From positions 248,001 through 312,000 of the forward strand of contig CANLUS010000005.1 in assembly GCA_947494325.1 (NCBI GenBank): a DNA stretch of 64,000 nucleotides, given 5' to 3'. This DNA is from an uncultured Flavobacteriaceae bacterium. Lineage in GTDB: Bacteria; Bacteroidota; Bacteroidia; Flavobacteriales; Flavobacteriaceae. Both the position numbers and the translations under genes were made by a program. Of this stretch, positions 1 to 64,000 are shown piece by piece; within the stretch, counting starts at the first letter, position 1; each line of letters begins with the position of its first letter. The notes beneath the pieces are model-generated. The model saw nothing but the letters and a program-made list of their open reading frames with translations. It was not told where the DNA came from and did not search any database.

Positions 1-699
1 ACTCATTTCCAATGGAAACGCATATCGCTCTTTATCTTCATAGAATTTTGGTAAAAAAGGATTATCCGCAAAACGCTCTAATACCAATTTGGCATTAAAG
101 TCATCACCAATCATTTTCGCTAAGGTTGTTTTACCAGCACCAATATTCCCTTCAATAGCAATGTAATTATATTTGTCGACGAGCGAAATAGGACGTTCTA
201 GTTGTAAATCAGTTTTTTCAATGTCAGAAGCATCGTTACAACTCTGTAAACAAATCAGAATTGTCTTTTTAGCAATTGGATGCCTCATATTAGGAGCAAT
301 TTCGGTTAAGGGTACCATGACGAATTTTCTGTCAAGCATACTTGGATGTGGCACTTTTAAGTTCTCATAAAAAATTATTTCATCATCAAAAAGCAGTACA
401 TCAATATCAATGATTCTTGCCTCATATTTCTCAGCAACACCTCTTTTTCTGCCCATAGCAGTTTCTATTTCGAGTACCGTTTTGAGTAGTTTTTCTGGAG
501 TTAAATTTGTAGATACTTCAATACAAACATTTAAAAAATCATCACTTTTAAAACCCCAAGATGCGGTTTTATAAACCGAGGAAATCTGCACAATTCTACC
601 TACTTTTTGAGCGATTTCGTCACAGGCTTTTTGCAAATTCGACAAGGTATTTCCTTGATTGGTACCGAGTGATAAATATGTAGTACGTTGAATTTTCAT
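1..699 (-). CDS. folK: FolK-deoxynucleoside kinase fusion (3' end outside window)
   Basis: The first 233 codons are visible; the gene runs off the left edge. Residues 1 to about 155 are 6-hydroxymethyl-7,8-dihydropterin pyrophosphokinase (HPPK), which transfers pyrophosphate from ATP in folate synthesis; the motif RIIDIDVLLFDD (95-106) carries the metal-binding acidic residues. After a short linker, a second domain starts around residue 177 with IAIEGNIGAGKTT (P-loop GNIGAGKT, 184-191), typical of deoxyadenosine/deoxyguanosine-type deoxynucleoside kinases. HPPK-dNK fusions are known in Bacteroidota. The protein is cytoplasmic. The ATG at 699 is the natural start, since the HPPK fold begins at once (TTYLSLGTNQG). 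folA and thyA lie within 7 kb. The HPPK assignment is firm; the kinase substrate is not decided by sequence. Confidence 0.9.
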   Translation of the reverse strand, partial: MKIQRTTYLSLGTNQGNTLSNLQKACDEIAQKVGRIVQISSVYKTASWGFKSDDFLNVCIEVSTNLTPEKLLKTVLEIETAMGRKRGVAEKYEARIIDIDVLLFDDEIIFYENLKVPHPSMLDRKFVMVPLTEIAPNMRHPIAKKTILICLQSCNDASDIEKTDLQLERPISLVDKYNYIAIEGNIGAGKTTLAKMIGDDFNAKLVLERFADNPFLPKFYEDKERYAFPLEMS

Positions 700-739
700 C
701 TTGTTAGGACAAAGAAAATAAAATCAGTCAATAAAAGTT

Positions 740-747
740 TATATTTG
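740..747 (+). promoter_or_regulatory. Candidate -7 promoter box for sppA
   Basis: TATATTTG matches the Bacteroidota -7 consensus TAnnTTTG and lies 84 bp before the sppA start. No TTG/TTTG -33 element is seen at 17-23 bp upstream, so the assignment rests on the -7 box alone. Confidence 0.45.
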
Positions 748-831
748 CTGCTTTAAATTTATGAACATTTTAAGAAGTTAAATGTAACGGAAGCCTTTAA
801 AAGAAGACTTATTTATTAAAATAATAAACGA

Positions 832-2604
832 ATGACATTTTTAAGAGAATTATTAGCAGTAATATTAGGTGTATTTATAGCAGGAGGAATTATGTTTTTA
901 ATATTTCTTGCTTTTGTGAGCGCTTCAGCATCCTCTTTTAGTGAAGATGCGGCTGTGGTTGTTGAAAGCAATTCTGTTTTAGAGTTGAAATTAGAAAGCA
1001 CGATTAAAGATGATTATAGCGTAACTGACCCTTTTGCTAGCTTTCTAGGAGGTAATGATAGTGATGTTTTAGAAATGCACGAAATTATTAGTGCCATAGA
1101 GAATGCGAAGAACGACGATAATATAAAAGGAATTAGTATTAATTCACTGTATGTGAATGCTGGAATTTCACAAACGCAAACCATTCGTGATAAACTGTTA
1201 GAGTTTAAAGAGTCTGGTAAATTTATTGTGGCTTACGCGGATGTGTTTACGCAAAAAAATTACTACTTAAGTTCAGTAGCAGATTCAATTTATATGAATC
1301 CTGTTGGAGCAGCTGATTTTAAAGGGTTGTCGAGCGAAATACTCTATTTTAAGGATTTTGAAGATAAATATGGAGTGAAAATGGAAATTATTCGTCACGG
1401 AAAATACAAAAGTGCGGTAGAACCATTTTTAACGAATAAAATGAGTGATGCCAATAGAGAACAAATCTCTTCTTTTTTAAATTCAATTTGGAGTGAAATG
1501 GTAAGCGATATTGGAGAGAGTAGAAAAAAGTCGAATGATGAGATCAATCGTATCGCTGACGAATTACTAATAAGAACACCAAAATTAGCGCTTGAAAACA
1601 ATATGATTGATGGTCAATTGTATTATGATCAATATGAAGATAAATTGAAAACTTTGGTGGGTACTGATTCTGCCAAAAAATTAAATATATTGACATTAAG
1701 TGAGTATGTTTCTTCTGGAAAAGGTAGGATAAAATCATCGGCTTCCGATAAGATAGCAGTATTATATGCTCAGGGTAACATAATGTACGGAGAAGGAGAT
1801 CAATCTTATATTGGACAGGGGAAAATGATTGAGGCTTTAAAGAAAATAAGAAAAGATAAAAAAATAAAAGCTGTCGTGTTACGTGTAAATTCTCCAGGAG
1901 GAAGTGCCTTAGCATCTGATTTGATTTGGAGAGAGCTAGAATTGACAAAAAAAGAAAAGCCATTAGTAGTTTCTATGGGTAATTTAGCAGCTTCAGGAGG
2001 ATATTATATTGCCTGTAATGCAGACTCAATTGTTGCTGAACCTACAACGATAACTGGCTCAATAGGGGTATTCGGAATGATACCTAATGCAAATGAATTA
2101 ATAGGTAGAATAGGAATTAATGCCGAGCAAGTAGGTACAAATAAACAGTCTGTCGGATATAGTGTTTTCGAACCAATGTCTGACGATTTTTATAAGGTAA
2201 CCAAAGAAGGTGTTGAAGATATATATACCACATTTGTGGATAGAGTTGCTACTGGAAGAGGGATGACTGTGAGCGAAGTAGATAGTATTGCGCAAGGGAG
2301 AGTTTGGACAGGAGCCGAAGCATTGGAAAATGGGTTGGTAGACAAGTTAGGGAGTCTAGAAGATGCTATAGAAATAGCGGCAGAATTAGCCGAAATTGAA
2401 GACTACAGAACTACCAATTATCCGAGGTTTAAAGTAGATTTTCAAGATGCTTTTAATCCATTTTCAATATCGATAAAAACAAAAGAAAAATTACTAAAAG
2501 AAGAATTAGGTGTCGAAAACTATACTATTTTTAAAGGGATGAAGGAATTTATAGATATGAAGGGAATTCAAGCGAGAATGCCTTATATCTTAGAAATAAA
2601 ATAG
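832..2604 (+). CDS. sppA: Signal peptide peptidase SppA, 67K type
   Basis: This 590-residue inner-membrane serine protease degrades signal peptides left in the membrane after export. An N-terminal transmembrane segment (about residues 7-30) anchors two tandem S49 peptidase domains, as in the long E. coli-type SppA. The catalytic dyad is visible: the general-base lysine in GKYKSAVEPF (K193) and the nucleophilic serine in NLAASGGYYIA (S388), the equivalents of E. coli K209 and S409. Length is normal for the family. The gene appears monocistronic: divergent to folK, and its stop codon abuts base-to-base the stop codon of the convergent AraC-type gene, with no room for a private terminator. Confidence 0.96.
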   Translation: MTFLRELLAVILGVFIAGGIMFLIFLAFVSASASSFSEDAAVVVESNSVLELKLESTIKDDYSVTDPFASFLGGNDSDVLEMHEIISAIENAKNDDNIKGISINSLYVNAGISQTQTIRDKLLEFKESGKFIVAYADVFTQKNYYLSSVADSIYMNPVGAADFKGLSSEILYFKDFEDKYGVKMEIIRHGKYKSAVEPFLTNKMSDANREQISSFLNSIWSEMVSDIGESRKKSNDEINRIADELLIRTPKLALENNMIDGQLYYDQYEDKLKTLVGTDSAKKLNILTLSEYVSSGKGRIKSSASDKIAVLYAQGNIMYGEGDQSYIGQGKMIEALKKIRKDKKIKAVVLRVNSPGGSALASDLIWRELELTKKEKPLVVSMGNLAASGGYYIACNADSIVAEPTTITGSIGVFGMIPNANELIGRIGINAEQVGTNKQSVGYSVFEPMSDDFYKVTKEGVEDIYTTFVDRVATGRGMTVSEVDSIAQGRVWTGAEALENGLVDKLGSLEDAIEIAAELAEIEDYRTTNYPRFKVDFQDAFNPFSISIKTKEKLLKEELGVENYTIFKGMKEFIDMKGIQARMPYILEIK

Positions 2605-3477
2605 TTATTGAATTATACGCTTCATTTCTCCGCGATACTTAGAAGCGCTTTTTCCGGTAAATTCTTTAAATAATTTATTGAAATGCGAAAAGTTATTGAA
2701 ACCACATTCAAAACAAATATCGGTAATACTATTTTGACTTTCCGATAAAAGCTTCGTTGCGTGTACAACGCGGTATTCATTTACGAGTTTCGTAAACGTT
2801 TTGCCTGTTGCTTTTTTGAAATATCTACAGAATGCAGGTACGGTCATACTTACTTTGTCAGCAATTTCGTCTAAACTTATATGTCGTTGAAAATTACCAT
2901 TGATGTGTTTAAATATTAAATCAATCTTTGCGCTATCTTGAGGTTCGGTTTCGAAGGCAAAACCATCAGCATTTAAGATCGTATATTCTTTTGCAAGGGA
3001 GAGTTCATGCAATATTTCTAGCAATTTGTTGATACGTTCAAAACCTTCAAGGGTTGCTAAAGATTCTATTTTCGGCCCAACTATTTTTTTCGTTTCAGGA
3101 GTATATAAAATGCCTTTTTTTGCTCGCTCAAATAATGTACTTATGGCACTCATCTCTGGAATCATAAAAAAACTAGTTCCTAGAAAGTCAGGTTTAAACT
3201 GTACAACAGTTTCAGATCCTTTTGCTGTTAAGCCGTCTGTAAAGCCATTATGAGGAAGGTTAGAACCTATTAATATAAGCTGACTATTATTGAAGTAAGA
3301 CAAGTGGTTTCCAATATGTCTTTTCCCCCTTCCTTGGTTTACATATACGAGTTCTATTTCTGGATGAAAGTGCCAAAACATATGACTGTTCTTTCTCTTC
3401 TCAGTATGTTGTTTGACCAAAAGAGAACTTCCAAATTCTGGACTTACTTTTTCAAAAGCGGGTTTTCTCTGTAGCAT
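2605..3477 (-). CDS. AraC-family transcriptional regulator with cupin sensor domain
   Basis: This is a 290-residue soluble regulator. The N-terminal half looks like an AraC-type cupin ligand-binding domain, with metal/sugar-pocket-like histidines in WHFHPEIELVYV (35-46) and LPHNG (74-78). The C-terminal 100 residues carry the two AraC helix-turn-helix motifs, around 201-225 (SLDEIADKVSMTVPAFCRYF) and 251-275 (ITDICFECGFNNFSHFNKLF). Members with this layout often control sugar utilisation, but no catabolic operon is adjacent, so the effector and target are unknown. It is convergent with sppA with zero spacing between the stop codons and divergent from the secreted-protein gene at 3682, a possible target. 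Confidence 0.9.
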   Translation of the reverse strand: MLQRKPAFEKVSPEFGSSLLVKQHTEKRKNSHMFWHFHPEIELVYVNQGRGKRHIGNHLSYFNNSQLILIGSNLPHNGFTDGLTAKGSETVVQFKPDFLGTSFFMIPEMSAISTLFERAKKGILYTPETKKIVGPKIESLATLEGFERINKLLEILHELSLAKEYTILNADGFAFETEPQDSAKIDLIFKHINGNFQRHISLDEIADKVSMTVPAFCRYFKKATGKTFTKLVNEYRVVHATKLLSESQNSITDICFECGFNNFSHFNKLFKEFTGKSASKYRGEMKRIIQ

Positions 3478-3495
3478 TTATTCACAATTTTAAAA

Positions 3496-3503
3496 CAAAG
3501 GTA
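3496..3503 (-). promoter_or_regulatory. Candidate -7 promoter box for the AraC regulator
   Basis: On the minus strand this reads TACCTTTG (TAnnTTTG), 18 bp before the ATG. A TTG lies 16 bp further upstream (3520-3522), close to the expected -33 spacing. Confidence 0.5.
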
Positions 3504-3625
3504 CGGCATCAGAAATAATCAATCTATAGTAATTTACCACAATTATGTGTTATTTTAACCCAAATATGGACTTAACAATTTGTTAACGTTAATTCTGTAT
3601 ATAAATTAGTCAAAACTGATGTTTT

Positions 3626-3652
3626 TTTGCCTCGAGATTGGTTTTACTTTTG
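3626..3652 (+). promoter_or_regulatory. Candidate Bacteroidota promoter for the secreted-protein gene at 3682
   Basis: TTTG at 3626-3629 is followed after 15 bp by TACTTTTG (3645-3652), a perfect TAnnTTTG -7 box 29 bp before the start codon. The spacing is slightly below the usual 17-23 bp. Confidence 0.55.
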
Positions 3653-3681
3653 TCCTGTTTAATAATGTAAAATAATAAATT

Positions 3682-4278
3682 ATGAAAACAGTAATTAGAA
3701 AAAGTTTACTACTTGTAGTGCTCTTAGCGGCAGTTACAGTAAGTTACGGAAATGAGATTTCAGGTAACACAAACAAAGGGAAAATTGTAAGAACGAACGT
3801 AACATTTAAAGATGTAAAGAAAGGTTCCATTCTAACTATTAAAGATACGAATGGTTTGATTTTGTATAAAGAAGCAATACAATTAAACGGAACATACACT
3901 AAAGGATTCGATTTGACATCATTGCCTGATGGTAATTATTATTTCGAAATGGATAAAGATGTAGAAGTGAAAATAATTCCATTTAAAGTAGCTTCTTCGG
4001 TGGTAACCTTTGATAAAGATTCTGAAGCAAGTATTTTTAAACCAGTCGTATTTGTGAGCAATAAAAAATATGTACATGTTTCTAAAACAGCTGTGAATAG
4101 TGGTGATCTAAACATCGAGATATTTGCAGAAAATGGAGATTCAGTTTATTCAGAAAAAATTGAAAAAGAAGGAGATATTTTAGGGAAAATCTATGATTTT
4201 TCAACTTCTGAAAAAGGAATATATACCTTCGTAATGAAGACAGATGGTAGAAGATTTGTACAGAATTTGAAGATATAA
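3682..4278 (+). CDS. Exported protein of unknown function with sorting-domain-like C-terminus
   Basis: I do not recognise a specific family. The 198-residue product starts with a clear signal peptide (MKTVIRKSLLLVVLLAAVTVSYG, cleavage near residue 23) and is otherwise predicted beta-rich and soluble. The last 30 residues (EKGIYTFVMKTDGRRFVQNLKI region) resemble the beta-sandwich end of type A sorting domains used by the type IX secretion system: a GxY strand followed by a terminal strand ending in a basic KI. The match is not strong enough to call. It has its own promoter and ends at a bidirectional terminator shared with folA. It is divergent from an AraC regulator. Export is well supported; function is unknown. 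Confidence 0.8.
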   Translation: MKTVIRKSLLLVVLLAAVTVSYGNEISGNTNKGKIVRTNVTFKDVKKGSILTIKDTNGLILYKEAIQLNGTYTKGFDLTSLPDGNYYFEMDKDVEVKIIPFKVASSVVTFDKDSEASIFKPVVFVSNKKYVHVSKTAVNSGDLNIEIFAENGDSVYSEKIEKEGDILGKIYDFSTSEKGIYTFVMKTDGRRFVQNLKI

Positions 4279-4322
4279 AAGATTATGATCAGTAATTGAT
4301 TCATAAGTTTAGTTAATTGGTT

Positions 4323-4350
4323 AAAAAGTGGGCTATTAGCCCACTTTTTT
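4323..4350. terminator. Bidirectional intrinsic terminator overlapping the folA stop codon
   Basis: A stem of AAAAAGTGGGC and GCCCACTTTTT with loop TATTA is followed by a T-run on either strand. It serves the plus-strand exported-protein gene and the minus-strand folA. The right arm encodes the last four folA codons (KKVG), so the terminator is partly coding. Confidence 0.85.
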
Positions 4351-4821
4351 GTATGTAACAAAACTATAATTGTATTGATGCTTATCGTCTTTTTGATGTT
4401 CTTCTCGGGTAATTTCTTTCCATATTTTTTTATCTATTGGAGGAAAGAAAGCGTCAGCATCCAACGCCGCATCTACATGAGTAAGGTCTAAATAGTCTGC
4501 CAGAACCATAGCTTGTTTGTAAATCTCAGCGCCACCTAAAATATAAGGATTCTCATCTTCCGCTGCAGCCTTAAGTGCTTCTTTTAGTGAGTGTACAATA
4601 ACACATCCATCTGCTTGATAAGCTGTATTACGCGTAATAACAATATTAGTACGATTAGGCAGCGGCCTGCCGAGTGATTCATATGTCTTTCTGCCCATAA
4701 TAACATGATGACCAGCGGTAACTTTTTTGAATCTTTTTAGATCATTTGGTAAATGCCAAATTAAATCATTGTCTTTCCCAAGTTCATTATTCTTACCAAT
4801 AGCTGCTATAATGGTTATCAT
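4336..4821 (-). CDS. folA: Dihydrofolate reductase
   Basis: This 161-residue cytoplasmic enzyme reduces dihydrofolate to tetrahydrofolate with NADPH, regenerating the cofactor oxidised by ThyA. The N-terminus (IIAAIGKNNELGKDNDLIWHLPNDLKRFK) is characteristic, with the catalytic acid at D27 and the Trp22 loop. HHVIMGRKTYESLGRPLP forms the NADPH-binding region, and YILGGAEIYKQA is the conserved GG motif. Length matches the family. Its ATG overlaps the stop codon of the upstream 2TM gene (ATGA), indicating translational coupling. thyA, its metabolic partner, lies 1.3 kb away on the same strand but in a separate unit. Confidence 0.97.
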   Translation of the reverse strand: MITIIAAIGKNNELGKDNDLIWHLPNDLKRFKKVTAGHHVIMGRKTYESLGRPLPNRTNIVITRNTAYQADGCVIVHSLKEALKAAAEDENPYILGGAEIYKQAMVLADYLDLTHVDAALDADAFFPPIDKKIWKEITREEHQKDDKHQYNYSFVTYKKVG

Positions 4822-5204
4822 AGATCTAGGCTTTTTTTTTCTGACTCAGGAAGTTCATCGTTAGGAGTAATAATTTTATTCTTGATGAGGTTTTTCTCTA
4901 ATTTTTCAATTTTTTTAGAATGTTTTGAAATTAATTTTTCTGTTTCTATGCGCTCCCAATCTTTACCAAAAAATCGATTCGTTATAAATACGTTTACAAA
5001 ATGTAAAATCCATAAAAATAACCAAGCAGCAACAGCATATTTAAACCACTCTCCAAATTGTTGACCAACATTAAAAACGACATTCAGTACAATTAAGAAT
5101 ATTGAACCCACTAAAAACAATAAAAAGTGATAATACAATCGCTTTTTTTGCTTCACTCTTTTACGAGCCTTTTCATAAACTTCATGTTGTTCTTTAGATT
5201 CCAA
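4818..5204 (-). CDS. 2TM domain-containing membrane protein
   Basis: This 128-residue protein has the small 2TM domain seen in many Bacteroidota: a basic amphipathic N-terminus (EKARKRVKQKKRLYYHF), two transmembrane helices (about residues 25-47 and 55-75) and a cytoplasmic, charged C-terminal tail that is probably helical. The motif FFGKDWERIE after the second helix is typical of the family. In other proteins the domain is found fused to signalling modules; the role of the free form is unknown. It is the first gene of a two-gene unit and overlaps folA by 4 bp. Confidence 0.85.
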   Translation of the reverse strand: MESKEQHEVYEKARKRVKQKKRLYYHFLLFLVGSIFLIVLNVVFNVGQQFGEWFKYAVAAWLFLWILHFVNVFITNRFFGKDWERIETEKLISKHSKKIEKLEKNLIKNKIITPNDELPESEKKSLDL

Positions 5205-5315
5205 AAATATCTATGTTTAAGCTAGGGTAAATAACTTAAGGAAAATATCATTCGTATAAACCAGTCTCCTTATATATTTACCTGATATCATTTAAGGTAA
5301 CAATAGGCCGAAAAG

Positions 5316-5507
5316 CTACATATTTTTTAACCATTCTTTGATATATCCCGAAAAGTCTTCAGTCTCCAAAGCATCATTTACTTCTTCTAAACTGATCTGT
5401 TCACTTTCTAATGTGTTGAGTATTGTTTGAATTGCAGATAACCTATTTACATCATCAATTTTTTCGATTCTTTCTAGAATACTTCTTTTTAATTCTCCTT
5501 TTTCCAT
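5316..5507 (-). CDS. Small acidic protein, orphan antitoxin-like
   Basis: This 63-residue protein has no recognised function. It is predicted all-helical and acidic, with a C-terminal tail ending in GYIKEWLKNM. The size, charge and the pattern LxRIEKIDDVNRLSAIQTIL resemble small Bacteroidota antitoxins of RelE/ParE-type modules, but no toxin-sized frame lies downstream in the 111 bp before the 2TM gene, so if related it is an orphan. A minus-strand -7 box (TAACTTTG, 5553-5560) lies 45 bp upstream of the ATG and supports a real gene. The functional idea is inference only. Confidence 0.6.
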   Translation of the reverse strand: MEKGELKRSILERIEKIDDVNRLSAIQTILNTLESEQISLEEVNDALETEDFSGYIKEWLKNM

Positions 5508-5552
5508 TTCTCTTGCTATTTAATGAAAGTAAACATTGGTTTTTGTCTACAT

Positions 5553-5560
5553 CAAAGTTA
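5553..5560 (-). promoter_or_regulatory. Candidate -7 promoter box for the 63-residue gene
   Basis: It reads TAACTTTG on the minus strand, a match to TAnnTTTG, 45 bp upstream of the ATG at 5507. No clear -33 element is visible. Confidence 0.4.
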
Positions 5561-5605
5561 AACTATTTATCTAATTAACGGTTATAGATGTTAGGTTACG
5601 TACAA

Positions 5606-5676
5606 AAATACTAGTATTTGATGAAAAGTAACTGTTAAAAAAAAGATAAAATGAAATTTTAACAGTACATTTTTTT
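5606..5676. repeat. Palindrome and long inverted repeat in the 295-bp gap before the glycogen-binding gene
   Basis: Two elements sit in this otherwise empty stretch. The first is a perfect 14-bp palindrome AAATACTAGTATTT (5606-5619). The second is an inverted repeat ACTGTTAAAA (5631-5640) / TTTTAACAGT (5657-5666) followed by seven T (5670-5676), which looks like a plus-strand terminator although no plus-strand gene precedes it. They may be an operator plus a terminator of a small RNA, or regulatory DNA for either flanking gene. Confidence 0.4.
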
Positions 5677-5802
5677 GTATTTCCGTTATTTAACAATAGC
5701 ATAAATTTTATATTCATAAAAATAACCTAGAGTTTATATAAAACAGAGACTTTTTCTTGATTCTTCACTAACTTTATATCATAATTTTAAATAAAAAATG
5801 AT

Positions 5803-6099
5803 ATGGCAATTAAAAAGCAATATTTAAAAAGTAAACCTATTTGCAAGGTGACTTTCACGGTACCTGCGAAGGAAGCAAAAAAAGTAGTGGTTGTTGGGTC
5901 TTTCAATAATTGGAACACCAATGCTTCTAAATTAAGAAAACTCAAGAATGGCACTTTTAAAGGTACCATAGATCTTCCGAAAGACGAGAACTATGAGTTC
6001 AGATATTTAGTCGATAGCGAGTACAAAAACGATGATCAGGCCGATAGTTATATTTGGAATAACTATGCAGGTGCTGAGAATGCTGTTTTAGAACTCTAA
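5803..6099 (+). CDS. Stand-alone glycogen-binding (CBM48/AMPK-beta-type) domain protein
   Basis: At 98 residues this is essentially a single early-set/CBM48 beta-sandwich. CKVTFTVPAKEAKKVVVVGSFNNWN (19-43) and the later YEFRYLVDSEYKNDDQADSY are the hallmark strands of AMPK-beta and branching-enzyme carbohydrate-binding modules, including the W in the GSFNNW turn. There is no catalytic domain and no signal peptide, so it is probably a cytoplasmic alpha-glucan-binding or adaptor protein. No glycogen enzyme is adjacent. It is convergent with thyA, with only 2 bp between the stop codons. Confidence 0.85.
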   Translation: MAIKKQYLKSKPICKVTFTVPAKEAKKVVVVGSFNNWNTNASKLRKLKNGTFKGTIDLPKDENYEFRYLVDSEYKNDDQADSYIWNNYAGAENAVLEL

Positions 6100-6101
6100 T
6101 T

Positions 6102-6926
6102 CTAAATCGCAACTGCACCTTTAATATGTGGATGCGGATTGTAATCGACTAGCGTAAAATCATCAAACGTAAAATCTGTGATGTTTTTAATTTCGGGATT
6201 TAATACCATTTTAGGTAAAGGTCTTGGATCACGTGACAGCTGCAATTCTAATTGCTCTAAATGATTATTATAAATATGGGCATCACCGAATGTATGTATG
6301 AATTCGCCTGATTCGTAGCCACATACTTGTGCCATCATCATGGTGAATAAGGCATAAGAAGCTATGTTAAATGGTACACCCAAAAATATGTCAGCACTAC
6401 GCTGATACAGTTGACAGGAGAGTTTACCATCTGCCACATAAAACTGAAAAAAAGCATGGCAGGGTGGTAAGGCAGCTTTTCCATCTGCTACATTTTCACT
6501 AAAAGACACTGAAGTGTTAGGTAAAACACTAGGATTCCAAGCAGAAACTAGCATTCTTCTGCTGTTTGGATTATTTTTTAAAGTTGTAATGACTTCTTCT
6601 AATTGGTCTATTTCATCACTATTCCAATTTCGCCATTGATGACCATAAACTGGACCTAAATCACCATGATCATCAGCCCATTCATTCCAAATCCTTACTC
6701 CATTTTCTTGCAAGTATTTAATATTAGTATCCCCTTTAATAAACCATAGCAATTCATATATAATTGATTTTAGATGTAGCTTTTTTGTCGTAACCATTGG
6801 AAAACCTTCATTCAGGTCAAAACGCATTTGATGGCCAAATACACTTTTGGTTCCTGTACCAGTTCGATCTCCTTTCTCGTTACCGTTTTCTAAAACGTGT
6901 TTAACTAAATCTAAATATTGTTTCAT
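6102..6926 (-). CDS. thyA: Thymidylate synthase (ThyA type)
   Basis: This 274-residue enzyme methylates dUMP to dTMP using methylene-tetrahydrofolate, producing dihydrofolate that FolA recycles. Conserved elements are [11 protein letters not shown] near the N-terminus (folate/phosphate loop), the nucleophilic cysteine in [12 protein letters not shown] (C156), [22 protein letters not shown] (the dUMP pocket) and the C-terminal IKGAVAI that closes the active site. It is about ten residues longer than the 264-residue E. coli enzyme because of an insertion (around 137-150) just before the catalytic cysteine. Monocistronic, with a 172-bp upstream region shared divergently with the AraC-type gene at 7099. 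Confidence 0.98.
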
Positions 6927-7082
6927 GTCGTCATAATTTTCTAGAAAATAAAAGTAAAAAAAAGGAGTAACTACAAAGAGAAAGTACCCTAAAATTATAT
7001 AAAAGTTATCAACGTAGTATTTGAATTTGGTTAAGAGAAGATTAACAATATTTGGGATTTTATTTATTAACTTGGGCGAAAA

Positions 7083-7090
7083 TAATTTTG
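7083..7090 (+). promoter_or_regulatory. Candidate -7 promoter box for the membrane AraC regulator
   Basis: TAATTTTG matches TAnnTTTG exactly but lies only 8 bp before the GTG start, so transcription from it would give a leaderless or nearly leaderless mRNA. Confidence 0.4.
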
Positions 7091-7098
7091 CATAAACG

Positions 7099-8148
7099 GT
7101 GACATTTAAAGATCCAATACTTTTTTTTATTTGTTCAGTAGGAGTTTTTAACGGCTTTTTAGCGAGCTTTTATTTCTTATTCTTTTCTAAACAAAAGCGC
7201 CCCCAAAATATCTTTTTCGGATTACTTGTATTAATGTTGAGTATTCGAATCGGAAAATCGGTATATATGATTTTTACCGAAGCTTCAGAGAAAGAACTAA
7301 TAATACCTCAAATAGGGTTGTCGGCCTGCTTTTTAATAGGGATATTCTTATACTATTATTTAAGGTCGTCGGTCAAAAATATAAGAGTGATTCCAACTTC
7401 CTGGAAAATTCATATTGGCATTTTATTTTTAGTTGTCTTAATTGTTGGAATTATCAAACCTTATGAAACGAATATTGAGTTTTGGCATGTCTATTTTGTT
7501 CATTTTATTTATTTCATTTGGGGTATTTATATTGTATTTTCTGGAGTGGTACTTAAAGATATATTTTTAAAACTATTTAGTAAAACTCAAAAATGTACAA
7601 CAGCAGAATTATGGCTAGTGGCTGTTTTTGTTGGAAATGTATTAATATTTTCTGCATATATGATTGGCTACTTTTATTTGTATCTAGTCGGAACAATTAC
7701 ATTTTCAGTCGTCTTTTATGGTTTGTTATTTTTCTTTTTATTTAAGAAAAATAGGAATACTATTTTTCAGGATATTCCGCAAAAGTATGGCGCTAAAAAG
7801 ATTGATGAATCTGAAGCGAACTTTTTAATTAAGCAGTTAAATGATTTGATGAAAGATAAAGAGCTTTACAAAAAGACAGATATAAAATTACAATTGGTTG
7901 CGAAAGATATCCATATTTCTACACATAAATTATCACAATTATTGAATGATAATCTAGGGAAAAGCTTCGCTTCATACGTAAATGACCATCGTATAAATGA
8001 AGCAAAACGCTTACTGAAAGAAAATAATCAATTCACCTTAGAGGCTATTGGTTACGAGGCTGGCTTTTCTTCTAAATCAAGTTTTTACGCTACTTTTAAA
8101 AAGGCCGTTGGCAAAACTCCAGCAGCGTTTAAAAAACAATTTAGTTAG
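7099..8148 (+). CDS. Membrane-anchored AraC-type transcriptional regulator
   Basis: This 349-residue protein has seven predicted transmembrane segments (roughly 7-29, 38-59, 68-89, 103-121, 129-151, 171-192, 196-217), a short linker and a C-terminal AraC DNA-binding domain with HTH motifs around 263-285 ([21 protein letters not shown]) and 312-335 ([22 protein letters not shown]). Membrane-embedded AraC regulators are a recurrent Bacteroidota architecture thought to sense membrane or extracellular signals directly. The start is GTG: an in-frame TAA lies at 7093-7095, and the first transmembrane helix begins within ten residues, so no later start is plausible. Target genes are unknown; the neighbouring lipoprotein is convergent. 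Confidence 0.88.
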
Positions 8149-8160
8149 GAGTTTACCTTC

Positions 8161-8730
8161 TTATTCATCGATTTCTTTTGTCTTAAATAATGGGTAAAAT
8201 GATTCAGTGGTTCTTGTTCGGTGATCTGATCCATCTCTATATACCTCAAAAGATGCTCCCCATACCGTGTTCGGATTCTCTAAAATATGTTTGAAAATAT
8301 CTTTCCAAGCATCTACAATAGAATTTTCTATGACTTCCTCTAAAGACATCCATTTAAATTCTTCCATGGGAGCTGGTATTATGGGATTGCCACTGATATA
8401 CTCGGCTACATAAAAGGCACGTCTTGTGGCAAATGGGTGATATTCATATTTAAAGCCAAAATATCCACGCAATTCTGGTTGGGAGATTGATAAACCATAT
8501 GCATTTGCCAAACTATCAATGCTTTCTTTAACATACTGACGTTTGTTGAAAGGAAAAGATGGAGCGCCCCAAACATCTTGCTCTCGTGTCATAAAGATTT
8601 CATTTTTTTCGTTAAGAATAATAAGACGTTCTACGGTAAAATTATGTGTAGGCGTTGTATGGCTATTCTCATTTTGCATATCACAAGACAAGAGACATGC
8701 GAATACTATAACAATGATAAATTTTCTCAT
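8161..8730 (-). CDS. Lipoprotein with a degenerate Nudix-like domain
   Basis: The 189-residue product has a lipoprotein signal (MRKFIIVIVFACLLSC, lipidation at C16). The body follows the Nudix fold: VERLIILNEKNEIFMTRE (strand pair), WGAPSFPFNKRQYVKESIDSLANAYGL (where the Nudix box should be), RGYFGFKY, RRAFYVAEYISG, and FKWMSLEEVIENS, the usual late Nudix helix. The catalytic box GX5EX7REUXEEXGU is not preserved; the REUXEE glutamates that bind metal are missing. It is therefore probably a non-hydrolytic or altered periplasmic/outer-membrane relative. Nudix enzymes are normally cytoplasmic, so the lipoprotein form is odd. Convergent with the AraC gene and divergent from the DJ-1-like gene. 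Confidence 0.7.
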   Translation of the reverse strand: MRKFIIVIVFACLLSCDMQNENSHTTPTHNFTVERLIILNEKNEIFMTREQDVWGAPSFPFNKRQYVKESIDSLANAYGLSISQPELRGYFGFKYEYHPFATRRAFYVAEYISGNPIIPAPMEEFKWMSLEEVIENSIVDAWKDIFKHILENPNTVWGASFEVYRDGSDHRTRTTESFYPLFKTKEIDE

Positions 8731-8906
8731 AACTATTTGAATTTTAGTGTTTTCATGTTTCGAATATCCGAAATTGATTGAGAAAATGGTTTATCATAAA
8801 GTAGTAATAACTCCAGAATTATAATTCAGGACGCCTAAATTATAACTGATTACACCGTTGTGCTGTTGTTTTTTCATGTTTGTATTCGAATCGAAAACAT
8901 ATTATC

Positions 8907-10019
8907 ATGAAAAATTATAGTTTACTGTTTATCACCTTTCTACTTTTTCAAGGAATGAATGCACAATCAGAATCTTCATTAATTACAAAGACACTCCAAA
9001 ATTATATGAATGGAAGTTCGTATAACAAACTTGAAATGCTTGAAAGTGCTTTTGCCGACAATGCCACCTTATATCTTACTGCCAAAGACGGATTCAAAAT
9101 GTATACGCCGAAAGAATACGCAGGTTTTTTTAAAAGAGGTGAAAAAGGAAAGTTCAACGGACGTTATGCAAAAATTCTAGAGATTGAAGTAACAAAAGAT
9201 ATTGCGAATGCAAAAGTAGAAATTTCTTTTCCCGAAAGAAATATGATATATATCGATTTATTTTTATTAAAAAAGATTGAAAACAATTGGAAAATAATCA
9301 GCAAAACGGCAACTCGAGTTAATGACCCAAATCAAAATGCTGTATTATTTATCCTTTCGAATGCTCATTTCTATGGAAATACTAAGTTAAATACTGGCAA
9401 TAGTTTTTCAGAAATAGTGCATGCGTATAATGTGTTTAAAAAGGCTGGTTATGTTATAGACTTTGTCAGTCCTAAAGGCGGTGCGGCTCCGTTATCATAT
9501 ATCAATACTTCTGATGAGTTGATTAAAAAGCATGTTTACGACAGAGATTTTATGAGTGCATTAAAAAATACAAAATCTCCTAAAGAAGTGCAGGCCTCAA
9601 AGTATAAAGCGGTGCAATACATTGGAGGTGGAGGAGCCATGTTCGGAGTCCCAGAGAATAAAGAGATTCAGGATATAGCGATGGAGGTTTATGAGCAATA
9701 TAACGGAATCATTTCTTCAGTTTGTCATGGAACAGCTGGTATTATTAATTTAAAGACGAAAGATGGAAAATATTTGGTAGACGGAAAGAATGTGAGTGGT
9801 TATCCTGATGATTTCGAAAATAAAGAAAAAGCATACTTTAAGACCTTTCCATTTTTGATTAAAAAGACTATTGAAGATAGAGGAGGGAAGTTTCATTTTT
9901 CAGAACGAAGTAAATCACATGTTGAGGTTGATGGTAGATTGGTCACTGGGCAAAATTTTTTGTCCTCAGAAGAGGTTGCATTAAAAATTATAGAATTAAT
10001 TAATGTTGCAGAAAAATGA
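8907..10019 (+). CDS. Exported fusion of lumazine-binding/SnoaL-like and DJ-1/PfpI domains
   Basis: I use the ATG at 8907 (370 residues) instead of an in-frame start at 8880, because it begins a clean signal peptide (MKNYSLLFITFLLFQGMNAQ). Residues 22 to about 137 resemble the putative lumazine-binding NTF2-like family (YMNGSSYNKLEMLESAFADN and the final NNWKIISKTATR). Residues 143-365 are a DJ-1/PfpI domain, with the nucleophile-elbow cysteine in IISSVCHGTAGI (C273, H274) and the conserved glutamate region GNSFSEIVHAY (E169). DJ-1 relatives include glyoxalases, chaperones and amidases; which applies is not decidable. Its stop overlaps the next gene by 4 bp (ATGA), so the two are coupled. Confidence 0.85.
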   Translation: MKNYSLLFITFLLFQGMNAQSESSLITKTLQNYMNGSSYNKLEMLESAFADNATLYLTAKDGFKMYTPKEYAGFFKRGEKGKFNGRYAKILEIEVTKDIANAKVEISFPERNMIYIDLFLLKKIENNWKIISKTATRVNDPNQNAVLFILSNAHFYGNTKLNTGNSFSEIVHAYNVFKKAGYVIDFVSPKGGAAPLSYINTSDELIKKHVYDRDFMSALKNTKSPKEVQASKYKAVQYIGGGGAMFGVPENKEIQDIAMEVYEQYNGIISSVCHGTAGIINLKTKDGKYLVDGKNVSGYPDDFENKEKAYFKTFPFLIKKTIEDRGGKFHFSERSKSHVEVDGRLVTGQNFLSSEEVALKIIELINVAEK

Positions 10020-12190
10020 AAAGGGAAATCAAATTAGGGTTATTGATAATTTTCCTTTCCTTTTTTAGCAAAGTTTTATTTTCTCAAACTCCGAACATTA
10101 AGTTTGTGGACGCTAAAATTTCAATCGATGGAAAATTTGATGAAGTAGTTTGGAGTAGTTTACCGGCATATACCAATTTCTATAATTATTTACCAACTGA
10201 TATAGGGCTTGCAGAAAACCAAACAACGGTAAAACTGTTTCACAATGGAGAGTATTTGTACGTGAGTGCTACTTACAATGATTCTACCTCCGAAACACAG
10301 GTCAGTTCGTTGAAGAGAGATATTCCAATAGGATTGAGCGATGGCTTTGTGATGCTTATCGATACACAAAATCAAGAACAAAATGCCTATTATTTTTCTG
10401 TAAACGCTTACGGCACCTTAATCGATGGCTTGGTCGAGCGAATTAATGAAGGATTCGATTTTACAACGAGCTGGAATGCAGTATGGAATGCAAAAACACA
10501 TATTAACGGAACACAGAAGCAATATGAAATGGCAATTCCATTAAAGGCCTTAAATTATAATAAGGGAGATACTGTATTCGGTATTCAGTTTTACGTTCGT
10601 GATATTAAAAAGAATGCCTGGACCATTTTGAAAAATGTAAAACGGAATTATAGATTATTTGATTTACGTTTTACTGAGAAATTTAATATCGAGGCATTAC
10701 CGAATATCGCTACATCTCGTTTTGCAGTCACCCCATCTCTCACCGTGAATTATGAAAATGATGTGACTTCTAAAGCTAAAGAAACAATGATCAAACCAAG
10801 TTTGGATGTACAGTATAATGTATCTTCTTCTTTAAAATTGGATGCCACGATAAATCCAGATTTTTCACAAATTGATGTTGATCAACAAGTGACTAATTTA
10901 ACTCGATTCTCTATTTTTTTTCCAGAACGTAGAAATTTCTTTTTAGAAAATAGTGATTTGTTTTCCAATTTAGGCGTTGTTGGTGTGAATCCGTTTTACT
11001 CGAGAAGAATAGGGGCTAGGAACGATATCCAATTCGGACTCAAGCTGTCAGGTAACCTATCTTCGAAAACAAGAATCGGTGTATTGAATGTTCAAACAGA
11101 CGAAGAAAATGATGTTGCGTCACAAAACTATGGTGTTGTTGTTGCCGAACAGCAACTGTCAAAAAACTTCACAACAACGAGCTATTTCATCAATAGACAA
11201 GAAACCAAAAAGTTCGATTTTATAAATGATTTTAATCGTGTTGTTGGATTGAATTTGAATTTTAAATCGGATGATAATAAATGGATTGGATTACTTAATT
11301 ATGGTAAAAGTCTGAATGATGGTATTTCTGGAAATAACAATTTTTATAATGCAGGTGTTTGGTTTAATAAAAGAGGACTAAATTGGAATACTTCCATAAG
11401 AAAATTAGAAAAAAATTATATCACAGATGTTGGTTTTACCCCGAGACTCTACAATTATGATGCTCTAAATGAGGTGGTTGTTAGAGAAGGGTATACACAA
11501 ACTTCATCTGGAATAGAATATGAAAAATTTTATGAAAAGTCCACTTGGCTGAATTCTATTCGTTTTATAAATTACGGCCTGAACAATTATTTTGACGAAG
11601 AAGGTAAACTTTCGCAATCACAACATTTTTATAATTCGGCATTGTTCTTTAAGAATCTATCAGCAGTTTACTTTGTAATTAACTATGATTATATTGATTT
11701 AAAATACGGATTTGATCCTTTAGGGAATGGAAATTCGCTCACTCCAAATATTTATCGTTTTGGTACTTTAAAAGTAGGATATAATTCTGCAAACAACCAA
11801 AAGTTACGTTATCGAGTGAATGTGAGAAAAGGAAATTATTATAGTGGTAAAAGAACAACTGGAGGCGTATATCTGAACTATCAATTATTACCATTTGCGA
11901 ACCTCGAGGCCTCATATGATATTAACAAGATCGATCTAAATGAGTTAGGAGAAGAAACCTTTCATCTTGCTCGTTTTACCGGAGAAATCTTTTTCAATAA
12001 TCGTTTAAATTGGACAACTTATGTGCAATACAATACACAAGCAGATAATTTTAATGTGAATAGTCGTTTGCAATGGGAATATAAGCCTTTGTCGTATGTA
12101 TATCTAGTTGTATCAGATAATTTCAATCAAGATATTGTTCGAAAAAATTGGGGCGTGGCATTTAAGATGAACTATAGATTTGATTTTTAG
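10016..12190 (+). CDS. DUF5916 outer-membrane protein with N-terminal CBM9-like domain
   Basis: This 724-residue exported protein (signal peptide 1-24) has an N-terminal CBM9-like beta-sandwich with IDGKFDEVVWSSLP (37-50), characteristic of the family-9 carbohydrate-binding fold. The DUF5916 region follows, including NPDFSQIDVDQQVTNLTRFSIFFPERRNFFLEN (around 280-315), and then many amphipathic strands ending in the aromatic YRFDF, as expected for an outer-membrane beta-barrel. DUF5916 proteins are common in Bacteroidota and functionally uncharacterised. Translation is probably coupled to the DJ-1-like gene by the ATGA overlap, suggesting a joint envelope role. Confidence 0.88.
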   Translation: MKREIKLGLLIIFLSFFSKVLFSQTPNIKFVDAKISIDGKFDEVVWSSLPAYTNFYNYLPTDIGLAENQTTVKLFHNGEYLYVSATYNDSTSETQVSSLKRDIPIGLSDGFVMLIDTQNQEQNAYYFSVNAYGTLIDGLVERINEGFDFTTSWNAVWNAKTHINGTQKQYEMAIPLKALNYNKGDTVFGIQFYVRDIKKNAWTILKNVKRNYRLFDLRFTEKFNIEALPNIATSRFAVTPSLTVNYENDVTSKAKETMIKPSLDVQYNVSSSLKLDATINPDFSQIDVDQQVTNLTRFSIFFPERRNFFLENSDLFSNLGVVGVNPFYSRRIGARNDIQFGLKLSGNLSSKTRIGVLNVQTDEENDVASQNYGVVVAEQQLSKNFTTTSYFINRQETKKFDFINDFNRVVGLNLNFKSDDNKWIGLLNYGKSLNDGISGNNNFYNAGVWFNKRGLNWNTSIRKLEKNYITDVGFTPRLYNYDALNEVVVREGYTQTSSGIEYEKFYEKSTWLNSIRFINYGLNNYFDEEGKLSQSQHFYNSALFFKNLSAVYFVINYDYIDLKYGFDPLGNGNSLTPNIYRFGTLKVGYNSANNQKLRYRVNVRKGNYYSGKRTTGGVYLNYQLLPFANLEASYDINKIDLNELGEETFHLARFTGEIFFNNRLNWTTYVQYNTQADNFNVNSRLQWEYKPLSYVYLVVSDNFNQDIVRKNWGVAFKMNYRFDF

Positions 12191-12253
12191 AATAATAAGT
12201 TAATCTATTTGCTGATACAATAAAGGTATCGTTTATGCTACAATGAGATACTA

Positions 12254-12279
12254 GAAAATGTCTTTTCTAAGGCATTTTC
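12254..12279. terminator. Possible bidirectional terminator between convergent genes
   Basis: Stem GAAAATGTC / GGCATTTTC (one G.U) with loop TTTTCTAA lies between the convergent DUF5916 and nucleoside transporter genes. T-runs are weak on both sides, so this is tentative. Confidence 0.45.
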
Positions 12280-12280
12280 A

Positions 12281-13774
12281 TTATCCTATTATCATTCCAG
12301 CAATAGTTGCTGAAATTAAGGAAGCGATCGAACCTCCAACCAAGGCTTTCATACCAAATTCTGATAAAGTTTTACGCTGTCCTGGAGCTAGTGAACCAAT
12401 ACCTCCAATTTGAATACCGATAGAGGCAAAGTTTGCAAATCCACATAGCATATAGGTAGCCATAATAATTGATTTATTATAGGTTAAATGCGTTGCGTTC
12501 GCTACATTCTTAAGTTCTGCAAGTTGAATATATCCTACAAATTCGCTAGCTGCTAATTTGATGCCTAATAATTGCCCCATCAACATAGTGTCAGGAGTAG
12601 CAACTCCAATTAACCACATGAGCGGTGCAAATATCGTTCCTAGAATAGCTTCTAAAGAAAGAGCAGGGTAAGCTGTATTAGCAGCTATCCAACCATTGAG
12701 ATTAGTCACATCTCCAACCCAACCGAATATTCCGTTGATCATAGCAATAAATGCTACAAATACTAAAAGCATGGCGCCAACATTCACGGCAAGCTTTAAA
12801 CCTTCGGTCGTTCCATTTGCAATCGCATCTAAAATATTGGAACCAATTTTTTCTTGAGAAACTGAAACATCAGTATTCACTTTTTCTGTTTGAGGATATA
12901 ATATTTTAGAAATCACAATCGCTCCAGGCGCGGCCATGACAGATGCCGCTAATAAGTGTTTAGCAAATACCAATTGCAACGCTGCGTCATCACCACCTAA
13001 AAATCCAATATAAGCTGCTAATACTGCTCCTGCTACGGTTGCCATACCACCAATCATAACCAATAGCATTTCTGACTTATTCATTTTTTCTAAATAAGCC
13101 TTGATCAATAACGGAGCTTCTGTTTGTCCTAAAAAGATATTACCAGCAACTGAGAGACTTTCCATTCCTGAAATTCCTAATATTTTAGAAAGCAACAGCG
13201 CCAGTACTTTTACAAGCTTTTGTATGATTCCAAGATAAAATAATAGGGAAGTTAATGCCGAAAAGAAGATAATCGTTGGAAGTACTTGAAAAGCAAAAAT
13301 ATAGCCAAAAGTATCCATATCGACGACTAACCCTTCAAATAAGAATTTACTACCAGCTCGCGTATAATTTAATATTTCAATAAATAAGCCCCCAATTAAC
13401 TCGAAACCTTTTTGAATAAATGATATTTTTAATACTCCGATGGCAATTATTAGTTGTAATGCTAATCCTATCCCTACTTTCTTCCAGTCAATTGCTTTTT
13501 TATTGCTACTAAATAGAAATGCGATGAACAGTAGCGAAATCATTCCAAGAACTCCTCGCCATAATGAGTTGAGCGAAAAGCCTTGACTAGGAACAATGGC
13601 GTTATTTTTAGTTGGAGCGACACTATCAATAGTAGTATGACTAGCAGCGCTATCGGCTATTTTAGAATTTACATTTTCTATTGCAATAGAATCCGTTGCT
13701 ATAACTTTCAAAGAATCTTGAGCATTTAAGTTGATGGCAAAAAAGGCAATAGCAATACAAAGTAAATTTCGCAT
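12281..13774 (-). CDS. nupC: Concentrative nucleoside transporter (NupC/CNT family)
   Basis: This inner-membrane cation-coupled nucleoside importer has a CNT core with GLALQLIIAIGVLK, SVAGNIFLGQTEAPLLIKAYL (substrate-binding region), MIGGMATVAGAVLAAYIGFLG and GFANFASIGIQIGGIGSLAP (the conserved NFxSIGIxxGG segment). At 497 residues it is about 90 longer than E. coli NupC. The extra N-terminus holds a signal-peptide-like segment (MRNLLCIAIAFFAINLNAQ) and a Ser/Ala/Asp-rich stretch to about residue 65. Such extensions are common in Flavobacteriia. It follows the nuclease gene by 19 bp and is probably co-transcribed with it. Confidence 0.93.
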   Translation of the reverse strand: MRNLLCIAIAFFAINLNAQDSLKVIATDSIAIENVNSKIADSAASHTTIDSVAPTKNNAIVPSQGFSLNSLWRGVLGMISLLFIAFLFSSNKKAIDWKKVGIGLALQLIIAIGVLKISFIQKGFELIGGLFIEILNYTRAGSKFLFEGLVVDMDTFGYIFAFQVLPTIIFFSALTSLLFYLGIIQKLVKVLALLLSKILGISGMESLSVAGNIFLGQTEAPLLIKAYLEKMNKSEMLLVMIGGMATVAGAVLAAYIGFLGGDDAALQLVFAKHLLAASVMAAPGAIVISKILYPQTEKVNTDVSVSQEKIGSNILDAIANGTTEGLKLAVNVGAMLLVFVAFIAMINGIFGWVGDVTNLNGWIAANTAYPALSLEAILGTIFAPLMWLIGVATPDTMLMGQLLGIKLAASEFVGYIQLAELKNVANATHLTYNKSIIMATYMLCGFANFASIGIQIGGIGSLAPGQRKTLSEFGMKALVGGSIASLISATIAGMIIG

Positions 13775-13793
13775 AATGGGCTAGATAGTTATG

Positions 13794-14402
13794 TTATTTT
13801 TGACGTTTAGAGATTTCATCTCTTAATTTAGCAGCCAATTCATAGTCTTCATTGACCACAGCTTCGTCTAATTTATTGTGAAGTTCATTTAAAGAAATGT
13901 CTTTAAAAGAAGTATCTTGTTTTGGTGACGGTTCTGCAATAGCTTCTTCAACTTCAATATTGGCGACATCTTCTACCGACTCTTCTTTTGACTTTAAAAA
14001 AATACCGGCTTTATCTAGAATATTTTCATAAGTGAAAATGGGCGCATTAAAACGTGTGGCTAAAGCGATCGCATCGGATGTACGCGCATCAATAATTTCT
14101 TCTATTCGATCGCGTTCACATATCAAGCTAGAGTAAAACACACCATCAACTAATTTATGAATGATTACTTGCTTTACTTTAATTTGAAAACGATCGGAAA
14201 ACGTTTTGAAAAGATCATGGGTTAAGGGTCTTGGAGGTTTGATTTCTTTTTCTAGAGCAATTGCTATAGATTGGGCCTCGAAGGCGCCTATAATAATTGG
14301 CAAGGTTCTTTCTCCATCTATTTCGCTTAAAACCAACGCATAAGCTCCACTTTGTGTTTGGCTATACGAGATACCTTTTATGTTCAGTCGTACTAAACTC
14401 AT
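13794..14402 (-). CDS. Bifunctional nuclease (BFN/DUF151) with C-terminal UVR motif
   Basis: The 202-residue protein contains the BFN domain (residues 1-135: LPIIIGAFEAQSIAIALE, RPLTHDLFKTF, DARTSDAIALATRFNAPIFTYE). In plants and some bacteria this family shows combined DNase/RNase activity. An acidic linker follows, then a UvrB/UvrC motif (171-202: LNELHNKLDEAVVNEDYELAAKLRDEI), a helical hairpin used for protein-protein contacts. The BFN-UVR layout is standard in Bacteroidota. The start lies only 16 bp after a strong hairpin ending the etf transcript, so expression depends on a promoter not obvious here or on read-through. Confidence 0.92.
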   Translation of the reverse strand: MSLVRLNIKGISYSQTQSGAYALVLSEIDGERTLPIIIGAFEAQSIAIALEKEIKPPRPLTHDLFKTFSDRFQIKVKQVIIHKLVDGVFYSSLICERDRIEEIIDARTSDAIALATRFNAPIFTYENILDKAGIFLKSKEESVEDVANIEVEEAIAEPSPKQDTSFKDISLNELHNKLDEAVVNEDYELAAKLRDEISKRQK

Positions 14403-14418
14403 AGTTCTTTCTAAAAAT

Positions 14419-14470
14419 GCAAAAGCCGTCTAATAAAGGATTTTTTGTCCTAAATTAGACAGCCTTTTGC
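14419..14470 (-). terminator. Strong hairpin after etfA
   Basis: On the minus strand the arms GCAAAAGG-C-TGTCTAAT and ATTAGACGGCTTTTGC, with an inner stem AGGA/TCCT around a CAAAAAA loop, form a long, slightly imperfect stem followed by ATTTTT. It lies 19 bp beyond the etfA stop and 16 bp before the nuclease start. Confidence 0.75.
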
Positions 14471-14489
14471 AGGCACAATTTAATAAATT

Positions 14490-15452
14490 TTATGAGTTTT
14501 GTGCTTTAAAGTCTTTTAATTTTTCAATTAATTGTGGAACGACTTCAAAAGCATCTCCTACAATACCATAGTCTGCAGCTTTAAAGAATGGCGCTTCAGG
14601 GTCGGTATTGATTACGACTTTTACCTTAGAAGCGTTGATTCCGGCTAAGTGTTGAATAGCTCCTGAGATTCCAATAGCGATGTACAAATTCGACGCGACC
14701 GGCTTTCCAGTTTGCCCAACATGTTCACTATGAGGTCTCCAACCTAAATCAGAAACAGGCTTTGAGCACGCTGTTGCAGCACCTAATACATCTGCAAGTT
14801 CTTCGACCATTCCCCAGTTTTCAGGGCCTTTTAAGCCACGACCTGCCGATACTACAACATCGGCATCAGCAATTGTAACAGTGCCACTTGCCTTGCTAAC
14901 ACTTTCTGATTTTACACCCATTGCTGGAATCGTTGCACTAAAACTTTCCGCTGAACCTGAAACAGGATTTTCATGAGCACCATATGAGTTTTTGGCAACA
15001 CCAACAACCTTTTTCTCTGTAGAAATAATTGTATGATTAAAACCTTTATTAGAGAAGGCCTTTCTTTTTACTGTAAACGGACTCGTATTGCTTGGTAAGT
15101 CAACTACATTTGATGCATATCCTGCATCCATTGCTACCGCCACTAAAGAAGCTACTGTTAATCCGTCGACACTAGAATCAATAATGACAAGGTCAGCATT
15201 TTGAGTCGCCGCCGCTTGACTAATAATAGCGGCATATGATTTGGCATTAAAAGAAGAAAGACTACCTTCTTTTACCTCTAGTACTTTTTCGGCACCATAA
15301 GTATGTAATTCTGATGCGTCACCTCCATTAATAGTAAGTGTCGTCATGGAGCTTCCTATTTGCTCGGCTACTTTTTTTCCGTAAGAAACTACTTCAAAAG
15401 CGGTTTTTTTAAATTTTCCTTCCGATGAATCGGCAAAGACTAAAACAGACAT
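14490..15452 (-). CDS. etfA: Electron transfer flavoprotein, alpha subunit
   Basis: This 320-residue subunit binds FAD and, with EtfB, passes electrons from acyl-CoA dehydrogenases to ETF-quinone oxidoreductase. The C-terminal FAD domain is clear: VVSAGRGLKGPENW, CSKPVSDLGWRPHSEHVGQTGKPV and LYIAIGISGAIQHLAGI, the segment that contacts the flavin, followed by the NTDPEAPFFKAADYGIVGD motif. The length is typical. It lies 99 bp downstream of etfB on the same strand; that gap holds two short perfect inverted repeats (15468-15488 and 15517-15537) that could stabilise or process the mRNA. Confidence 0.97.
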   Translation of the reverse strand: MSVLVFADSSEGKFKKTAFEVVSYGKKVAEQIGSSMTTLTINGGDASELHTYGAEKVLEVKEGSLSSFNAKSYAAIISQAAATQNADLVIIDSSVDGLTVASLVAVAMDAGYASNVVDLPSNTSPFTVKRKAFSNKGFNHTIISTEKKVVGVAKNSYGAHENPVSGSAESFSATIPAMGVKSESVSKASGTVTIADADVVVSAGRGLKGPENWGMVEELADVLGAATACSKPVSDLGWRPHSEHVGQTGKPVASNLYIAIGISGAIQHLAGINASKVKVVINTDPEAPFFKAADYGIVGDAFEVVPQLIEKLKDFKAQNS

Positions 15453-15467
15453 ATATTTTTTATTTGT

Positions 15468-15537
15468 ATCCTGAACAAATGGCAGGATATGTTAAACTTT
15501 ATCTAAATTTTATAAGGTTTCGAAGAAAATTCGAAAC
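15468..15537 (-). repeat. Two intercistronic hairpins between etfB and etfA
   Basis: ATCCTG (15468-15473) / CAGGAT (15483-15488) and GTTTCGAA (15517-15524) / TTCGAAAC (15530-15537) are perfect inverted repeats with 9-nt and 5-nt loops. Neither has a T-run on the coding strand, so mRNA stability or processing elements are more likely than terminators. Confidence 0.5.
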
Positions 15538-15551
15538 AATTAAAGTCATCA

Positions 15552-16292
15552 TTAAATAACTTTCGCTTCGTTATGCAATAGACGAATCAAATCATCAACA
15601 TTTTCTACTAAGCTTACGGCACCTTTCGCCGCTGGTTTTTCGAATGATTGTGAGTGTGTTGTCGCAGTTGCACCGCTTGGCTCTACTACTTGTAAAGGTT
15701 TTTTACGTGCCATCATAATACCTCTCATATTTGGAATTCTTAAATCTTTTTCTTCTACAATTCCTTTTTGTCCTGCAACCACCAAAGGCAAGGTTGAAGA
15801 TACTTTTTCTTCACCACCATCAATTTCTCGAGTAAGTGTTGCTGACGAACCGTCAACTTCAACCCCAACACATCCATTTACAAAGTTAAAATCAACTAAA
15901 GAGGCTAACATTCCGGGAACCATCTGACCATTATAATCTGCCGATTCTTTTCCAGCTAATATCAAATCATAGCCACCTTCTTTAACAATAGCTGCTAACT
16001 CCTTAGCTACAAGAAAACCATCTGTAGCCTCAGTATTTACGCGAATAGCATCATCTGCACCGATCGCTAAAGCCTTTCGCAATGTGGGTTCTGTAGTAGC
16101 ATTACCAACATTTACAACAGTAACTGCGGCTCCTTGCTTTTCTTTAAACCACATTGCTCTAGTTAGTGAAAACTCATCATATGGGTTGATCACAAATTGA
16201 ACTCCGTTCGTATCAAATTTAGTGTCGTTATCTGTAAAATTGATCTTCGAAGTTGTATCAGGTACATGACTTATACAAACTAATATTTTCAT
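15552..16292 (-). CDS. etfB: Electron transfer flavoprotein, beta subunit
   Basis: The 246-residue partner of EtfA has a normal length for the family. Diagnostic segments are MKILVCISHVPDT, VINPYDEFSLTRAMWFKEK, KALAIGADDAIRVN, LAGKESADYNGQMVPGMLA (the AMP-binding region) and LRIPNMRGIMMARKKPLQ, the ETF beta recognition-loop region. The leading gene of an etfBA operon, it is divergent from pdhB. A perfect 22-bp palindrome lies 71 bp upstream of its start and may be the binding site of the regulator controlling this electron-transfer step of fatty-acid or amino-acid oxidation. Confidence 0.97.
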   Translation of the reverse strand: MKILVCISHVPDTTSKINFTDNDTKFDTNGVQFVINPYDEFSLTRAMWFKEKQGAAVTVVNVGNATTEPTLRKALAIGADDAIRVNTEATDGFLVAKELAAIVKEGGYDLILAGKESADYNGQMVPGMLASLVDFNFVNGCVGVEVDGSSATLTREIDGGEEKVSSTLPLVVAGQKGIVEEKDLRIPNMRGIMMARKKPLQVVEPSGATATTHSQSFEKPAAKGAVSLVENVDDLIRLLHNEAKVI

Positions 16293-16362
16293 TTTTTAAG
16301 TGTTTTTATATGTAAAAATCGTTAAATAATTAACTGAGGCGAAGTTACTACATTTTTTTCAA

Positions 16363-16384
16363 TTTACTATGCATGCATAGTAAA
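16363..16384. promoter_or_regulatory. Perfect 22-bp palindrome, candidate operator between etfB and pdhB
   Basis: The half-site TTTACTATGCA is followed directly by its exact reverse complement. It lies 71 bp from the etfB start and 71 bp from the pdhB start. An uninterrupted dyad of this length is typical of sites for dimeric TetR- or MarR-type repressors; the cognate regulator is not in the window. Confidence 0.6.
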
Positions 16385-16426
16385 AATATTCTTTTTTTCT
16401 TTCACATCTAGTCTTTTGTTTTTTCT

Positions 16427-16434
16427 TATTTTTG
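16427..16434 (+). promoter_or_regulatory. Candidate -7 promoter box for pdhB
   Basis: TATTTTTG matches TAnnTTTG exactly, 20 bp before the pdhB ATG. No properly spaced -33 TTG is evident. Confidence 0.5.
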
Positions 16435-16454
16435 TCTTTCAATAATTATAATAA

Positions 16455-17435
16455 ATGAGAACAATTCAATTTAGAGAAGCTATCTGTGAGGCCATGAGCG
16501 AAGAAATGCGCCGAGACGAAAGTATATATTTAATGGGAGAGGAAGTTGCTGAGTACAATGGTGCTTACAAAGCCTCGAAAGGAATGCTTGACGAGTTTGG
16601 AGCAAAGCGCGTAATTGATACACCGATCGCTGAGTTAGGTTTTGCTGGAATAGCCATTGGTTCTACAATGACAGGAAATAGACCTATTGTTGAATATATG
16701 ACATTTAACTTTTCATTAGTTGGAATTGATCAAATTATAAATAACGCTGCCAAGATTCGCCAAATGTCCGGAGGACAGTTCAAATGTCCAATTGTGTTTA
16801 GGGGACCTACGGCTTCTGCTGGTCAATTGGGAGCAACACACTCACAAGCTTTTGAAAACTGGTTTGCAAATACCCCAGGATTGAAAGTAATTGTTCCTTC
16901 AAACCCATATGACGCAAAAGGATTATTAAAGGCAGCTATTCGTGATGATGATCCGGTAATTTTTATGGAGTCAGAACAGATGTATGGAGACAAGGGAGAG
17001 GTTCCAGATGGTGAGTATGTATTGCCTATAGGTGTAGCAGATATAAAAAGAGAAGGTACCGATGTGACCATTGTTTCTTTTGGTAAAATAATTAAAGAAG
17101 CCTATAAAGCCGCTGATGAATTAGCTAAAGAAAATATTTCTGCTGAAATTATAGATTTGCGTACAGTGAGACCGATGGATCATGAAGCTATTTTGAATTC
17201 CGTTAAGAAAACAAATAGATTAGTGATTTTAGAAGAAGCATGGCCTTTTGCAAGTGTGGCTTCCGAAATTACCTATCAAGTTCAAGAACAGGCATTCGAT
17301 TATTTGGATGCTCCTATTCAGCGCATCACAACTGCCGATACTCCAGCACCTTATTCTCCAGTATTATTAGAAGAATGGATACCTAATCATACCGATGTTG
17401 TTAAAGCAGTAAAATCTGTGTTGTACGTAAAGTAA
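16455..17435 (+). CDS. pdhB: Pyruvate dehydrogenase E1 component, beta subunit
   Basis: This 326-residue subunit of the thiamine-pyrophosphate-dependent E1 enzyme decarboxylates pyruvate together with an alpha subunit encoded elsewhere. Family signatures are REAICEAMSEEMRRDESIYLMGEEV at the N-terminus, RVIDTPIAELGFAGIAIG, AAKIRQMSGGQFKCPIVFRG, HSQAFENWFANTPGLKVIVPS (conserved active-site loop) and the C-terminal IDLRTVRPMDHEAI with RITTADTPAPYSP. A branched-chain 2-oxoacid E1 beta is the main alternative, but the sequence is closest in style to PDH. It is monocistronic, ending at a 9-bp-stem terminator. Confidence 0.93.
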   Translation: MRTIQFREAICEAMSEEMRRDESIYLMGEEVAEYNGAYKASKGMLDEFGAKRVIDTPIAELGFAGIAIGSTMTGNRPIVEYMTFNFSLVGIDQIINNAAKIRQMSGGQFKCPIVFRGPTASAGQLGATHSQAFENWFANTPGLKVIVPSNPYDAKGLLKAAIRDDDPVIFMESEQMYGDKGEVPDGEYVLPIGVADIKREGTDVTIVSFGKIIKEAYKAADELAKENISAEIIDLRTVRPMDHEAILNSVKKTNRLVILEEAWPFASVASEITYQVQEQAFDYLDAPIQRITTADTPAPYSPVLLEEWIPNHTDVVKAVKSVLYVK

Positions 17436-17460
17436 ATTGGCATCAATATTGTTATATAGA

Positions 17461-17494
17461 TTCCTTTCAAGTTCAACTCTGAAAGGAATTTTTT
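17461..17494 (+). terminator. Intrinsic terminator of pdhB
   Basis: Stem TTCCTTTCA / TGAAAGGAA with a 10-nt loop is followed by six T, 25 bp after the pdhB stop. It lies inside an in-frame upstream extension of the next gene and so argues for that gene's later start. Confidence 0.85.
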
Positions 17495-17505
17495 ATTTAA
17501 AATAT

Positions 17506-19995
17506 ATGAATACTAAACTAATAACACTAGTGCTGCTTTTAGGCTCTATGATTCTATCAGCACAGGTAAAAGTAAGCGGTATTGTCATTGACGAATTAAA
17601 CGAACCCGTTCCTTATGCAAATATTGTGTTTAAAGGCTCTACGGTAGGAACCGTTTCAAATGAAAATGGAAAATTCTACTTAGAATCTGATAAGACCTAT
17701 ACCGAATTAATCATTTCTTTTTTAGGCTATGAGACGAAGATAATTCCACTTAAAGCGAGGAATTTCGATTTGAAAATAGTTTTGGCAGAAGGTGCTCAAT
17801 TGGATGAAGTAGTGCTTTATTCAGGGAAGCAAAAGAAGAAAGGGAACCCAGCAATTGCTATTTTAAGGAAAATTTGGGCGAAAAAAAGACAAAATGGCAT
17901 CTATTTGTATCCGCAATACCAATATGACAAATATGAGAAAATCGAATTTGACCTAAATAATATTGATGAAAAGTTTAAGAAAAAGAAACTTTTTAAAGGA
18001 ATGGAATTTGTTTTTGATCAAATAGATACTTCGAGTGTTACCGGAAAACCATATTTGCCCATTTTTATTAATGAAGCTATGTATAAAACGCATGGTAAAA
18101 ACAGACCTTCCAAGAAATTTAGAGAAGAACTAATTGCAAATAAGAATTCTGGATTTGAAAGTAATCAAGAACTCATAGAATTTGTAAAACAACTGTATGT
18201 AGATTATAATATTTATGATAACTATTTAAAGTTTTTTGATAAGAGTTTTACGAGTCCACTTTCTCGAACAGGCGTATCAGTTTACAATTATGTATTGACA
18301 GACAGTGCCTTCATTGATAATAAGTGGTGTTATAATATTTTATTTTATCCGAGAAGAAAAAATGAATTGACTTTTAAGGGAGATTTTTGGGTGAATGACT
18401 CAACCTTTGCGGTGAAGGAAATAGAAATGGATGCAACGAAAAGTGCAAATATCAACTGGGTAAAAGAAATTCATATCGAACAGGAGTTCAATGTATTGAA
18501 CGATTCGGTCTTTTTATTAAAAAGAGATCATATGATGTCTGACTTTGCTTTTAGGAAGAAAGATGAGTCGAAGGGCGTATATGGAAGAAGAACAACCTTG
18601 TTTAACAACTATGAATTTGATAAAGTACTCGATGATAAATTCTATGCGAAACGGGTAGATGCTTATAAAGAAGAAATTTACAATAGACCTGATGATTTTT
18701 GGAATGAAAATCGAATGGAAAAGTTGAATGACGATGAAGTAGGGATCTATAAAATGCTGGATACGTTAAAGACAGTTCGAAAGTTTAAACAACTTTACAG
18801 TCTCGGCGCAACATTGGCTTCGGGATATTGGGAATTATTTGAAGGTTTCGACTATGGGCCCATATTTTCAACTTTTGGAAGTAACGATGTTGAAGGTACT
18901 CGAATTAGAGTAGGAGGGAGAACATTTTTTACACAAAATGACACCTGGCGTATACAGGGGTTTATGGCATACGGTACTCGAGATAATAAATTTAAGTATG
19001 GTATTGGTGGTAAATGGATGGTTGACAAGAAAAATAGAATCATCTTATCCGGTGGGAACAGAAGGGATGTCGAGCAAACGGGAGTGAGTTTAACAACGGC
19101 CAATGACGTGTTAAATAGAAGTTTTGCTTCGGCTGCCTTTTTTACACGTGGTGAGAATTTTAGATTGACAAATTTAAACTTGACAAACTTTGCTATTGAT
19201 ATTGAACCGATACGAAATCTAAATTTCAAATTGGGTGCAACATATAAAACACTTCAGGCGGCGGCTCCTGATTTATTTGATGTTACCTATCTAGGAGAAA
19301 ACGGGGTCATAAAATCAGAAGTTAGACAAACCGAAGTTGATTTTGCAGTTAATTATACTCCTGGCAGGAAAAATGCGGGCTTTGGTGTTGATCGTGATGT
19401 TAGTAATGCCGGTAGATACCCAACTTTATACATGAGTTATACAAAAGGCTTGAAAGGAGTATTGAATAGTGATTTTAATTATGATAAATTACAATTATAC
19501 TATCGACATAGATTGTTGATGGGTGGTTTTGGAAAATTGAGATATACCCTTGAATTAGGAAAAACCTTTGGTGATGTTCCTTTGTCCTTATTAGATGCCG
19601 TTCCCGGAAATCAAACGCTTTTTAGAGCACCAAGAACCTTCGATTTACTCGATTATTATGAGTTTATTACCGATGAATATGCCTCCTTGCATCTCGAACA
19701 TAATTTTAACGGACGTATATTTTCAAGGATACCATTATTAAGAAAATTGAATTTACGAGAAATTGTGGGTGTTAGAGGAATTGTTGGTAATTTGTCTCCT
19801 GAGAATATACAACTAAGTACATTTTTGCGAGAAGGTAATGCAGGAGCACCTACAAAACCCTATTATGAATATAGTTTCGGTGTAGATAATATATTTAAAC
19901 TGATACGCATAGATTTTATCTTTCGTGGTAACTATTTAGATATTCCAGGAGCAACCAAGTTTGGTGTTAAAGGTGGAATCGGATTTTTCTTCTAA
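17506..19995 (+). CDS. DUF5686 outer-membrane protein with carboxypeptidase-like regulatory domain
   Basis: I place the start at 17506 (829 residues), where a signal peptide begins (MNTKLITLVLLLGSMILSAQ); the 23 upstream in-frame codons run through the pdhB terminator. Residues 22-100 form a carboxypeptidase D regulatory-like beta-sandwich (VSGIVIDELNEPVPYANIVF, TVGTVSNENGKFYLES), the N-terminal plug-like module common in Bacteroidota outer-membrane proteins. The rest matches DUF5686, with many amphipathic strands and an end in GVKGGIGFFF, consistent with an outer-membrane barrel. Function is unknown. Convergent with remB, with a gap of only 12 bp. Confidence 0.9.
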   Translation: MNTKLITLVLLLGSMILSAQVKVSGIVIDELNEPVPYANIVFKGSTVGTVSNENGKFYLESDKTYTELIISFLGYETKIIPLKARNFDLKIVLAEGAQLDEVVLYSGKQKKKGNPAIAILRKIWAKKRQNGIYLYPQYQYDKYEKIEFDLNNIDEKFKKKKLFKGMEFVFDQIDTSSVTGKPYLPIFINEAMYKTHGKNRPSKKFREELIANKNSGFESNQELIEFVKQLYVDYNIYDNYLKFFDKSFTSPLSRTGVSVYNYVLTDSAFIDNKWCYNILFYPRRKNELTFKGDFWVNDSTFAVKEIEMDATKSANINWVKEIHIEQEFNVLNDSVFLLKRDHMMSDFAFRKKDESKGVYGRRTTLFNNYEFDKVLDDKFYAKRVDAYKEEIYNRPDDFWNENRMEKLNDDEVGIYKMLDTLKTVRKFKQLYSLGATLASGYWELFEGFDYGPIFSTFGSNDVEGTRIRVGGRTFFTQNDTWRIQGFMAYGTRDNKFKYGIGGKWMVDKKNRIILSGGNRRDVEQTGVSLTTANDVLNRSFASAAFFTRGENFRLTNLNLTNFAIDIEPIRNLNFKLGATYKTLQAAAPDLFDVTYLGENGVIKSEVRQTEVDFAVNYTPGRKNAGFGVDRDVSNAGRYPTLYMSYTKGLKGVLNSDFNYDKLQLYYRHRLLMGGFGKLRYTLELGKTFGDVPLSLLDAVPGNQTLFRAPRTFDLLDYYEFITDEYASLHLEHNFNGRIFSRIPLLRKLNLREIVGVRGIVGNLSPENIQLSTFLREGNAGAPTKPYYEYSFGVDNIFKLIRIDFIFRGNYLDIPGATKFGVKGGIGFFF

Positions 19996-20007
19996 GATAG
20001 AGGAAAT

Positions 20008-21666
20008 TTAAAAATCGAAATACCAATTAAATAGATCTGTTCTTAAACCAACGGTAACCCAAGTAGTATTTTGTTTTGCAAAGGTACTTGTCTGAGTCGT
20101 TGGGTCAAAATTTCGAACCGTTAACCCACCAAAAAATTGGAGGTTCGTTGCTGGATTTACAACATATCCTGCCTGAATATCACCTATAAATATGGAGGTC
20201 TTATTGCCTTGACCAATTTCGATACCTGTATTTGCAATTCTTTCATCATTCGATCTATAAATGTCACCACCATAGTTGAGACCATCTTGATCGAATCCTT
20301 TTTCACCGAGGACTATTTTTGCATTTGCAAACCATCTTCCTTTTTTATAGCGTGCAATTCCAACAGTTTCCCAAAAGTTGCTACCCCATAGATGTCCTAA
20401 AGGTTGGTTGAAATGGCCATAGTTTAGCGTGCCATTACCAAAATGACTAAACGTATAAGGTCTCGCTATGTTGAATTCTCCTTGTAAATACAAATTGTCA
20501 ATTTTGAAAGCGTCAAAATATTTGGCTCCAATTTGAAAGGCAAATTTATTTCCCCAATAACCATCTCCATCGAAAAATCGTCCAACAGTTAATTCATCTA
20601 ATACGAATTGAGAATAAGCGGTTATATTATCTGTAAGTTTATATTTCCCGTTGAGACCTATCATTGCATTTCCACTTTCAGATCCCTTTGTAAATTCTAC
20701 AGCTCTGTAAAAAATTACTGGATTGAAAAAATTAATGTCAAAACCATTACCTGTATTCGCTGAAACGACTGCTTCAAATAATCCAAGATTTAAACGTTTG
20801 TTAACATTCCAACTTAAATGATGAATAGCAACATATTTTCTAAAGTTATTATTATCAGTACTAACTTCTCTTCGGACGTCATCTAACCACATCCATATAT
20901 TGGTGTATTTGATTTTCCAAAATTTCGTGTTTATTTTAAAAAAAGTTCGAGGAGATGCGACATCAGATAACATAAATGATCGATAACCGTCCCCAATAAA
21001 GTTTTTCCCATTTCCAAATTGGAAATTAAAATGTTCATTGGGAGTATATGATATGTATGCCTCAGCAACGGGATAATCAAATCCTCCTTCAGGTAGAACT
21101 TTTCCTTTACCGCGACCAGGGATGACAGCACTTGCTCCAACAGGAGGATTGACTCTCGCCGATTTATTTATATAATCGGCGAATCTTCCTTGACTTTCGT
21201 AAAACGTAGTTGAAAAATTAAAATTCTTGCCTAAACCACCTTGAATTTTAAGAGCTCGTGTGTTGTTATAAGTAAAAGAGACATCATCTGAATTGTCTTT
21301 ACCTAGTTGTAAGTCGAAGGCCGGATCAATAGTAAACCAATAATCTTCTTTTTGAACAGAAAAGAAGTGCTCATTCCATATTTTTCTTCCAATAAATGAT
21401 GATTTATTTTTTAAGAGCTCAGATTTTAGCGCACTTAAATCTGCATATCGAGCAGCATCCATAAATGCATATGGTTTGGCGGTAGTGTGCGAGTTATCAG
21501 ACTTATTGAAAAAATAATCCAATTCAGTATATGAATTATGCGTAAAAGGAATGTTTAACTGACTTTCGTGTTCTGGAAAAAGGTCATTTTGAGCATTCGT
21601 ATTTCCTTGTGCAGTTGCTAACTGAATAGTTGCAAAAATAAACCCGAATAAAAGAAATTGCTTCAT
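20008..21666 (-). CDS. remB: Gliding motility protein RemB, Wzi-like outer-membrane protein
   Basis: The 552-residue exported protein (signal peptide MKQFLLFGFIFATIQLATAQ) has an aromatic-rich barrel ending in LFNWYFDF, and FQFGNGKNFIGDGYRSFMLSD resembles the capsule-assembly Wzi family. I assign RemB from family resemblance and gene order: as I recall, in Flavobacterium johnsoniae remB lies four genes from sprA, separated by gcvH, a VanZ-like gene and tonB, and the same order is seen here (with deoC and an acyltransferase added). RemB contributes to gliding on surfaces. The molecular role is unknown; surface polysaccharide handling is the reasonable inference. Confidence 0.82.
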   Translation of the reverse strand: MKQFLLFGFIFATIQLATAQGNTNAQNDLFPEHESQLNIPFTHNSYTELDYFFNKSDNSHTTAKPYAFMDAARYADLSALKSELLKNKSSFIGRKIWNEHFFSVQKEDYWFTIDPAFDLQLGKDNSDDVSFTYNNTRALKIQGGLGKNFNFSTTFYESQGRFADYINKSARVNPPVGASAVIPGRGKGKVLPEGGFDYPVAEAYISYTPNEHFNFQFGNGKNFIGDGYRSFMLSDVASPRTFFKINTKFWKIKYTNIWMWLDDVRREVSTDNNNFRKYVAIHHLSWNVNKRLNLGLFEAVVSANTGNGFDINFFNPVIFYRAVEFTKGSESGNAMIGLNGKYKLTDNITAYSQFVLDELTVGRFFDGDGYWGNKFAFQIGAKYFDAFKIDNLYLQGEFNIARPYTFSHFGNGTLNYGHFNQPLGHLWGSNFWETVGIARYKKGRWFANAKIVLGEKGFDQDGLNYGGDIYRSNDERIANTGIEIGQGNKTSIFIGDIQAGYVVNPATNLQFFGGLTVRNFDPTTQTSTFAKQNTTWVTVGLRTDLFNWYFDF

Positions 21667-21692
21667 ATAGATAAGTTAGACTTTAGTAAAGA

Positions 21693-22268
21693 TTATTGTT
21701 TCTTGACTCTGTTGTTTTTTAATTCATAACGATCATTACTTTCAGGACAAATAGCTATGTTTTGATCATTGAATTCTAATCTATGCCCGTATTCACTAAT
21801 CCAGCCGATCTGTTTCGAAGGATTGCCTACAACGAGTGCATAAGGAAGTACTTCTTTAGTAACCACGCTTCCCGCTCCAATAAGCGCAAATTCACCGATA
21901 TCATTTCCGCAAATGATAGTGGCGTTGGCCCCAATACTTGCACCCTTTTTTACAATAGTTTTTTTGTATTCATCTTTTCTTATAACCGCACTTCTTGGAT
22001 TAATAACATTTGTAAATACCATAGAAGGCCCTAAGAATACATCATCTTCACATTCTACGCCTGTATAAATAGAAACGTTATTCTGCACCTTTACGTTGTC
22101 TCCTAGAACAACATCTGGAGAGACCACGACGTTCTGTCCGATATTACACTTATTTCCAATTTTACAATTCGGCATTATATGACTAAAATGCCATATTTTA
22201 GTATGATCTCCAATAATACAATTATCGTCAATGACGGCGGTTTCATGAGCAAAATAGTTAAGATCCAT
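21693..22268 (-). CDS. Left-handed beta-helix acyltransferase (WbpD/WlbB-like)
   Basis: With the ATG at 22268 the product has 191 residues and begins MDLNYFAHETAVIDDNC; a longer in-frame start at 22331 would overlap deoC and adds only a lysine-rich tail. Hexapeptide repeats run from about residue 10 to 155 (VIDDNCIIGDHTKIW, CKIGNKCNIGQNVVVSP, VKVQNNVSIYTGVECED, ASIGANATIICGNDIGEFALIG). This order, with FLGPSMVFTNVINPRS, is typical of N-acetyltransferases acting on UDP-amino-sugars for surface polysaccharides. It sits 4 bp after deoC and 26 bp before remB, probably one transcript. The substrate is inferred from family only. Confidence 0.85.
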   Translation of the reverse strand: MDLNYFAHETAVIDDNCIIGDHTKIWHFSHIMPNCKIGNKCNIGQNVVVSPDVVLGDNVKVQNNVSIYTGVECEDDVFLGPSMVFTNVINPRSAVIRKDEYKKTIVKKGASIGANATIICGNDIGEFALIGAGSVVTKEVLPYALVVGNPSKQIGWISEYGHRLEFNDQNIAICPESNDRYELKNNRVKKQ

Positions 22269-22272
22269 TTGT

Positions 22273-23016
22273 TTAGTAGTTTGTGTTATTTTTTTGTTTT
22301 TGTACAATTTTTTTTGCCGAAGAGGTTCCAATTCTATCGACTCCTAAAGTAATCATTTTTAAAGCTTCATCATAAGTTCGAATACCTCCTGCAGCTTTAA
22401 TTGACAATGGAGCAGCATTTTGAACCATTAATGTTATAGCTTCAAACGTTGCACCATTTGGTTTATTATCTTTGGTTTTAAAGAATCCAGTTGAGGATTT
22501 TATAAAAATAGAACTGTAATGTTCAGTTCCAAAATTAGTCAAAATAGTATCGCGAATAAGTTTTGTTATTGTAATTATTTGATTATCTGTCAAGGCAGCA
22601 ATCTCAATAATCCATTTAATGGTTTTGTTGGCATTTAAAACGAGTCTGGTACACTGAATAATTTCGTTCTTAACACTATCAATTTTTCCTTCTAAAAATG
22701 CAGTGTAATTTATAACAAAATCTAGATCATCAGCATCATTTTCAATAGCTAGACGAGCTTCTTCTATTTTTTGTTGTAAAGTATGTGTTCCTTCATGAAA
22801 TCCTATAACAGTGCCAACTAGTATAGTACTTTTAGAAGTTGTAATGAGTTTTTTTGCCAATGAAATGAATTTAGGCCGTACCATCACCAATTTAAATTGA
22901 TACGCAATCGCTTCTTTTACTAAAGCTCTCACTCTCTGGTAGGTTTCACTATCTGTACTATTCGCTTGCGCGGAAGTCTTTAAATAGGTACTCTCTAAAT
23001 ATCGATTGACATTCAT
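22273..23016 (-). CDS. deoC: Deoxyribose-phosphate aldolase
   Basis: This 247-residue TIM-barrel class I aldolase cleaves 2-deoxyribose-5-phosphate to glyceraldehyde-3-phosphate and acetaldehyde in deoxynucleoside salvage. Active-site residues are in place: the Schiff-base lysine in FIKSSTGF (K173), the second lysine in SIKAAGGIRT (K207) and the aspartate in DDLDFVINY (D99). The usual cysteine-containing strand is replaced by KLVMVRPKFI. The start at 23016 (MNVNRYLES) is preferred over an in-frame start 36 bp upstream that would run into the preceding terminator. Operon with the acyltransferase and perhaps remB. Confidence 0.92.
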   Translation of the reverse strand: MNVNRYLESTYLKTSAQANSTDSETYQRVRALVKEAIAYQFKLVMVRPKFISLAKKLITTSKSTILVGTVIGFHEGTHTLQQKIEEARLAIENDADDLDFVINYTAFLEGKIDSVKNEIIQCTRLVLNANKTIKWIIEIAALTDNQIITITKLIRDTILTNFGTEHYSSIFIKSSTGFFKTKDNKPNGATFEAITLMVQNAAPLSIKAAGGIRTYDEALKMITLGVDRIGTSSAKKIVQKQKNNTNY

Positions 23017-23055
23017 CGAATTTGATTTATACGAATGTAACAAAATCCACAAAAA

Positions 23056-23080
23056 AAAATCCAGCTTTAAGCTGGATTTT
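23056..23080 (-). terminator. Intrinsic terminator after the second tonB gene
   Basis: AAAATCCAGC / GCTGGATTTT with loop TTTAA, followed on the minus strand by a run of T. It lies 8 bp beyond the tonB stop. Confidence 0.85.
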
Positions 23081-23088
23081 TATATTTC

Positions 23089-23826
23089 TTAATAAGTCTG
23101 AAAGACAATTGGGAGCGTATATTTTACGTTAACGGCCCTTTTTCGTTGCTTGCCAGGAGTCATTTGAGGCAATTTTTCAATTACACGGATGGCCTCTTTT
23201 TCAAGATTTTTATAAGGTGATCGAGCTCTAATATTTGTAACTGTTCCTGTTTTGTCAACGATGAACTGTACCCAAATTTTTTGTTTTCCATTTAATCCTT
23301 CAGCAATATCAGTATTGAATTTCTTATTGACAAATTTTGAAATTTTATTTGCGAAACACTGTTTTGAGGCCTTTTGATCTAGGTTTTCGCATCCTGGAAA
23401 AATAGGAGCATCTTCTATTTTTTCAAAAATAATATCATCTACTGGAGGTTCAACGGGCTGCACATCGTTACTAGGTAATTTATTAATCAAATCGTCAATA
23501 GGAACAATGTCATCTTGATCCACTGGAGGAAAGACATTGGTTACTATTGGCTCATGGTCGTCTATAATATCAATAACATCTATTATGGTTGCCTGAGGTT
23601 GCTCTAATTTGGATTTTGTTCTTTCGATGGTGAAAATTCTGTCAGGAACAATTGCTATTTCGGGGTCTCCCGTATTCTCAACGGTAAAGTCTGATATATC
23701 CGATTTGATACTTTCAAACTCGAGAAGGGCGTAGGTGACAAACAAGGCTAAGACCAAACCCAGTTGAAGAAATAATACTGAACTTTTTTGTAACTTGTCA
23801 TTTCGGTGTTGTTTTTGTGTTTTCAT
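23089..23826 (-). CDS. Energy transducer TonB (proline-poor paralogue)
   Basis: This 245-residue inner-membrane protein has a transmembrane anchor (about 16-36), a periplasmic linker of about 100 residues and a C-terminal TonB domain that contacts outer-membrane receptors. The domain contains EDAPIFPGCENLDQKASKQCFANKI, a motif typical of Bacteroidota TonB, and IWVQFIVDKTGTVTNIRARSPYKNLEKEAIRVIEKLPQMTPGKQR. The linker lacks the long proline run of the neighbouring paralogue and is rich in Asp, Ile and Val-Pro pairs. The downstream side is closed by a terminator, and 106 bp with another terminator separate it from the upstream tonB, so each is likely transcribed alone. Confidence 0.93.
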   Translation of the reverse strand: MKTQKQHRNDKLQKSSVLFLQLGLVLALFVTYALLEFESIKSDISDFTVENTGDPEIAIVPDRIFTIERTKSKLEQPQATIIDVIDIIDDHEPIVTNVFPPVDQDDIVPIDDLINKLPSNDVQPVEPPVDDIIFEKIEDAPIFPGCENLDQKASKQCFANKISKFVNKKFNTDIAEGLNGKQKIWVQFIVDKTGTVTNIRARSPYKNLEKEAIRVIEKLPQMTPGKQRKRAVNVKYTLPIVFQTY

Positions 23827-23884
23827 AAGATTTTAATTTAAGACGTTAAAATTATGTTAACAACCACAAGAAACATACCAAAAA

Positions 23885-23912
23885 AAAATCCCAACCGAAA
23901 GGTTGGGATTTT
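23885..23912 (-). terminator. Intrinsic terminator after the first tonB gene
   Basis: AAAATCCCAACC / GGTTGGGATTTT closes a 4-nt loop (GAAA on the plus strand) and is followed on the minus strand by a long T-run. It lies 20 bp beyond the stop. Confidence 0.9.
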
Positions 23913-23932
23913 GACTTTATAAAGTATTTTTA

Positions 23933-24652
23933 TTATTCTACATTAAATGAAATCGGTAACATATATGTTACGTTCACAGGTCGCCCACGTTGTTTCCCTG
24001 GAATCATTTTAGGTAATAAATTTACAACACGCTTTGCTTCTTTTTCAAGACGTGCGTGTGGAGCTCTTGCACCGATAATCTGTATCGTACCAGTTTTTGT
24101 AATTTTAAACTGAATGAATATTTTCTTCTTGCCTGGAGCTAAGCCTAAATCTGTTGCTAAGTCAGCGTTAAACTTACGCGCAACGTGTTTTTGCATAGAT
24201 TTATTCAAACAAGCTTTTTTCTGAGCTTTCGTTCCTTTACATCCAGGATATACAGGTACATCTTCAATAATTGCAAAAGGTACATCTTCTGCAACTTCTT
24301 CCTCTTCAACAGCTTCTTCTATTTCTTCAATTTCTACAACTTCATCTTCATCAGTTTCTGTAGATTCTAATACCGTTTCTTCAACCTCTTTTTCATCCTC
24401 AACTACTTCTATCTTTTCAGGAGCAGGTGGTGGTGGTGGTGGTGGCTTAATTTGCTCAATACGTTCTGTAATTGGAATATCTTCATCAATTTCTTCTTGA
24501 TTCGTTCCATCACCTAAGTCTGCTAAACTTCTGTCAAAGGTTTTATACTCAATACCTACATATATAATAAGTAAGGCAAGCACTAAACCTAGCTGTAGAA
24601 ACAACTTAGTATAGCTTTCAAGATTTGCTTTCGGGTTTTTTTTAACTTCCAT
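23933..24652 (-). CDS. Energy transducer TonB (polyproline/acidic linker)
   Basis: This 239-residue TonB has a transmembrane anchor at about 16-34, a seven-proline run (70-76) and a very acidic linker (82-123, almost all Glu/Asp/Val) before a C-terminal TonB domain (about 125-239) with EDVPVYPGC and GRPVNVTYMLPISF. It transmits proton-motive force from ExbBD to TonB-dependent receptors. The C-terminal domain is close to that of the adjacent paralogue while the linkers differ completely, as expected after duplication and specialisation. It is 62 bp downstream of the VanZ-like gene. Confidence 0.95.
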   Translation of the reverse strand: MEVKKNPKANLESYTKLFLQLGLVLALLIIYVGIEYKTFDRSLADLGDGTNQEEIDEDIPITERIEQIKPPPPPPPAPEKIEVVEDEKEVEETVLESTETDEDEVVEIEEIEEAVEEEEVAEDVPFAIIEDVPVYPGCKGTKAQKKACLNKSMQKHVARKFNADLATDLGLAPGKKKIFIQFKITKTGTIQIIGARAPHARLEKEAKRVVNLLPKMIPGKQRGRPVNVTYMLPISFNVE

Positions 24653-24714
24653 CTGTAAAAGAGATTTATTTGTTTGCTAATTTAATAAATAAATAATGAT
24701 AAAAACAACTTTTT

Positions 24715-25104
24715 TTAAATAGAATCGAACCAACGGTTGAGTCTAGGAAACAAAAATGTTGCTAAAAGTACTCCTAGAGAATTCGCCAAAATATCCAACA
24801 CATCGGCTTGTCTATGAGTTGTCATACCACCTTGTAAAGCCTCAATAATTATGCCATAAGATATCAACGATACAATAAGAATAATTTTCGTTTTTCTATT
24901 TTTCAATAAAGTTTGCATCGCAAAAAACCAACTTAACGTAAGTAAGAAATACGAAGTAAAATGAACAATTTTATCGAAATTGCTGATATCTAAAGATACT
25001 GTCTTTATACCTTTTAGAGACACTAAACTTGTAATAGCAATGAAAATTGTTAGGGCAATTGCAATTGTATAAGCGTTATGCGCCAATAACTTCTTTATAT
25101 CCAT
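24715..25104 (-). CDS. VanZ-like membrane protein
   Basis: The 129-residue protein has four predicted transmembrane helices (around 12-31, 44-63, 72-90 and 105-121). The pattern DKIVHFTSYFLLTLSW in the second helix and EALQGGMTTHRQADVLDILANSLGVLLA in the last part is the VanZ family signature (FxHFxxYxxL and ExxQxxxxxRxxxxxDxxxNxxG). VanZ confers low-level teicoplanin resistance in enterococci; in Flavobacteriia this gene next to gcvH and sprA is part of a conserved neighbourhood and its role is unknown. Its start overlaps the end of gcvH by 29 bp, so translation is coupled. Confidence 0.88.
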   Translation of the reverse strand: MDIKKLLAHNAYTIAIALTIFIAITSLVSLKGIKTVSLDISNFDKIVHFTSYFLLTLSWFFAMQTLLKNRKTKIILIVSLISYGIIIEALQGGMTTHRQADVLDILANSLGVLLATFLFPRLNRWFDSI

Positions 25105-25456
25105 CGGCGTCTAAAAGTGTATCTATTTCAGCTGTATCACTAATTTGTATTTTAATCATCCAACCGGCCCCATATGGGTCACTGTTCACACTTTCTGGAC
25201 TATCTTCGAGGTCTTCATTAAATGCTATCACTTCTCCTGTTAACGGCATAAAAAGATCTGAAACAGTTTTCACCGCCTCTACAGAACCAAAAACTTCATC
25301 TTTTTCGACAGTTTCATCAAGTGTATCCACATCGACATATACAATATCACCCAATTCGCTTTGTGCAAATGCCGTGATACCAACAGTGGCTACATCACCA
25401 TCAATTTTGATCCATTCATGGTCTTTTGTGTATTTTAATTCAGCTGGAATATTCAT
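25076..25456 (-). CDS. gcvH: Glycine cleavage system H protein
   Basis: This 126-residue lipoyl carrier shuttles the aminomethyl group between the P, T and L proteins of the glycine cleavage system. The start matches the family exactly (MNIPAELKYTKDHEWIKIDG), and the lipoylated lysine lies in FGSVEAVKTVSDLFMP (K63), followed by GEVIAFNEDLEDSPESVNSDPYGAGWMIKI. No other gcv gene is nearby. It sits 38 bp downstream of sprA and overlaps the vanZ-like gene, an association with motility genes that is conserved in Flavobacteriia without an obvious metabolic reason. Confidence 0.97.
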   Translation of the reverse strand: MNIPAELKYTKDHEWIKIDGDVATVGITAFAQSELGDIVYVDVDTLDETVEKDEVFGSVEAVKTVSDLFMPLTGEVIAFNEDLEDSPESVNSDPYGAGWMIKIQISDTAEIDTLLDADGYKEVIGA

Positions 25457-25494
25457 TGTGTTTAATTTAGTAGTGCGAATTTAATTTTTTTCGT

Positions 25495-28400
25495 TTAATT
25501 TCCAATAGTATATCGTAAACTTATTCCTGCATTGACAGATTTCCTTGGAAAGGTTGTAGAGATTAAAAATTCAGAAGAATTTTGATCAAAGAACAGCGAA
25601 GCTAGTAGATTTTGATTCAAAGCATAATCAGCTACAAACTTAAAAGAGATTAATTTTTGACCACCAGTAATTTGATTATTGTTAATATCGATAGATCTAA
25701 TAATTGTAGAGTTATTTCTAATACCTAAATCAGCTTTTAAATTAATATCTCCTTTAAAGGTAGTTTTAACTTCACCTGTTTTAATTTTAAGTCGAACATC
25801 TTTTAATCGATAGCCTAAGCCAACAATAAATTCGGTTCCTCTGATTTCGGTTAGTGTATTATTATTGAAATTTAAATTAAGAGCCTTGTCTTTACGAATT
25901 TCTGCTCTTAAAGAAAAAGAATTACGCATTTTCATATCCACTTTTATCAATGGAGAAAATTCTTCAACTAAGTTAATACCGGTAAATAGCTTCTCGGGTT
26001 GTAAATTTCCATTAAGGTCATTTGCGCCACCAAACAGCAAATTATTACTAAATCCAATAATAGAGTAAGTCGCATTGTATTTATGTTCTAATGTAAAGCT
26101 TCTAAAGTGTTTTTTAAACCAAGCAAATTGCATTAGCCCTTTGTAATTTACTCGCCAATTCGGAATAGGAATATCTCTAAACGGACTTGTTTTAACTTTT
26201 TCAGGACTCTGACCTGTATAGGTTGCTAAGAAAGCCGGAAGTAAAACATCAGAACTATTGGGGCCATATCCAGTAGGAAAAGTAGTAGCATTTGGGTTGA
26301 TTGGTGCACCAGCTAAACGCTGTGCAACAATTATACGGTTCGCTTTAAACTTTTCGAAGGTCGCATCGCCATTACCATCAAAGGCATTTTTAAGCATGAA
26401 CGTGCTAATGCTAAAATTTCCAACTTCATTAGCAGGGAAGCTGGTATCCAGCGCATCACCTGCATCATTTAGGGCGATTTGCTGCGATATATTACTTGCA
26501 AAAATTCTGCTCGCTGATAGTTCAATGTTTAAGTTCTTAGCGGGTCTCAATTCAGCACTCAAATCTAACTTGGTTAAGTTACGCGTACTAAAAGTTTTAC
26601 TAAAATCATCGTTTGTGAGTAACCAGTCATTGGCTATAGCTGTTTGTCGAATGTCACGCTGGCTACCAAATACAAAGCCCAATGTAGGAGCCGAACCTCC
26701 TCTAAAACGATTTCTTCCTAAAAAGCCTATTTCTGGAATATAGCCAGGTAAAATAGTACCGTTATTTTCGGTGTAACCCACACGAATTTTTTTAACAGAA
26801 GTCAACACATCTACAAATCCTTGTAATACTTTTTGCCCGCCTGTTTGTTTTTTGATATTATTTCTGGCCGTTTTTGGCTTAGTAACCTTAGCGATTGTCC
26901 TTTTAGATGATCCTTTTTTCTTAGTGTTTTTGGTATTCTTTTTCTTTTTCCTTTTCGGTTTTGCTAAATCTAATAGGCCTATGCGCTTGTAAAATTTACG
27001 CATGTCTAAATCTGCAGACAATGAATGCGTATTGGCATTTTGAATTGTATTACCAATCTGCTCAACATAACTTTCAGAAGGTGCTTGCCAATCAAAATCG
27101 GCAGTATATTTATAGGTGGCAGTAATAAAGTCGAAAATTGGTATTTTATTAATTGGAACCTTATAATTTGCATCCAAGGTTTGATGATAATTATTCGGAC
27201 GTCCTACCTCAAAAAAATTGTTGAAAATTGTCTCATCATTTTCTGGATCGAATGTATCATAAATGAAGTTATTTGCGGCTCTAAATGAAAACTGCAATGA
27301 TTTTGTGAGGTTATAGCCAACAGTATAATCCCAATCAAACATAAAACGACGTTGTGTCAATACAGGCAACGCAGGAAGACTCTCCACCAAGGATCGAGAT
27401 TCTTGTTGATTAAAACTTCGTACAATATTGGAATTTACAGAAATCGTAGTCGGTAATAAATTGATATTAAAATCTTTGATAAATTTTAAGTAACTGCTCT
27501 TATTTAAAAATTTCCAGTTTTTTAGTGGTTCTAAAGGGAGCGGTTTAAAACTATGATTATAACTCGCTGAAGCTCTTAAATTTTGATCTAAAAAGCGCAC
27601 TATGTTATAATCCTTATGATACGTTTCACTAAAGGAATAAGAAGCAGAAACATTTTCAATGTCATAAAAGCGTCTCTTTTTTTCATTATTAGTCCTTTCT
27701 TTACGAACGTTAATTAAGTTGATGCTACGTCGCTTGGTATAATCTCTTGAATTTTCACTATTTGGATTGATATCTTTTGCATCTTCAAAGAGCACATCCT
27801 GATATTGCGGATCCCACTTAGGATCTTTGAATTCTTCGGAAATGCTATAATTTAATGGTATTTTAATTCCCGCTTTTTTAGGAAGTAATTGTCCGAGATT
27901 TACGTTCGTCACTATATCATATTGCTTCACATCCTCTTGACTTCTTTCTTGCACACGCTGTTCTAAGGAGCCAAACCCATCAGAGTTCGCCCGTGCCGAT
28001 ACAGAAACATCGGCAAAGTCAGCAAAATTAGCATCGGCATTTAATACTGCCGCCCATCCTCCTTTGTTATCAAATTCGGCAACACGTAATTCATTAAACC
28101 AAAGTTCTGCAGTTTTATTCGTTGTTGCATCATTTCTCACGCCAATCATGATAGTTCTCAAATTCGACAAATTCGGATTTCCACGCACTCTAATTCTGGC
28201 TTCTGGATCAGATGCGATGCTTGGAAATAATTGATTTGTAGGTGCCGTAGTATTTAAACGTTCTAATTTTAATTTTCCTAGGTCCTTTAGTCTCGTATCG
28301 AAATCATTCTTCCAAATACTATCTGCTAGCGATTGTCCAGATTCTGTGATTTTTAAAGGAATTTCTAACTGATAAAAGTTGTCATCAGTGTCACTTCCTA

Positions 28401-31400
28401 ATCTAATAATGGCAGTTAAATCGTTATTATCAGTATCTGGTAAGCCAGGAATACTCTCGGCATGAACAAACATCTTCAATTTGTTAAACATTCGCATGTC
28501 ATAACTTGTATTTTTAAATACAGCACGCGTTTCACCTGGTTCTAGTTCTTTAACTCTTACTAATAAAGACTGTTCATTTTGTTCTTGTATGGTTGTGCTT
28601 CCTTGCAAACGCTCTCTTCGAACACCCGGCGGTAAAACATATGGAATGGGTTGTTTGTTTTCATTTTCTTGAATGTTAACAACTCCAACTTCAAAGTTTC
28701 TATTTTCATCTTCATCCAATTCGGGATCTGCTGGTAATGGTTCGACTAAAGACCTGGTATATCTTCTCCAGTCACCTCTTATTAATTCTAATTCTCCAAA
28801 ACGTAGAACAACTGGTATTCTAAATTTAGTAAGATACATTCGCATAAATCGAATAGCATTAAAACCTGTTATTCCGCCTATTGGAGTACCAGTCGTAATT
28901 GGAATTCTAAACTGATACCACGTAGATTGTTGCGTGGATCCGTTTGGTAAGTTTACGGTAACATTTTTTTGATCTACGATGTTATTTTGGCCAACGATTA
29001 AATCTGCAGGATTTAAAGAAATACGATATTGATAATAACTCTCTACCGCACTCATAGTTTGATCTCGGTTGATATCTTCGATATCTGGGAATGATGTTCC
29101 AGACGTTGGGAACGACTCTGTTGAATTATTAATTGTTGGTGAGTTCCCCTCGGCATTGTTAAAATTACGATAGCGCGTTAAGATAGATGCGTCAATGGCA
29201 TCCAAGTTACCACCTCTAAAGAAATTATAGTTATCGTTAGAAGGGTCGGATCCAAAACCAGGAAATCTCGCTGCTTCTTCGGCATCCGTTAGACCATCAA
29301 GACCTACATCTTGGTTTGGGCGTTCATCATCTTCTTCTGAAAAGGCATAAATTAAAGATTGATTAATAGGTACGTCAGACCATTCAGTTCTATTGATATT
29401 AGGTGATAATCCTGTTTCATCAACTTTTACACCATCTCTTGGCAACCCATTTTCGTACATCCTTCTATTGTCTGGCAAAATATCTTCAGATACATTACCC
29501 AGATTAAAGTAAAGCTCACCGCCAAAATCGGATGGATTCACTAGTGTTTCGCCACCTTCTTCAGGCGTAATCGAATAATTTTCATAAGGATCCATTAACC
29601 AAAATTGGATATACTCAACATTAGCCTGTTGAAAATCGGTGGTGTTTAGTGCACGCATAATTCCCGCCCATTTATCCTCCGGGTTCAGATCATAGGTGTT
29701 GTTAAGTACATTCTCGTTAAAATTATAGGGCCCTCTTTCTTTTGGGTAATATGCTAAATCGAATGTGTTTACGATATTACTTTGTGTAACATCAAGATCC
29801 AATTCTGGAAAGAGTTCTTGAAAACCAACACGACGAACTTCTGCTCTCGAAAGCTCTATATCGTTGATATTATTAGGTTTTAAGGTAGTGCCATAAAAAA
29901 GTCGGTCAATAGTATACCAAGCTAACTTTGAGCGTTCCGCGCCTAATCTTAAATTTGCGTTATTTGCACTAGGTATGCCTGGATTTAATCCGCCTGCAAC
30001 ATTGGCATTCGTAAAGTCTAAAGTTGGATCTGTTTGTTTTGTAGGGACACTCGCTAAAAACCATTGTCTCGGAGAACTAATATCTAATGGTATTTGAGAA
30101 CCTTCAAAATCATCGACATAAGAGGCCGCTTCGCCGCTAAGATTAATTCCTTTTGGAGATCCGGGCAATAAATAAGCTGCTTCTGCCCTCAAAGAAAAAT
30201 TCGATGTGGCATCTGTATCAATGTTTGGTAATTTATTCACCCATTTCGTGAATTTTGGTACTTCTGTACTATAATTAAGATTAAAACCAATAATTGTATT
30301 ATTAACCGGTTCAGCACCAAACTGAGGTTTTTGAGTGAAAGGACGCTCGTTTAGGTTTACAATGGTTCCACCAACGGCAAATTGATCATTAAAGATATGT
30401 TGCACATCAATTCCCATGAAACTTCGACGCTGTTGATTGAAGCCATTATTATTTTCTACAGATACGTTAATAGGAGCGTTTGAAGCCACTAAATTGGGAT
30501 TGATAATTTGTACTGTTCCACTTTGGTAGTCCACAACATAATCCGAACCTTCTAACAATTCTCGACCTCCAGAAGTTACGGTTACTGAACCTCTAGGTAC
30601 ATTAAAAGCATTTAATCGAATACCGCCACTAGATTCTGATTTAAAGTAACCAGATAAAGAGTACTTGTCTTTGCTCTGAAAATCATTTTGAGCTTGCGCC
30701 TTTGGGAGATCATATAATTCGTTAAATACAAATCTGTCGTCAGCAGGATCTGTTAAAATTTGGCCTAGTTCACCTGTTTCAAGCAGGTCAGTGGTCGCGG
30801 AACCACTTGCGCCAAAAGGTTCAACTGTTGGAAAAATAATGTAACCATCTTGTGAATTGATTGTAACACCCTCGACAAAGTCAAAATAACCATCACCTCC
30901 ATCTAGAATATTCCTTGTTCCATCAAGAATATCTAAACGTAACAGATTTAACAATGGTTGTTTACTAACAGAATCGGTATCAATGATCGTTTCAGCATTT
31001 TGTAAAAAATTTACAGGTACGCCTGTTGCATCATCTTGATAAAGTACTTCAAGTCGAAAACCATCAGGCTGTAATTGAAATGCCCCAGGTAAACTGTACA
31101 CATTTTTCATCATTAAATCCCATAATGGTAGATTGGTATCAATGATTTCACTACGCAGTAATTTGACTACTAAATTATCTGGAGCTGTAACCCCATCACC
31201 ACTTAATTCACCTACTCGAAAAACATTTTCGCCAGGATTACTCGCATTCGGATTGTTCTCGGTATATTCATAGGCTACTGCTAACACATCACTATCTGCC
31301 AAGCGTCTATTAAGTGTTATATAACCTAGTTGTGGGTTTAATTCAAAATCAATTCCGAGAGTTAGTTTACGCGCATTTTCTAAAATAGAATAGTCACTAC

Positions 31401-32700
31401 CTTGAGAAAATCCAGCTAAAGCACTATTTACCGTTGAAATGTTTCTAATAGCATTACCTGATGTCAGAAAGGTGCTTAAACTATTTGTTTCATTCGAAGG
31501 GTCTTGAGATCCGTTAACGGTAACAAGAGCAGATGCTCCTAGATTCGCAGCGTCACCTTCTCCTAAATCAGCTAAGGCTACAATATTTCGAACATTCTCG
31601 GTTGTTGAATTTCTATTAGTGATCCAAACCTCTACTCTCGTAATATATTTAGAGCTATTAACTAATGGTAATTGTTTTAGAGCGTCGTTATAACTATCCC
31701 TAAATTGTTGAGATAAGAAAAAGTGTCTGTTATCATCATAATCACTCGCTCTTATGTTAAATTCTTGTATGGTTGAGCCCCCTTGAGCTTGCACCGATCT
31801 TGTTTGTGAACGTTGCTGCGAAAAGACACCAGTAACAGTCGTTTTACCAAATTGTAATTCTGTTTTTACCCCAAAAAGATTCTGAGCTCCTGAGATTAAG
31901 GAACTTTGAATAGGCATACTTACATTACCTACTTCAATTTTACGTATAATATCATCTTCTGTTGGGGTGTATTCTAGCTTAACCTGATTTTGAAAATTGA
32001 AAGTCGATTGTGTGTCAAAAGCTGCATTTACTTTCAATCGTTTCCCTACTTGAGCATTTAAACTTGCATTTATTTCTTGACCAAAATCGAACGTTCTGCT
32101 TCGTCTATTTCGTTCTGATAGCTGAGGGTTTTCAACCCGCTGAAATAACAATCCCATTTTAACCAAAACAGAACCTTGTGGGTTCACTTCAATTTTATTG
32201 CCTCCAAAAAGATTCTCAAAAAATTCAGACTTCACGTAATAGGCGGGTAATAGATTCTTTTGAGCTTCGGCTGCATTTTTCTTTCTACCACCAACTGCGC
32301 TTATTTTGTCTTTAAAATACTTTAGCATATCGCGTGTTAAACGATATTCTTCGTACTCTTTTTTGGTCATGTAAAAAGGATGCTTAATGAAATAATCACC
32401 GATTTTTTCAACAAAAATATAGTGCCCTTTAACGGGGTCAAAAATGACCTCCATATTTTTAATCTCATTTAAGAAAAGACCTCCTTTTTGGTTTGATTTA
32501 AAAGGGTAGGGCAGCGTGCCTACTGAATCTATTTTTATAGTGTCCTTTTTAACGGGAGGAACAATAGTCGTATCTTTCTTTGCAGTTGGTTTTGGTTTTG
32601 GCGGGGTAGGTGGAATTTGAGACTGCACAATTGCTGTTGTAAAAAACAACGCAAAAAATAAGAGGGAGCTATATGTTCTTAGCATTCTAAATTTCAACAA
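25495..32700 (-). CDS. sprA: SprA, giant outer-membrane translocon of the type IX secretion system
   Basis: At 2401 residues this is the largest gene in the window. SprA (Sov in Porphyromonas) forms the very large single-chain outer-membrane barrel through which T9SS cargo, including gliding adhesins, leaves the cell. An N-terminal signal peptide (about 1-28) is followed by a proline-rich stretch (PPTPPKPKPTAKK), then the conserved SprA region (GGLFLNEIKNMEVIFDPVKGHY, YEEYRLTRDMLKYFKDKI) and long alternating amphipathic strands, ending at SLRYTIGN. A basic, Lys-rich insert (KPKRKKKKNTKNTKKKGSSKRT, about residue 1920) is notable. The ATG directly abuts the ruvA stop; MLRTYSS five codons later is an alternative start. 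The full length is uninterrupted. Confidence 0.97.
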   Translation of the reverse strand: MLKFRMLRTYSSLLFFALFFTTAIVQSQIPPTPPKPKPTAKKDTTIVPPVKKDTIKIDSVGTLPYPFKSNQKGGLFLNEIKNMEVIFDPVKGHYIFVEKIGDYFIKHPFYMTKKEYEEYRLTRDMLKYFKDKISAVGGRKKNAAEAQKNLLPAYYVKSEFFENLFGGNKIEVNPQGSVLVKMGLLFQRVENPQLSERNRRSRTFDFGQEINASLNAQVGKRLKVNAAFDTQSTFNFQNQVKLEYTPTEDDIIRKIEVGNVSMPIQSSLISGAQNLFGVKTELQFGKTTVTGVFSQQRSQTRSVQAQGGSTIQEFNIRASDYDDNRHFFLSQQFRDSYNDALKQLPLVNSSKYITRVEVWITNRNSTTENVRNIVALADLGEGDAANLGASALVTVNGSQDPSNETNSLSTFLTSGNAIRNISTVNSALAGFSQGSDYSILENARKLTLGIDFELNPQLGYITLNRRLADSDVLAVAYEYTENNPNASNPGENVFRVGELSGDGVTAPDNLVVKLLRSEIIDTNLPLWDLMMKNVYSLPGAFQLQPDGFRLEVLYQDDATGVPVNFLQNAETIIDTDSVSKQPLLNLLRLDILDGTRNILDGGDGYFDFVEGVTINSQDGYIIFPTVEPFGASGSATTDLLETGELGQILTDPADDRFVFNELYDLPKAQAQNDFQSKDKYSLSGYFKSESSGGIRLNAFNVPRGSVTVTSGGRELLEGSDYVVDYQSGTVQIINPNLVASNAPINVSVENNNGFNQQRRSFMGIDVQHIFNDQFAVGGTIVNLNERPFTQKPQFGAEPVNNTIIGFNLNYSTEVPKFTKWVNKLPNIDTDATSNFSLRAEAAYLLPGSPKGINLSGEAASYVDDFEGSQIPLDISSPRQWFLASVPTKQTDPTLDFTNANVAGGLNPGIPSANNANLRLGAERSKLAWYTIDRLFYGTTLKPNNINDIELSRAEVRRVGFQELFPELDLDVTQSNIVNTFDLAYYPKERGPYNFNENVLNNTYDLNPEDKWAGIMRALNTTDFQQANVEYIQFWLMDPYENYSITPEEGGETLVNPSDFGGELYFNLGNVSEDILPDNRRMYENGLPRDGVKVDETGLSPNINRTEWSDVPINQSLIYAFSEEDDERPNQDVGLDGLTDAEEAARFPGFGSDPSNDNYNFFRGGNLDAIDASILTRYRNFNNAEGNSPTINNSTESFPTSGTSFPDIEDINRDQTMSAVESYYQYRISLNPADLIVGQNNIVDQKNVTVNLPNGSTQQSTWYQFRIPITTGTPIGGITGFNAIRFMRMYLTKFRIPVVLRFGELELIRGDWRRYTRSLVEPLPADPELDEDENRNFEVGVVNIQENENKQPIPYVLPPGVRRERLQGSTTIQEQNEQSLLVRVKELEPGETRAVFKNTSYDMRMFNKLKMFVHAESIPGLPDTDNNDLTAIIRLGSDTDDNFYQLEIPLKITESGQSLADSIWKNDFDTRLKDLGKLKLERLNTTAPTNQLFPSIASDPEARIRVRGNPNLSNLRTIMIGVRNDATTNKTAELWFNELRVAEFDNKGGWAAVLNADANFADFADVSVSARANSDGFGSLEQRVQERSQEDVKQYDIVTNVNLGQLLPKKAGIKIPLNYSISEEFKDPKWDPQYQDVLFEDAKDINPNSENSRDYTKRRSINLINVRKERTNNEKKRRFYDIENVSASYSFSETYHKDYNIVRFLDQNLRASASYNHSFKPLPLEPLKNWKFLNKSSYLKFIKDFNINLLPTTISVNSNIVRSFNQQESRSLVESLPALPVLTQRRFMFDWDYTVGYNLTKSLQFSFRAANNFIYDTFDPENDETIFNNFFEVGRPNNYHQTLDANYKVPINKIPIFDFITATYKYTADFDWQAPSESYVEQIGNTIQNANTHSLSADLDMRKFYKRIGLLDLAKPKRKKKKNTKNTKKKGSSKRTIAKVTKPKTARNNIKKQTGGQKVLQGFVDVLTSVKKIRVGYTENNGTILPGYIPEIGFLGRNRFRGGSAPTLGFVFGSQRDIRQTAIANDWLLTNDDFSKTFSTRNLTKLDLSAELRPAKNLNIELSASRIFASNISQQIALNDAGDALDTSFPANEVGNFSISTFMLKNAFDGNGDATFEKFKANRIIVAQRLAGAPINPNATTFPTGYGPNSSDVLLPAFLATYTGQSPEKVKTSPFRDIPIPNWRVNYKGLMQFAWFKKHFRSFTLEHKYNATYSIIGFSNNLLFGGANDLNGNLQPEKLFTGINLVEEFSPLIKVDMKMRNSFSLRAEIRKDKALNLNFNNNTLTEIRGTEFIVGLGYRLKDVRLKIKTGEVKTTFKGDINLKADLGIRNNSTIIRSIDINNNQITGGQKLISFKFVADYALNQNLLASLFFDQNSSEFLISTTFPRKSVNAGISLRYTIGN

Positions 32701-33282
32701 TTACAAGTTTTTAAGTGCTTGTTTAATAATGTTTTCAAGACTTATACTTGGGGATTCTTGAATAATTTTCTGTATCATTTTCTCTACTTGCTTTCGAGTG
32801 AATCCAAGAACCTCTAAAGCAGATAACGCTTCTTCTTTCAAGGTATTGTTATTATTAACAGAATCTTCTTGAAGTTCGTAGGTTTTGAGAATTTTATCTT
32901 TTAAATCAATAATTACTCGTTGTGCTGTTTTAGCTCCAATTCCTTTGACAGATTGTATTGTTGGTGTGTCTTCTGACGCGATGGCTTGTTGAATTTGATC
33001 TGTGGTCATTGAAGACAACATTGTTCTTGCCGTACTAGGACCAACACCAGAAACTGAAATAAGTAATTTGAATATTTCACGCTCGGTTTTGTCGGCAAAA
33101 CCAAAGAGGGTGTGTGCATCTTCGCGAATTGATAAATGCGTGTATAGCACAACCGCTTCGCTATCCGGAATTTTTGAAAATGTGTTCAATGAAATGTGCA
33201 AAAAATAACCTACACCATTACATTCAATAATAGCATAAGTAGGATTTTTTTCAACTAGTTTACCTCGTATGTGAGTTATCAT
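32701..33282 (-). CDS. ruvA: Holliday junction DNA helicase subunit RuvA
   Basis: This 193-residue junction-binding subunit of the RuvAB branch-migration machine has the N-terminal OB fold (MITHIRGKLVEKNPTYAIIECNGVGYFLHIS), tandem helix-hairpin-helix motifs (LLISVSGVGPSTARTMLSS and IQSVKGIGAKTAQRVIIDLKDKI) and the C-terminal domain that regulates RuvB (LKEEALSALEVLGFTRKQVEKMI). Slightly shorter than the 203-residue E. coli protein. It immediately precedes sprA with no intergenic base, so the two are almost surely co-transcribed. ruvB is 5 kb away on the same strand. Confidence 0.97.
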   Translation of the reverse strand: MITHIRGKLVEKNPTYAIIECNGVGYFLHISLNTFSKIPDSEAVVLYTHLSIREDAHTLFGFADKTEREIFKLLISVSGVGPSTARTMLSSMTTDQIQQAIASEDTPTIQSVKGIGAKTAQRVIIDLKDKILKTYELQEDSVNNNNTLKEEALSALEVLGFTRKQVEKMIQKIIQESPSISLENIIKQALKNL

Positions 33283-33304
33283 TTGGACTGTAGGTTTAAA
33301 TGAC

Positions 33305-33312
33305 CAAAACTA
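33305..33312 (-). promoter_or_regulatory. Candidate -7 promoter box for ruvA-sprA
   Basis: It reads TAGTTTTG on the minus strand (TAnnTTTG), 22 bp before the ruvA ATG. No -33 element was identified; a small hairpin TCTGC-TTC-GCAGA lies just upstream. Confidence 0.45.
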
Positions 33313-33421
33313 CATATATTTTCTGCTTCGCAGATTAATAGTTTTGGGAAATAGATACTAAAGTAGTTTTATATCATATTTTAGCTTTAAACCTTTATGA
33401 TGCAATAATACAAAAACAAAA

Positions 33422-35695
33422 TTAATTTTTGGATTTTTGTTGGGCATCAATGACAGCAACAGCGGTCATATTTACCATCTCATCAACACTAGCTCCTAAC
33501 TGTAGAATATGCGCTGGCTTGTTTAACCCCATCATTATCGGGCCAATAGACTCTGCATCGTATAATTCTTTCATCATTTTATAGGTAATATTTGCAGAAT
33601 CTAAATTGGGAAAAATTAACACATTTACTTTTTTATCTACGAGCTTAGAAAATGGAAATTCTTTTTTTAACATATCAGGGTTCAAGGCGAAATCAGCTTG
33701 TAATTCACCATCGATTACAACGTTCGGAAAGTTTTCATGAATATCTTTAATGGCTTCAGCTATTTTCGCCGAATGTTCATTAGTTGAAGCTCCAAAATTT
33801 GAAAAAGATAACATCGCTATATTAGGTTTGATGTTAAAAAATTTCGCTAAAGAAGCTGTTAATTGAGAAATTTTAGCCAACTGTTTGGCAGTTGGGTCTA
33901 TATTTATCGTAGTGTCGGCTAAAAACATAGGGCCACGCTTGGTAAGCATCAAGTTCGCTGCAGCAATTCTACTTACACCTTTGGCCATACCAACTAATTC
34001 GAGAATTGGTTTTACAACGGTTGCATAATTTCTTGTATAACCTGTTATAAGTGCATCAGCTTCTTGTTCATTAACCATCATCGCGGCAAAATAATTGCGT
34101 TGTCTCATCAATTTTTGAGCATCTAAAAGCTTGATCCCTTTGCGTTGACGAGATTTCCAGTATTTTTGAGCAAATTTATTTCTTCTTTCTTTTTCTTGAG
34201 GTGTTTTAGGATCTATAATTTCAACAGTATCATTGAAACCAATTTCGGCTTTTAACTCTAAAATAGTTTCACGATCTCCCAATAAAATTGGATGGGCAAT
34301 TTTTTCATCATGTACAATTTGAGCAGCTTTCATAACGTCTAAGTGATCTGCTTCAGCGAACACTACTTTTTTAGGATTTGTCTTAGCTCGGTTATGTAAT
34401 AAACGAACAACTTTGCTTCCTGTTCCTAATCGTTCCATTAATTCATCCCGATAGGCAGTCCAATCTAAGATAGGTTCGGTAGCGACACCAGATTCCATCG
34501 CTGCTCTAGCAATAGCTGGAGGAATTTCGTAAATAAGTCGAGGGTCAAAGGGTTTAGGAATAATATATTCTTTCCCGAAAGTCAAATTAACCTCATCATA
34601 TACAATATTTACCTGCTCTGGTACTGGATGTTTCGCTAAATCAGCCAAAGCAAGTACGGCAGCCATTTTCATTTCTTCATTAATCGCAGTCGCTCTAACA
34701 TCTAAGGCTCCTCTAAAAATAAAGGGAAATCCTAAAACATTATTCACCTGATTAGGATGGTCCGAACGTCCAGTAGCCATGATAATATCTTTTCTTGTTT
34801 TGATAGCCAACTCATAATTGATCTCTGGCTCTGGATTTGCCATAGCAAAGACAATTGGATTTTTTGCCATCGATTGTATCATTTGTTCATTGACAATATT
34901 GCCCTGCGATAAACCAATAAAAACGTCAGCATCTTTCATGGCTTCCTCCAAAGTATGTACATCTTTTGATGTGGCGAATTCGGCTTTTTGAGAAGTCAAA
35001 TTGCCTCTATCTTTTCGAATGACTCCTTTGCTATCTGTCATCACGATATTTTCTATTCGGGCACCTAATTTTAAGTATAGACGTGTGCAGGAAACGGCTG
35101 CTGCTCCAGCACCACTTACAACTATTTGAGCTTTCGCGATATCTTTTTTGGCAATTTCACAAGCATTTTTTAACGCTGCTGCAGAGATAATTGCAGTACC
35201 ATGCTGATCGTCATGCATCACAGGGATGTCTAGTTCTTCTTTTAACCTGCGTTCTATTTCGAAAGCTTCAGGAGCTTTGATGTCTTCTAAATTAATGCCT
35301 CCAAAAGTTGGAGCAATTGCCTTAACGGTTTCCACAAATTTATCCACGTCAGTGGCATCTACTTCAATATCGAACACATCAATATCCGCAAATATTTTAA
35401 ACAAAAGACCTTTTCCTTCCATAACAGGTTTAGAAGCTTCAGGCCCAATATTTCCCAGACCCAATACGGCCGTTCCATTAGAAATAACAGCAACCAAATT
35501 ACCTTTAGACGTATATTTATAGACATCTTTTTTATTGGTTGCAATTTCTAAACATGGTTCAGCAACACCGGGTGAGTAGGCTAATGATAAATCTCTTTGA
35601 GTTGCATATTTTTTAGTAGGAACTACCTTGATTTTACCTGGAGTAGGTTTTGCATGATAATCTAATGCTTCTTGTTTTTGTTTATCGGTACTCAT
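33422..35695 (-). CDS. maeB: NADP-dependent malic enzyme with phosphotransacetylase-like domain
   Basis: This 757-residue MaeB-type enzyme decarboxylates malate to pyruvate with NADP, supplying NADPH and pyruvate. The malic domain occupies about 1-425: [58 protein letters not shown] and the NADP-binding [18 protein letters not shown]. Residues about 430-757 are a phosphate acetyl/butyryltransferase-like domain ([48 protein letters not shown]) that in MaeB enzymes is regulatory and not catalytic. Length matches the E. coli protein (759). A perfect 14-bp inverted repeat lies 29 bp upstream of the start. Confidence 0.96.
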
Positions 35696-35723
35696 GAAAA
35701 TTAATTAGCGTTTGTATTTAATG

Positions 35724-35754
35724 TAAAATTAGTTAATATAATTAACTAATTTTA
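35724..35754. repeat. Perfect inverted repeat upstream of maeB
   Basis: TAAAATTAGTTAAT and its exact reverse complement are separated by ATA, 29 bp upstream of the maeB start. It is AT-rich with no following T-run in the minus direction, so an operator is more likely than a terminator; the regulator is unknown. Confidence 0.45.
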
Positions 35755-35786
35755 ATTCTTAAGTGGCTTTTGCTTCAAATAAAGAA

Positions 35787-35806
35787 CGAATATATATAAA
35801 TATTCG
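35787..35806 (-). terminator. Possible weak terminator after queG
   Basis: CGAATAT / ATATTCG with a 6-nt loop, followed in the minus direction by TTCTTTATTTG. It lies 11 bp beyond the queG stop; the stem is short and AU-rich. Confidence 0.4.
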
Positions 35807-35817
35807 CCTTTAATGGA

Positions 35818-36744
35818 CTATTCTTTTAAGAATTCAATATTTCGTTGTAACCCAGAGAATTTGGTTCGTTTTACCGCCGATTTTTTGAAGATTTTTTTGA
35901 ATACATCCTCAGTAATTTCTTGCCAATCTTTTTTTGTCATTTCCAATAGGTCAGGATGTGGATTGAAAAGGGGTTCATTATGAGATTTTGAAAAACGATT
36001 CCATGGGCATACATCCTGACAAACATCGCAACCGAACATCCAATTGTCGAACTTACCTTTGACAGATGTTGGAATTTCATTTTTTAGTTCGATGGTGAAA
36101 TATGAAATACACTTACTGCCATCTACTTTATAAGGGTCAACTATGGCCTGCGTTGGGCAAGCATCAATGCAAGCGGTGCATGAGCCACAATGATCTGTTA
36201 CTGGAGTATCATATTCTAAATCTAAGTCGATAATTAACTCCGCGAGAAAATAAAAAGAGCCTACTTGTTGGGTCAATAAATTACTATGTTTGCCGATCCA
36301 ACCCAATCCACCTTTGGCGGCCCAGGCTTTTTCCAATATCGGAGCCGAATCTACGAAGGCACGTCCGTGCACCTCACCAATTTCTTCTTGTATAAAATTC
36401 AATAAAAACTTCAGTTTGTCCTTAATCACGAAATGATAATCGGTGCCAAAGGCATACTTACTGATTTTAGGAGCCAATTTATCATTTTGAGTTTCTGATG
36501 GATAATAATTATACAACAGTGAGATTACTGATTTAGAGCCTTCTACCAACTTTGTTGGATCTAAACGCTTGTCAAAATGATTTTCCATATAGTGCATTTC
36601 ACCATGACTATTCGCATGGAGCCATTTTTCTAATCGCGGCGCTTCTTCTTCTAAAAATTCAGCTTTCGATATACCACAAGATAAAAATCCGAGGCGTTTT
36701 GCTTCGGTTTTTATCAGGGAAGTATAGTTGCTTTTAGAATTCAA
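35818..36744 (-). CDS. queG: Epoxyqueuosine reductase
   Basis: This 308-residue cobalamin- and iron-sulfur-dependent enzyme performs the last step of queuosine synthesis in tRNA, reducing epoxyqueuosine. The C-terminal half holds two ferredoxin-like clusters: C186, C189, C192, C196 in [12 protein letters not shown], and C239, C242, C246 in [10 protein letters not shown], with C212 in [11 protein letters not shown]. The catalytic region [26 protein letters not shown] (128-153) is highly conserved, with D132 as the likely proton donor. It is shorter than E. coli QueG (379), which carries an extra C-terminal HEAT-like part. Last gene of the ruvB-P450-queG unit. Confidence 0.95.
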
Positions 36745-36774
36745 TGAAACTTACATTTAAAGGTAAAAGTACTA

Positions 36775-38112
36775 TTATCTTTCTTTAAAAAGAATCGTAA
36801 CATCCAATGGTTTTAATGTAATTAACGGATTTAATTGTACTTCTTTTTGCGTTGTACTTAGGTAGTATCTTTTGGCAATATAAGAAATTGTCAGTACCAT
36901 TTCATATATGGCAAAGCCAAGACCAATACACATGCGAGGGCCCGCTCCAAAAGGATAGTAATGACCGGCTGTTTTCTTTTTATTGTCTCCCAAAAAGCGC
37001 TCAGGAATAAATTTATTTGGGTGCTCCCAATATTCAGGGTGACGATGCAATTCATAAAAAGAAACCCCGATAAGAGTGTTTTTTCTAATATGAAAATCTC
37101 CAATCGTATCATCTTCGTAATTCTCTCGATCGGTAATCCAAGCTGGAGGATACAGTCGCATGGCTTCATCAATACAAGCCCTGGTGTAGGTTAATTTTCC
37201 TAGTTGTTCGATTGTATGTTTAGTTTCATTTTCAACTTTAGTTATTTCGTCATGAACTTTACTGTAAATTTCGGGATGCTTAGCCAATAAAAATAAGGTA
37301 AAAGTCATGGCATTTGCTGTCGTTTCATGACCAGCAACAAATAAAATCGAAATCTCATCAATTAATTGTTTCATAGACATTGCTTCCCCAGTATCTTCGT
37401 ATCTCGTAGACAGAAGCATGTCTAATAGGTCATCTTGACCAACATTAGATTGTTGTCGTTCTTTTACAATTGTTCGAAGAATTGAACGACTTTCTTCTGA
37501 TAGGTTTTTATGGTGTCGTACTTGTCCACTTAATTTAAACCACCAACCTTTGTGTGGAAGACGCACTTCTTTCACTAAAAATACTTGAATCTGTTCGATG
37601 ATCTTTTGTAAACGAGAAAGCGTTTCATTTTGTTCTGAGTCACTAAATAAAGACTTGGCAATAACATTAAAAGCGACGGTGTTCATTAAGGGAAAAACAG
37701 CAACTGCTTTAGTCGTTTCTATATGCTCTAAATTTGTCTGGATAGTATGCTGCATCAAGGCAATAAGTTGTTCCATTTTTTGCTTGTGAAAAGCAGGTTG
37801 GATCAATCTCCGTTGTTTCAGCCATTGTTCTCCATTTGAGGTTAATAGACCAAAACCTAAGTATTTGGTTAGGTATTTTGTTTGAATTTTTGATTTAAAA
37901 TAGTTTTTATGATTTTTTTGGAGAATATGCTTGACAATAAGTGGATCTCTTGTTAACATAATTTTTCTATTTCGACCTAAAGAAACAGAAAAGGAATCAC
38001 CGTATTTTTCGAAATTCTTGTTGTGAAATGGGATGGGGTTTTTACGAATGGTTTCAGCATTCAAAAAGAAAGTGAATAGAGAAAGCGCTTTAGGATATTT
38101 ATAGTTTGCCAT
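36775..38112 (-). CDS. Cytochrome P450
   Basis: This 445-residue soluble P450 monooxygenase shows all class signatures: I-helix oxygen-activation motif AGHETT (260-265), ExxR (E316-R319 in DEAMRLYPP), and the heme-thiolate loop FGAGPRMCIG with the ligand C395. The sequence style (RRLIQPAFHKQKM, PERFLGDN) is that of the CYP102/CYP4-like fatty-acid-hydroxylase clan, but there is no fused reductase and no ferredoxin gene nearby, so substrate and electron donor are unknown. It lies 9 bp after ruvB and 30 bp before queG, so it is probably co-expressed with them. Confidence 0.94.
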   Translation of the reverse strand: MANYKYPKALSLFTFFLNAETIRKNPIPFHNKNFEKYGDSFSVSLGRNRKIMLTRDPLIVKHILQKNHKNYFKSKIQTKYLTKYLGFGLLTSNGEQWLKQRRLIQPAFHKQKMEQLIALMQHTIQTNLEHIETTKAVAVFPLMNTVAFNVIAKSLFSDSEQNETLSRLQKIIEQIQVFLVKEVRLPHKGWWFKLSGQVRHHKNLSEESRSILRTIVKERQQSNVGQDDLLDMLLSTRYEDTGEAMSMKQLIDEISILFVAGHETTANAMTFTLFLLAKHPEIYSKVHDEITKVENETKHTIEQLGKLTYTRACIDEAMRLYPPAWITDRENYEDDTIGDFHIRKNTLIGVSFYELHRHPEYWEHPNKFIPERFLGDNKKKTAGHYYPFGAGPRMCIGLGFAIYEMVLTISYIAKRYYLSTTQKEVQLNPLITLKPLDVTILFKER

Positions 38113-38121
38113 AGATTAACA

Positions 38122-39144
38122 TCAGAATAATCCACCTTGGACTCCTCCTTTTAGTTTCCCCAAATGCTTGTATGCTGCTTCGGTTACTTCTCGTCCTCTA
38201 GGAGTACGTATAATAAAGCCTTGTTGAATTAAAAATGGTTCATATACCTCTTCGATCGTTTCTGAGCTTTCGCTGACCGCCGTTGCTAAAGTCGTAATAC
38301 CAACGGGCCCTCCTTTAAATTTGTCGATAATAGTATTCAATATTTTATTATCCATTTCATCAAGGCCATGAGCATCTACATTCAATGCTTTTAAGGCAAA
38401 CTTGGCAATTGCAATATCAATATGACCATCACCTTTTATTTGTGCAAAATCACGAACTCTTCTCAATAAGGCGTTGGCAATTCTTGGAGTACCACGACTG
38501 CGACCAGCAATTTCAATAGCTGCCTCCATAGAGATGGGTACGTTTAGGATACTGGCGCTTCGCTGCACGATAGTTGTGAGTAGCTCAGTTTTATAATATT
38601 CTAACCGACTACTAATTCCAAAACGAGCACGCATGGGTGCCGTTAACAATCCAGAACGCGTAGTGGCGCCAATCAGGGTAAAAGGTTCTAAGTTTATTTG
38701 AACAGTTCTAGCATTTGGGCCAGATTCTATCATAATATCAATCTTGTAATCTTCCATCGCTGAGTAGAGATATTCTTCAACAATCGGACTCAAACGATGA
38801 ATTTCATCAATGAACAACACATCGCGTTCTCCTAGATTTGTCAATAAGCCGGCAAGGTCGCCAGGTTTATCCAATACTGGTCCCGAAGTCACTTTAATAC
38901 TGGCATTTAGCTCATTCGCAAGAATATGTGCGAGGGTTGTTTTGCCCAAGCCTGGTGGTCCATGAAATAAGGTGTGATCTAAGGCTTCGTCACGTTGATT
39001 CGCAGCCTCAACGAATATTTTTAGGTTTTCTAATGTTTGATCTTGACCAGTAAAATCACTAAACGATAAGGGTCGTAATTTCTTCTCTAGATCTAGCTCT
39101 TCATGTGATAAATCTTCACCGGAAGGGTTTAAATTGTCATTCAT
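38122..39144 (-). CDS. ruvB: Holliday junction DNA helicase RuvB
   Basis: This 340-residue AAA+ motor of RuvAB has Walker A GPPGLGKT (62-69), Walker [11 protein letters not shown], sensor [22 protein letters not shown] including the arginine finger region, and the C-terminal winged-helix domain ([42 protein letters not shown]). Length and sequence are fully typical. It heads a minus-strand operon with the P450 and queG; a terminator 22 bp upstream closes the preceding SPOR gene. Confidence 0.98.
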
Positions 39145-39165
39145 AAAAACAAAGATAAAACAAAA

Positions 39166-39189
39166 AGCATTCTCTTTGAGGAGAATGCT
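39166..39189 (-). terminator. Intrinsic terminator of the SPOR gene
   Basis: AGCATTCTC / GAGAATGCT with a 6-nt loop, followed on the minus strand by a T-run. It separates the SPOR gene from ruvB. Confidence 0.85.
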
Positions 39190-39220
39190 CTTTATATATA
39201 GTATGCGTTAATTTGAAACG

Positions 39221-39622
39221 CTAATTTCTAACTTTCGCATTTACTCGAATAGCGCCAGGAAAACCTTCTTTTATTTCAACCAAAGCTCTGGCAGCTTCTA
39301 ACTTCGTTTTGTACGATCCTACCCAAACTTTCCAATCTGGTGATTTGAATTTTAGTTCAGATGGTATATCCGGAAACACACTATTAAACTTTTCTTTCAA
39401 GCTAATAGCGCCTTGTTCGGAGCCATAGAATAACTGAATTTTATAACCCTTAGTATAGAGTTGATTTTTATTGTAGGCTTTCTTTTTAGCGATGAGTTTC
39501 TTGATGTTCTGATTGCTTTGAACCTTAATGGTGCCTTCTTCGGTTTGAGCCGCTAAATTTAGACTGCAAACGAATGCGATAATTAGGAAACAAAGGCTCT
39601 TAATATGTGTTAACTTTCTCAT
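39221..39622 (-). CDS. Exported SPOR-domain protein
   Basis: Taking the ATG at 39622 gives 133 residues with a clean signal peptide (MRKLTHIKSLCFLIIAFVCSLNLAAQ); seven further in-frame codons upstream add nothing. The C-terminal 75 residues form a SPOR domain (KGYKIQLFYGSEQGAISLKEKFNSVFPD, PDWKVWVGSYKTKLEAARALVEIKEGFPGAIRV), which binds denuded glycan strands of septal peptidoglycan. The protein is probably periplasmic and linked to cell division or wall turnover. It is monocistronic, ends at its own terminator, and is divergent from the act-cox operon. Confidence 0.88.
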   Translation of the reverse strand: MRKLTHIKSLCFLIIAFVCSLNLAAQTEEGTIKVQSNQNIKKLIAKKKAYNKNQLYTKGYKIQLFYGSEQGAISLKEKFNSVFPDIPSELKFKSPDWKVWVGSYKTKLEAARALVEIKEGFPGAIRVNAKVRN

Positions 39623-39746
39623 TTTGAATATTAATATTGGCAAATTTAAAATTTTGTTTTTATCATTTTACAAAAAACCCTTATTTAGAATAATTATAAA
39701 TTACATTTAACATTATTTTTAGATTTTCTATAATGTATATAAATGC

Positions 39747-39754
39747 TATTTTTG
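39747..39754 (+). promoter_or_regulatory. Candidate -7 promoter box for the act-cox operon
   Basis: TATTTTTG matches TAnnTTTG exactly, 82 bp before actA. No -33 TTG was found at proper spacing; the 214-bp upstream region shows nothing else distinctive. Confidence 0.45.
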
Positions 39755-39836
39755 TGCAATCTTAAAAACTTGGCATTACTATGTCTCGTTAGTTAAGAAA
39801 AAATCATACCAAAAAGACAGAAATATATTCTACCAT

Positions 39837-41045
39837 ATGAAAAGTGTGAATCAACACAATCGAATTTTAAGATTATTCCTATCAAGTCTTACATTTATTT
39901 TACTTTTTTCCGCACAGCTTTCGGCACAAGAAATTGACTCTACCCAGGTTCGAACTGGTAAGAAAATTTTTAACGCCAATTGTGCTTCTTGTCATAAACT
40001 TGAGAAAAAATTTACAGGTCCGGCATTAGGAAAAATTGAAGAAAGAAGAACAAACGAATGGCTAAAGGCTTGGATTAAGGACAATGCTGCTTTAAGAGCA
40101 ACAGGTGATGCTGATGCAATTGCTATTTTTAACGAGTATAATGGGTCTGTCATGACGGCATTTCCACAGTTGTCGGACACGGATATTGATGCTATTTTAG
40201 CCTACACCACTCATGGTGATATTGACAAGGTAGTTGTTGCTGGTGGAGGTGAAGAAGTAGTAGAGAAAGAGCCATCAACAGCATGGATGTCATACGTGGT
40301 CTTAGCTGTTTTGATCTTGCTTGTATTGTGGATTTACTTTAAAAGTGATAACCAATTTTTAAAATTGGTATCGACCATAGCGCTACTCTTAACAGTGGCT
40401 TATTTTGGATATCAGGCGATGATGGGAGTTGGTTTAGATGAAGGCTATCAACCAATTCAGCCAATTGCTTTTTCTCACAAGATTCATGCTGGTGAGAATA
40501 AAGTAGACTGTCAATATTGTCACTCTTCAGCAAAACATTCTAAGCATTCTGGTATACCTTCGTTGAATGTATGTATGAACTGCCATAAAAGTATCGCTGA
40601 GGTTGCTGAGACAACTCAAGTGATGATAGGTGAGGAGAAATTAGGGAAGACCGAATTAGATTTAGAGATTCAAAAGCTTTATGATGCTATCGGATGGGAT
40701 GCAGACAATTTCGCTTACAAAGAAAATTATGAGCAAAAACCTGTAAAATGGGTTCGGATCCATAATTTGCCTGACTTTGCATATTTCAATCACTCACAAC
40801 ATGTTACGGCCGGTGGTGTTAAGTGTCAGACATGTCATGGTCCAGTTGAGGAAATGGATGAGTTGTATCAATACTCGCCGTTAACAATGGGATGGTGTAT
40901 TGACTGTCACAAAGAGACACAAGTTGATTTGAAAGGGAACGAATATTATGCAAAAATACACGAACAGTTATCGAAGAAATATGGTATTGAAAAGGTAACA
41001 GTTGCGCAAATGGGTGGTATGGAATGTGGTAAGTGTCACTACTAG
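39837..41045 (+). CDS. actA: Alternative complex III subunit ActA, six-heme cytochrome c
   Basis: This 402-residue membrane-bound multiheme cytochrome of the quinol:cytochrome c/oxygen oxidoreductase has six CxxCH motifs: one in an N-terminal class-I-like domain (CASCH, 49-53) and five in the C-terminal domain (CQYCH 225-229, CMNCH 246-250, CQTCH 330-334, CIDCH 354-358, CGKCH 397-401). Between them are two transmembrane helices (about 150-168 and 176-195). Rhodothermus ActA is pentaheme; here an additional monoheme cytochrome c is fused in front, after a signal peptide (1-31). First gene of an eight-gene co-directional operon ending at 51376. Confidence 0.94.
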   Translation: MKSVNQHNRILRLFLSSLTFILLFSAQLSAQEIDSTQVRTGKKIFNANCASCHKLEKKFTGPALGKIEERRTNEWLKAWIKDNAALRATGDADAIAIFNEYNGSVMTAFPQLSDTDIDAILAYTTHGDIDKVVVAGGGEEVVEKEPSTAWMSYVVLAVLILLVLWIYFKSDNQFLKLVSTIALLLTVAYFGYQAMMGVGLDEGYQPIQPIAFSHKIHAGENKVDCQYCHSSAKHSKHSGIPSLNVCMNCHKSIAEVAETTQVMIGEEKLGKTELDLEIQKLYDAIGWDADNFAYKENYEQKPVKWVRIHNLPDFAYFNHSQHVTAGGVKCQTCHGPVEEMDELYQYSPLTMGWCIDCHKETQVDLKGNEYYAKIHEQLSKKYGIEKVTVAQMGGMECGKCHY

Positions 41046-41109
41046 TCGATTGTATAGAATTATAAATTAAAGAATTAGACGCGAGTCAAATATAAATAGT
41101 CAATTTAAT

Positions 41110-44100
41110 ATGGCATCAAACAAGAAATACTGGAAAAGTGTTGAAGAGCTAAACGAAAATAGCTCTATTGTTGAAAAGCTTGAGCAAAATGAGTTTGCTT
41201 CGGATATTCCAACAGATCAATTTCTTGGAGATAAAGAGGCGCTAGCTTCTTCTGAAACATCACGTAGAGATTTCTTAAAATATGTTGGTTTTACAACTGC
41301 GGCAGCTTCTTTAGCGGCCTGTGAAGGACCAGTAATTAAATCTATACCTTATATAGTAAAGCCCGATGATATGGTACCAGGCGTGCCTGATTTTTATGCT
41401 TCTTCTATTGCGGATGGATTTGATTTTGCGAATGTATTGATAAAGGTTCGTGAAGGGCGTCCTATTAAAATTGAGCCAAATAAACTGGCAAAAGTAAGTG
41501 GAGGTACCAACGCAAGAGTGCAAGCTTCTGTATTAAATTTATATGATAATAATCGTTTAAAAGGGCCAAAAGTTAAAGGCGCGGATAGTGATTGGGCCAC
41601 CCTAGATAGAGAAGTAGGTGAGGCCTTAAATAAATTGAAAGGAAGTGATAAGTCAATTGTTTTTATGACAGGAACATTGGCAAGTCCTTCAGCACATAAA
41701 TTAATCAAGGATTTCATAGCTTCGTATCCGAATGCGAAACATGTAGCTTATGATGCAGTTTCTGAATCAGCAGCCTTAGATGCTTATGAAGCAATGTACG
41801 GTGAAAGAGCCTTACCGGATTATGATTTTAGTAAATCGGAAGTAATTATATCTATTGGAGCTGATTTCTTAGGAGATTGGCAAGGGGGTAACTTTGAAGT
41901 TGGTTATGCTAAAAGTAGAATACCGCATCACGGTAAAATGTCACGTCACATTCAATTTGAGTCTAATATGACATTAACTGGTGCAAATGCTGATAAGCGT
42001 TACATGGTGAAGTCTGCTGAACAAGTTCAAACGTTGGTAGCCATTTATAATGCAGTTACCAATGGAACTAAACCTGCAAATGAGGCTGTTGCGAAAGCAG
42101 TTTCTCAATTAAAGGCAGCAGGGAGTAAAGGAGTTGTTGTTACCGGAATCCAAGATAAAAATGCGCAATTGGTAGCCTTGGCTATTAATAAAGCACTAAA
42201 AAGTGCCGCAGTAGATGTAATGGCGCCTAAATATGTGAGAAGTGGAAGCGATGCAAAAGTTTCTCAATTAATAAATGACATGAAAGCAGGTAAGGTTGGT
42301 GCGTTAATTACGTATAATACCAATCCGGCGTATACCTTATATAATGGTGCTGAGTTTGCGGAAGCGCAAAAAAATGTGTTGTCTGTAGCGTTCACAATGA
42401 AAGAAGATGAGACTTCTACAAACGCACAATATGTTGCAGCAACCCCACATTATTTAGAGTCTTGGGGAGATGTAAACATGAAAAAAGGACACTATAGTTT
42501 GGTTCAGCCGACCATTCGACCCTTATTTAATACACGTCAATTTGAAGATTCAGTATTGAAATGGATGGGTAGTAGCCAGTCTTATCATGATTACATCAAA
42601 GCGAATTGGACGACAAATGTACTAAACGGAAACTCTTGGAATCAGGCATTGCATGATGGTATATTTAGTAAGAATGTCGCCTCTGTAAAAGTTGAACAAA
42701 ATAATGGTGAGCTTGATGAATTGTATAGTGCACCAGCGGCAAATATAGCAGCAGCAGTTTCGGCATTGGCAAAAAGAACAGCTTCAGAAGGATTAGAATT
42801 AGCTTTATATACAAAAACAGGATTAGGTGATGGGCAAATGGCAAATAACCCATGGTTGCAAGAATTACCGGATCCTATCACTAGAACATCTTGGGATAAT
42901 TATGTAACTATGTCAAGAGTAGATGCCGAAGCAAAAGGTATCGAAAACACAACAGTTTCTAACGGTGCCTTAGATGGTAACTTAGTAAATGTTACGGTGA
43001 ATGGTGTTACGGTAGAAAATGTGCCTGTATATATACAACCTGGCCAAACACCAGGAGTTATTGGTTTAGCCTTAGGGTATGGTAGAAAAGTTGGTGTAAG
43101 TGATAATATGAAAGTAGGTGTAAATGCATATCCTTTATATCAAAACTTTAATACTGCTCAGTCTGTAAGTATCGAAAAAGTGGCGGGTAATCATGAGTTT
43201 GCGTGTATTCAATTACAGCATACGTTAATGGGTAGAGATGAAATTATTCGTGAGACTACTTTAGACGATTTCATCAACAAACCAAAACATGATTGGAATC
43301 CTGCGCCACATGTCCAAATGGATCATCAAAATGTTGCCTTAGAGAAAGTAGATCTTTGGGAGAAATTCGATGATAGTATCGGACCAAAATTCAACTTATC
43401 GATTGATTTAGCAGGATGTACCGGTTGTGGTGCTTGTGTGGTAGCATGTCATGCGGAAAACAACGTGCCAGTTGTTGGTAAAGAAGAAATTAGAAAGAGT
43501 AGAGATATGCACTGGTTGCGTATCGATAGATATTACAGTTCTGATATGACTGTAGAGAGAGGTAAAGAAGAAGGGATCTTTGGAAGTGGTTCGTTCTTTG
43601 AAGCGCAAACACATCCCTCGGATAATCCTGAAGTTACTTTTCAACCAGTAATGTGTCAGCATTGTAACCACGCTCCTTGTGAAACTGTTTGTCCAGTAGC
43701 GGCAACTTCACATGGACGTCAAGGTCAAAATCAAATGGCGTATAATCGTTGTGTAGGTACTCGTTATTGCGCAAATAACTGTCCGTACAAAGTACGTAGA
43801 TTCAACTGGTTTAAGTATTTCGATAATGATGAGTTCGATTACAACCTGAATAATGATTTAGGTAGAATGGTATTGAACCCGGATGTTGTGGTACGTTCTC
43901 GTGGAGTGATGGAGAAATGTTCAATGTGTATTCAAATGACACAAGCGACTATCTTGAAAGCGAAAAAAGAAGGAAGACCTCCGGCGAAAGATGAGTTCCA
44001 AGTAGCTTGTGCAAACGCATGTAGTACTGGAGCGATGCAGTTTGGTGATGTGAATAACAAGGAGAATACAATAGCACATTTAAAAGAAGACGATAGAACA

Positions 44101-44178
44101 TTCCATTTATTAGATTTTGTGGGAACACAACCAAATGTGTTCTATCAGTTAGATGTGAGAAATACAAAAGAAGCATAA
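41110..44178 (+). CDS. actB: Alternative complex III subunit ActB, molybdopterin-oxidoreductase-like iron-sulfur protein
   Basis: This 1022-residue periplasmic-facing subunit has a Tat-like signal (SRRDFLKYVGFTTAAASLAAC, from residue 51). A large region related to molybdopterin oxidoreductases (about 80-740) follows, which in ACIII carries no cofactor, and then a ferredoxin-type domain with four cysteine clusters: CTGCGACVVACH (near 771), CQHCNHAPCETVCP (near 849), CVGTRYCANNCPY (near 881) and CSMC...CANAC (near 937-971). These form the electron wire toward ActA. Length is normal for Bacteroidota ActB. It is 64 bp downstream of actA and 28 bp upstream of actC. Confidence 0.96.
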   Translation: MASNKKYWKSVEELNENSSIVEKLEQNEFASDIPTDQFLGDKEALASSETSRRDFLKYVGFTTAAASLAACEGPVIKSIPYIVKPDDMVPGVPDFYASSIADGFDFANVLIKVREGRPIKIEPNKLAKVSGGTNARVQASVLNLYDNNRLKGPKVKGADSDWATLDREVGEALNKLKGSDKSIVFMTGTLASPSAHKLIKDFIASYPNAKHVAYDAVSESAALDAYEAMYGERALPDYDFSKSEVIISIGADFLGDWQGGNFEVGYAKSRIPHHGKMSRHIQFESNMTLTGANADKRYMVKSAEQVQTLVAIYNAVTNGTKPANEAVAKAVSQLKAAGSKGVVVTGIQDKNAQLVALAINKALKSAAVDVMAPKYVRSGSDAKVSQLINDMKAGKVGALITYNTNPAYTLYNGAEFAEAQKNVLSVAFTMKEDETSTNAQYVAATPHYLESWGDVNMKKGHYSLVQPTIRPLFNTRQFEDSVLKWMGSSQSYHDYIKANWTTNVLNGNSWNQALHDGIFSKNVASVKVEQNNGELDELYSAPAANIAAAVSALAKRTASEGLELALYTKTGLGDGQMANNPWLQELPDPITRTSWDNYVTMSRVDAEAKGIENTTVSNGALDGNLVNVTVNGVTVENVPVYIQPGQTPGVIGLALGYGRKVGVSDNMKVGVNAYPLYQNFNTAQSVSIEKVAGNHEFACIQLQHTLMGRDEIIRETTLDDFINKPKHDWNPAPHVQMDHQNVALEKVDLWEKFDDSIGPKFNLSIDLAGCTGCGACVVACHAENNVPVVGKEEIRKSRDMHWLRIDRYYSSDMTVERGKEEGIFGSGSFFEAQTHPSDNPEVTFQPVMCQHCNHAPCETVCPVAATSHGRQGQNQMAYNRCVGTRYCANNCPYKVRRFNWFKYFDNDEFDYNLNNDLGRMVLNPDVVVRSRGVMEKCSMCIQMTQATILKAKKEGRPPAKDEFQVACANACSTGAMQFGDVNNKENTIAHLKEDDRTFHLLDFVGTQPNVFYQLDVRNTKEA

Positions 44179-44206
44179 TAATAATAATAAAGAATTAGAT
44201 ATAATT

Positions 44207-45949
44207 ATGGGTCATTACGAAGCGCCTATTAGAGAAGCCATCATTACAGGTGATAAATCATATCACGATATTACTGTTGATGTTGCTGCTCCTATCGAAG
44301 GTAAAGCGAATAAAAAATGGTGGATTGCTTTTATCATTTCATTAGTTGCATTTCTATGGGGAGTTGGAGCCATTGCGTATACAATAGGTACAGGTATTGG
44401 TGTTTGGGGTCTGAACAATAGAATTAACTGGGCTTGGGATATTACCAACTTTGTATGGTGGGTAGGTATCGGTCACGCCGGAACCTTAATCTCTGCGGTA
44501 TTATTATTGTTCCGTCAAAAATGGAGAATGGGTATTAACCGTTCCGCGGAAGCAATGACCATCTTCGCAGTAGTACAAGCAGGATTATTCCCCTTAATTC
44601 ACATGGGTAGAATCTGGGATGGGTTTTATGTATTGCCAATTCCGAATCAATTAGGTTCGTTATGGGTAAACTTTAACTCACCATTATTATGGGATGTATT
44701 TGCAATCTCAACATATTTATCAGTATCGTTGGTGTTCTGGTGGACTGGTTTATTACCTGATTTTGCGATGATTCGTGATAGAGCAACCAAACCTTTTCAG
44801 AAAAAGATATACAGTCTAGTAAGCTTCGGATGGAGCGGAAAAGCAAAAGACTGGCAACGTTTCGAAGAAGTATCGCTGGTATTAGCCGGTTTAGCAACTC
44901 CTTTGGTATTATCGGTACACACTATTGTATCATTTGACTTTGCCACATCCGTAATACCTGGTTGGCATAGTACGGTATATCCTCCATATTTTGTGGCAGG
45001 TGCGGTATTCTCTGGATTCGCAATGGTACAAACCTTACTCTTAATTATGCGTAAAGTATCGAATTTGGAGTATTATATCACCAGAGTTCATATCGAGAAT
45101 ATGAATAAGGTAATTCTAGTAACTGGAGGTATTGTTACAGTCGCCTATTTGTCAGAATTGTTTGTAGGTTGGTATACAGGAAGTAGTTATGAAGACTTCG
45201 TATACTTATCCGTTGGTGCGGCTACTGGACCTTATTGGTGGGCATTTTGGTCATTGATAATTTGTAACTCGGTCATACCACAGCTCTTCTGGTTTAAGAA
45301 AATTAGAACCAATTATATTTGGACCTTTATCATCTCAATATTTATCAATATTGGTATGTGGTTCGAACGTTTTGATATTATTGTAATTAACCTAAGTAGA
45401 GGGCATTTACCATCTTCATGGACCATGTTCTCTCCAACATTTGTTGATATCGGTATTTTTATAGGAACGTTAGGTTTCTTCTTTGTATTATTCTTATTAT
45501 ATGCGAGAACGTTCCCTGTAATTGCACAGGCTGAGGTGAAATCAATCTTAAAATCAACAGGTGATAATTATAAGAGAGCTAGAGAAGGTGGTGATCCGGT
45601 TGAAAAGACAATTGCTGAAGTTGTTGAGCAGAAAGTTGAAGCACAGACAGTAACTCCAGCTGAGGAAATCATTGCTGATACCGATGATAAAGCAGCGCAA
45701 ACTAGCAATTTATTAGATACTTTAGGAGCTTTTGATCCTAATACACAACAAGCTGATGATTTAAAGAAGGTAAAAGGAATTGGTCCAGTAATGGAAAAAA
45801 CCTTGAACCAAATAGGAATTTATACGTTTGCTCAAGTGAGTAAAATGACCAAAAAAGAATATGATCTGTTAGATTCAATTACTGGTTCTTTCCCTGGAAG
45901 AGCAGAAAGAGATGATTGGGCAGGTCAAGCTAACAAACTTAAATCGTAA
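44207..45949 (+). CDS. actC: Alternative complex III subunit ActC (NrfD/PsrC-like) with C-terminal helix-hairpin-helix domain
   Basis: The quinol-binding membrane subunit has about ten transmembrane helices over residues 40-440. FVWWVGIGHAGTLISAVLLLFRQKWR carries the conserved histidine region of ACIII NrfD-like subunits, and SVHTIVSFDFATSVIPGWHSTVYPPYFVAGA is diagnostic. The 580-residue length exceeds the usual 450-480 because of a tail: an acidic/Gln-rich linker (about 455-515) and then residues 516-580 with DDLKKVKGIGPVMEKTLNQIGIYTFAQVSKMT, a helix-hairpin-helix domain like those in DUF4332-type proteins. This cytoplasmic appendage is unexplained. Only 2 bp separate it from actD. Confidence 0.95.
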   Translation: MGHYEAPIREAIITGDKSYHDITVDVAAPIEGKANKKWWIAFIISLVAFLWGVGAIAYTIGTGIGVWGLNNRINWAWDITNFVWWVGIGHAGTLISAVLLLFRQKWRMGINRSAEAMTIFAVVQAGLFPLIHMGRIWDGFYVLPIPNQLGSLWVNFNSPLLWDVFAISTYLSVSLVFWWTGLLPDFAMIRDRATKPFQKKIYSLVSFGWSGKAKDWQRFEEVSLVLAGLATPLVLSVHTIVSFDFATSVIPGWHSTVYPPYFVAGAVFSGFAMVQTLLLIMRKVSNLEYYITRVHIENMNKVILVTGGIVTVAYLSELFVGWYTGSSYEDFVYLSVGAATGPYWWAFWSLIICNSVIPQLFWFKKIRTNYIWTFIISIFINIGMWFERFDIIVINLSRGHLPSSWTMFSPTFVDIGIFIGTLGFFFVLFLLYARTFPVIAQAEVKSILKSTGDNYKRAREGGDPVEKTIAEVVEQKVEAQTVTPAEEIIADTDDKAAQTSNLLDTLGAFDPNTQQADDLKKVKGIGPVMEKTLNQIGIYTFAQVSKMTKKEYDLLDSITGSFPGRAERDDWAGQANKLKS

Positions 45950-45951
45950 TT

Positions 45952-46476
45952 ATGAGTTCGAAAGTAATACATGCTTTATACGATGACGATGATGTGCTAT
46001 TAAAAGCCGTTAAAGAAGTAAAAGCGGCACACCATCATATAGAAGAGATTTATACACCTTTTCCGGTGCACGGATTAGATAAAGCCATGGGTCTTGAACC
46101 AACAAGATTGGGGATTACCGCCTTCATGTATGGTTTAACAGGTTTAGGTTTCGCTGTTTGGTTTTTGAATTTTATTATGATTCAAGACTGGCCTCAAAAT
46201 ATTGGGGGAAAACCAAGTTTTAGTTTTGCCGAGAATATGCCTGCATTTGTCCCAGTGATGTTTGAAATGACGGTATTTTTTGCAGCACATTTAATGGTAA
46301 TTACTTTCTACATGCGTAGTAAGATTTGGCCATTTAGAGAGGCTGAAAATCCAGATCCAAGAACAACTGACGACCATTTTTTAATGGAAGTAGCCGTGGA
46401 GGGTGATGAAGATAAAATTGCCTCGTTGTTAAAAGGTACAGGAGCAGTAGAAATTAATGTTAAAGAAAAGCACTAA
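45952..46476 (+). CDS. actD: Alternative complex III subunit ActD (DUF3341)
   Basis: This 174-residue membrane subunit has two transmembrane helices (about 52-74 and 101-123) behind a short cytoplasmic N-terminal domain (VIHALYDDDDVLLKAVKEVKAAHHHIEEIYTPFPVHGLD). The motif YTPFPVHGLDKAMGL is the DUF3341 signature. ActD has no cofactor and stabilises the complex around ActC. It sits 2 bp after actC and 10 bp before actE, consistent with coupled translation inside the operon. Confidence 0.95.
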   Translation: MSSKVIHALYDDDDVLLKAVKEVKAAHHHIEEIYTPFPVHGLDKAMGLEPTRLGITAFMYGLTGLGFAVWFLNFIMIQDWPQNIGGKPSFSFAENMPAFVPVMFEMTVFFAAHLMVITFYMRSKIWPFREAENPDPRTTDDHFLMEVAVEGDEDKIASLLKGTGAVEINVKEKH

Positions 46477-46486
46477 TAGAAGATAT

Positions 46487-47074
46487 ATGAAAAGCTTTGT
46501 TAAAATAATAACGGTACTTGCAGTAGTTATGGCGTTGTCATCTTGTCAAGATAATAGGTCAAGACAAGTACAATACATGGCCGATACAGATATGTATACC
46601 CCAGTGGGTTATGAAACGTATGGTGAGTCGAGCATAGGTGCCGATAGTGCATCTGTTAGACTGCCAGTATCAGGAACAATTGCTAGAGGAAATGTACCAT
46701 ATGACTATCCCGACACACCGGCCGCCTTATTAGTGGCTAAAGATTCGTTGTTTTCACCGATAAAAGTAATAGCTCCGAACGACTCTATTCGTAGAGTCTC
46801 TAAGACAAATTTAGAACAAGGTAAATATTTATATGGTATTTACTGTGTGGCTTGTCATGGTGCGAAAGGTGACGGACAAGGGCCGTTGGTGATGAATGAA
46901 AAATTTTTAGGAGTACCAAACTATAAAGACAGAGATATTACAGAAGGTAGTATTTATCATGTATTAATGTATGGTAAAGGAATTATGGGATCTCACTCAT
47001 CTCAATTAAGTGCAACAGAAAGATGGCAAGTAGTGCACCATGTTGAGAAATTAAGAACTGATTTATTAAAATAA
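46487..47074 (+). CDS. actE: Alternative complex III subunit ActE, monoheme cytochrome c lipoprotein
   Basis: The start at 46487 (195 residues) gives a lipoprotein signal (MKSFVKIITVLAVVMALSSC, C20); an in-frame start 30 bp earlier would overlap actD. After a flexible region, a single cytochrome c domain follows, with the heme site CVACHGAKGDGQGP (C120-H124) and a methionine-ligand candidate in GIMGSHSSQL. In ACIII, ActE is the lipid-anchored cytochrome that hands electrons to the oxidase encoded downstream. Confidence 0.95.
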   Translation: MKSFVKIITVLAVVMALSSCQDNRSRQVQYMADTDMYTPVGYETYGESSIGADSASVRLPVSGTIARGNVPYDYPDTPAALLVAKDSLFSPIKVIAPNDSIRRVSKTNLEQGKYLYGIYCVACHGAKGDGQGPLVMNEKFLGVPNYKDRDITEGSIYHVLMYGKGIMGSHSSQLSATERWQVVHHVEKLRTDLLK

Positions 47075-47098
47075 ACGTTTACACGGAATATTATAGAT

Positions 47099-48511
47099 AT
47101 GTACACATTTTCAAGTAGATTAAAAACCACAGCGATTGCATTCATGATTATTGGTGCACTTGGCATAGCATATGGTTTTATCACTGCACCGAGCACAATT
47201 GAGGAATTAAAAGAGCAGATGCTTCATGCTGAAGATGGTCATGGTGCGGCAACAGCAACTCATAGTACAGTTGCCGAGGGTCATGATACTGATGCCGGAC
47301 ATGCTAATAAAGAGCATACCAAAGAAGCGTTACATACCACAAATGGAGATGCACATGGCAGTGAAGAAGCGCATGGAGTTTCAGAGGCTGAGCATATGCA
47401 ACATTCGCTGGATCAGGCAAAAAATAGACCATGGGCAGCCATCTATATTGCGATGTTATTCTTCTTATTATTAAGTGTATGTGCTTTTGTATATTATTGC
47501 ATCCAAAGGGCTTCTACTGCAGGATGGTCTCCGGTATTATTCAGAGTGATGGAGGGTGTGTCTGCTTATATTGTACCTGGTTCAATTATCGTATTGGTAT
47601 TTTTAATTGCTTCTTCTGCAGGACATGCAAATCATATGTTTGCATGGATGTATACTAGTGTAGACCCAACAGCTGCTAATTATGATTATGCTATGGAAAC
47701 TAAAGGATGGTGGTTAAATATCCCATTCTGGTTGATTAGAGCTGTTATTTATGTCTTGATATGGATAGGCTTTCAACACTTTATTATTAAAAATTCAAGA
47801 TTACAAGATGAAGCAAGTGACTTAAAACCTTACAAAAGAAACTTTACGCTTTCAGTAGTGTTTTTAGTCGTGTTCTTAGTGACTGAGTTGTTTATGGCTT
47901 TTGACTGGTTAATGGCAATTGATCATCACTGGTTTAGTCAATTATATTCATTCTATGTATTTGCAAGTATGTTTGTTTCTGGTATTACAGTGATAACGTT
48001 TGTAACAATATACCTAAGAGCTAAAGGCTTTTTACCAAATGTGAACGATTATCATATTCACGATTTAGGAAAATATATGTTCGCTTTCAGTATTTTTTGG
48101 ACCTACCTTTTCTTTGCACAGTTTATGCTACAGTGGTATGCAAATATACCCGAAGAAACGGCTTATTTTTATCCAAGATTGATTGGTAACTATCAACCTT
48201 TATTTATTGGGATGATCGTAATGAACTTTGCGTTTCCAATATTAGTGTTAATGAATAGTGATTATAAAAAAGTGCCTTGGTTTGTGGTAATTGCTGGTTT
48301 GGTAATTCTTGCCGGACATTACTTAGACCTTTTCTTACTTGTATCTCCAGGTACGGTAGGTAACAACTGGCATTTTGGATTACCTGAGATCGGTGGTATT
48401 CTTTTCTTTGCAGGATTGTTTATTTATGTGGTGTTTAATGCATTAACAAAAGCACCATTGCATCCGAAAGGAAATCCGCTAATTAAAGAGAGTGAAATTT
48501 TTCATCATTAA
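47099..48511 (+). CDS. actF: Alternative complex III subunit ActF with histidine-rich loop
   Basis: This 470-residue polytopic subunit is related to the second NrfD-like membrane protein of ACIII (about ten helices; LVTELFMAFDWLMAIDHHWFSQLYSFYVFAS and QWYANIPEETAYFYPRL are characteristic). Between the first helix (about 10-30) and the second (about 112-133) is an unusual loop of some 80 residues with eleven histidines at 43, 48, 55, 62, 68, 73, 79, 86, 92, 99 and 102, alternating with Ala, Glu, Gly and Thr. Such a stretch could bind metal ions such as copper or zinc, perhaps for the adjacent oxidase, but this is speculation. Confidence 0.94.
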   Translation: MYTFSSRLKTTAIAFMIIGALGIAYGFITAPSTIEELKEQMLHAEDGHGAATATHSTVAEGHDTDAGHANKEHTKEALHTTNGDAHGSEEAHGVSEAEHMQHSLDQAKNRPWAAIYIAMLFFLLLSVCAFVYYCIQRASTAGWSPVLFRVMEGVSAYIVPGSIIVLVFLIASSAGHANHMFAWMYTSVDPTAANYDYAMETKGWWLNIPFWLIRAVIYVLIWIGFQHFIIKNSRLQDEASDLKPYKRNFTLSVVFLVVFLVTELFMAFDWLMAIDHHWFSQLYSFYVFASMFVSGITVITFVTIYLRAKGFLPNVNDYHIHDLGKYMFAFSIFWTYLFFAQFMLQWYANIPEETAYFYPRLIGNYQPLFIGMIVMNFAFPILVLMNSDYKKVPWFVVIAGLVILAGHYLDLFLLVSPGTVGNNWHFGLPEIGGILFFAGLFIYVVFNALTKAPLHPKGNPLIKESEIFHH

Positions 48512-48535
48512 AAGAAATTATATCAAGTATAACAA

Positions 48536-49576
48536 ATGAAGGCATTATTTTATATTATCATAGGTGTAGCTCTAATGGTTGTTTGTTGGCAATTAGTAAA
48601 ATTGTTAGGATTAACTAAAAAAGAGGATCAAACTGCAACGCCAAAAGAAAATGACGTTAACGGAAAGCTAATGCTTGTGTTAATGACATTTATATACGTG
48701 CTAATGGTATGGAGTTTGTGGGGCACAAGAGAAGTATTGTTACCACAATTAGGAGCGTCTGCTGAGGCGTATCATATTGATATATTATTTAAGTATTCAA
48801 TGGCGCTTATACTGTTTGTTCAATTTATTTTACAGGCTTTGATATTTTGGTTCACCTTTAAATATAGAGGAACCGAAGGTAGAAAAGCGTACTTTTTTGC
48901 CGATAGCCATAAACTAGAAATGTGGTGGACGATCACGCCGGCCGTAGTATTAGCCGGAATGATTATTTATGGACTCATGACATGGAACGCCGTAATGGAT
49001 GCCTCGGATGTTGAAGACCCATTAATTATCGAATTATATGCCCAGCAGTTCAATTGGAATGCACGCTATGCAGGTGAAGATAATACGCTAGGTAACGGTA
49101 ATGTACGTTTCATAAAAGGAGCGAACGTTATGGGGGTTGATATGACAGATAAGAATGCTGCAGATGATATTCCAGTAGTGGCTGACCCAGTATCTTTTGT
49201 GAAAGAATTGCACTTGCCAAAAGGTAGAACAGTTATTTTTAAATTACGTTCTCAAGACGTGTTGCACTCAGCGTATATGCCTCACTTTAGAGCACAAATG
49301 AATTGCGTACCGGGTATGGTGACACAGATTAAAATGACACCTACAGTTACCACAGCAGAAATGCGAGAAAATGCTGACACCAAGAAGAAATTTGAAAATA
49401 TCAATATCTTGAGAAAATCACAAGGGAAAGAGGAAGTAGAATTCGACTATGTACTTTTGTGTAATAAGATTTGTGGAGCTTCGCATTACAACATGCAATT
49501 AAAGATTGTTGTAGAGGAAGAAGCCGATTTTAACGCATGGTTGAAGAAGCAAAAAACGCTTGCTGAAAGTTTATAA
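48536..49576 (+). CDS. coxB: Cytochrome c oxidase subunit II
   Basis: This 346-residue subunit carries the binuclear CuA centre that accepts electrons for the oxidase. The CuA ligands are visible in the C-terminal cupredoxin domain: H244 in DVLHSAYMPHF, C309 and C313 in LCNKICGASHYNM, H317 and M320. Two of the N-terminal hydrophobic segments (about 80-107 and 130-150) are the canonical subunit II hairpin; additional helices at 3-20 and 45-62 precede them, as in Bacteroidota homologues. The acidic surface patch near CuA receives the cytochrome. Located between actF and coxA in the operon. Confidence 0.97.
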   Translation: MKALFYIIIGVALMVVCWQLVKLLGLTKKEDQTATPKENDVNGKLMLVLMTFIYVLMVWSLWGTREVLLPQLGASAEAYHIDILFKYSMALILFVQFILQALIFWFTFKYRGTEGRKAYFFADSHKLEMWWTITPAVVLAGMIIYGLMTWNAVMDASDVEDPLIIELYAQQFNWNARYAGEDNTLGNGNVRFIKGANVMGVDMTDKNAADDIPVVADPVSFVKELHLPKGRTVIFKLRSQDVLHSAYMPHFRAQMNCVPGMVTQIKMTPTVTTAEMRENADTKKKFENINILRKSQGKEEVEFDYVLLCNKICGASHYNMQLKIVVEEEADFNAWLKKQKTLAESL

Positions 49577-49606
49577 TAATTAAAAGAATAAAATAAAATA
49601 ATAGAT

Positions 49607-51376
49607 ATGTCAGATCATCATCATAAAGAAACCTTTGTAACAAAGTATATCTTTAGTCAAGATCACAAAATGATTGCCAAGCAGTATTTAATTACTGGGA
49701 TGATTATGGGAATTATTGGTATTTTCATGTCAATGCTATTTCGTTTACAATTAGCATATCCAGGAGAGTCATTTGGAATTATTGAAGCATTCCTTGGTGA
49801 AGGAGGCGAAGGAGGCGTAATTACTCCTGATATGTATTTAGCCTTGGTAACAATACATGGTACTATTATGGTATTCTTTGTATTAACTGCCGGTTTAAGT
49901 GGGACGTTTAGTAACTTATTAATTCCATTACAAATTGGAGCACGTGATATGGCATCAGGCTTTTTGAACATGCTGTCATATTGGATGTTCTTCCTATCTA
50001 GTTTGGTTATGGTATTGTCATTGTTTGTTACAACAGGACCAGCATCTGCTGGTTGGACAATCTACCCACCACTAAGTGCATTACCGCAAGCGATGCCAGG
50101 TTCTGGAGCAGGAATGACCTTGTGGTTAGTGTCGATGGCCATTTTTATTGCTTCATCATTGTTAGGTTCATTGAATTACATTGTAACTGTCTTGAATTTA
50201 CGTACAAAAGGAATGAAAATGACAAGATTGCCATTAACAATATGGGCATTTTTTATCACGGCGATTATCGGTGTAATTTCGTTTCCAGTTTTGTTATCTG
50301 CAGCTTTATTATTGATTTTTGATAGAAGTTTCGGAACATCTTTTTACTTATCAGATATTTTTATAGCTGGTGAGGTGTTACATTATAAAGGAGGGTCTCC
50401 AATTTTATTTGAACACTTATTCTGGTTCTTAGGACATCCAGAAGTATATATTATCTTATTACCAGCTTTAGGATTGACTTCTGAAGTAATAGCAACAAAT
50501 GCACGTAAACCTATTTTTGGATATCGTGCCATGATCGCATCGATTATTGCGATTGCATTCTTGTCAACAATTGTTTGGGGTCACCATATGTTTGTAACGG
50601 GTATGAATCCTTTCTTAGGATCAGTATTCACATTTACAACGTTGTTAATTGCGATTCCATCTGCGGTAAAAGCATTTAACTATATCACTACCCTCTGGAG
50701 AGGAAATCTGCAGCTTAATCCTGCCATGATGTTTTCTATTGGATTAGTATCCACATTTATTACGGGTGGTTTGACAGGTCTGATCTTAGGAGATAGTGCC
50801 TTAGATATCAACGTGCATGATACCATGTTTGTAGTGGCGCACTTCCATTTAGTAATGGGTGTATCTGCAATTTTCGGAATGTTTGCTGGAGTCTATCATT
50901 GGTTCCCGAAGATGTATGGTAGAATGATGAACAAAGATTTAGGATATCTGCATTTTTGGTTAACAGCAATTTCAGCATATGGAGTATTTTTCCCAATGCA
51001 TTTTACAGGATTAGCCGGATTACCTCGTAGATATTATAACAATACAGCGTTTCCAATGTTTGATGATTTACTAGCGATTAATGTAGTGATTACAATTTTC
51101 GCATTGATTGGTGGTTTTGCTCAATTGATATTTTTAGCGAATTTCTTTATAAGTATTAAGAAAGGCCCTAAAGCTCCGCAAAACCCATGGAAATCAAATA
51201 CCCTTGAATGGACAGCTCCAGTTGAGCATATGCATGGTAACTGGCCTGGAGAGATTCCTCACGTAGAACGTTGGCCTTATGATTATAGTAAGACCGATGA
51301 GAACGGAGAATTATGGGGTGGACAAGATTTTACACCGCAAAATGTTCCTATCCGAGAAGGAGAAGAAGTTTTTTAA
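49607..51376 (+). CDS. coxA: Cytochrome c oxidase subunit I
   Basis: The catalytic heme-copper oxidase subunit (589 residues, twelve helices) has all metal ligands: heme a H84 (TIHGTIMVFF) and H414, CuB H277 with the cross-linked Y281 (GHPEVYIILLP), H326 and H327 (WGHHMF), and heme a3 H412 (HDTMFVVAHFHLVMG). The Glu in GHPEVY is the non-proton-channel residue of this motif; the subtype looks like an A-family enzyme. Subunit III is not in the window. It ends the actABCDEF-coxBA operon, followed by a strong terminator. Confidence 0.98.
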   Translation: MSDHHHKETFVTKYIFSQDHKMIAKQYLITGMIMGIIGIFMSMLFRLQLAYPGESFGIIEAFLGEGGEGGVITPDMYLALVTIHGTIMVFFVLTAGLSGTFSNLLIPLQIGARDMASGFLNMLSYWMFFLSSLVMVLSLFVTTGPASAGWTIYPPLSALPQAMPGSGAGMTLWLVSMAIFIASSLLGSLNYIVTVLNLRTKGMKMTRLPLTIWAFFITAIIGVISFPVLLSAALLLIFDRSFGTSFYLSDIFIAGEVLHYKGGSPILFEHLFWFLGHPEVYIILLPALGLTSEVIATNARKPIFGYRAMIASIIAIAFLSTIVWGHHMFVTGMNPFLGSVFTFTTLLIAIPSAVKAFNYITTLWRGNLQLNPAMMFSIGLVSTFITGGLTGLILGDSALDINVHDTMFVVAHFHLVMGVSAIFGMFAGVYHWFPKMYGRMMNKDLGYLHFWLTAISAYGVFFPMHFTGLAGLPRRYYNNTAFPMFDDLLAINVVITIFALIGGFAQLIFLANFFISIKKGPKAPQNPWKSNTLEWTAPVEHMHGNWPGEIPHVERWPYDYSKTDENGELWGGQDFTPQNVPIREGEEVF

Positions 51377-51399
51377 ATGCATACTTAATAGACACAAAG

Positions 51400-51427
51400 C
51401 AGCCTCATTTTTTGAGGCTGTTTTTTG
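51400..51427 (+). terminator. Intrinsic terminator of the act-cox operon
   Basis: CAGCCTCA / TGAGGCTG with a 5-T loop, followed by six T. It lies 23 bp after the coxA stop. Confidence 0.92.
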
Positions 51428-51433
51428 TTTCAC

Positions 51434-51441
51434 TATATTTG
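51434..51441 (+). promoter_or_regulatory. Candidate -7 promoter box for the penicillin-acylase gene
   Basis: TATATTTG matches TAnnTTTG exactly, directly after the act-cox terminator and 21 bp before the ATG at 51463. It supports the chosen start over longer in-frame starts inside coxA. Confidence 0.55.
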
Positions 51442-51462
51442 AGAAAAAGTAACTCCTTTTCC

Positions 51463-53838
51463 ATGCGCGTTCTCAAAAAAATACTCCTTGCTATTTTAGC
51501 TGTTATCATTTTATTTTTAATTTTCGGATTCTTTTTTACTCGAAGTTTAAAACCAACCTATGACGGAGAATTACAACTAGCAAACCTACAAAATGAGGTG
51601 TCTATTTTTTATGACGATTATGGAGTACCGCATATTTATGCGCAAAATGAACTAGATGCAAGACGTGCTCTGGGTTATGCACATGCTCAAGATAGGCTTT
51701 GGCAAATGGAACTAATTCGTAGAATTGCCGCAGGAAGATTGTCAGAAGTGTTCGGTGAAAAATTGGTTAGAAATGATAAATTTTTCTCAAGTTTGGGCAT
51801 AGAAGAAGCCGCAGAAAAAACAATTGCAAATCTTGACACTAGTAGTGAAGCCTACCAATTGGCTATAGCATATCTCGATGGCGTCAACCAATATATCGAA
51901 AATGGCCCTACGCCCATAGAATTTTATTTGGTCGGTCTCGACAAAGAGCCATATACTTTAAAAGATATTTATAACGTGATTGGATATATGGGTTTCAGTT
52001 TTGCCATTGCTCATAAAACGGAACCTGTTCTGACTGAAATAAAAGAGAAATTAGGCGCTGAATATTTGAAAGAACTAGATGTGCCAATCGAAAATCAAAC
52101 ACTCATTAAAAACGAGAAAAATGCGATTCTAGAGAGTCGCCTTGCAGAGGCAGTTACCGAAGTATATGAAGCCCTACCTATTTCACCATTTATTGGAAGT
52201 AATAGTTGGGTATTGGGGCCTGAAAAAACGAAAAATGGAAAGGTAATTTTTGCGAATGACCCTCATATAGGTTTTTCACAACCCTCGGTATGGTATCAAT
52301 CTCATATTGTGACCCCAACATATGAAATGTATGGTTATAACTTGGCATTAACACCTTTTCCGCTTTTAGGACATAATAGGAGCTATGCTTATGGTTTAAC
52401 TATGTTCGCGAATGATGATGTTGATTTTTATTTTGAGGAAAATAACCCAGCAAATGATGACGAATATCTAACTCCGCAAGGTGCGCGACCTTATCAAGTA
52501 ATTAAAAAGAATATTAGAGTCAAAGATGGAGAATCTGTATCTTATGATTTAAGAGTAAGTCGACATGGACCAATTGTAAATGATATGATTGAACAGATTA
52601 ATGATGATAGACCAATCGCCATGGATTGGGTTTATACCAATTTTGAAAATAAAATGCTAGACGTTTCCTATCAAATGTCACATTCGAAAGATTTGAATGA
52701 ATTTAAGAAAGCAGCAAGAATGATTCATGCTCCAGGATTAAATGTGATGTATGGTGATGCCGAAAACAATATTGCTTGGTTTGCTTCTGCCAAATTACAC
52801 AAGTTTAAAAATGATGTGAACCCTAAGTTGATCTTAAAAGGGAATAGCAATGATGACGAAAAAGAATATTTAGATTTTGAAGAAAATCCACAGGCTATCA
52901 ATCCGTCATGGAAGTATGTGTATTCTGCGAATAACCAACCAGATTCGATTGCCGGAATTTTATACCCAGGTTATTACCAACCGAAAGATAGAGCAACCCG
53001 TATTGTAAATTTAATAGAGGCAAAAAATGACTTTACAAAGCAAGATGTAATGACAATGATCAATGATGTTACGAGTGCTACGACCCCTCATATTGTGAAA
53101 GACATGATTGCTGGAGTACAAGGTGTTGAATTTTCTGATAAAGAAGAAAATGTATTAAATCTTTTAAAAGAATGGGATGGTAATTATAACCTTGAAAGTG
53201 TGGCTCCAACAATTTACAATCGCATCATGTATGAATTTTTGGTCAATACGTATAAAGATGAACTCGGAGATACTTTTGACATTTTTCTAAATACATCGCA
53301 CCAAAAAAAGACAACGCCGGCACAGATTGCAAGAGATAGTTCCGTTTGGTGGGATGACGTTAGTACCGACGACATTAAAGAAACCAGAAGGCTTATTTTA
53401 AGTAAATCTATTCAGGGGGCAGTTGCCTTTTTAGAGAATCAACTAGGAGAAGATATCTCAAGTTGGACGTGGAAACGGGTGCATAGTATAGAACATAACC
53501 ACCCAATGGGTCAAGTAGCATCATTGCGGAAGTATTTTAATGTAGGACCTTATGAAGTAAATGGAGGAAAAGAAGTTATTAATAATTTAGCATTTAGCTT
53601 GAACAGTTCAGGTTATTATAAGGTGAGTTCAGGACCTTCTACACGACGTGTAATTGATTTTTCTAATGTTGAAGAAAGTATGAGTATTTTGCCTACCGGA
53701 CAATCCGGTAATCCTTTGAGTCCGCATTATAGCGATCAGGCGCAAAAATTTGTAGATGGAGAATTTATTCCCATGTTAATGAACAAACAGGCAATTGAAA
53801 AATCAACACGCAAGTTGGTCTTAAAACCCGAAAAGTAA
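51463..53838 (+). CDS. Penicillin acylase-family Ntn hydrolase
   Basis: I place the start at 51463 (791 residues) because the frame upstream runs back through the terminator into coxA. An N-terminal hydrophobic helix (6-27) is a signal anchor or signal peptide. Family features are DDYGVPHIYAQNELDARRALGYAHAQDRLWQMELIRR (the alpha-chain start), then the autocatalytic site in FIGSNSWVLGP, where cleavage before S246 makes the N-terminal nucleophile of the beta chain, followed by FANDPHIGFSQPSVWY. Such enzymes cleave amides, including beta-lactams and acyl-homoserine lactones; the natural substrate here is unknown. Heads a three-gene run of exported proteins. Confidence 0.93.
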   Translation: MRVLKKILLAILAVIILFLIFGFFFTRSLKPTYDGELQLANLQNEVSIFYDDYGVPHIYAQNELDARRALGYAHAQDRLWQMELIRRIAAGRLSEVFGEKLVRNDKFFSSLGIEEAAEKTIANLDTSSEAYQLAIAYLDGVNQYIENGPTPIEFYLVGLDKEPYTLKDIYNVIGYMGFSFAIAHKTEPVLTEIKEKLGAEYLKELDVPIENQTLIKNEKNAILESRLAEAVTEVYEALPISPFIGSNSWVLGPEKTKNGKVIFANDPHIGFSQPSVWYQSHIVTPTYEMYGYNLALTPFPLLGHNRSYAYGLTMFANDDVDFYFEENNPANDDEYLTPQGARPYQVIKKNIRVKDGESVSYDLRVSRHGPIVNDMIEQINDDRPIAMDWVYTNFENKMLDVSYQMSHSKDLNEFKKAARMIHAPGLNVMYGDAENNIAWFASAKLHKFKNDVNPKLILKGNSNDDEKEYLDFEENPQAINPSWKYVYSANNQPDSIAGILYPGYYQPKDRATRIVNLIEAKNDFTKQDVMTMINDVTSATTPHIVKDMIAGVQGVEFSDKEENVLNLLKEWDGNYNLESVAPTIYNRIMYEFLVNTYKDELGDTFDIFLNTSHQKKTTPAQIARDSSVWWDDVSTDDIKETRRLILSKSIQGAVAFLENQLGEDISSWTWKRVHSIEHNHPMGQVASLRKYFNVGPYEVNGGKEVINNLAFSLNSSGYYKVSSGPSTRRVIDFSNVEESMSILPTGQSGNPLSPHYSDQAQKFVDGEFIPMLMNKQAIEKSTRKLVLKPEK

Positions 53839-53859
53839 GGTTGTTAAATCGTAAGGAGC

Positions 53860-55311
53860 ATGAAAAAAGTTGTTAGTTTACTGATTTTGATTTTATTGGT
53901 TGCTTTTGGATGTGCAAAAGAAAACAAGGGCGAAATTATAGTTGACGAAATAGTAGAAGATGAAGAATTAAAGGAATTGACAATCTTCTTTGTAAATGAT
54001 CAACATGGACAACTGGATAATTTTTCAAAAATAAAACACATAATTGATCAAGAAAAGTTGAAAACTAATGTAATTACAGCCTGCAGTGGTGATATTTTTT
54101 CAGGCAATCCAGTGGTCGATAATTATCCTGAAAAAGGGTTTCCGATGATTGATATCATGAATCAAGTTGGATTTGATATTTCAGTCTTAGGAAATCATGA
54201 ATTTGATTATGGAGAATCATCATTAAAAGACAGAATGAATCAAGCCAATTTTCAATGGGTTTGTGCAAATGTTGATATGGGAAATTCTGATATCCCTAAA
54301 CCTAACCCTTTTGCATCCATTACCGTAGATGACGTAAAAGTTACTTTTCTAGGATTACTTGAAACCAACGGAAGCAACAATAGTATCATTCCCTCGACAC
54401 ATCCTGGCCGCATAAGAAATCTTACTTTTGAAAGACCCGAAAATGTTATAAGTGATTATGCTGATGTAAAAGATCAAGAAAATGCCGATTTATTTATTGC
54501 CTTGACGCATTTAGGGTACAACGCCGGAAACGCTTTAGGAGATGCTCAAATTGCAACTCAATTTCCTTTTTTTGACCTAATTATTGGTGGCCATTCTCAT
54601 CAAAGAATAGAGAGCAAGGTGAATGATGTTCCGATATTTCAATCTGGTTCGTATTTGAATTATTTAGGCAAAATTGAATTGACCGTGAAAGATAGAAAAA
54701 TAGCATCTCTAAACTACCAATCAATTAATTTAAATACCTATGCCGAAGAAGATGCACCTTTGAAAGAAGTAATTGAAGAGTATAATGATGTGCCTTCTTT
54801 AGATGAAATCATAGGAGCTTCTGCATTGTTTCATAGTCGACAAGAAGTAGGCTGTTTTTATACAGATGCGTTAAGAGCAATTATGAATGTAGATGTGACA
54901 ATTCAAAACAACGGTGGTATTCGTTCAGGTTTAAATCAAGGAGATATTTTACGAAGAGAAATTTTTGAAATTTCACCGTTTAACAATGCAACTGTAAAAT
55001 ATGAAATGTCGGTCGCTCAAATCAAGGAGTTCATAATTGGTTCTCGATCGGGTTTTCATTTTTCGGGAATTCAAGTTAATCAAGATGACAATGACATTAT
55101 CATCAAAGATTTAAATGGAAATATAATTTCGGATGCTACGATCTTAACTTTAGGTACAAACGATTATATTCCTGCGGTATTTGAAAGCTACTTTCCATCT
55201 AATGGTGCTACACAATCATTAACGGCAGCCGAGACATTGATGTCTTATTTGGAAACCGTACAAAGTCATGTAGAATATCCTGGCTGTAATCATTATTTTA
55301 GGTATCAATAA
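53860..55311 (+). CDS. 5'-nucleotidase/UshA-type metallophosphoesterase lipoprotein
   Basis: This 483-residue lipoprotein (lipobox ending in C18) has a calcineurin-like dimetal phosphoesterase domain: FFVNDQHGQLDNF (D47, H49), CSGDIFSGNP (D78), GNHEFDYG (N112, H113), LTHLGYN and GGHSHQRIE. A C-terminal 5'-nucleotidase substrate domain contains NNGGIRSGLNQGDI and EISPFNNATVKYEMS. It probably releases phosphate and nucleosides from extracellular nucleotides at the cell surface or in the periplasm. It lies 21 bp after the acylase gene and 46 bp before the VCBS protein. Confidence 0.93.
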   Translation: MKKVVSLLILILLVAFGCAKENKGEIIVDEIVEDEELKELTIFFVNDQHGQLDNFSKIKHIIDQEKLKTNVITACSGDIFSGNPVVDNYPEKGFPMIDIMNQVGFDISVLGNHEFDYGESSLKDRMNQANFQWVCANVDMGNSDIPKPNPFASITVDDVKVTFLGLLETNGSNNSIIPSTHPGRIRNLTFERPENVISDYADVKDQENADLFIALTHLGYNAGNALGDAQIATQFPFFDLIIGGHSHQRIESKVNDVPIFQSGSYLNYLGKIELTVKDRKIASLNYQSINLNTYAEEDAPLKEVIEEYNDVPSLDEIIGASALFHSRQEVGCFYTDALRAIMNVDVTIQNNGGIRSGLNQGDILRREIFEISPFNNATVKYEMSVAQIKEFIIGSRSGFHFSGIQVNQDDNDIIIKDLNGNIISDATILTLGTNDYIPAVFESYFPSNGATQSLTAAETLMSYLETVQSHVEYPGCNHYFRYQ

Positions 55312-55357
55312 AAGATTGATAAAGAAATCAAACATCATCACCAATACAATAATTTGA

Positions 55358-56464
55358 ATGAAAAAAATAGTAACCTTAAGTATTGTAATCCTCTGTTCGC
55401 AACTTATCTTTTCTCAAGAAGTGTCTTTTTTTAACGCTGATGGTGCATTCTCCATCGGAACACAATCCAATCGAACGGCGTCAATAACACTGTTTGATAT
55501 TGATCAAGATGGAGACTTAGATGCACTTGTGGCTAATGGCCGACATTGGGCACAACAAAATTATATTTATTATAACGGAGGGAAAGGAGGATTTAAAATG
55601 GCACAGCCAATAGGTCAATTTATGGATGCTTCATATGCTATAAAGAGTGCCGACTTTAACAATGATGGTTTCATGGATATAGCTGTTGCCAATGATAATG
55701 TTGATAATATGCTCTATTTCGGCAAAGCCGATCAAACCTATTCGAAGGGTATCTCATTCGGCTCGAAGTCGCCGTCTAGAAATTTAGAAATAGCTGATGT
55801 AGATAATGATGGAGATGTCGATTTAATTCTTTCTAATCGCAGAGCGAAAAACGAAATATGTTTGAACAATGGGCAAGGAAATTTTGATAAAATTATTGCT
55901 TTTGGCGATGCTACTAACCAGACAATTCAAACTAAAATAGTAGATATTAATAAAGATGGGCATTTAGATTTAGTAACGGCAGAAAGACGTAGTAAAAACA
56001 ATATTTATCTAAATGATGGGAAACTGAGTTTTTCGAGAGTTCTTTCATTTGGTGAAGAAACTGATGAAACGCGATCTGTAGATGTTGGCGATTTTGACAG
56101 AGATGGATATTTAGATATTGTCGCTGGTAATTTAAAGTCAAAAAACAGTATTTATTTCGGAAATAAGGATTTTACATTTAAGCGCATTTTTGATTTTAAA
56201 AATGTTCATATGACCGCCTCCATCAGAATTGCTGACTTAAATCAAGATGGATATTTAGATATTGTTGAAGGCAATAGAGGTGAACGAAATTATGTTTACA
56301 TGGGTAATAAAGAAGTAACATTTACAGTCATCGGATTAAGAGAAGACTTGAAAGAGGATACTTATAATATTGAGCTTGGAGATTTGAATGCAGATGGCCT
56401 TCCAGATATAGTTGAGTCGAATTCTGGAAATTGGAATTTATACTATAGAACTCGAAAGCAATAG
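55358..56464 (+). CDS. Exported seven-repeat VCBS/FG-GAP beta-propeller protein
   Basis: This 368-residue protein has a signal peptide (MKKIVTLSIVILCSQLIFSQ). Seven calcium-binding DxDxDGxxDI loops are spaced about 49 residues apart (near 47, 99, 147, 196, 245, 293 and 342, such as DIDQDGDLDALVAN and DFDRDGYLDIVAGN), so the whole mature chain is one seven-bladed integrin-alpha-like propeller. There is no C-terminal sorting domain. Such propellers bind proteins or glycans; the partner is unknown, but the co-directional acylase and nucleotidase suggest a surface role. The last gene of its run; no convincing terminator follows. Confidence 0.9.
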   Translation: MKKIVTLSIVILCSQLIFSQEVSFFNADGAFSIGTQSNRTASITLFDIDQDGDLDALVANGRHWAQQNYIYYNGGKGGFKMAQPIGQFMDASYAIKSADFNNDGFMDIAVANDNVDNMLYFGKADQTYSKGISFGSKSPSRNLEIADVDNDGDVDLILSNRRAKNEICLNNGQGNFDKIIAFGDATNQTIQTKIVDINKDGHLDLVTAERRSKNNIYLNDGKLSFSRVLSFGEETDETRSVDVGDFDRDGYLDIVAGNLKSKNSIYFGNKDFTFKRIFDFKNVHMTASIRIADLNQDGYLDIVEGNRGERNYVYMGNKEVTFTVIGLREDLKEDTYNIELGDLNADGLPDIVESNSGNWNLYYRTRKQ

Positions 56465-56531
56465 TTAATTTCGAGAATAAAATCTCATTGCAAAGTGTTG
56501 AAGACGCTAGTTAGATTGTTGGAAATCTCAA

Positions 56532-57269
56532 TTAAACCTCCTTATAAACGGTTTCAAAAGGTACTCTAAATCGATCACCATATACACCTTCAGGTTTACG
56601 AATACCGCAGCTAATGACCATATTTATTTCAGCACCCAAGGGTAAGTTTAGTAAACGTTTGATACGCCATGTGTCGGTACCTTCCATAGGGCAGGTATCA
56701 TAACCAATTGCTGCCATGCTCAACATAAAATTTTGAGCAGCAAGTGCGGCACTTTTATGCGCTACTACTCGAATATCTTGTTTACGCACTTCTCTATATG
56801 TTGGCTTAAAGATGCCGAGAATAAGAATGATCAAATATTTTAAATAGCCGAACAGTCCTAAAAAGTCAGTATAGGCAAATGGCATTAATTTTCTATAATA
56901 GGATCTTGCTACTTTTTCTCGACTTGATTGTTTTGCCCTTGGGGTTTCATGTCCATAAATAGCATCAACATTTTTTAAATTGGCTTGTTGTCGGTTTTTC
57001 CATTGATCTTTTCGAACAGTAACCACTACAAATTGCTCCGCGGTTTTGGCTGTATTTTGCCCTAAACACAAAGGAATCATTTTCTTTTTGATCTCGTCGG
57101 AAGTAATATGATGAAATTCCCATAATTGCATATTGCTACTATTCGGAGCCAATGATGCCAATACAATACACTCTTTTACTTTGATAGGATCGATCGGTTT
57201 TTCAGGATCATAAATACGCACGGATCGTCTGTAATGAATGGCTTCAGAAACGCTTTTTTCTTGTATCAT
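56532..57269 (-). CDS. Nitroreductase-family FMN oxidoreductase
   Basis: With the ATG at 57269 the product has 245 residues (a TTG four codons earlier is the only extension). Family features are EAIHYRRSVRIYDPEKPI (FMN phosphate-binding RRSVR), VLASLAPNSSNMQLWEFHHI, the late AAQNFMLSMAAIGYDTCPMEGTD (FMN/active-site segment) and LNLPLGAEINMVISCGIRKPEG. It is longer than minimal nitroreductases by a middle insertion (about 85-165) containing a hydrophobic stretch (FLGLFGYLKYLIILILGIF) that may touch the membrane. It begins 12 bp after the AlkB gene stop, so it may reduce a partner or product of that enzyme. Confidence 0.88.
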   Translation of the reverse strand: MIQEKSVSEAIHYRRSVRIYDPEKPIDPIKVKECIVLASLAPNSSNMQLWEFHHITSDEIKKKMIPLCLGQNTAKTAEQFVVVTVRKDQWKNRQQANLKNVDAIYGHETPRAKQSSREKVARSYYRKLMPFAYTDFLGLFGYLKYLIILILGIFKPTYREVRKQDIRVVAHKSAALAAQNFMLSMAAIGYDTCPMEGTDTWRIKRLLNLPLGAEINMVISCGIRKPEGVYGDRFRVPFETVYKEV

Positions 57270-57281
57270 AAATTTGAACAA

Positions 57282-58319
57282 TTAAGGCTGAAAGGTAGCT
57301 ATTTTAGCATTCATATATTTAAACCATAATGGTGGAATCAAACAAAATAACATCATACCTGGATATCCAGTCGGCATCTGCGGACTTTCTGGTAAGGATT
57401 TAAGAACCTGATAATGCTTGCTTCCATTATAATGATGGTCAGAATGTCTGGATAAATTGAATAATACCAATCTGCCAATAATATGATCTGAGTTCCATGA
57501 GTGAATATGTCTCACACGCTCATATCGACCATGCTCATTTTTAGCACGTAACAATCCGTAGTGCTCAATATAATTAACAGTCTGTAATAATAAAATTCCA
57601 ATAACTGCCGCGGCAATAAAACTTAATAACACAGATAATCCAAAAAAATAAAAAATCACAACTAAAATTATAATATTGGCGATGGTATATTTTACCATTT
57701 TATGATGCAGCGAACATAAATTTTTACCAATTTCTCTCATGCGTTTATTCTCTAACTGCCAAGCTTCTTTGTAGCTAGAAAAGTGAGATCGAAACCAAAA
57801 AATATATAGTGCTTCATTTTTTCGAGCCGTCGCCGCATCGTTTGGGGTTGCAACATTAAAATGATGCCCCCCATTATGATAAGGTAAAAAATGAGTGTTT
57901 AGAGAAGTAAGGAGCATCAATTCACCTAACAATTGATCCATTGTATTTAGTCGATGTCCTAATTCATGACCAAGATTGATTCCTAAAACTCCGCACATAA
58001 TTCCCATTGATGATATTCTACCAATTTGTTCGGTTAGGGTCAATGGTTCTTGCATGGCATAAAAAAAGAAAATGAGCATCCCGATTTGAACAGGAACAGC
58101 AGCATATAATATCCAACTATACAACTTGTTTTCTTTTTCAAATTTCGCAGTTTCCTTATCGAAATTACTGGCATCTGGTTTGAAAAATAGTTCCAATAAA
58201 GGAACCAATCCGAAAAACAACAATAGCGGAAAAAAAGTAAAAATTCCTTTAGAAGTCAAGGAAATATAGGTTACTAAGGGTAAAGAATATACCAATAAAT
58301 ATTTAATTCTTTTAAGCAT
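57282..58319 (-). CDS. alkB: AlkB-type membrane diiron alkane hydroxylase
   Basis: This 345-residue integral membrane non-heme diiron monooxygenase has several transmembrane helices and the full histidine set: HELGH (118-122), HFLPYHNGGHH (143-153), NYIEHYGLLR (249-258, the AlkB-specific motif) and RHSDHH (291-296). The NYxEHYGL motif separates it from fatty-acid desaturases. It is somewhat shorter than Pseudomonas AlkB (about 400). No rubredoxin gene is adjacent; the co-transcribed nitroreductase-like flavoprotein might serve in electron supply. The substrate (alkane, fatty acid or other lipid chain) is not decided by sequence. Confidence 0.9.
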   Translation of the reverse strand: MLKRIKYLLVYSLPLVTYISLTSKGIFTFFPLLLFFGLVPLLELFFKPDASNFDKETAKFEKENKLYSWILYAAVPVQIGMLIFFFYAMQEPLTLTEQIGRISSMGIMCGVLGINLGHELGHRLNTMDQLLGELMLLTSLNTHFLPYHNGGHHFNVATPNDAATARKNEALYIFWFRSHFSSYKEAWQLENKRMREIGKNLCSLHHKMVKYTIANIIILVVIFYFFGLSVLLSFIAAAVIGILLLQTVNYIEHYGLLRAKNEHGRYERVRHIHSWNSDHIIGRLVLFNLSRHSDHHYNGSKHYQVLKSLPESPQMPTGYPGMMLFCLIPPLWFKYMNAKIATFQP

Positions 58320-58361
58320 GAGCTGATCGTTTTACTTCAGAAAAATACGAAAAAACGCTTT

Positions 58362-58369
58362 TATTTTTG
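58362..58369 (+). promoter_or_regulatory. Candidate -7 promoter box for the ilv leader transcript
   Basis: TATTTTTG matches TAnnTTTG, 36 bp before the first leader-peptide ATG; transcription would start near 58376. An alternative reading uses TTTG 58366-58369 as the -33 box with AATATTTG (58390-58397) 20 bp later as an imperfect -7 box, which would leave almost no 5' leader before the peptide. Confidence 0.45.
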
Positions 58370-58405
58370 AGTTTTAAAAAATATTTACCAATATTTGTAA
58401 GGTAA

Positions 58406-58462
58406 ATGAGAAACAATTTTTTAAATATCGTTGTCATTATTATTGTGATTTTTTCACAATAA
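58406..58462 (+). CDS. ilv leader peptide 1 (Ile/Val-rich, 18 residues)
   Basis: The frame encodes MRNNFLNIVVIIIVIFSQ. Eight consecutive residues (8-15) are Ile or Val, and nine of 18 are branched-chain. A strong intrinsic terminator begins 33 nt after its stop. The segment AGGAGG at 58462-58467 overlaps the stop codon and can pair with CTTCCT (58501-58506), part of the terminator's 5' arm. A ribosome stalled on the Ile/Val run would leave AGGAGG free, favouring the antiterminator; a ribosome at the stop codon would cover it, favouring termination. The peptide and pairing are read directly from sequence; the role is inferred from classical ilv attenuators. Confidence 0.8.
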   Translation: MRNNFLNIVVIIIVIFSQ

Positions 58463-58495
58463 GGAGGACGGTATCTAATAATTAGCATATAATTG

Positions 58496-58528
58496 AAAGC
58501 CTTCCTAAATATTTAGGAAGGCTTTTTT
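58496..58528 (+). terminator. Attenuator terminator 1 of the ilv leader
   Basis: A perfect 30-bp dyad, AAAGCCTTCCTAAAT followed at once by its reverse complement, then three more T (T-run 58523-58528). It stands 33 nt after leader peptide 1 and more than 300 bp before ilvD, with no other plus-strand gene upstream for it to terminate. Confidence 0.88.
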
Positions 58529-58541
58529 AATTAGACTAAAC

Positions 58542-58601
58542 ATGAAAAATAACGGAGTCATTTTGAGCATTCTTATTATTGTCATTTCTAGAAAGATTTG
58601 A
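58542..58601 (+). CDS. ilv leader peptide 2 (Ile/Val/Leu-rich, 19 residues)
   Basis: The frame encodes MKNNGVILSILIIVISRKI, with six Ile, two Val and two Leu. It begins like leader 1 (M-R/K-N-N), suggesting duplication. A second terminator begins 25 nt after its stop. Between them, GGTTTG (58607-58612) can pair with TAAAGCC (58626-58632, one bulged G), extended by TTTT/AAAA (58613-58616/58620-58623) with loop GAT. This antiterminator consumes the AAAGCC arm of the terminator. A ribosome resting on the stop codon would block GGTTTG. The geometry matches classical attenuation control. Confidence 0.8.
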   Translation: MKNNGVILSILIIVISRKI

Positions 58602-58626
58602 TGTGGGGTTTGTTTTGATAAAATCT

Positions 58627-58660
58627 AAAGCCTGTATCATATACGATTCAGGCTTTTTTT
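58627..58660 (+). terminator. Attenuator terminator 2 of the ilv leader
   Basis: AAAGCCTG / CAGGCTTT around a 14-nt loop, with a T-run of seven (58654-58660). Its 5' arm is shared with a competing antiterminator starting right after leader peptide 2. Confidence 0.85.
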
Positions 58661-58830
58661 ATGAGCTAAAATAGAATGCATGAGTATAGTAATAATTAAA
58701 ATTTTAAAATTATGATAATCAGAATATTAAGTTAAAATAGTAGTCTGTGAATTTAACCTTAAAATAAGAAGGTGAATTCTCAAAGAATCACAAAAAATTA
58801 AATTCGAATAATAATTGAGAAAATTAGTTA
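58661..58830 (+). other. Untranslated region between attenuator 2 and ilvD
   Basis: About 170 bp of AT-rich sequence remain after the second terminator. An imperfect stem (GAATT..ACCTT / AAGGT.AATTC, 58749-58779) lacks a T-run, and a seven-codon frame MIIRILS (58712-58735) has no terminator after it. I see no promoter of TAnnTTTG type here, which fits read-through from the leader as the source of ilv transcripts. Confidence 0.4.
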
Positions 58831-60507
58831 ATGAAGTTAAATAAATATAGCAAAACAGTCACTCAAGATCCAACGCAACCAGCCGCGCAAGCGATGTTGC
58901 ACGGTATAGGGTTGACTACCGAAGATTTTAACAAGCCAATGATCGGAATTGCGAGTACTGGTTATGAGGGGAACCCTTGTAATATGCATTTAAATGATTT
59001 GGCCAAACTAGTAAAAGAAGGAACTCATAATGAAGATATTATTGGCCTGATTTTTAATACCATCGGAGTGAGTGATGGCATTTCAATGGGAACTCCAGGA
59101 ATGAGATATTCGTTACCATCACGAGATATTATTGCAGATTCTATGGAAACTGTGGTGCAAGCGATGAGTTATGATGGATTGGTGACGGTAGTGGGTTGTG
59201 ATAAAAATATGCCTGGTGCTTTAATGGCGATGATTCGATTAGATAGACCTTCAATTTTAGTGTATGGTGGTACCATTGATTCTGGTTGTCATAATGGAAA
59301 AAAACTAGATGTTGTATCTGCATTTGAGGCTTGGGGAAGTAAAGTTGCCGGAACGATGGGTGAAGAAGAATATCAAAACATTGTTCAAAAAGCAATTCCA
59401 GGTGCAGGTGCATGCGGAGGGATGTATACTGCGAATACGATGGCATCGGCAATTGAGGCTTTAGGAATGGCTTTACCGTATAATTCTTCAAATCCTGCCA
59501 CAGGTAAAGAGAAAGAACAAGAAGCTATTAGAGCAGGAGAAGCCATGCGTAATTTATTGGAAAGAGATATTAAGCCTTCTGATATTATAACACGAAAATC
59601 TTTAGAGAATGCTATTCGTTTGGTAACCATTTTAGGAGGTTCGACGAATGCCGTATTACATTTCTTGGCAATTGCCCGGGCCGCACAAATTGAATTTACA
59701 TTAGCCGATTTTCAAAAAATAAGTGATAACACGCCGTTTTTAGCAGACTTAAAACCGAGCGGGAAGTATTTAATGGAAGATGTGCATGCAGTTGGCGGAA
59801 TTCCGGCTGTAATGAAATATCTATTAAAGAAAGGACTATTACATGGGGATTGTTTAACTGTTACTGGTAAAAGTTTAGCCGAAAATTTACTAGACGCTAA
59901 TGATCTAACCGAAGGTCAAGATGTAATTAAATCTATTGAAAACCCGATTAAAATTTCTGGACATCTTAGAATGCTTTATGGAAACTTAGCTGAAGAAGGA
60001 AGTGTTGCAAAAATTACGGGTAAAGAAGGTTTAAAATTCTCTGGAAGAGCAAAAGTATTCGATAGTGAGTATGAAGCTAATGACGGGATAAGAGATGGTA
60101 AAGTTGAAAAAGGAGATGTAGTTGTAATTCGTTATGAAGGGCCAAAAGGTGGTCCTGGAATGCCTGAAATGTTAAAACCAACAGCCGCAATTATGGGTGC
60201 TGGTCTAGGAAAAGACGTCGCGCTAATAACTGATGGGAGATTCTCAGGAGGTACGCATGGTTTTGTTGTGGGTCATATCACACCTGAAGCACAAGAAGGT
60301 GGTGCTATTGCACTCGTGAAAGATGGAGATATCATTACGATTGATGCAGAAACAAATGCTATCGTAGTAGAGATTAGTGATGAAGAGTTATCACTTCGTA
60401 AAGAACAATGGAAAGCACCAAATTTAAAATTTAAAAGAGGTGTGTTATATAAATATGCAAGAACGGTTTCATCAGCATCCCAAGGATGTGTTACAGATGA
60501 ATTTTAG
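58831..60507 (+). CDS. ilvD: Dihydroxy-acid dehydratase
   Basis: This 558-residue iron-sulfur dehydratase performs the third common step of Ile and Val synthesis. Cluster cysteines are at C50 ([11 protein letters not shown]), C123 ([15 protein letters not shown]) and C195 ([14 protein letters not shown]). The C-terminal [21 protein letters not shown] is the active-site signature. The three-cysteine pattern fits the 2Fe-2S type. First structural gene after the tandem attenuator; 38 bp separate it from ilvB, and the gene order ilvD-ilvB-ilvN-ilvC continues without a terminator. Confidence 0.98.
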
Positions 60508-60545
60508 TGCAAGCTAAAATGGAATTCTTATAAAGAAAAATTAGT

Positions 60546-62279
60546 ATGGAGACACAAACAGCAGTAGCTTCAAAAGCAACAACGAATAAAGCGGTACATA
60601 TTTCTGGTGCCGAAGCGGTTATAAAATGCTTGTTAGAAGAAGGTGTAGATTTAATCTATGGGTATCCTGGCGGAGCAATTATGCCAATTTATGATGAATT
60701 GTATAAATACCAAGATAAATTACAGCATGTACTAACACGCCATGAACAAGGAGCAACGCATTCTGCGCAAGGGTTTGCCAGAGTAACAGGAAAGGTTGGT
60801 GTGGCTATGGCTACTTCTGGCCCAGGAGCAACGAATTTAATTACGGGTATCGCTGATGCACAGATAGATTCGACACCTATGGTTTGTATTACTGGACAGG
60901 TCTGGAAACACTTATTAGGATCCGATGCATTTCAAGAAACCGATATTGTTGGTATTTCTACTCCTGTTACAAAATGGAATTATCAAATAACAGATGCCTC
61001 AGAAATACCTGAAGTGATGGCGAAAGCTTTTTACATTGCACGCTCTGGTCGGCCAGGTCCGGTACTCATTGATATTACTAAAAATGCTCAGGTAGAAACC
61101 TTCGATTTTGAATATAAAAAGTGCACATCAGTGCGCAGTTATAAGGCGAAACCTACGGTTGATGTAAATCAATTGAAGGCGGCTGCCAAATTGATTAATG
61201 CGGCTAAAAAACCAATGATTGTTTTTGGTCAGGGTGTAATTTTGGGTGAAGCTGAAGCTGAATTTAAGGCTCTAATTGAAAAAGCTGGTATTCCATCTGC
61301 GTGGACAATTTTAGGCTTATCTGCATTACCAACGGAGCATCCACTAAATGTGGGTATGGTAGGAATGCATGGAAATTATGGGCCAAATAAATTGACAAAC
61401 GAATGTGATGTACTTATCGCGATCGGAATGCGTTTCGATGATCGAGTGACGGGTAATTTAGACTCATATGCCAAACAAGCTAAAGTAATTCACTTCGAAA
61501 TAGATCCAGCCGAAGTCGATAAAAATGTAAAGACAGATGTGGCTGTGTTAGGTGATGTTAAAGATACCTTGGCGGATATACTTCCAATGATTGATGCAAA
61601 TTCACATACTGATTGGCATCAAGAATTCAAAGATTATGATAAAATTGAATTTGATAAAGTTATTAAAGGTGATTTATATCCGTCAAAAGATGGATTGACC
61701 ATGGGAGAAGTATTGAAAGAAATTAACAATGCCTCTAAAGGTGATGCTGTAATTGTTTCTGATGTTGGTCAGCATCAAATGATAGCTTGTCGATATGCAA
61801 AATTCAATCAATCAAAAAGTAATGTGACTTCTGGCGGTCTTGGTACTATGGGCTTTGCCTTACCAGCTGCTATTGGTGCAAAAATGGGTGTTCCGCAACG
61901 AGAAGTAGTGGCCATTATTGGAGACGGAGGTTATCAGATGACTATTCAGGAATTAGGTACCATATTTCAAACAAAAGTACCCGTTAAAATTGTGGTGCTA
62001 AACAACGAATTTTTAGGAATGGTGCGACAGTGGCAACAGTTGTTTTTTGATAAAAGATATGCATCAACTGAACTGATAAACCCTGATTTTATAACTATTG
62101 CCAAGGGGTATCATATTGAGGCAAAGAAAGTAACAAAAAGAGAGGATTTAGCAGCAGCAGTTGAAGAAATGATGGCTTCAAAAGATGCCTACTTCTTAGA
62201 AGTAGCTGTAGAAAAAGAAGACAACGTATTTCCGATGATTCCTTCTGGAGCATCGGTATCTGATGTAAGATTAAGTTAA
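60546..62279 (+). CDS. ilvB: Acetolactate synthase, large (catalytic) subunit
   Basis: This 577-residue TPP- and FAD-dependent enzyme condenses pyruvate with pyruvate or 2-oxobutyrate, the committed step to Val/Leu and Ile. Key elements are YGYPGGAIMPIYDEL, the catalytic Glu in TRHEQGATHSAQGFARVTG (E67), the central domain VFGQGVILGEAEAEF with GMHGNYGPNKLTNECDVLIAIGMRFDDRVTG (FAD region), and the TPP-binding GDGGYQMTIQELGTI (GDG from 459) with a downstream NNEFLGMVRQWQ. Length is standard. It ends 4 bp before ilvN, its regulatory subunit. Confidence 0.98.
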   Translation: METQTAVASKATTNKAVHISGAEAVIKCLLEEGVDLIYGYPGGAIMPIYDELYKYQDKLQHVLTRHEQGATHSAQGFARVTGKVGVAMATSGPGATNLITGIADAQIDSTPMVCITGQVWKHLLGSDAFQETDIVGISTPVTKWNYQITDASEIPEVMAKAFYIARSGRPGPVLIDITKNAQVETFDFEYKKCTSVRSYKAKPTVDVNQLKAAAKLINAAKKPMIVFGQGVILGEAEAEFKALIEKAGIPSAWTILGLSALPTEHPLNVGMVGMHGNYGPNKLTNECDVLIAIGMRFDDRVTGNLDSYAKQAKVIHFEIDPAEVDKNVKTDVAVLGDVKDTLADILPMIDANSHTDWHQEFKDYDKIEFDKVIKGDLYPSKDGLTMGEVLKEINNASKGDAVIVSDVGQHQMIACRYAKFNQSKSNVTSGGLGTMGFALPAAIGAKMGVPQREVVAIIGDGGYQMTIQELGTIFQTKVPVKIVVLNNEFLGMVRQWQQLFFDKRYASTELINPDFITIAKGYHIEAKKVTKREDLAAAVEEMMASKDAYFLEVAVEKEDNVFPMIPSGASVSDVRLS

Positions 62280-62283
62280 GGAT

Positions 62284-62805
62284 ATGGAAAACGAAAGAAC
62301 ATATACGATTTCAGTATATACAGAAAATAATATAGGATTATTAAATAGGCTATCGGCAATTTTTCTTAAACGTCATATTAATATAGAAAGTATGACGGTG
62401 AGTAAATCAGAAATTGACGACGTACATCGATTTACGTTCGTGGTAAATATTTCGGAGGCACAAGCGCGAAAAATTATAGGTCAAATTGAAAAGCAAATAG
62501 AAGTTATTAGAGCGTTTTATCATACTGATGATGAGGTGATTTATCAAGAATCAGCTTTGTTTAAAATTTCGACTGAGCATTTATATGACGAAGAAATTCA
62601 AGATAAATTAAAATTCCGACGTGCCAATATTATTACGATTACGGAGCATTATTTTGTGATCGAATCTTCTGGGTCAAAAAGCGAAATCGATAAATTATAT
62701 GACCGCTTAAAGCCATACGGTCTGATGCAATTTGTACGCTCAGGTCGCATTGCTATTACGCGCCCTAAAATGGCCATTTCAGAATTATTACAAGAGTTCA
62801 ACTAA
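62284..62805 (+). CDS. ilvN: Acetolactate synthase, small (regulatory) subunit
   Basis: This 173-residue subunit activates IlvB and confers valine feedback inhibition. The N-terminal ACT domain is clear ([39 protein letters not shown]), followed by the second regulatory domain ([53 protein letters not shown]), the usual end of IlvN/IlvH proteins. Size is typical for the family. It starts 4 bp after ilvB and sits 23 bp before ilvC. Confidence 0.97.
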
Positions 62806-62828
62806 TTAAGAATAGAAATAAAATAAAA

Positions 62829-64000
62829 ATGACAAATTACTTTAATACCCTTTCATTAAGAGATAAATTAACTGAATTAGGTAAATGTAGATTTATGGAA
62901 TCTTCAGAGTTTGAAGATGGAGTGAATGCTTTAAAAAATAAAAAAATTGTTATTGTAGGCTGTGGGGCTCAAGGTTTGAACCAAGGTTTGAATATGAGAG
63001 ATTCTGGTCTGGATATCTCTTATGCGCTGCGAGCACAAGCGATATCTGAGAAACGCGCATCTTTTCAAAATGCCACGGAAAATAATTTTACAGTAGGTAC
63101 GTATGAAGATTTGATTCCAACTGCTGATGTTGTATTGAATTTAACTCCAGATAAACAGCATACTAATGTGGTAACCGCAGTAATGCCTTTAATGAAGCAA
63201 GGAGCGACGTTGTCATATTCTCATGGCTTTAATATCGTTGAGGAAGGCATGCAAGTTCGCAAGGATTTAACCGTTATTATGGTTGCACCAAAATGTCCGG
63301 GGTCTGAAGTAAGGGAAGAATACAAAAGAGGATTTGGTGTACCAACACTTATTGCGGTACATCCAGAGAATGACCCAGAAAATAAAGGATGGGCACAGGC
63401 AAAAGCATATGCAGTTGCTACAGGTGGACATAGAGCAGGGGTTTTGGCTTCTTCATTTATCGCCGAAGTTAAGTCTGATCTAATGGGTGAACAAACTATT
63501 TTATGTGGAGTTCTTCAAACTGGAGCTATTTTATCATTTGACAAAATGGTGGAAAAAGGCATCGAACCTGGATATGCCGCGAAATTGATCCAGTATGGTT
63601 GGGAGACAATTACTGAAGCTTTAAAGCATGGAGGAATCACCAATATGATGGATCGTTTGTCGAATCCTGCTAAGGTAAAAACATTCGAAATTTCAGAAGA
63701 GTTGAAAGATATTATGCGTCCGCTATTTCAAAAGCATATGGATGATATTATGTCTGGTCACTTTTCAAAAACGATGATGGAAGATTGGGCGAATGACGAT
63801 CAAAATTTATTGTCTTGGAGAGCGGCCACCGGTGAAACGGCTTTCGAAAAAACACAGATAACTTCAGCAGAAATCAGTGAGCAAGAATACTTTGATCACG
63901 GAGTTTTGTTGGTTGCTTTTGTTCGAGCTGGTGTTGAATTGGCTTTCGAGACGATGACGGAATCTGGAATTATAGAAGAGTCAGCATATTATGAGTCTTT
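62829..64000 (+). CDS. ilvC: Ketol-acid reductoisomerase, class II (3' end outside window)
   Basis: About 390 codons are present, running off the right edge without a stop. The NADPH-binding region [31 protein letters not shown] is near residue 40, then [33 protein letters not shown] and [60 protein letters not shown] carries metal-binding acids. The sequence is of the long E. coli-type (class II, about 490 residues) with a duplicated knotted domain, not the 330-residue class I. It isomerises and reduces acetolactate, the second step of Ile/Val synthesis, and extends the ilv operon. Confidence 0.97.

Follow-up and report, generated by a model that had tools for sequence, protein, structure and literature searches.

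The attenuator of the Escherichia coli trp operon consists of a leader peptide rich in the cognate amino acid, a 1:2 hairpin, a 2:3 antiterminator and a 3:4 terminator. The E. coli mechanism is summarised in PMC3641672, which also presents the Salmonella mgtCBR leader, where two short ORFs (mgtM and mgtP) coupled to transcription were named tandem attenuators; in that account the two respond to different signals (ATP and proline), act additively and rely on stem-loops unlike intrinsic terminators. Leaders with two terminators in tandem are also on record for rimP (PMC2965389) and, in the form of tandem riboswitches, for metE of B. clausii (cited in PMC3641672), neither of which is described in those passages as an amino-acid leader peptide. 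Leader-peptide attenuation before amino-acid operons has been noted in Flavobacterium psychrophilum (PMC9723704), in a section that mentions no ilv leader and no tandem arrangement; for B. thetaiotaomicron, short ORFs resembling leader peptides have been described (PMC7366714). A search of the open-access literature, mostly at the level of titles and abstracts, returned no report of same-signal leader-peptide attenuators placed in series before an amino-acid operon; Lopatovskaya et al. 2010 (as cited in PMC4833913) may list Bacteroidetes attenuators.

The DNA analysed here (the window) is a stretch of 64,000 nucleotides of contig CANLUS010000005.1 (positions 248,001 to 312,000, forward strand; assembly GCA_947494325.1) from an uncultured Flavobacteriaceae bacterium whose genome comprises 3.64 Mb in 43 contigs. 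A 511-bp gap in this window separates a minus-strand gene (57282-58319) from ilvD, which starts at 58831 and opens the ilvDBNC operon [Table 1]. A first-pass annotation, made from the sequence alone, had proposed that this gap carries two leader-peptide/terminator units one behind the other. Two complete units are indeed present in series at 58406-58660, with both peptides and both terminators at the places it had given, and they are real and conserved. A detector was set to call short ORFs (14-30 aa, I/L/V content of at least 45%) whose stop codon lies 5-70 nt before a terminator stem of at least 7 pairs plus a U tract; it finds both units in 58362-58830 and not a single one in 2000 dinucleotide shuffles of this sequence. 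Since I/L/V-rich ORFs arose in 152 and qualifying terminators in 3 of the same 2000 shuffles, the peptides alone could be a chance product of AT-rich DNA, but the units could not. Neither terminator was reported by a consensus terminator scanner.

Table 1. Features of the leader and of the ilvDBNC operon, in window coordinates.
Feature	Position	Strand	Evidence
TTTG, candidate -33 box of putative promoter P1	58366..58369	+	20 nt before the -7-like box
AATATTTG, -7-like box of putative promoter P1	58390..58397	+	7/8 match to TAnnTTTG
Leader peptide 1, MRNNFLNIVVIIIVIFSQ, including stop TAA	58406..58462	+	sequence; alignments
Unit 1 anti-antiterminator (1:2), 58425-58432 x 58467-58474	58425..58474	+	fold; compensatory changes in 26 sequences
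Unit 1 inner hairpin, 58440-58448 x 58454-58462	within 58425..58474	+	fold; compensatory changes in 26 sequences
Unit 1 predicted antiterminator strand (2:3), 7 pairs with 58499-58506	58465..58472	+	ribosome-stall folding
Intrinsic terminator 1, stem 58496-58525, U tract up to 58528	58496..58528	+	sequence, fold, detector
Leader peptide 2, MKNNGVILSILIIVISRKI, including stop TGA	58542..58601	+	sequence; unit-2 relatives found with model R2
Unit 2 predicted antiterminator strand, 11-12 pairs with 58626-58638	58600..58612	+	ribosome-stall folding
Intrinsic terminator 2, stem 58627-58656, U tract up to 58660	58627..58660	+	sequence, fold, detector
E3, possible second promoter/operator, TTGaaCATCATA	58680..58808	+	alignment; R3 match 58681-58808, 40.4 bits
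E3 blocks: dyad TAAa..TGAt.a.CA..TTAA, then TGA.TTTA and TAatTT.G	within 58680..58808	+	
TAAATTCG, -7-like box in E3, candidate promoter P2 (start near 58811)	58799..58806	+	conserved TAatTT.G at the end of E3
ilvD, dihydroxy-acid dehydratase	58831..60507	+	NF002068 and TIGR00110 above cut-off (NCBIfam)
ilvB, acetolactate synthase large subunit	60546..62279	+	TIGR00118 above cut-off
ilvN, acetolactate synthase small subunit	62284..62805	+	TIGR00119 above cut-off
ilvC, ketol-acid reductoisomerase, continues past the window end	62829..63998	+	NF003557 above cut-off

Each unit has the peptide/1:2/2:3/3:4 layout of classical attenuators that precede biosynthetic operons (E. coli trp, ilv-type leaders, ilvBNC of C. 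glutamicum): a short ORF rich in codons for the products of the operon (Ile and Val for ilvDBNC), an intrinsic terminator with conserved stems between the leader ORF and the structural genes, and, by prediction, mutually exclusive 1:2, 2:3 and 3:4 pairings that depend on the position of the ribosome. What sets the locus apart from these systems is that two, and in some relatives three, complete units follow each other and that the first leader is apparently near-leaderless. The ilv and mgtCBR leaders both carry two short ORFs, but the ilv units both end in intrinsic terminators and, by codon content, are both devoted to Ile/Val, so that ORFs responding to different signals of the mgtCBR type were not found. 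The first-pass annotation had regarded the arrangement as unusual in Bacteroidota and was aware of no description, which holds for the tandem form, unreported in the literature searched, but not for leader-peptide attenuation as such, already noted in flavobacteria (PMC9723704). Among the Rfam leader families (Thr_leader, Phe_leader and others), none reached its gathering score in the window stretch or in sets of 10 and 9 loci, the best being Thr_leader with 41.9 of 55 bits (L131), and the T-box model had no match in the window stretch or in the ilv loci scanned with Rfam.

The distribution of the units was determined from 80 ilvD loci, each with up to 2 kb of upstream DNA, that were collected by IlvD similarity alone and to which the window was added; the loci closest to the window come mostly from Flavobacteriaceae. 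Covariance models were built for unit 1 (R1, 26 sequences) and unit 2 (R2, 7 sequences, among them the window), whose training sequences match by construction. At E <=1e-7 for R1 and E <=1e-8 for R2, both units are present in 18 of the 81 loci, a 19th tandem locus (L012) having unit 2 and a unit 1 truncated by the contig end, while 26 loci carry unit 1 only and 36 neither unit. Where ilvE precedes ilvD, as in Kordia, Gelidibacter and some Bizionia (ilvE being identified by eye in those loci and by NCBIfam in L131), the tandem pair sits before ilvE. The leader frames are conserved in the ilvD upstream regions of relatives, with gaps inside the aligned frames coming in threes, the feature that the first-pass annotation had proposed to look for. 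The M-(R/K)-N-N start that it had pointed out in both peptides is not conserved, M-x-K-Q opening 20 of 33 first peptides and M-N 18 of 33 second peptides in tandem loci. Of five Kordia loci, three retain both units, 145-232 nt apart. By eye, the extra DNA between the intact units of Kordia loci L071 (584-754), L081 (417-648) and L075 (675-819) contains stretches that resemble inverted repeats, and a unit-1 relative in Winogradskyella eximia (L026, 1690-1822) seems to lack an ATG in its leader frame.

At the looser threshold of E <=0.01, R2 matches 57 and R1 199 of 299 genomes of the family, many of the weak R1 matches being other things, such as terminators before gatA (L150, where the gene is clipped by the end of the stretch and scores below the curated cut-off) or, in L164, a leader that precedes a gene for aspartate kinase. 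At least 26 of these 299 genomes have a series of at least two same-strand units, separated by 0-148 nt. Inspection of 40 regions revealed unit 2 alone in several (e.g. L136, L137, L155 and L160, as called by the finder), only unit 1 in L145-L149, and three consecutive leader/terminator units with Ile-rich peptides upstream of ilvD in L142 (370-770; G261) and L143 (240-650; G093, middle leader identified by eye). Units 2 and 3 are nearly identical within each of the latter two loci, which shows how local duplication can add a gate. A recent copying of unit 1 into unit 2 was rejected; local similarity between the two exceeds that of 50 shuffles in 13 of 33 loci, so that unit 2 may be an old duplicate. 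Single-unit and unit-free loci, together with a congener of the window organism (G119) that has one unit by eye and no match to R1 or R2, indicate that the pair was often lost or not gained. On a quick and weakly supported tree of the 81 IlvD proteins, which does not separate gains from losses, the tandem state requires 8 changes, at least 2 of them on starred branches.

Within the host genome, unit-1-type matches number 36 at E <=5, this leader included, and seven others that were inspected look like ordinary terminators after genes. Beyond the family, in the same order and class, single Ile/Val leaders precede ilvE-ilvD or ilvD (L193, L196, L201), a Thr/Ile leader precedes an aspartate kinase gene (L195) and a His leader precedes hisG (L197). 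Tandem Phe-rich leaders (MQKQLNNYFFFFNAMR and MKRQTSTVFFYFFFIQP), each with a terminator, occur at 475-694 of L194 (G637) before a prephenate-dehydratase-like gene (pheA) that scores below curated cut-offs; since two matching relatives (L206, L207) have one Phe unit each by eye, this tandem is a single case. SAM-II riboswitch matches above threshold were seen on the opposite strand near ilv loci L003, L068, L125, L147 and L149.

Across the 26 unit-1 sequences, pairing in the stems taken together (1:2 stem, 10 pairs; inner hairpin, 6; terminator, 9) amounts to 92.0%, compared to 36.9-51.7% when the partner strand is slid by 1-3 columns, and doubly changed cells number 19 versus 5.9 in column shuffles; the slid control matters because kin sequences can exceed column shuffles without any structure. 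The 2:3 antiterminator of unit 1 is paired in 89.6% of cells of the same alignment (45.1-78.6% when slid) but does not covary above chance, 84 of 500 shuffles reaching the same level; this would not be surprising for a pairing one strand of which must also fit the terminator. The covariation that the first-pass annotation had proposed to look for is found in the unit-1 stems that hide the antiterminator but not in the antiterminator pairing itself. In unit 2 (7 sequences), compensatory changes affect 3 of 16 predicted pairs and some consensus pairs do not form in as many as 3 of the 7 sequences. The fold of unit 1 in the window is much stronger than that of its shuffles (z -6.84); that of unit 2 is weakly better as a whole (z -1.58) and more so in the part past the stop codon (z -2.80).

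The switch itself was modelled by stepping a ribosome through each leader codon by codon and folding the RNA beyond it as far as the terminator 5' arm extends, on the assumption that the leading edge of the ribosome lies 12 nt beyond the A-site codon. In the window, placing the ribosome at codons 3-15 gives unit 1 a predicted antiterminator of 7 pairs, all of which are gone at the last codon and the stop; that of unit 2 has 11 pairs at codons 10-15 and 0 at the stop codon; another choice of arm boundary gives 9 and 12 pairs, respectively, with 2 residual local-hairpin pairs at the unit-1 stop. Placing the ribosome near the end of the Ile/Val run (five positions) yields 5 or more antiterminator pairs in 32 of the 33 first and all 33 second units of the tandem loci, in agreement with the proposal that each unit holds a competing antiterminator; once it has reached the stop codon, as many persist in none of the first and in 6 of the second units. 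Mean maxima reach 7.1 (unit 1) and 10.5 (unit 2) pairs compared to 3.7 and 5.6 with shuffled spacers. Taken singly, 8 of 33 first and 22 of 33 second units stand out from 30 shuffled spacers, no more than one of which does as well, and even without a ribosome the antiterminator is the preferred fold in 10 first and 13 second units of 33; the energetic case for single loci is accordingly weaker than the comparative one.

The codon content of the 33 tandem loci suggests that both gates sense Ile, with Val. First peptides total 208 Ile, 77 Val and 35 Leu among 628 residues, with 22 of the 35 Leu confined to residues 1-7, and second peptides 214 Ile, 64 Val and 12 Leu among 538, i.e., Ile plus Val shares of 45% (285/628) and 52% (278/538). 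The first-pass annotation had read the second unit of the window as tuned to Ile/Val/Leu and the pair as a means of steeper or combinatorial control. We consider it very improbable that the second gate adds leucine sensing and makes the pair a combinatorial Ile/Val/Leu sensor: the window peptide does contain two Leu codons, one of them (codon 11) in the stall zone, but these are 2 of only 12 Leu in all second peptides, 24 of which are Leu-free, including that of the nearest relative (L002; IlvD 96% identical). With the same amino acids read at both gates, the gain to be expected would be tighter or steeper control, a part of the earlier proposal that we retain, and not combinatorial sensing.

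A candidate promoter, P1, lies just ahead of the first leader. In F. psychrophilum, where Shine-Dalgarno sequences are absent and 5.5% of mRNAs are leaderless, the -7 box has the consensus TAnnTTTG and occupies -12 to -5 (PMC9723704). Applied to the -7-like box of the window, this spacing would place the start of transcription near 58402, 4 nt before ATG1. Among tandem loci, 25 of 33 have a box of the form [ACT]AnnTTTG ahead of ATG1, at a distance of 4-16 nt (mostly 8-9), as do 16 of 20 loci with a single unit; none of the 33 tandem loci has one at this distance from ATG2 (shuffle rate, 2.4%). This distribution would fit one promoter and a shared transcript for both gates. An alignment of 25 unit-1 loci further displays a partly conserved TTnGG block near the position of the candidate -33 box.

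We conclude that the ilvDBNC leader probably contains two ribosome-mediated transcription attenuators in series, both sensing charged tRNA-Ile together with tRNA-Val. Transcription would begin a few nucleotides before leader ORF 1. When Ile and Val are plentiful, the ribosome would reach the stop codon and cover the antiterminator strand, terminator 1 would form and the transcript would end near 58528. When they are scarce, the ribosome would stall in the Ile/Val run and open the 1:2 hairpin, and the freed strand would pair with the 5' arm of the terminator, letting the polymerase pass gate 1. The polymerase would then meet the second unit, which is expected to follow the same logic in a different sequence and to need a second ribosome, starting from the internal ATG. 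As P1 transcripts would reach the operon only past both gates, the leaks of the two would multiply and induction would be steeper.

Between terminator 2 and ilvD lies a further conserved element of approximately 128 nt, E3, in which the distance from TTGAAC to TGA.TTTA is 67 nt in most copies and 68 nt in the window. A position weight matrix from 57 training copies (mostly the same loci plus some fetched ones, the window copy being excluded) scores above 25 in 65 of the 81 loci, namely 12 of 19 tandem loci (L012 included), 21 of the 26 with a single unit and 32 of the 36 that lack attenuators. The window copy scores 2.1, probably on account of one extra base, against a maximum of -19 over 200 shuffles. 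With a gapped model, R3 (45 training copies, including the window), matches at E <=0.001 were obtained in 151 of 299 family genomes, 144 of which have one copy each; those compared with unit coordinates lie directly behind units and the weakest are partial. Second copies were seen in L058 (approximately 167-300), before what by eye is an aminotransferase-like gene upstream of ilvD, and at G168:C1:1860571-1860698.

A regulon motif was rejected, the strict E3 pattern having no match in the host genome and R3 one match at E <=0.001, at ilv. So was an RNA hairpin: dyad positions 31 and 41 vary independently (64% paired versus 65% in shuffles), no helix emerges among the 25 column pairs with the highest mutual information in 61 sequences, and E3 matches no Rfam family. 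The mini leader frame TTG AAC ATC ATA ... TAA has its TAA at codon 9 in 49 of 57 copies, but a stop falls within codons 5-8 in 15 of 57, about the rate estimated for AT-rich chance, and a third mini leader was likewise dismissed. With its near-constant spacing and lack of dyad covariation, E3 reads as a DNA element rather than an RNA, possibly an activator-dependent second promoter.

Such a promoter downstream of 58660 is made possible by the conserved, promoter-like character of E3 and underlies the rival reading to which we give most weight, although we hold it to be rather unlikely: the attenuators would be real but minor, most ilv mRNA would start at E3 (near 58811) under a DNA-binding regulator, and the two gates would only trim read-through from P1. 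The retention of E3 in nearly all attenuator-less loci (32/36), its mostly single-copy presence in half of the family genomes (144 of 151 among 299), the DNA-like spacing of 67-68 nt without dyad covariation and the 7/8 match of TAAATTCG to TAnnTTTG, which would set the start approximately 20 nt before ilvD if the F. psychrophilum rule (PMC9723704) holds, all speak for it. On the other hand, inspection by eye turned up no -33 box, it would be unusual for a regulator to have a single target in each genome, a minor role poorly explains why both attenuators are kept across many genera, and in L199 (genus g127) the attenuator lies 40 nt before ilvD, with no space for E3 and no R3 match. Were E3 a promoter, the attenuators would govern only part of the transcription of the operon, and it is here that the main uncertainty as to their physiological weight resides.

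Two other explanations appear much less likely than control from E3. It is improbable, if somewhat less so than leucine sensing, that only gate 1 works and that the unit 2 of this genome is a relic in decay; the weaker fold of the second unit of the window (z -1.58), its less Ile-rich peptide and the sufficiency of unit 1 alone in 26 of 81 loci are consistent with decay, but the unit retains its frame, its U tract and an antiterminator of 11-12 pairs that is predicted at codons 10-15 and gone at the stop. That the locus merely combines two ordinary terminators with spurious ORFs of AT-rich DNA is hardly credible, for even if I/L/V-rich ORFs by themselves are readily produced by shuffling (152/2000), conservation, covariation, mutually exclusive pairing and the lack of complete units in all 2000 shuffles argue against it.

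Building on the reading of two serial Ile/Val attenuators, we tentatively suggest, with somewhat less than even confidence, that same-signal gates stacked two to three deep are a standing architecture of Bacteroidota, represented by ilv in Flavobacteriaceae and once by pheA (L194), in which gates would be added by local duplication and freely lost, their number would tune leak and steepness, and the stack would work together with the undescribed, ilv-linked E3 that would start or control transcription downstream. The family offers a textbook mechanism in the form of a series circuit built by nature, in which related species place one, two or three gates before the same operon and unit-free relatives can serve as controls, and makes it testable whether a second same-signal gate buys lower leak, a steeper response or robustness. 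It also provides models for leader peptides outside Rfam coverage in a large environmental phylum, and suggests that attenuation may operate with a near-leaderless first leader in bacteria where Shine-Dalgarno sequences are said to be absent.
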